In this document: positions 1 to 19,276 of the stretch, in pieces
How positions within the stretch are numbered: position 1 is the first letter of the stretch
Layout of the letters: each line of letters starts with the position of its first letter
NCBI GenBank assembly: GCA_029210545.1
Contig: JARGFV010000043.1
Span: 1-19,276 of the forward strand
Origin: a bacterium
Lineage (GTDB): Bacteria > BMS3Abin14
Length of the DNA: 19,276 bases
Direction: 5' to 3'
Made by a program: the position numbers and the translations under genes
Notes under the pieces: model-generated
The model's database searches: none
Told to the model about the DNA's origin: nothing
Seen by the model: only the letters and a program-made list of their open reading frames with translations

Positions 1-157
1 ACAACAGGACCATCGCGCCTGGGAAAGGCGCCCGGATCGAGAGCCAATGGCTGCATGTTCGATCCGTGAGGGAACCGAAAACCACGCTTTTCGGTTTCCG
101 TCAGCGAAAAGTCGCGCCACGACTTTTCGCACTACCAATAGGAAGGAGGACCATCAC
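1..157. other. Leader with three successive stem-loops upstream of the bS22-like gene
   Basis: I see no recognisable gene here. Three inverted repeats follow one another: GCGCCT/AGGCGC (15-20 with 26-31, 5-nt loop), GGAACCGAAAA/TTTTCGGTTTCC (71-81 with 88-99, one G-T pair), and a perfect 11-bp stem GCGAAAAGTCG/CGACTTTTCGC (104-114 with 120-130, loop CGCCA). The last one resembles the inverted repeat at 6736-6765. None is followed by a clear T-run, so they may be a structured mRNA leader or dispersed palindromic repeats. All three frames are open through the first ~60 bases, so the 3' end of an upstream gene cannot be excluded. Confidence 0.55.
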
Positions 158-247
158 TTGGGAAGCGTTATTAAAAAGCGTCGCAAGAAGATGCGAAAAC
201 ACAAGCATAAGAAACTCCTGGCCAAAAGCAGACACAAGAGGAAGTAG
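158..247 (+). CDS. bS22-like mini ribosomal protein (AURKAIP1/COX24 domain, DUF1713)
   Basis: This encodes a 29-residue, extremely basic peptide (GSVIKKRRKKMRKHKHKKLL and onward), mostly Lys, Arg and His. The GSVIKKRRKKM..KKHKKLL..(S/T)RHKR pattern is the AURKAIP1/COX24 family. Its bacterial members include bS22, a roughly 30-residue protein of the mycobacterial small ribosomal subunit, so a role bound to 16S rRNA is likely. I chose the TTG at 158 because a strong Shine-Dalgarno GGAAGGAGGA (141-150) sits 7 nt upstream and the homology starts exactly there. An in-frame ATG at 47 would add a tail running through the stem-loops and is unlikely. The next gene starts three bases after the stop, so the two are probably co-translated. 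Automated callers tend to miss or over-extend this gene. Confidence 0.85.
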   Translation: MGSVIKKRRKKMRKHKHKKLLAKSRHKRK

Positions 248-250
248 CCG

Positions 251-712
251 TTGACCGTCACTATCGGAGTCATCGGGTCCGCTGATCCGGAAAGGAATCG
301 TGACCCCCTTGCGGTGGAGGTAGGCTCCCTTATTGCCGGCAACGGCGCTGTCATGGTCTGCGGCGGCCTTTCCGGAATCATGGAAGCGGCCAGTTTCGGA
401 GTCAACCAGCAAGATGGCGTGACAATAGGGATTCTTCCAGGATCTGACAAGAGGGCCGCCAACCCTTTCGTGACACACTGTGTCCCGTCGGGGCTGGGCG
501 TCGCAAGGAACGTCATGATCGTCCGTACGGCTGATGCCCTCATCGCCCTTCCCGGCGGTCACGGAACCATGTCCGAGATCGCCCTCGGCCTCAATGTCGG
601 TAAACCGGTCGTTGACCTCGGCGGGTGGGAGATCCCGGGAATGATCCCGGTCCAGACTGCGGAAGAAGCGGTTCTCACGGCCCTCGAACTGGGTGCGAAC
701 CTTTCGGAATGA
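251..712 (+). CDS. TIGR00725/LOG-like nucleotide-binding protein
   Basis: A 153-residue protein of the Rossmann-like family that includes the LOG (lysine decarboxylase-like) proteins and the TIGR00725 group. Visible motifs are an N-terminal GVIGS, GGLSGIMEA (about 38-46), GILPG (60-64), and the diagnostic NVMIVRTADALIALPGG followed by HGTMSE, giving the PGGxGTxxE signature at residues 101-109. LOG enzymes cleave nucleoside 5'-monophosphates or cytokinin nucleotides. TIGR00725 members are smaller and mostly uncharacterised, so a phosphoribohydrolase-like activity is inference. The start is TTG at 251, preceded by AGAGGAAG over the end of the bS22-like gene. The stop TGA (710-712) overlaps the miaB ATG in an ATGA junction, which suggests translational coupling. 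Confidence 0.8.
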   Translation: MTVTIGVIGSADPERNRDPLAVEVGSLIAGNGAVMVCGGLSGIMEAASFGVNQQDGVTIGILPGSDKRAANPFVTHCVPSGLGVARNVMIVRTADALIALPGGHGTMSEIALGLNVGKPVVDLGGWEIPGMIPVQTAEEAVLTALELGANLSE

Positions 713-2031
713 ATACTCAAGGCAAACTTTTCGTCAAGACCTTCGGTTGTCAGATGAACGTCTACGATACCGAGAAGATCTACGCCTTCATGCAGGAGAG
801 GTACCTTCCGGCCTCCAGCGAAGAGGAGGCCGATGTCATTATCCTCAACACCTGTTCCATACGCGACAAGGCCGAGCAGAAGGTCTACAGCCTCCTCGGC
901 CGTATCAAGCCCCTGAAAAAGGCCCACCCTCACCTCGTTGTGGGAGTGGGAGGGTGCGTCGCCCAGCAGGAAGGCGAGAGGCTGCTCAGGCGCTCTCCGG
1001 TGGTGGACATCGTGTTCGGAACCCACAACATCGATGAACTGCCCGGGCTCATCGACGAGCGTTTAAGGCACGGCCGGCGGATCTGCCGCATCAGGGAAGA
1101 CCGCGACAGGACCCCCGCTCCAGAGGCTCCACATTCGGCCCGCGGAAACTCTCCCTCAGCGCTTCTCACCATCATGAAGGGGTGCGACAATTACTGTGCC
1201 TACTGTGTCGTCCCCATCGTAAGGGGACGTGAGGTCAGCCGGCCCCTTTCAAAGATCCTCGACGAAGCGACTCACCTGGCTGACAGTGGTGTCCGGGAGA
1301 TCACCCTTCTGGGACAGAACGTCAATTCATACAGCGATCCCGGATCGGGCGCCTGTTTTGTCGATCTACTCGGAAAGATCGACAGCATATCCGGCATCGA
1401 CCGCCTCAGGTTCGTCACTTCCCATCCCAAGGACTTTTCGCACGAACTTGCCAAAGCCATGGCCGACCTGCCTGCTATCTGCGAACACATCCACCTGCCG
1501 GTTCAGGCCGGATCGGACAGTGTCCTGGAAGCGATGGGGAGAGGATACACATCCGCCGAGTATCTTGAAAAGGTCTCCATGCTCAGGAAGCTGGTACCCG
1601 GGGTCGAGTTCACCACCGACATCATCGTCGGGTTCCCCGGGGAAACGAGGGATGATTTCGAAAAGACCCTCCAGCTCATCGAGCAGGTCCGGTACCAGAA
1701 CGCCTTCTCTTTCCGTTTTTCGCCGCGTCCGGGCACCAGGGCTGTCGAAATGGACGATCCGGTCCCGGCTGATGAAAAACGATCCTGGCTGCCGGAGTTC
1801 CAGGCTGTTCAGAACCGGATCACGGAAAGCAGGCACCAGGCCATGGTGGGCCAGACACTGGAAGTGCTTGTGGAAGGTGAAGATCGTAAACGAAGCGGCC
1901 TGCTGGAAGGCAGAAGCCGTTCAAATTTCATCGTCCATTTCGCGGGTGAACCATCCCTTATTGGCCAGACGGTCCAGGCGTCGATCAGAAGGGCCCGGAC
2001 GATCCACCTGGAAGGAGAACTGCTGCCTTGA
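709..2031 (+). CDS. miaB: tRNA-2-methylthio-N6-dimethylallyladenosine synthase MiaB
   Basis: A 440-residue radical-SAM methylthiotransferase that adds the 2-methylthio group to i6A37 in tRNAs reading UNN codons. It should carry two [4Fe-4S] clusters. The N-terminal UPF0004 domain supplies Cys14 (FGCQMN), Cys49 (NTCSIR) and Cys83 (GGCVAQ). The radical-SAM motif GCDNYCAYC supplies Cys159, Cys163 and Cys166. A C-terminal TRAM domain (about 375-440) follows. Length and spacing match characterised MiaB (E. coli C157/C161/C164). I chose the ATG at 709, which overlaps the preceding stop as ATGA. A GTG or ATG upstream at 625 would add 28 residues translated from the previous gene. The end overlaps the next gene in a TTGA junction. 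The miaB followed by DUF151 order is a recurring bacterial arrangement. Confidence 0.95.
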   Translation: MNTQGKLFVKTFGCQMNVYDTEKIYAFMQERYLPASSEEEADVIILNTCSIRDKAEQKVYSLLGRIKPLKKAHPHLVVGVGGCVAQQEGERLLRRSPVVDIVFGTHNIDELPGLIDERLRHGRRICRIREDRDRTPAPEAPHSARGNSPSALLTIMKGCDNYCAYCVVPIVRGREVSRPLSKILDEATHLADSGVREITLLGQNVNSYSDPGSGACFVDLLGKIDSISGIDRLRFVTSHPKDFSHELAKAMADLPAICEHIHLPVQAGSDSVLEAMGRGYTSAEYLEKVSMLRKLVPGVEFTTDIIVGFPGETRDDFEKTLQLIEQVRYQNAFSFRFSPRPGTRAVEMDDPVPADEKRSWLPEFQAVQNRITESRHQAMVGQTLEVLVEGEDRKRSGLLEGRSRSNFIVHFAGEPSLIGQTVQASIRRARTIHLEGELLP

Positions 2032-2528
2032 TAGAGATCGAGGTTAAAATCCACGGTCTGACAATGGACCCCAAGAATAACAGCCCGGTCATCCTCCTGA
2101 AGGAAACGGCAAGCCAGAGGGCCCTTCCGATCTGGATCGGCACGGTGGAGGCCAACTCCATCGCCACCGCAATGGCAGGCCTGGAGCCGCCGCGCCCGAT
2201 GACACACGACCTCCTGCACAACGCCATACTGGCCGCGGGATACTGCGTCTCCCGCGTTGTGATCACGGAGCTTACAGACAATACTTTCTACGCGGTGATC
2301 CACCTGGATTCCGATAATGGAATGCTGGAGCTGGATTCACGACCATCCGATGCCATTGCCCTGGCTGTCAGGAGTCACTGCCCGATTTTCGTTAACAAGA
2401 GGGTTTTCGAACAGTCCGGCATCGATCTGACGATCCTTGAAAACAGTGAAACCGCGTCGGAGAAGGACGAATGGCTGGAAATGCTGGAGAGCATGGATCC
2501 CGAGGACTACAGCAAGTATAAAATGTAG
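2028..2528 (+). CDS. Bifunctional nuclease family protein (BFN, DUF151)
   Basis: A 166-residue member of the bifunctional nuclease (DUF151) family. The opening IEIEVKIHGLTMDPKNN, then PVILLKETASQRALPIWIGT, EANSIATAM, the PRPMTHDLLHNAI segment, and SRPSDAIALAVRSHCPIFV are the conserved blocks of that family (typical length 150-200). Plant members have RNase and DNase activity, but the role of bacterial members is poorly known. The C-terminal tail is acidic and resembles the UVR-adjacent tails of relatives. The start is TTG at 2028, supported by GGAAGGAG at 2010-2017, and it overlaps the miaB stop as TTGA, which implies coupled translation. A connection to tRNA or RNA metabolism is only suggested by the neighbour. 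The gene ends two bases before a heptamer repeat block. Confidence 0.88.
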   Translation: MIEIEVKIHGLTMDPKNNSPVILLKETASQRALPIWIGTVEANSIATAMAGLEPPRPMTHDLLHNAILAAGYCVSRVVITELTDNTFYAVIHLDSDNGMLELDSRPSDAIALAVRSHCPIFVNKRVFEQSGIDLTILENSETASEKDEWLEMLESMDPEDYSKYKM

Positions 2529-2530
2529 GA

Positions 2531-2551
2531 AATCAGTAATCTGTAATCAGA
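2531..2551. repeat. Heptamer quasi-tandem repeat, AATCAGT/AATCTGT type
   Basis: Three consecutive 7-mers, AATCAGT then AATCTGT then AATCAGA, begin two bases after the nuclease stop codon. Alternating CAG and CTG makes the block partly self-complementary. The same word family recurs about 9.7 kb away at 12273-12293. Confidence 0.8.
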
Positions 2552-2595
2552 AGTAAGCGAATAACATCCATACTGAGGGAAAGGGAAGGGGATCC

Positions 2596-3018
2596 ATGGA
2601 AGACGGCGATCAGGCACCGCCTCCATCGCAGCAGCAGGAGACGTCCCCTTTAAGGACCTGGGGACCGGCAGCGTGCGTGGCGGCAGTCATCCTGATCCTT
2701 TCATCCATACCGGGCACAGCCTTCCCCAAGCATCCGGACAGGCTCAACAGCGCCGTCCACTTTCTGGAATTCTGTTTGCTGGGGTTCTTCCTGACCAGGG
2801 CGATCAGCACGTGGAGGCCCATGGGACGTTTGAGTCTCATCCTGACATCCGCGGCCATTTGCGGCACTTTCGGTTTCCTGGATGAGGCACACCAGTTTCT
2901 GATACCCTACAGGATGTTTGATATCATGGATCTGTTTTACGACATTCTGGGAGCCATCACCGGAGGACTCATCTTTATAGTAACCGGATGTTCGTCGGCA
3001 CACGCGGATGGAGCCTGA
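2596..3018 (+). CDS. VanZ-like family membrane protein
   Basis: A 140-residue integral membrane protein with four predicted hydrophobic segments, at about residues 25-46, 53-72, 80-98 and 112-132. VanZ-like hallmarks are visible: SSIPGTAFP in the first loop, the SAVHFLEFCLLG helix carrying His and Glu, GFLDEAHQFLIPYRMFDIMD (acidic/His followed by Arg-x-x-Asp), and the closing YDILGAITGG. VanZ gives low-level teicoplanin resistance in enterococci. Most VanZ-like proteins in environmental bacteria have no known role, so no resistance function is claimed. The start ATG at 2596 follows a purine-rich stretch (GGGAAGGGG) that can act as ribosome binding site. The gene ends five bases before the next start. 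Confidence 0.8.
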   Translation: MEDGDQAPPPSQQQETSPLRTWGPAACVAAVILILSSIPGTAFPKHPDRLNSAVHFLEFCLLGFFLTRAISTWRPMGRLSLILTSAAICGTFGFLDEAHQFLIPYRMFDIMDLFYDILGAITGGLIFIVTGCSSAHADGA

Positions 3019-3023
3019 TACCC

Positions 3024-4463
3024 ATGCCTGAACGATCCATCATTCACCGGGCAGAGGACCTTCAGGATCTCCCGAAACTTTCGGAGAACCTGCTCGACGA
3101 CCTCATGGCCAGATCGCAGGCATCTTCCGGGACGGTGTGGATACTGGACCAGGACCAATCCTTCCGGAAGGTGAGTTCACGCGGTACGGGTAAAAGAAGC
3201 AAGTCCATCGATCCCGGTGAGATCATCCACCGACACGAAGAGATCTCGAAGGGGACCCCTTTCTTCGAGCACAGCGGCGGCAAGGTGATCCTGAACAGCC
3301 TTTTCCTGCCAGTCCTTTACCACGACGTGCTGGTCGCCATAGCCCACCTGGAACTCTCCACATACAGCGAAGCCGCCCTTGACGACAACACCTTTGAATC
3401 GATCCGCGCTGTTGCCGACAAGTACGCCACTTTCCTGAGCAATGCCCAGATTCTTGACAGGATGCGCGGGAACCCTCTGAAAGACCTTGAATCGGACACT
3501 TACAATGAACCGTTCATCCTCGATTTCCTGAAACGGCAGGTCACCATGGGGCGGAGGTTCAGACGGCGTGTCGGAGTTCTCAACCTTGATTATGAGGGCG
3601 CTGAACAGTTCCAGAAAAAGCAGAGCTACCGCCTCGTCCAGGCCATGATCAAGGATATCTCGGAGACCCTTCAGGGGATACTCAGGGACTATGACGTTGT
3701 CGCCCACGTGGGGAATTTCCGGTTCATCATGGGCCTCCCGGAAACGGACAGCCTTGGCTGCCGCATCTCAATCGAGAGGATCAGGCGCGGTTTCGGAAGG
3801 CTCTCCTACCTCGGTGAGCGGTTCGAAAGGTACGGTTTGAAACCCCACTTCGGATTCGCCTGCTATCCCGAGGACGGCCCAACCGCCGATGCCCTTCTCA
3901 CCAAGGTCCTTTCCAACGCGTGGATTAACCGGTCCGACCCCTTCAACAACCTCCAGTGGGTTGATCGCGGGTTCTGGGACCTCGTGGAGAAATTCACCAC
4001 CGATCCCGAGGGGGGGGAGCTTTCGCTCCTTCGTTTCACGGAGAGGACATCCTTCAAAGCGAATTTCACCTATCTTCTTCAGGAAGCCATCGTCAACGAT
4101 GTGGTGATGAACCCTGAAAGGCGCGGGCTGCTGTACATCGGAACGGACAATGCGCTCATCACCGAAGCCCTCCTGACGAAGAACACCTCCCTGCCCAAAG
4201 CGGCTACGAGGGTCAGCGTATTCGGCGACTTGGAAAACACCCACGTTCTCAAGGATCTCAACATCAATACCATTACCATCTCCCCCGAACAGTCCAAGGG
4301 GTTCCAGTTCATCCTCCTACTGACAGACAAGGTGACCTATGCCCTCATGGGCGTTCACCACAGGATCGACGAGTGGAAGGGTTTCCACACCTCCAATGAC
4401 AAACTCGTGGAGCGACTGGTTTTCAAACTGAGGGAAGAGTATTCCCTCCAGGAACAGGTCTGA
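3024..4463 (+). CDS. GAF domain protein with degenerate GGDEF domain
   Basis: A 479-residue cytoplasmic protein. Residues ~15-145 look like a GAF sensor domain (SGTVWILDQDQSFRKVSSRG, the FLPVLYHDVLVAIAHLEL strand pattern, then a connecting helix). Residues ~160-300 follow the GGDEF fold: VGVLNLDYEGAEQFQ, LRDYDVVAHVG, and the late strand PHFGFACYPEDGPTADALL. The active-site motif is broken: the GGDEF position reads G-N-F-R-F (230-234), so cyclic di-GMP synthesis is not expected. The last ~180 residues are unrecognised. I chose the ATG at 3024 because GATGGAG lies 10 nt upstream. An in-frame ATG at 2988 would overlap vanZ by 31 bases. It is probably a ligand-sensing or scaffold partner for the signalling proteins that follow, which is inference from order. 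Confidence 0.7.
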   Translation: MPERSIIHRAEDLQDLPKLSENLLDDLMARSQASSGTVWILDQDQSFRKVSSRGTGKRSKSIDPGEIIHRHEEISKGTPFFEHSGGKVILNSLFLPVLYHDVLVAIAHLELSTYSEAALDDNTFESIRAVADKYATFLSNAQILDRMRGNPLKDLESDTYNEPFILDFLKRQVTMGRRFRRRVGVLNLDYEGAEQFQKKQSYRLVQAMIKDISETLQGILRDYDVVAHVGNFRFIMGLPETDSLGCRISIERIRRGFGRLSYLGERFERYGLKPHFGFACYPEDGPTADALLTKVLSNAWINRSDPFNNLQWVDRGFWDLVEKFTTDPEGGELSLLRFTERTSFKANFTYLLQEAIVNDVVMNPERRGLLYIGTDNALITEALLTKNTSLPKAATRVSVFGDLENTHVLKDLNINTITISPEQSKGFQFILLLTDKVTYALMGVHHRIDEWKGFHTSNDKLVERLVFKLREEYSLQEQV

Positions 4464-4501
4464 TCCGGAAATTTGCCTGACATCCGCAAATTTCCGGATT
4501 T
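4463..4501 (+). terminator. Perfect 14-bp stem-loop between two signalling genes
   Basis: The stem ATCCGGAAATTTGC (4463-4476) pairs perfectly with GCAAATTTCCGGAT (4486-4499) around a 9-nt loop. It begins on the last base of the preceding stop codon and ends 13 bases before the next ATG. Only a short T-tract (4499-4501) follows, so it is a weak intrinsic terminator, an attenuator, or an mRNA-processing or stability hairpin. Confidence 0.65.
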
Positions 4502-4512
4502 CGGTTGAGGTA

Positions 4513-5994
4513 ATGAAGAAAATCCTTTTAGTCGACGCAGATGAAAAGTTTCTCGGTAAGCTGGCCAGGCGCATGGATAAAGCCGGCTTTGAGGTGAAAA
4601 CCGCCTCCGACGGTTCCGGCGCATTGGAGTCCGCCCTCCGGGAAAAACCGGATCTGATCGTCACCAACTATCATCTTCCCCTTTTCGATGGCGAACGGCT
4701 GCGGGCGTTTATCAAGAACAACCCCACCACCACCCATATCCCGTTCATCTTCCTCATCGATTCCGACAGGGGACAGGATGAAGCCCTCGCCTCCGCCGGT
4801 GGGGATTCCCTCATTGTCAAACCGTTCCGCTGGAAGGAGATCCAGGAAAAGATCGGCCAGATCCTGGAACGCAACAAGGAAGCGATCCCGAAACCCGCCG
4901 GCAGCGGGGTGGAGGGAAGCCTCAACGAGGTGTCCCTTGTGGACCTGCTGCAGATCTTCGGTCTCAACCGCAGGACCGGGACACTCACCCTCCTCCACGG
5001 AGAGCAGGAGGGAAAGATCTATCTCGTGAACGGATCGGTCATCAGCACTGTCCTGGGCGAGACAAACGGGGAAAAGGCCCTTTACCGTATCTTGCGATGG
5101 CAGGACGGCACTTTCCGTTATCATCCGGGCGAGGTCAACATCACACGCAACATTACCCGTTCCATGGACGCCCTTCTCATGGAGGGGATGAGACAACTCG
5201 ATGAGTGGGATTCCATCTACAGGCTCATGCCCCCTCCTGACACCGTCCTGGAACTGGCCAAATCGAGGGAAGATCTGCCCCAGAACATGCGGCCTGTCAC
5301 CCAGGAGGTCATCCTCCTGCTTGAGTTCTACAGCACACTGAAAGAGATCGTGGAAAAGGCCACCCACACCGACTACGATATCTGCCGGTCTATTCTTGGC
5401 CTGATCCAGAAGGGGATCGTCAGACCTGTCGCAGACAGAATGGCGCCCGCCAGAAAGGATGAACCGCTCATCAGCAGCGAGGAAGCGATCGCCATCCATC
5501 GCATCCTGCGGCCTGTTCCGGGAGATTACGAAGGATCCCACTGGGGCAAGGTCCTGGTCTTTTCACCGGATGTCGATGTGATCAGGCGCTTCCTGACCAA
5601 CGTCACCAACGTGAAGGAGTTCAAGCTGTCCAGGGACAACTTCTCCAACCAGGAGGTCATCAACGCCTCTTTCGGGACCCTGGGCACCATGGAGATATCG
5701 GATAGCGCCTACCTGCAGATATTCCTTCTCCCGTCGACCCTGGAATCGTCTCCACTGTGGCACGGCTTCTCCGAGGGCGCTGTCGGGGCATTCTACCTCC
5801 AGAATGGTGGTATCAATGAGGATGACACGCTGTCTCTGGTAAGATGGTTCCTGGAACACGAACTGGAAAAACCTCTTCTGGTACGTCAGATCGAGGATAC
5901 TCCGGCCCATATCGACATGGGGGCGGAGATGTTCAAAGAGCTTTTCAATATGATCCAGAACCGCCAGGCAATAAGCGAGGATATGCAAGCATGA
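4513..5994 (+). CDS. Pseudo-receiver / DUF4388 (PATAN) / pseudo-GTPase protein
   Basis: A 493-residue protein with three parts. Residues 1-120 are a CheY-like receiver (KILLVDADE, HIPFIFLIDSDRG, IVKPF with Lys103), but the phospho-acceptor Asp is Asn52 (DLIVTNYHLP) and one of the two metal-binding acidic residues is Ala9, so normal phosphorylation is unlikely. Residues ~132-305 are a DUF4388/PATAN domain (GSLNEVSLVDLLQIFGLNRR, GKIYLVNGSVI, GEKALYRILRWQDGTF). Residues ~343-465 look like a small Ras/MglA-type GTPase (WGKVLVFSP, then FGTLGTMEI, LQIFLLP, SEGAVGAFYL) with no P-loop Gly-Lys-Ser/Thr. The start ATG has GAGG 3 nt upstream. The stop overlaps the next start (ATGA). PATAN proteins often link two-component signals to motility or gene control; here it probably works as a binding scaffold. 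Confidence 0.75.
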   Translation: MKKILLVDADEKFLGKLARRMDKAGFEVKTASDGSGALESALREKPDLIVTNYHLPLFDGERLRAFIKNNPTTTHIPFIFLIDSDRGQDEALASAGGDSLIVKPFRWKEIQEKIGQILERNKEAIPKPAGSGVEGSLNEVSLVDLLQIFGLNRRTGTLTLLHGEQEGKIYLVNGSVISTVLGETNGEKALYRILRWQDGTFRYHPGEVNITRNITRSMDALLMEGMRQLDEWDSIYRLMPPPDTVLELAKSREDLPQNMRPVTQEVILLLEFYSTLKEIVEKATHTDYDICRSILGLIQKGIVRPVADRMAPARKDEPLISSEEAIAIHRILRPVPGDYEGSHWGKVLVFSPDVDVIRRFLTNVTNVKEFKLSRDNFSNQEVINASFGTLGTMEISDSAYLQIFLLPSTLESSPLWHGFSEGAVGAFYLQNGGINEDDTLSLVRWFLEHELEKPLLVRQIEDTPAHIDMGAEMFKELFNMIQNRQAISEDMQA

Positions 5995-6383
5995 GTCAGA
6001 CCGGCAGGGACATTCTCATCGTCGACGATGATACAAGCATCCAGGAGCTGCTCAGGATCATCCTCACCAAGCACGGGTATACGGTGCATCAGGCCACCAA
6101 CGGCGAGGAGGCTATCCACAGGTACATGGAAGTGGATCCGGACCTCGTGATCAGCGACATCTCCATGCCGAAAGGAGATGGTTTCAACGTTGCCATCATC
6201 ATCCGCAGCAAGGAAAGGGATGGGAAAAACATCCCGATCCTCCTGATCAGCGCCTTTTACGACGATCACGCCAACGTGAAGAACGCGGAAAGGTGCGGAG
6301 CTTCCGCCTTTCTGCCAAAACCGTTCACGCAGAAACAGCTCATGGATGCTGTGGAAAGCCTCCTCAGAAATGGTAATGACTGA
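5991..6383 (+). CDS. Single-domain response regulator (CheY-like)
   Basis: A 130-residue stand-alone receiver domain with all catalytic residues: the acidic pocket Asp12/Asp13 (ILIVDDDTS), phospho-acceptor Asp56 (LVISDISMPKGDG), a Ser in the switch strand (ILLISAF) and the conserved Lys in FLPKPF. There is no output domain, so it must act by protein-protein contact or in a phosphorelay. The ATG at 5991 overlaps the previous stop (ATGA); an upstream in-frame ATG at 5844 would run back through the preceding gene and is rejected. Being coupled to a pseudo-receiver protein suggests that this is the functional phospho-switch of the pair. The cognate kinase is not proven, but two histidine kinases lie in this window. 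Confidence 0.9.
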   Translation: MSQTGRDILIVDDDTSIQELLRIILTKHGYTVHQATNGEEAIHRYMEVDPDLVISDISMPKGDGFNVAIIIRSKERDGKNIPILLISAFYDDHANVKNAERCGASAFLPKPFTQKQLMDAVESLLRNGND

Positions 6384-6696
6384 GAACAGGTGCTCCTTCT
6401 GCGCAAGGCTCATGGTGCCGGGTTCACTGCGGTACGTTCTCATGTGGAAAATGTTCGCCGATTATGATGGTATAATCGATCTTGAGGATGAGCGTAGCCT
6501 CGAGAACACGATGAGGGCTGTCAAAATCGCCAACGGCGCCGACCTGGAGGACCAGGTGTACCTGGAGCGCCGCCATATCCTTTGCCCGTCCTGCCGGGAG
6601 GAGATCCTGGATTCGCTGGCCGCTTTTGAACACAGCCGGAGCGAACCGGAAGAACCAGCAGGCGGGAACGGGGAAGGGGAACGGAACCTGCACTGA
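6376..6696 (+). CDS. Small CxxC...CxxC protein, probable zinc-binding, unknown function
   Basis: A 106-residue protein that I do not recognise at family level. Two cysteine pairs, Cys6-x2-Cys9 (RCSFCARLM) and Cys70-x2-Cys73 (ILCPSCREE), are separated by about 60 mostly polar residues and could form a split zinc ribbon or treble-clef knuckle. The C-terminal 25 residues are Gly/Glu-rich and look disordered. The ATG at 6376 overlaps the end of the response-regulator gene by 8 bases. ATGs at 6370 and 6346 are in frame but extend into the regulator gene. The overlap places it at the end of the signalling operon. A heptamer repeat starts 10 bases after its stop codon. Confidence 0.65.
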   Translation: MTENRCSFCARLMVPGSLRYVLMWKMFADYDGIIDLEDERSLENTMRAVKIANGADLEDQVYLERRHILCPSCREEILDSLAAFEHSRSEPEEPAGGNGEGERNLH

Positions 6697-6705
6697 AGAG
6701 CAGGC

Positions 6706-6733
6706 TTATGGTTGAGGGTTTATGGTTGATGAC
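6706..6733. repeat. Heptamer repeat, TTATGGT/TGAGGGT type
   Basis: Four 7-bp units form a 14-bp direct repeat: TTATGGT+TGAGGGT (6706-6719) followed by TTATGGT+TGATGAC (6720-6733). It runs straight into the palindrome at 6736-6765. Confidence 0.7.
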
Positions 6734-6735
6734 TT

Positions 6736-6765
6736 CGCAAAAAGTCCCGGATTGGACTTTTCGCG
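6736..6765. repeat. Palindromic repeat related to the one at 104-130
   Basis: CGCAAAAAGTCC (6736-6747) and GGACTTTTCGCG (6754-6765) form a 12-bp inverted repeat with one mismatch and a 6-nt loop. The core GAAAAGTC/GACTTTTC is shared with the stem-loop at 104-130, which indicates a dispersed palindromic family. From memory, similar GACTTCGCAAAAAGTC palindromes recur in deltaproteobacterial spacers. Confidence 0.65.
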
Positions 6766-7084
6766 ACCCTGTCAAGGTTGTACGTCACGCCGGCCGGATC
6801 TCTCTGAAAATCCGGCGAGCGTATTATGGATTGTTCCAGATGATCCGCCAGATGATCCACATCGTGTCCATGGCATAGCGGACGGTTCTGAAAACAGCGG
6901 GTTACGTGTTCCTGAGGGGGAACCATACCCGAAATCCGGCGATTGGACCCTTCCGGTCGGGGTCAGGGCGTCGATCAACAGTTCCTGACGCTGCCCGGAC
7001 ACGTTCTTCGGACCCGGACCGAAAAAACGGCCTCTCCGATGCCCCGACCGGAGGCCGGCCCAAACCAATCGCGGAATTCGGGCT
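6766..7084. other. Non-coding spacer before the GAF histidine kinase
   Basis: Over 300 bases with no convincing gene. ORFs exist on both strands but their translations resemble nothing I know and they have no good ribosome binding sites. Two weak inverted repeats are visible: GCCGGAT/ATCCGGC (6793-6799 with 6810-6816) and CGGCCTC/GAGGCCG (7028-7034 with 7051-7057). A promoter for the downstream kinase gene should lie here, but I cannot identify a consensus. Confidence 0.4.
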
Positions 7085-9481
7085 ATGGGGCGCATTGATT
7101 TATTTTACGAAGTCATTCACTATCCCTATCCCATGCTTGGCTACAGACTCCACAGACGCCTTTCCGATGCGATCCTCAAGGCTTTCCAGGTTTCTTCGGA
7201 TCCCGAGGTGCAGCTTTCCCGCACCGCCAGGGTGCTCGCCCACGGCCTGGGCGCCGACCTTTGCCTTCTCTGCGTCCGGGGAAGCGACCTTCGGACTATC
7301 CTGCTAAGGGGGATCTATGCAGGTGAAGAGATGCCCATGTCTGCTCCCGGGCCAGAAACTGAAGCCTACCTCCTGGACATCCTGACCGGAGGTAAACCGG
7401 TCCTGTGGAGCAGCAGGGAGGGTAAGCCTGGTCCCCTTCCTGGCCCTCTCGAGGGGGGGCTTGCCAGCGCCCTGGTTTTCCCTGTCACGTGGCGCCAAAG
7501 TCCTGTGGCCCTGGCTGTCATCGGATACAGCTCCAGGAGAGCCGTACCCAGGCGTGTGGTCGGGGCTTTGAACTCCCTTTCCGACACCCTGGCGGCCATG
7601 GTGAGGGGCAGCGTGGTGCGCATGTACCAGACCCGCAAGAACGAGATGGCGGGTGAGCTGTTGAGGGTGTCAGAGCACCTGGGTGCCGCGGCGGATGTTC
7701 AGGGGTGTCTTGCCCGGATCGCCAGGGCGGGGTCCGATCTCACCGGCAGTACGGGAGCGGTGCTGCGGATCGTGGCCGGAGACCGGTTGACGGTCAAGGC
7801 GTTCTTTGCTGGAGAGCTTCCCGCCCTTTCGACCATCCACATCCCCAACGATCTTGCCTTTGCTGAAAAGGCGCTGGAAACGGGCCGATCGGTCATGGTC
7901 AACAGGACCGGTTTCGATCCCGGGCAGGCGGACCGCCCGGTGAGCCGGAACATGCTCTGTGTCCCTTTTGGCGAGGATGAAGGTTTTAAGGGAGTCCTGA
8001 CCGTTTTCGATCGGGGAAGGCAGGGTGCATACCTTCCCTACGGACGTGTTGAAAGGGAAACGGTCAAGGCCCTCACCCGGCTCGGTATCACCGCTGTAAG
8101 CCAGATCGGGAAAGAGCACGAGGTCAGGAGGATCTCCCGGTCCCTGGAAAGAAGGGTCCGCGAACTGACTTTGCTGCACCAGATCAGCCGCGCTGTTCTG
8201 GAAAAGGAGGAGGTCAACGAGGTCCTGCGTTCCCTGCTTGAAGCGGTGACCAACCTCCGTGGGTTCGGGTTCGACCGAGCCTTCCTTTTCCTTCTCAATC
8301 CGGAAAAGAAAGTCCTCAACGGCCTGGTGGGAAGAGAGGTTTACGAGATCCCGGCCGGGCCAGAGGCCAGGCCAGAAGCCAGGGAAATAGCCGGGGAAGA
8401 AGGAGAGAGCCCGGCGGGGACGACCGGGCACAGGGAGCTTGACGAACTCATCTCAGGGTTCTCTATCCCTGTCAAACGGGAGGGCGGGGTCCTGCCCCTG
8501 ACGGTCATGGAGAAGCGTTCCTATCGGATCCGGCTGCCAATGGATCGGGACCTCATCAGCGAGGAAGTCGTCACCCATCTCGGTGGTGTGGACTCCTTTG
8601 CAACCGTTCCCCTGGTGTCCGAGGGGAGGGTGCTGGGGGTGATCTGGGTTGACAACCTGCACACCAGGCGCCCCATCGGAAAGGAAGACTTCCAACTCCT
8701 CATCTCTGCCGCCGCCCAGGCGGGACTTGCCGTGGAAAGGTCACTCCAGGCGGAAGCCCTGTCCCTGCTAAACAGCCAGCTCATGGATCTTCAGAACCGG
8801 ATGATCCAGTGGGAGAAGATGGCGGCCCTGGGAGAGATGGCCGCCTCGGTGGCGCACGATATCAGGAACCCTCTCGTCTCCATCGGCGGGTTCACGAGGA
8901 GGCTGCGCAAGCTCATTACTGATGAGGAACGGGGCCTCAAGTATGTCGATATCATTATCCGGGAGGTGGACCGGCTCGAGCAAACGCTGGACAACGTCAT
9001 GTCCTACTCGAGGAGCTACGGTGCCATTGACCGGCGTCCCGTCTTCCTTTACGAACTTCTCGCCGAATGCGCCGAGCTGTTCAAGGAGAAATTCAGGAAG
9101 AAGAAGGTCACCCTCCGCCGCCAGCTGGCCCGGGACCTGCCCGAACTCTCCGTGGATGAGAGACGGATAAAGCAGGCGGTGCTCAACCTCCTTTTTAATG
9201 CGGGGGAATCTGCCGCCAGTCAGAGCGAGGTCAGGTTCACGGCCCAGGTCCGGGATACCGGGCCGGATAGCGGTGTGATCATCTCCGTTTCCGACAACGG
9301 ATGCGGCATCGATCCGGCAGATCTGGGTCATATTTTTGAACCCTTCTTCACAACGAAAGGGGCCGGCACGGGCCTTGGACTTGCCATTGCCCAGCGTGCC
9401 GTTTCCGGTCACGGGGGTGAGATTCGGGTGGACAACCGGCACGGCGAGGGGGTAACTTTCACCATACGTTTGCCGATCTAG
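7085..9481 (+). CDS. Soluble multi-GAF sensor histidine kinase
   Basis: A 798-residue kinase without obvious transmembrane segments. The N-terminal ~560 residues contain about three GAF-like modules: ~25-175, ~185-345 (with RNMLCVPFGEDEGFKGVLTVFDRG), and ~365-565 (DRAFLFLLNPEKKVLNGLVG, FATVPLVSEGRVLGVIWVDN). A coiled-coil linker (~565-585) leads to the dimerisation H-box MAASVAHDIRNPLVSIGGF with His591. The HATPase domain has an N-box (QAVLNLLFNAGES), G1 (DNGCGID), F-box (FEPFFTT) and G2 (GAGTGLGLAIAQ), all intact. It should autophosphorylate in response to a cytoplasmic ligand or redox cue. A stand-alone receiver lies 52 bases downstream and is the likely partner. The ATG at 7085 lacks a strong Shine-Dalgarno, so the start is less certain than the rest. 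Confidence 0.88.
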   Translation: MGRIDLFYEVIHYPYPMLGYRLHRRLSDAILKAFQVSSDPEVQLSRTARVLAHGLGADLCLLCVRGSDLRTILLRGIYAGEEMPMSAPGPETEAYLLDILTGGKPVLWSSREGKPGPLPGPLEGGLASALVFPVTWRQSPVALAVIGYSSRRAVPRRVVGALNSLSDTLAAMVRGSVVRMYQTRKNEMAGELLRVSEHLGAAADVQGCLARIARAGSDLTGSTGAVLRIVAGDRLTVKAFFAGELPALSTIHIPNDLAFAEKALETGRSVMVNRTGFDPGQADRPVSRNMLCVPFGEDEGFKGVLTVFDRGRQGAYLPYGRVERETVKALTRLGITAVSQIGKEHEVRRISRSLERRVRELTLLHQISRAVLEKEEVNEVLRSLLEAVTNLRGFGFDRAFLFLLNPEKKVLNGLVGREVYEIPAGPEARPEAREIAGEEGESPAGTTGHRELDELISGFSIPVKREGGVLPLTVMEKRSYRIRLPMDRDLISEEVVTHLGGVDSFATVPLVSEGRVLGVIWVDNLHTRRPIGKEDFQLLISAAAQAGLAVERSLQAEALSLLNSQLMDLQNRMIQWEKMAALGEMAASVAHDIRNPLVSIGGFTRRLRKLITDEERGLKYVDIIIREVDRLEQTLDNVMSYSRSYGAIDRRPVFLYELLAECAELFKEKFRKKKVTLRRQLARDLPELSVDERRIKQAVLNLLFNAGESAASQSEVRFTAQVRDTGPDSGVIISVSDNGCGIDPADLGHIFEPFFTTKGAGTGLGLAIAQRAVSGHGGEIRVDNRHGEGVTFTIRLPI

Positions 9482-9533
9482 GAACCTGCCGGGAAACCCC
9501 TGACATGCGGCTGCTTGATAAGGTGTCAAAAAG

Positions 9534-9914
9534 ATGACGGACAAGGACGAAAGCGTGAGGACGGTCCTCGTTGTGGACGATGAGGAAAGCATTCGCTTCC
9601 TTTACAGGGAAGAACTCGAAGACGAAGGGTACCGCGTGATCACGGCCTCGGATGGTGAAGAGGCGCTGCACAAGTTAAGGAAAGAAAAACCGGATCTCAT
9701 CACCCTTGATATCCGCATGCCCGGTCTGGACGGCATCGAGGTCCTGCAACTGATCCGTGAGATGGATAAGGAGATCCCGGTCATCATGTCCACCGCCTAC
9801 GGTGAGTATCGGCATAATTTCAACGTGTGGGCTTCCGACGCCTACATCACCAAGGCCGCCAACCTGGATGAGCTCAAGGAGACCATCCGCCGGCTGCTTG
9901 GCGAGCAGGAATGA
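9534..9914 (+). CDS. Single-domain response regulator
   Basis: A 126-residue receiver with Asp15/Asp16 (VLVVDDEES), phospho-acceptor Asp59 (LITLDIRMPGLDG), Ser/Thr in MSTAYGE and a Lys in AYITKAANLDEL. The YITKAAN ending, without the usual KPF proline, is typical of a subgroup of stand-alone receivers. No output domain is present. AAGG about 10 nt upstream can serve as ribosome binding site. Its position right after the GAF kinase makes it the probable phosphate acceptor of that kinase. Whether it passes the signal on by contact or in a relay cannot be read from the sequence. Confidence 0.88.
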   Translation: MTDKDESVRTVLVVDDEESIRFLYREELEDEGYRVITASDGEEALHKLRKEKPDLITLDIRMPGLDGIEVLQLIREMDKEIPVIMSTAYGEYRHNFNVWASDAYITKAANLDELKETIRRLLGEQE

Positions 9915-9926
9915 AATGCGGAAGGT

Positions 9927-10949
9927 ATGATGTGCGGTTTCAGTCTTTCCGCCCTGCGCCCCGGTTTCCTCCCTCGTCCCTCCTGCCTTCTCCCGGTCCT
10001 TTTATTGCCCCTGCTCCTTACCAACTCCTCATGTTCAGGACGATCCCAACCATATAAAGAGACCCGTTTCATGATGGGGACCCTGGCGGACGTCGTCGCT
10101 TACCCGGAAAGCGAAACCGCCCGGCAAGCCTCGGTCGGCGGCTTCGGGAGGATGGACGAGGTCGAGGGGTTGGCCCACAGGCAGCGGGTGGATGCTCCTG
10201 CTTCACTGAAAGGTGAGCTGGCTGCCATCCTCGGCACCGGTCTTGAGGTCAGCAGGGCCTCTTCGGGGGCTTTCGATCCGACCCTCGGGGAAGTCATCGC
10301 GCTCTGGGGCTTCGACTCCGAAAAGCCCCATCTTCCGGAACCGGATGATCTGTCGGATGCCCTGGGACGGGCGGGTTATCGAAGGCTCGACCCCGCGGTC
10401 CCTGGTTCCGTTTCTCCTTTTGGAAACAGCCCTCCCATCTGGCTCGATCTGGGAGGCGTGGCCAAGGGGTACGCGGTGGACGAGGCCGTGAAATCGCTTC
10501 GGGGAAGGGGGGTGAGCGGCGGTATCGTCAACGCCGGGGGCGATCTGAGAACCTTCGGGTCCAAACCTGGCGGGAAGCCCTGGAAGATCGGTGTCCAGGA
10601 CCCTGACCATCCCCAGGAGCTTGCCGGGGTCCTGACCCTTCGGGAGGCGGCCGTGGCGACCTCAGGTGATTACCAGCGGTATTTCGAGGAAGGGGGAGTG
10701 CGTTACCACCACATCCTGGATCCGGCCACAGGATACCCTGCCCGCTCCGGGCTGAGAGGAACCACGGTGATCGCGCCGGACTGCGCCCTGGCCGACGCCT
10801 TGGCCACGGCGGCCTTTGTCCTGGGCCCGGAAAAGGGCCTGAAGCTGCTGGAGGAGTGGGACGGGGTCGAAGGGGTGCTGATCACTGACGGCGGGGAGAT
10901 CCTGACCACCTCGGGAATAGGAAAGAGCATTCCCTTTGAAAAGCGGTAG
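9927..10949 (+). CDS. apbE: FAD:protein FMN transferase (ApbE family)
   Basis: A 340-residue ApbE. ApbE transfers FMN from FAD onto Thr/Ser of extracytoplasmic proteins such as RnfG/NqrC-type FMN-binding domains. Conserved blocks are MMGTLADV (49-56), SSGAFDPTLGEVIALWGF (112-129), the Gly-rich IWLDLGGVAKGYAVDEA (171-187), GGIVNAGGDLRTFG (198-211), ATSGDYQRYF (244-253), HHILDPATGYPA (261-272) and the metal-binding CALADALATAAFVLG (286-300). The N-terminus has a long hydrophobic stretch ending in LTNSSC36, a possible though not classical lipobox, so it is probably exported and lipid-anchored. GGAAGG lies just before the ATG pair at 9927/9930. It starts 12 bases after the response regulator, but functionally it fits the NusG_II and Gx genes downstream. 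Confidence 0.93.
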   Translation: MMCGFSLSALRPGFLPRPSCLLPVLLLPLLLTNSSCSGRSQPYKETRFMMGTLADVVAYPESETARQASVGGFGRMDEVEGLAHRQRVDAPASLKGELAAILGTGLEVSRASSGAFDPTLGEVIALWGFDSEKPHLPEPDDLSDALGRAGYRRLDPAVPGSVSPFGNSPPIWLDLGGVAKGYAVDEAVKSLRGRGVSGGIVNAGGDLRTFGSKPGGKPWKIGVQDPDHPQELAGVLTLREAAVATSGDYQRYFEEGGVRYHHILDPATGYPARSGLRGTTVIAPDCALADALATAAFVLGPEKGLKLLEEWDGVEGVLITDGGEILTTSGIGKSIPFEKR

Positions 10950-10959
10950 GGAATGAGAT

Positions 10960-11018
10960 TCTGGTGTCTGGTGTCCGGGAAAACCAGACGCGGTGACACG
11001 GGGACACGGTGACGCGGG
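10960..11018. repeat. Heptamer (TCTGGTG) plus octamer (GACACGGG-type) repeat block
   Basis: Ten bases after the apbE stop, TCTGGTG is repeated twice exactly and once loosely (10960-10980). After a short linker come four 8-bp units of consensus GACRCGGK (10987-11018). The octamer word recurs on the other strand at 12702-12725. Confidence 0.75.
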
Positions 11019-11045
11019 GAACCACAGATACAATATAGTAAACCT

Positions 11046-11135
11046 GGGATCGCTTCACCTGGTCCACGGTTCGCGATGACATAACGGTCGTCATTGCGAG
11101 TACCCTGAGTTCGTCGAAGGGGACGTGGCAATCCC
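11046..11135. repeat. ~90-bp composite palindromic element (GGGATYGC...GTCATTGCGAG...GCAATCCC)
   Basis: Left arm GGGATCGCTTC...TCGCGATGAC (11046-11080) is roughly inverted in the right arm GTCATTGCGAG...GGCAATCCC (11090-11135). Inside the right arm sits CCCTGAGTTCGTCGAAGGGG (11103-11122), which resembles the widespread CCTTCGACAAGCTCAGG palindromic repeat. From memory, both motifs recur in spacers of many bacterial genomes. The arms are imperfect; no gene lies inside. Confidence 0.7.
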
Positions 11136-11215
11136 GAATTATGGTGACCACAGAACCCGGGAGTTAAAGCACTTCTACTTCTGGATTCCGGATATCAGAT
11201 CCTGGATCGAGACCT

Positions 11216-11250
11216 GAGATATGAGATCTGAGATATGAGATCTGAGATAA
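11216..11250. repeat. Heptamer repeat, GAGATAT/GAGATCT alternating
   Basis: Five consecutive 7-mers (consensus GAGATNT, alternating GAGATAT and GAGATCT, the last GAGATAA). The longest possible start codon of the next gene (11235) lies inside this array. Confidence 0.9.
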
Positions 11251-11609
11251 ACACGCGCCCCAAATTCATGGACGCTATGTTATTCGTTGCCCTGGTCACG
11301 CTGACGGCGTTCGCGCCGCGGCTGCTTCCGGCAGGATCGGCAGGTAGCACCCTCACGGTGAGGACCACCGGGGGTGTCGTCACGGTCAGTCTGGCCAAAG
11401 ATGCCGTTCATCCTGTCGACGGACCACTGGGCCAGGCGCGGCTTGTTGTTGCCGATGGTCGGGCCCACCTTCAGAACGCGCCGTGTCCCCTGAAAATATG
11501 CGAAGGGATGGGGCCTGTGGGAATGGCGGGTGAGGTTATCGTCTGCCTGCCCAACCGGATCGCGGTCAGGGTGGACGGAAAGGGGGAGGTCGATGCGGTC
11601 TCCCGTTAA
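11235..11609 (+). CDS. NusG domain II-containing protein (membrane-anchored)
   Basis: A protein of up to 124 residues matching the NusG domain II (NusG_II, PF07009) family found beside ApbE and Gx-transporter genes. One hydrophobic N-terminal segment (LFVALVTLTAFAPRLL) should anchor or export it. The rest is a small beta-rich domain (STLTVRTTGGVVTVSLA, then LQNAPCPLKICEGMG, VIVCLPNRIAVRVDG). The C-P-L-K-I-C pair and a third Cys (IVCLPN) are the conserved family cysteines. The start is uncertain: ATG at 11235 is inside a heptamer repeat, while ATG at 11268 (giving 113 residues) lies just before the hydrophobic segment; neither has a strong Shine-Dalgarno. A function in assembling or supporting flavinylated redox proteins is inferred from neighbours only. 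Confidence 0.8.
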   Translation: MRSEINTRPKFMDAMLFVALVTLTAFAPRLLPAGSAGSTLTVRTTGGVVTVSLAKDAVHPVDGPLGQARLVVADGRAHLQNAPCPLKICEGMGPVGMAGEVIVCLPNRIAVRVDGKGEVDAVSR

Positions 11610-11627
11610 AGGAGTGTTCCTTCGGAA

Positions 11628-11709
11628 CGTGTCGGAGTGTCGGGGTATCGGTGTGTCGGAGTTTGGAGGTCGAATGTGGCGGAGTGTCGGGGTATCGGTG
11701 TGTCGGAGT
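11628..11709. repeat. Octamer block with an exact 30-bp direct duplication
   Basis: Units of 8 bp ending in TCGG (CGTGTCGG, AGTGTCGG, and variants GGTATCGG and TGTGTCGG) run from 11628. A 30-bp segment (11633-11662) recurs without mismatch at 11680-11709, 47 bases on. It is preceded by a small hairpin GTTCC/GGAAC (11616-11628) directly after the NusG_II stop codon. Confidence 0.9.
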
Positions 11710-11718
11710 AAAACCTTT

Positions 11719-11749
11719 ATTACCATAGAATTGATTATCGAATGGTAAT
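11719..11749. promoter_or_regulatory. Inverted repeat ATTACCAT/ATGGTAAT upstream of the Gx transporter
   Basis: Perfect 8-bp arms (11719-11726 and 11742-11749) enclose a 15-nt AT-rich spacer. Position, just ahead of the transporter gene and after a repeat block, suggests an operator or leader hairpin, but no regulator is identified. Confidence 0.4.
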
Positions 11750-11780
11750 TGGTCCATGTACAGAGCGAAGGAAGCAGAAA

Positions 11781-12314
11781 GTGGGGATGGGGCATGCCTC
11801 CAGGTTGACGACCCTGGCCATGCTCATCGCCGCGGCGTTCGCACTGGCCTCCCTGGAACGTGTTTTCCCCAACCCGTTCCCCATGGTGCGCCTGGGGCTG
11901 GGCAACATCATGACCATTGCTGCCTTCGTCATCCTGGGAGTTTCCGGCGGCGTCTGGGTCAGCGTTGGGCGGGTTGTCCTCGTGGCCCTGCTCTGGGGAG
12001 GGCTGTTCTCACCATCGGCTGTCCTGTCGGCAGCAGGGGGTGCGGCAAGTCTCGCCGTGATGGTGCCGCTGCTCCTGTCAGGGCGGTTTTCCCTTTACGG
12101 GATCAGCATGGGCGGCGCCTACGCCCATGTGGCGGGGCAGCTGGCCGTCGCGTCCCTCCTCTACGTCCGTTCGACCGGCTTGTTGTACCTGGTACCGGTC
12201 ATGGGAACGGCCGCCATTTTAACGGGGGTGTTCAACGCGTGGGTCGCCAGTAAGCTGGCGACAGTTTTCAGAAATCAGGAATCTGGAATCAGTAGAAATA
12301 CAAAAGCTGTTTAA
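11781..12314 (+). CDS. Gx transporter family protein (Hpre_diP_synt_I)
   Basis: A 177-residue polytopic membrane protein of the Gx transporter / 'heptaprenyl diphosphate synthase component I' family (PF07456). Hallmarks are an N-terminal helix (LTTLAMLIAAAFALASLE), then the conserved RVFPNPFPMVRLGLGNIMTI, the Gly-rich LVALLWGGLFSPSAVLSAAGG, and GGAYAHVAGQLAVASLLY. About five to six helices are predicted. The family resembles ECF-transporter substrate-binding subunits and sits next to apbE and NusG_II genes in many anaerobes, so import of a flavin or quinone-type precursor is a plausible but unproven role. I chose GTG at 11781 because AAGGAAG lies 6 nt upstream; ATG at 11742 or 11787 are alternatives. 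The last ~14 codons are made of a heptamer repeat. Confidence 0.82.
   Translation: MGMGHASRLTTLAMLIAAAFALASLERVFPNPFPMVRLGLGNIMTIAAFVILGVSGGVWVSVGRVVLVALLWGGLFSPSAVLSAAGGAASLAVMVPLLLSGRFSLYGISMGGAYAHVAGQLAVASLLYVRSTGLLYLVPVMGTAAILTGVFNAWVASKLATVFRNQESGISRNTKAV
12273..12293. repeat. Heptamer repeat, AATCAGG/AATCTGG type, inside the Gx C-terminus
   Basis: Three 7-mers, AATCAGG, AATCTGG and AATCAGT, form the same pattern as 2531-2551 and are translated as the tail NQESGISR of the transporter. A perfect hairpin CGCCAG/CTGGCG (12245-12260) precedes it within the coding sequence. Confidence 0.8.
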
Positions 12315-12500
12315 CCACAGTGCGACCGGTTTGCAGGTCGCTCCACAGGGTTGCACAGGGTAAACAAACGGACTATTTTTCAAACCAAAAGAAATGTCTT
12401 TCCCTGCGATGCGGCCTTCAGTTGGCCGCACCGCGTACCCTGCGGTAGGTTAGCCTTTGCCTGTTAGTACTTAGGGAACCCCCCCGGCTTTGCCGGGGGT
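12315..12500. other. Structured spacer with four hairpins
   Basis: No ORF of note. Successive inverted repeats are GCGACC/GGTCGC (12322-12327 with 12336-12341), TGCGGCC/GGCCGCA (12410-12416 with 12424-12430), CCGC/GCGG (12431-12445), and the strong CCCCCGGC-TTT-GCCGGGGG (12481-12499). There is no T-run after the last, so it is not a standard intrinsic terminator. It may be an undescribed structured RNA, REP-like hairpins, or the end of a decayed mobile element; I cannot decide. Direct homology to RNase P, SRP, 6S or tmRNA is not apparent. Confidence 0.45.
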
Positions 12501-12547
12501 ACATGACCTGCCAGGTGACTGCTAACGCCTTTCCAGGAGCTGAAATT

Positions 12548-12640
12548 ATGAAAACCCGCTTCCGGTGGGTTGCGAACGCCCGGCCTGGAATGGTCGTCTA
12601 CCATGACGAGGAGTGGGGTGTTTCAGGTATGAACAGCTGA
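12548..12640 (+). pseudogene. tag: Truncated 5' remnant of 3-methyladenine DNA glycosylase I (tag)
   Basis: The 30-codon reading frame begins MKTRFRWVANARPGMVVY and continues HDEEWGV, matching the N-terminus of Tag (family pattern RCxWxxxxPxxxxYHDxEWGVP). Tag removes 3-methyladenine from alkylated DNA and is normally about 190 residues. Homology stops right after EWGV; the frame then reads SGMNS and stops inside an ACAGCTG repeat. No later Tag sequence (such as LFE or EGxQAGLSW) is seen. The N-terminal zinc-ligand Cys is replaced by Phe5, another sign of decay. A good Shine-Dalgarno AGGAG (12535-12539) is still in place 8 nt before the ATG. Since it is so short, the match rests mainly on the YHDEEWGV motif. 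Confidence 0.7.
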
Positions 12641-12725
12641 CAGCTGTCTGAGTGCACAAGCGCACAGGTGCATGAGTGCATTAAGATCAGCCGTTCTCAC
12701 TGCGTCCCCGCGTCTCCGTGTCATG
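12633..12725. repeat. Mixed heptamer/octamer block abutting the tag remnant
   Basis: ACAGCTG occurs twice in tandem (12633-12646). Four 8-mers of the type GAGTGCAC/AAGCGCAC follow (12650-12681). After a short gap, GCGTCCCC and GCGTCTCC (12702-12717) are octamers that, read on the other strand, resemble the GACGCGGG words at 10987-11018. The block fills the space between the tag remnant and the stop of pgeF. Confidence 0.8.
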
Positions 12726-12727
12726 GG

Positions 12728-13450
12728 TCAGTTTCCTGCAGCCCTGATGAAACTGACCATCCGCTCTTCCTCATCCCCTCCACGGAAAGACAGAAGCAGT
12801 TCCCGGTCGCACAGGGTGCACCCCGTGATCTCCTCGATGGAATCAGCAGCCATCCCAGCTGTCAGAAGTTGGGATTTGGCTCCGGCGGCAAGATCCAGGT
12901 AGAGACTGCCTCCCCGAATCTCAAAGAGTCCTTCACGTTTATCTGAAGGGAAAGAACTCCTGACCTCTTCGCCCACCTCGCAGCAGCACGGGCCGATGGA
13001 CGGGCCCAGTGCCGCCACAAGGCTGTCCGGTCCGGAACCTGTCAGGGTTATGAGTGCTCTGACGCCCTTGGCGGCAAGGCCCGAGGCCAGGCTGCGCCAC
13101 CCGCAGTGGATGGCTGCCACGGCGCCGGTGGCTGTGTCTCCTGTCAGGATGGGAAGGCAGTCGGCCGTCCGGATACCGACGGCGGTGCCGGGAATGTCCG
13201 TGACCATGGCGTCCCCCTCGTCGAAGCGGAAGTGGTTGGAAGGAAGTGGTTGGTAAGAGGTATTGAGGGAACTTCTTCCCCCTTCCTTCTTCCTCCTTCC
13301 TCCTTCATCGGTCAACACTACCACCCTCTCCCCATGCACCTGCACCAGGATGTGAACATCTCCAGGATAATCCTCCCGCACTGTCAGCCTTGTCCCGAAC
13401 CCGTGCTCGAACCCGGCCTGTCCAAGAAGGGTTGAGCGCAGGACTGTCAT
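12728..13450 (-). CDS. pgeF: PgeF/YfiH multicopper-like laccase-fold protein
   Basis: A 240-residue member of the YfiH/YlmD (DUF152) family. E. coli PgeF prevents misincorporation of L-Ser into peptidoglycan precursors, and related proteins act as purine nucleoside phosphorylase/adenosine deaminase. The zinc/active-site residues are His39 (QVHG), Cys98 (TADCLP) and His115 (HCGWR). LGPSIGPCCCEVG and the C-terminal CTLCDRELLLSFR are conserved blocks. Between residues ~49 and 77 there is an in-frame low-complexity insert (DEGGRRKKEGGRSS and onward) where relatives usually have only a few residues before EGDAMVTD. It is encoded by heptamer repeats. The start codon overlaps the stop of the pseudouridine synthase gene (TGATG), the usual rluD-pgeF coupling. 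Confidence 0.92.
   Translation of the reverse strand: MTVLRSTLLGQAGFEHGFGTRLTVREDYPGDVHILVQVHGERVVVLTDEGGRRKKEGGRSSLNTSYQPLPSNHFRFDEGDAMVTDIPGTAVGIRTADCLPILTGDTATGAVAAIHCGWRSLASGLAAKGVRALITLTGSGPDSLVAALGPSIGPCCCEVGEEVRSSFPSDKREGLFEIRGGSLYLDLAAGAKSQLLTAGMAADSIEEITGCTLCDRELLLSFRGGDEEERMVSFIRAAGN
13228..13307. repeat. Two heptamer arrays inside pgeF
   Basis: On the plus strand GGAAGTG+GTTGGAA then GGAAGTG+GTTGGTA (13228-13255) form a 14-bp direct repeat, and five 7-mers of consensus YYCTTCC (13273-13307) form a polypyrimidine array. Together they encode the extra loop of PgeF. Confidence 0.85.

Positions 13451-19276: not shown

Follow-up and report, generated by a model that had tools for sequence, protein, structure and literature searches.

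The window, by which we mean the whole 19,276-nucleotide stretch of DNA that was analysed, carries a gene for heptaprenyl diphosphate synthase component I (HepPPS-I) and a convergent pgeF gene, and between them lie the first codons of tag, encoding 3-methyladenine DNA glycosylase I, closely followed by a block of short tandem repeats. The interval comprises the following features:

11742 to 12314, forward strand: upstream anchor, a HepPPS-I family gene (PF07456, E 2e-32)
12464 to 12507, no strand: dispersed G+C-rich hairpin repeat with a CCCCCCCGGCTTTGCCGGGGG core, before the tag stump (copies found by blastn)
12535 to 12539, forward strand: Shine-Dalgarno sequence AGGAG, 8 nt 5' of the ATG (read from the sequence)
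12548 to 12622, forward strand: tag remnant, the first 25 codons, with Cys5 changed to Phe and YHDEEWGV kept (profile, structure, synteny, blastn and alignment)
12623 to 12632, forward strand: putative junction interval, TCAGGTATGA, from the end of Tag homology to the start of the arrays (anchored extension not significant)
12633 to 12646, forward strand: array 1, two copies of ACAGCTG, holding the TGA stop (alone, P 0.036)
12651 to 12681, forward strand: array 2, about four copies of an 8-bp unit of the AGTGCAC(A) or (A)AGTGCAC type (array scan, shuffles)
12702 to 12722, no strand: array 3, an 8-bp unit of the GCGTCTCC/GTGTCACC type, complement of the GACACGG(T/G) word
12728 to 13450, reverse strand: downstream anchor, convergent pgeF of the multicopper polyphenol oxidase (laccase) family (PF02578, E 2e-44; TIGR00726)

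The reading frame of the stump runs from the ATG at 12548 to a TGA stop at 12638-12640, and its translation is a peptide of 30 residues, MKTRFRWVANARPGMVVYHDEEWGVSGMNS. Within Pfam the sole match of this peptide is Adenine_glyco (16.7 bits, E 0.007), residues 7-26 aligning with profile positions 1-19; the NCBIfam tag models TIGR00624 and PRK10353 also recognise it, weakly because of its short length, and it matches E. coli Tag structures at E 0.2-0.25. While the Pfam score lies below the curated PF03352 cut-off of 25 bits, the N-termini of three intact relatives, trimmed to 25-27 residues, likewise fall short of it (17.5-20.2 bits) and outscore the stump by just 1-5 bits, so that the low score reflects length rather than divergence. 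Both the W and the YHD.EWG of the N-terminal motif are present, YHDEEWGV forming residues 18-25. Specifically, 15 of 22 residues are identical to those of the syntenic intact Tag of the relative G004, to whose gene the region 12556-12631 aligns by blastn with 76% identity (E 8e-8), and functional orthologs (G004 against G006-G008) are identical at 12-14 of 22 positions over the same N-terminal part. Judged by this comparison, the 25 codons kept are no more diverged than functional orthologs, Cys5 excepted.

Residue 5, Phe in the stump, is Cys in all seven intact tags of the family, and we take this Cys probably to be a ligand of the zinc snap. The zinc snap consists of two Cys and two His contributed by both tails of the protein (PMC9266487); in the stump the N-terminal Cys is replaced by Phe5 and the C-terminal pair is deleted. 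The catalytic core is likewise missing, as neither strand between 12622 and pgeF showed any further Tag homology; the lone significant score beyond that position, to the reverse strand of G008 in a comparison with DNA including the spacer behind tag, came from a shared array word. With a ribosome-binding site present and the catalytic region absent, the stump should, on its sequence, yield no working enzyme.

Intact tag genes of 188-195 codons stand at the place of the stump in four relatives from two genera (G004, G006, G007 and G008), where the gene order is NusG_II, HepPPS-I, tag and, on the opposite strand, pgeF. In all four the HepPPS-I gene lies immediately 5' of tag, and pgeF lies downstream in three, the contig of G007 ending inside pgeF. 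The stump is therefore a syntenic pseudogene, a remnant at a place where relatives keep the ortholog intact. Across the family, tag is present in 7 of 12 genomes. HepPPS-I adjoins pgeF without tag between them in G001, G003, G010 and G011, and the two genes lie 1.3 kb apart in G002 and 4.4 kb apart in G009, again without tag between; G003 carries tag at another place, and in G009 and G010 the gene is on a separate contig. A tree of neighbouring proteins makes the window sister to (g6,(g4,G005)) with clade support of 1.0, and stump and tree position together show that tag stood here before that split and was then lost in the window's lineage, the genus of which is represented by one genome. No PF03352 match occurs elsewhere in the window's genome (G000, 97.5% complete), which indicates that the missing 3' part of tag is not on another contig. 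The short form was not found in the other family genomes, all other copies at this place being full length, and the alternative glycosylase, Pur_DNA_glyco, is absent from all family genomes.

Anchored extension of the homology past 12622 is not significant for protein (P about 0.16-0.2) or for DNA (P 0.13-0.26), so that the break would fall between 12623 and 12632; the blastn match to G004 reaches 12631 by way of a one-base shift. An in-frame continuation of Tag homology through the array (SGMNS*QLSE against PVHDDRKLFE) was considered and rejected, with P about 0.16-0.2 and a Pfam gain of 0.3 bit. The GV codon and the pgeF stop are 105 bp apart in the window, about 740 bp in G006 and about 790 bp in G004, tag accounting for 495-507 bp of the distance in these two relatives; the loss from the window thus comes to about 165 codons plus spacer, a net of about 0.64-0.69 kb. 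In these respects the first-pass annotation was borne out: it had described a Tag N-terminus ending in YHDEEWGV behind a Shine-Dalgarno sequence, homology ceasing at about 12622, an ACAGCTG array starting at 12633 with the stop codon inside it, and the loss of the first zinc-ligand Cys.

Each of the three arrays behind the stump is weak when taken alone (P 0.01-0.04), but the combined block, 12633-12722, was matched in none of 2000 shuffles. Among segments of equal length, 0.05% of coding and 5% of intergenic ones score as high; the block is real, though nothing out of the ordinary for DNA between genes in this genome. It ends five bases short of the end of pgeF. Words related to those of array 2 recur at six other places in the genome with at most one mismatch, against one control match, and the word of array 3, which the first-pass annotation had not listed, is also found beside other genes. 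Tandem Repeats Finder, at a score of 30, reported none of the three. Two further identities for the block were rejected: a mobile element inserted into tag, as the sample contains the whole block only once and its words alone recur, and a terminator, as fold z-scores are -0.2 and -0.5 and the block holds no terminator-like site.

The genome also has dispersed repeats. The hairpin repeat before the stump has at least six further copies, 83-100% identical, on other sampled contigs (L093, L088, L080, L074, L061 and L063). A longer dispersed element, of about 146 bp, lies within 6697-7084 of the window, at 6737-6882 of L074 and on most other sampled contigs; it is non-coding and MITE-like, with several near-perfect foldbacks and a predicted folding energy of -79.6 kcal/mol. 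Counting fragments, blastn gives 97 matches to it, spread over 38 of the 41 stretches sampled and often located at the ends of contigs, and G004 holds divergent relatives of it. Another dispersed family is represented at 15199-15264 of the window (in the spacer 15093-15289), where about 60 bp recur at 80-95% identity on at least five other sampled contigs.

Short tandem arrays were surveyed in a sample of 820 kb of the 2.72-Mb genome (30%), with 709 genes from our own simple gene caller. Intergenic DNA (113.7 kb) holds 245 arrays, compared with about 7 in shuffles, with units of 6-10 bp, mostly 7 and 8, and their density within genes is one tenth of that between them. The stop of the upstream gene has an array within 10 bp in 32 cases, where 12.8 are expected (2.5-fold), and start codons in the same sample show no such excess. 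The stop or 3' end falls inside an array in 24 of 678 genes. Thirteen of the 24 could be compared with G004 orthologs, the median C-terminal difference being 0, and a general erosion of gene ends by arrays was rejected. Long arrays of degenerate 7- and 8-bp units that directly abut or span stop codons include those at L058 9160-9255, L074 11500-11584 and L073 7459-7524; their words are many, and several are common to G004, a genus-level relative. At L064 19704-19815, AGTGCA-type arrays in opposite orientations form a long inverted repeat, and as G004 791056-791149 is about 60% alike to them in translation, this case may be conserved.

In G004 (AGAGATA-like), G007 (GTGTCTA-like) and G008 (GACACGG-like) the stop of the intact tag is itself spanned by an array, and a weaker TATCTAGT-like run lies at that stop in G006. 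Thus tag usually has an array at its 3' end, with words differing by lineage, and a stop codon that falls within one is no mark of truncation. The first 25 codons of the intact tags were found to contain no array. Conservation of array sites between genera was considered and rejected: at orthologous gene ends of G000 and G004 the odds ratio is 1.8 (P 0.29) and the units mostly differ, the sole clear case of agreement being the gene at L070 5903-6737, which shares with its ortholog in G004 a GACACGGT unit across the stop. A census for protein remnants beside arrays covered 463 intergenic regions, compared with 1.6 Mb of G004 (74%; 2% of it masked), together with the tag locus, and revealed no second clear case against this one reference relative, the completeness of which is estimated at 73%.

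Taken together, these data make it probable that an ancestral tag lost everything from about codon 25 onwards by a deletion that reached into a pre-existing, array-rich 3' spacer. In the ancestor shared with g4 and g6, tag would have stood between HepPPS-I and pgeF, and in the lineage of the window a single, ordinary deletion running from about codon 25 into the spacer ahead of pgeF would have taken out some 165 codons together with part of that spacer. Most likely the spacer was rich in arrays beforehand, as it is in the relatives, so that codon 25 would now continue into an array that by chance supplies the TGA stop. We infer that the array is older than the deletion; as G000 and G004 show no significant conservation of array sites, an ancestral array at this very place is a likelihood. 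Closeness of break and array is to be expected, because arrays sit at gene ends, and a deletion into an array-rich spacer explains every observation by known processes. The stump documents well the loss of a single gene, by which this lineage of the family lost its only recognisable Tag.

A stepwise decay, in which tag was inactivated by point mutations (Cys5 to Phe, a frameshift or premature stop) and shortened by several small deletions, with the arrays growing later, is possible but rather unlikely. It would account for the change of Cys5 to Phe, for the one-base shift by which blastn homology reaches 12631, and for the equal number of codons in the tag frame between GV and QLSE and, in relatives, between GV and KLFE, a premature stop lying between; QL.E in register with KLFE leaves slight room for homology as far as 12652, which would amount to decay in place. 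However, the extension of homology beyond 12622 lacks significance, the missing DNA amounts to at least about 0.64 kb, and the identity of the stump to G004, set beside the lower values among orthologs, leaves little decay before the break. That two unrelated ends were joined at a repeat during assembly is very improbable: although the genome is a draft of 241 contigs with dispersed repeats at contig ends, the ancestral gene order flanks the junction on both sides and the rest of tag is on no other contig. Retention of the 30-codon frame as a functional small peptide or leader, to which the intact start codon and Shine-Dalgarno sequence might point, is hardly credible, given that other family genomes have no short form, their copies at this place being full length, and that residues 26-30 derive from junction and array.

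The remaining alternative concerns the arrays themselves, for if the array had been made at the break, by double-strand-break repair or by slippage seeded on codons of tag, the junction would have captured an array at its birth. The array starts 0-10 nt from the end of homology and the first 25 codons of intact tags are free of arrays, as such an origin would have it. Beyond this proximity nothing positive speaks for it, and it is improbable: hundreds of spacers that separate intact genes hold arrays, as do the stops of intact tags in relatives; no second junction of remnant and array was found in the census; and words of the AGTGCAC and GACACGG types are present elsewhere in this genome and in G004, so that tag was not their source. 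The earlier proposal that the block was joined across a deletion of the rest of the gene consequently holds in that most of tag was deleted; for the block, a pre-existing array and an ordinary deletion suffice. Its further claim, that the junction is a physical record of the origin of such blocks, finds no support, given that intact tags already end in arrays in three of four relatives, that the 13 testable array-ending genes are not shortened and that the census holds no second case. The junction records ordinary gene loss and does not answer how arrays arise.

Compared with known systems, the short tandemly repeated repetitive (STRR) sequences of cyanobacteria are intergenic heptamer repeats, and the present arrays, with head-to-tail 7-8-bp units found genome-wide between genes, are of this STRR-like kind. 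The TAACTGA repeats of Beggiatoaceae consist of one word and lie mainly before start codons (PMC4679880). Like both, the arrays described here are mostly of 7-bp units, intergenic, of few copies and sometimes extend over stop codons, while differing from the TAACTGA repeats in their many words, in having 8-bp units too and in their excess right at stop codons. The tandem repeats of Borg elements have longer and perfect units (PMC9879509), in contrast to these degenerate 7-8-mers of a bacterial chromosome. In this family the arrays are thus abundant, degenerate and many-worded in intergenic DNA, and favour gene ends without shortening genes. The stump, for its part, resembles Tag (TIGR00624, PF03352; E. 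coli Tag, PDB 1LMZ/1NKU) in its W...YHDEEWGV motif, in the position and length of its N-terminus and in the synteny shared with intact family members, and differs in retaining 25 of about 190 codons, in the Phe at the N-terminal Cys and in the absent catalytic region. In bacteria, 3'-truncated pseudogenes can form by intragenic deletion. The tag stump is like them in that the 5' part and the ribosome-binding site are kept and the rest is gone, in that a new stop is supplied by downstream DNA and in that synteny is preserved, the sole notable difference being the array-rich nature of that downstream DNA.
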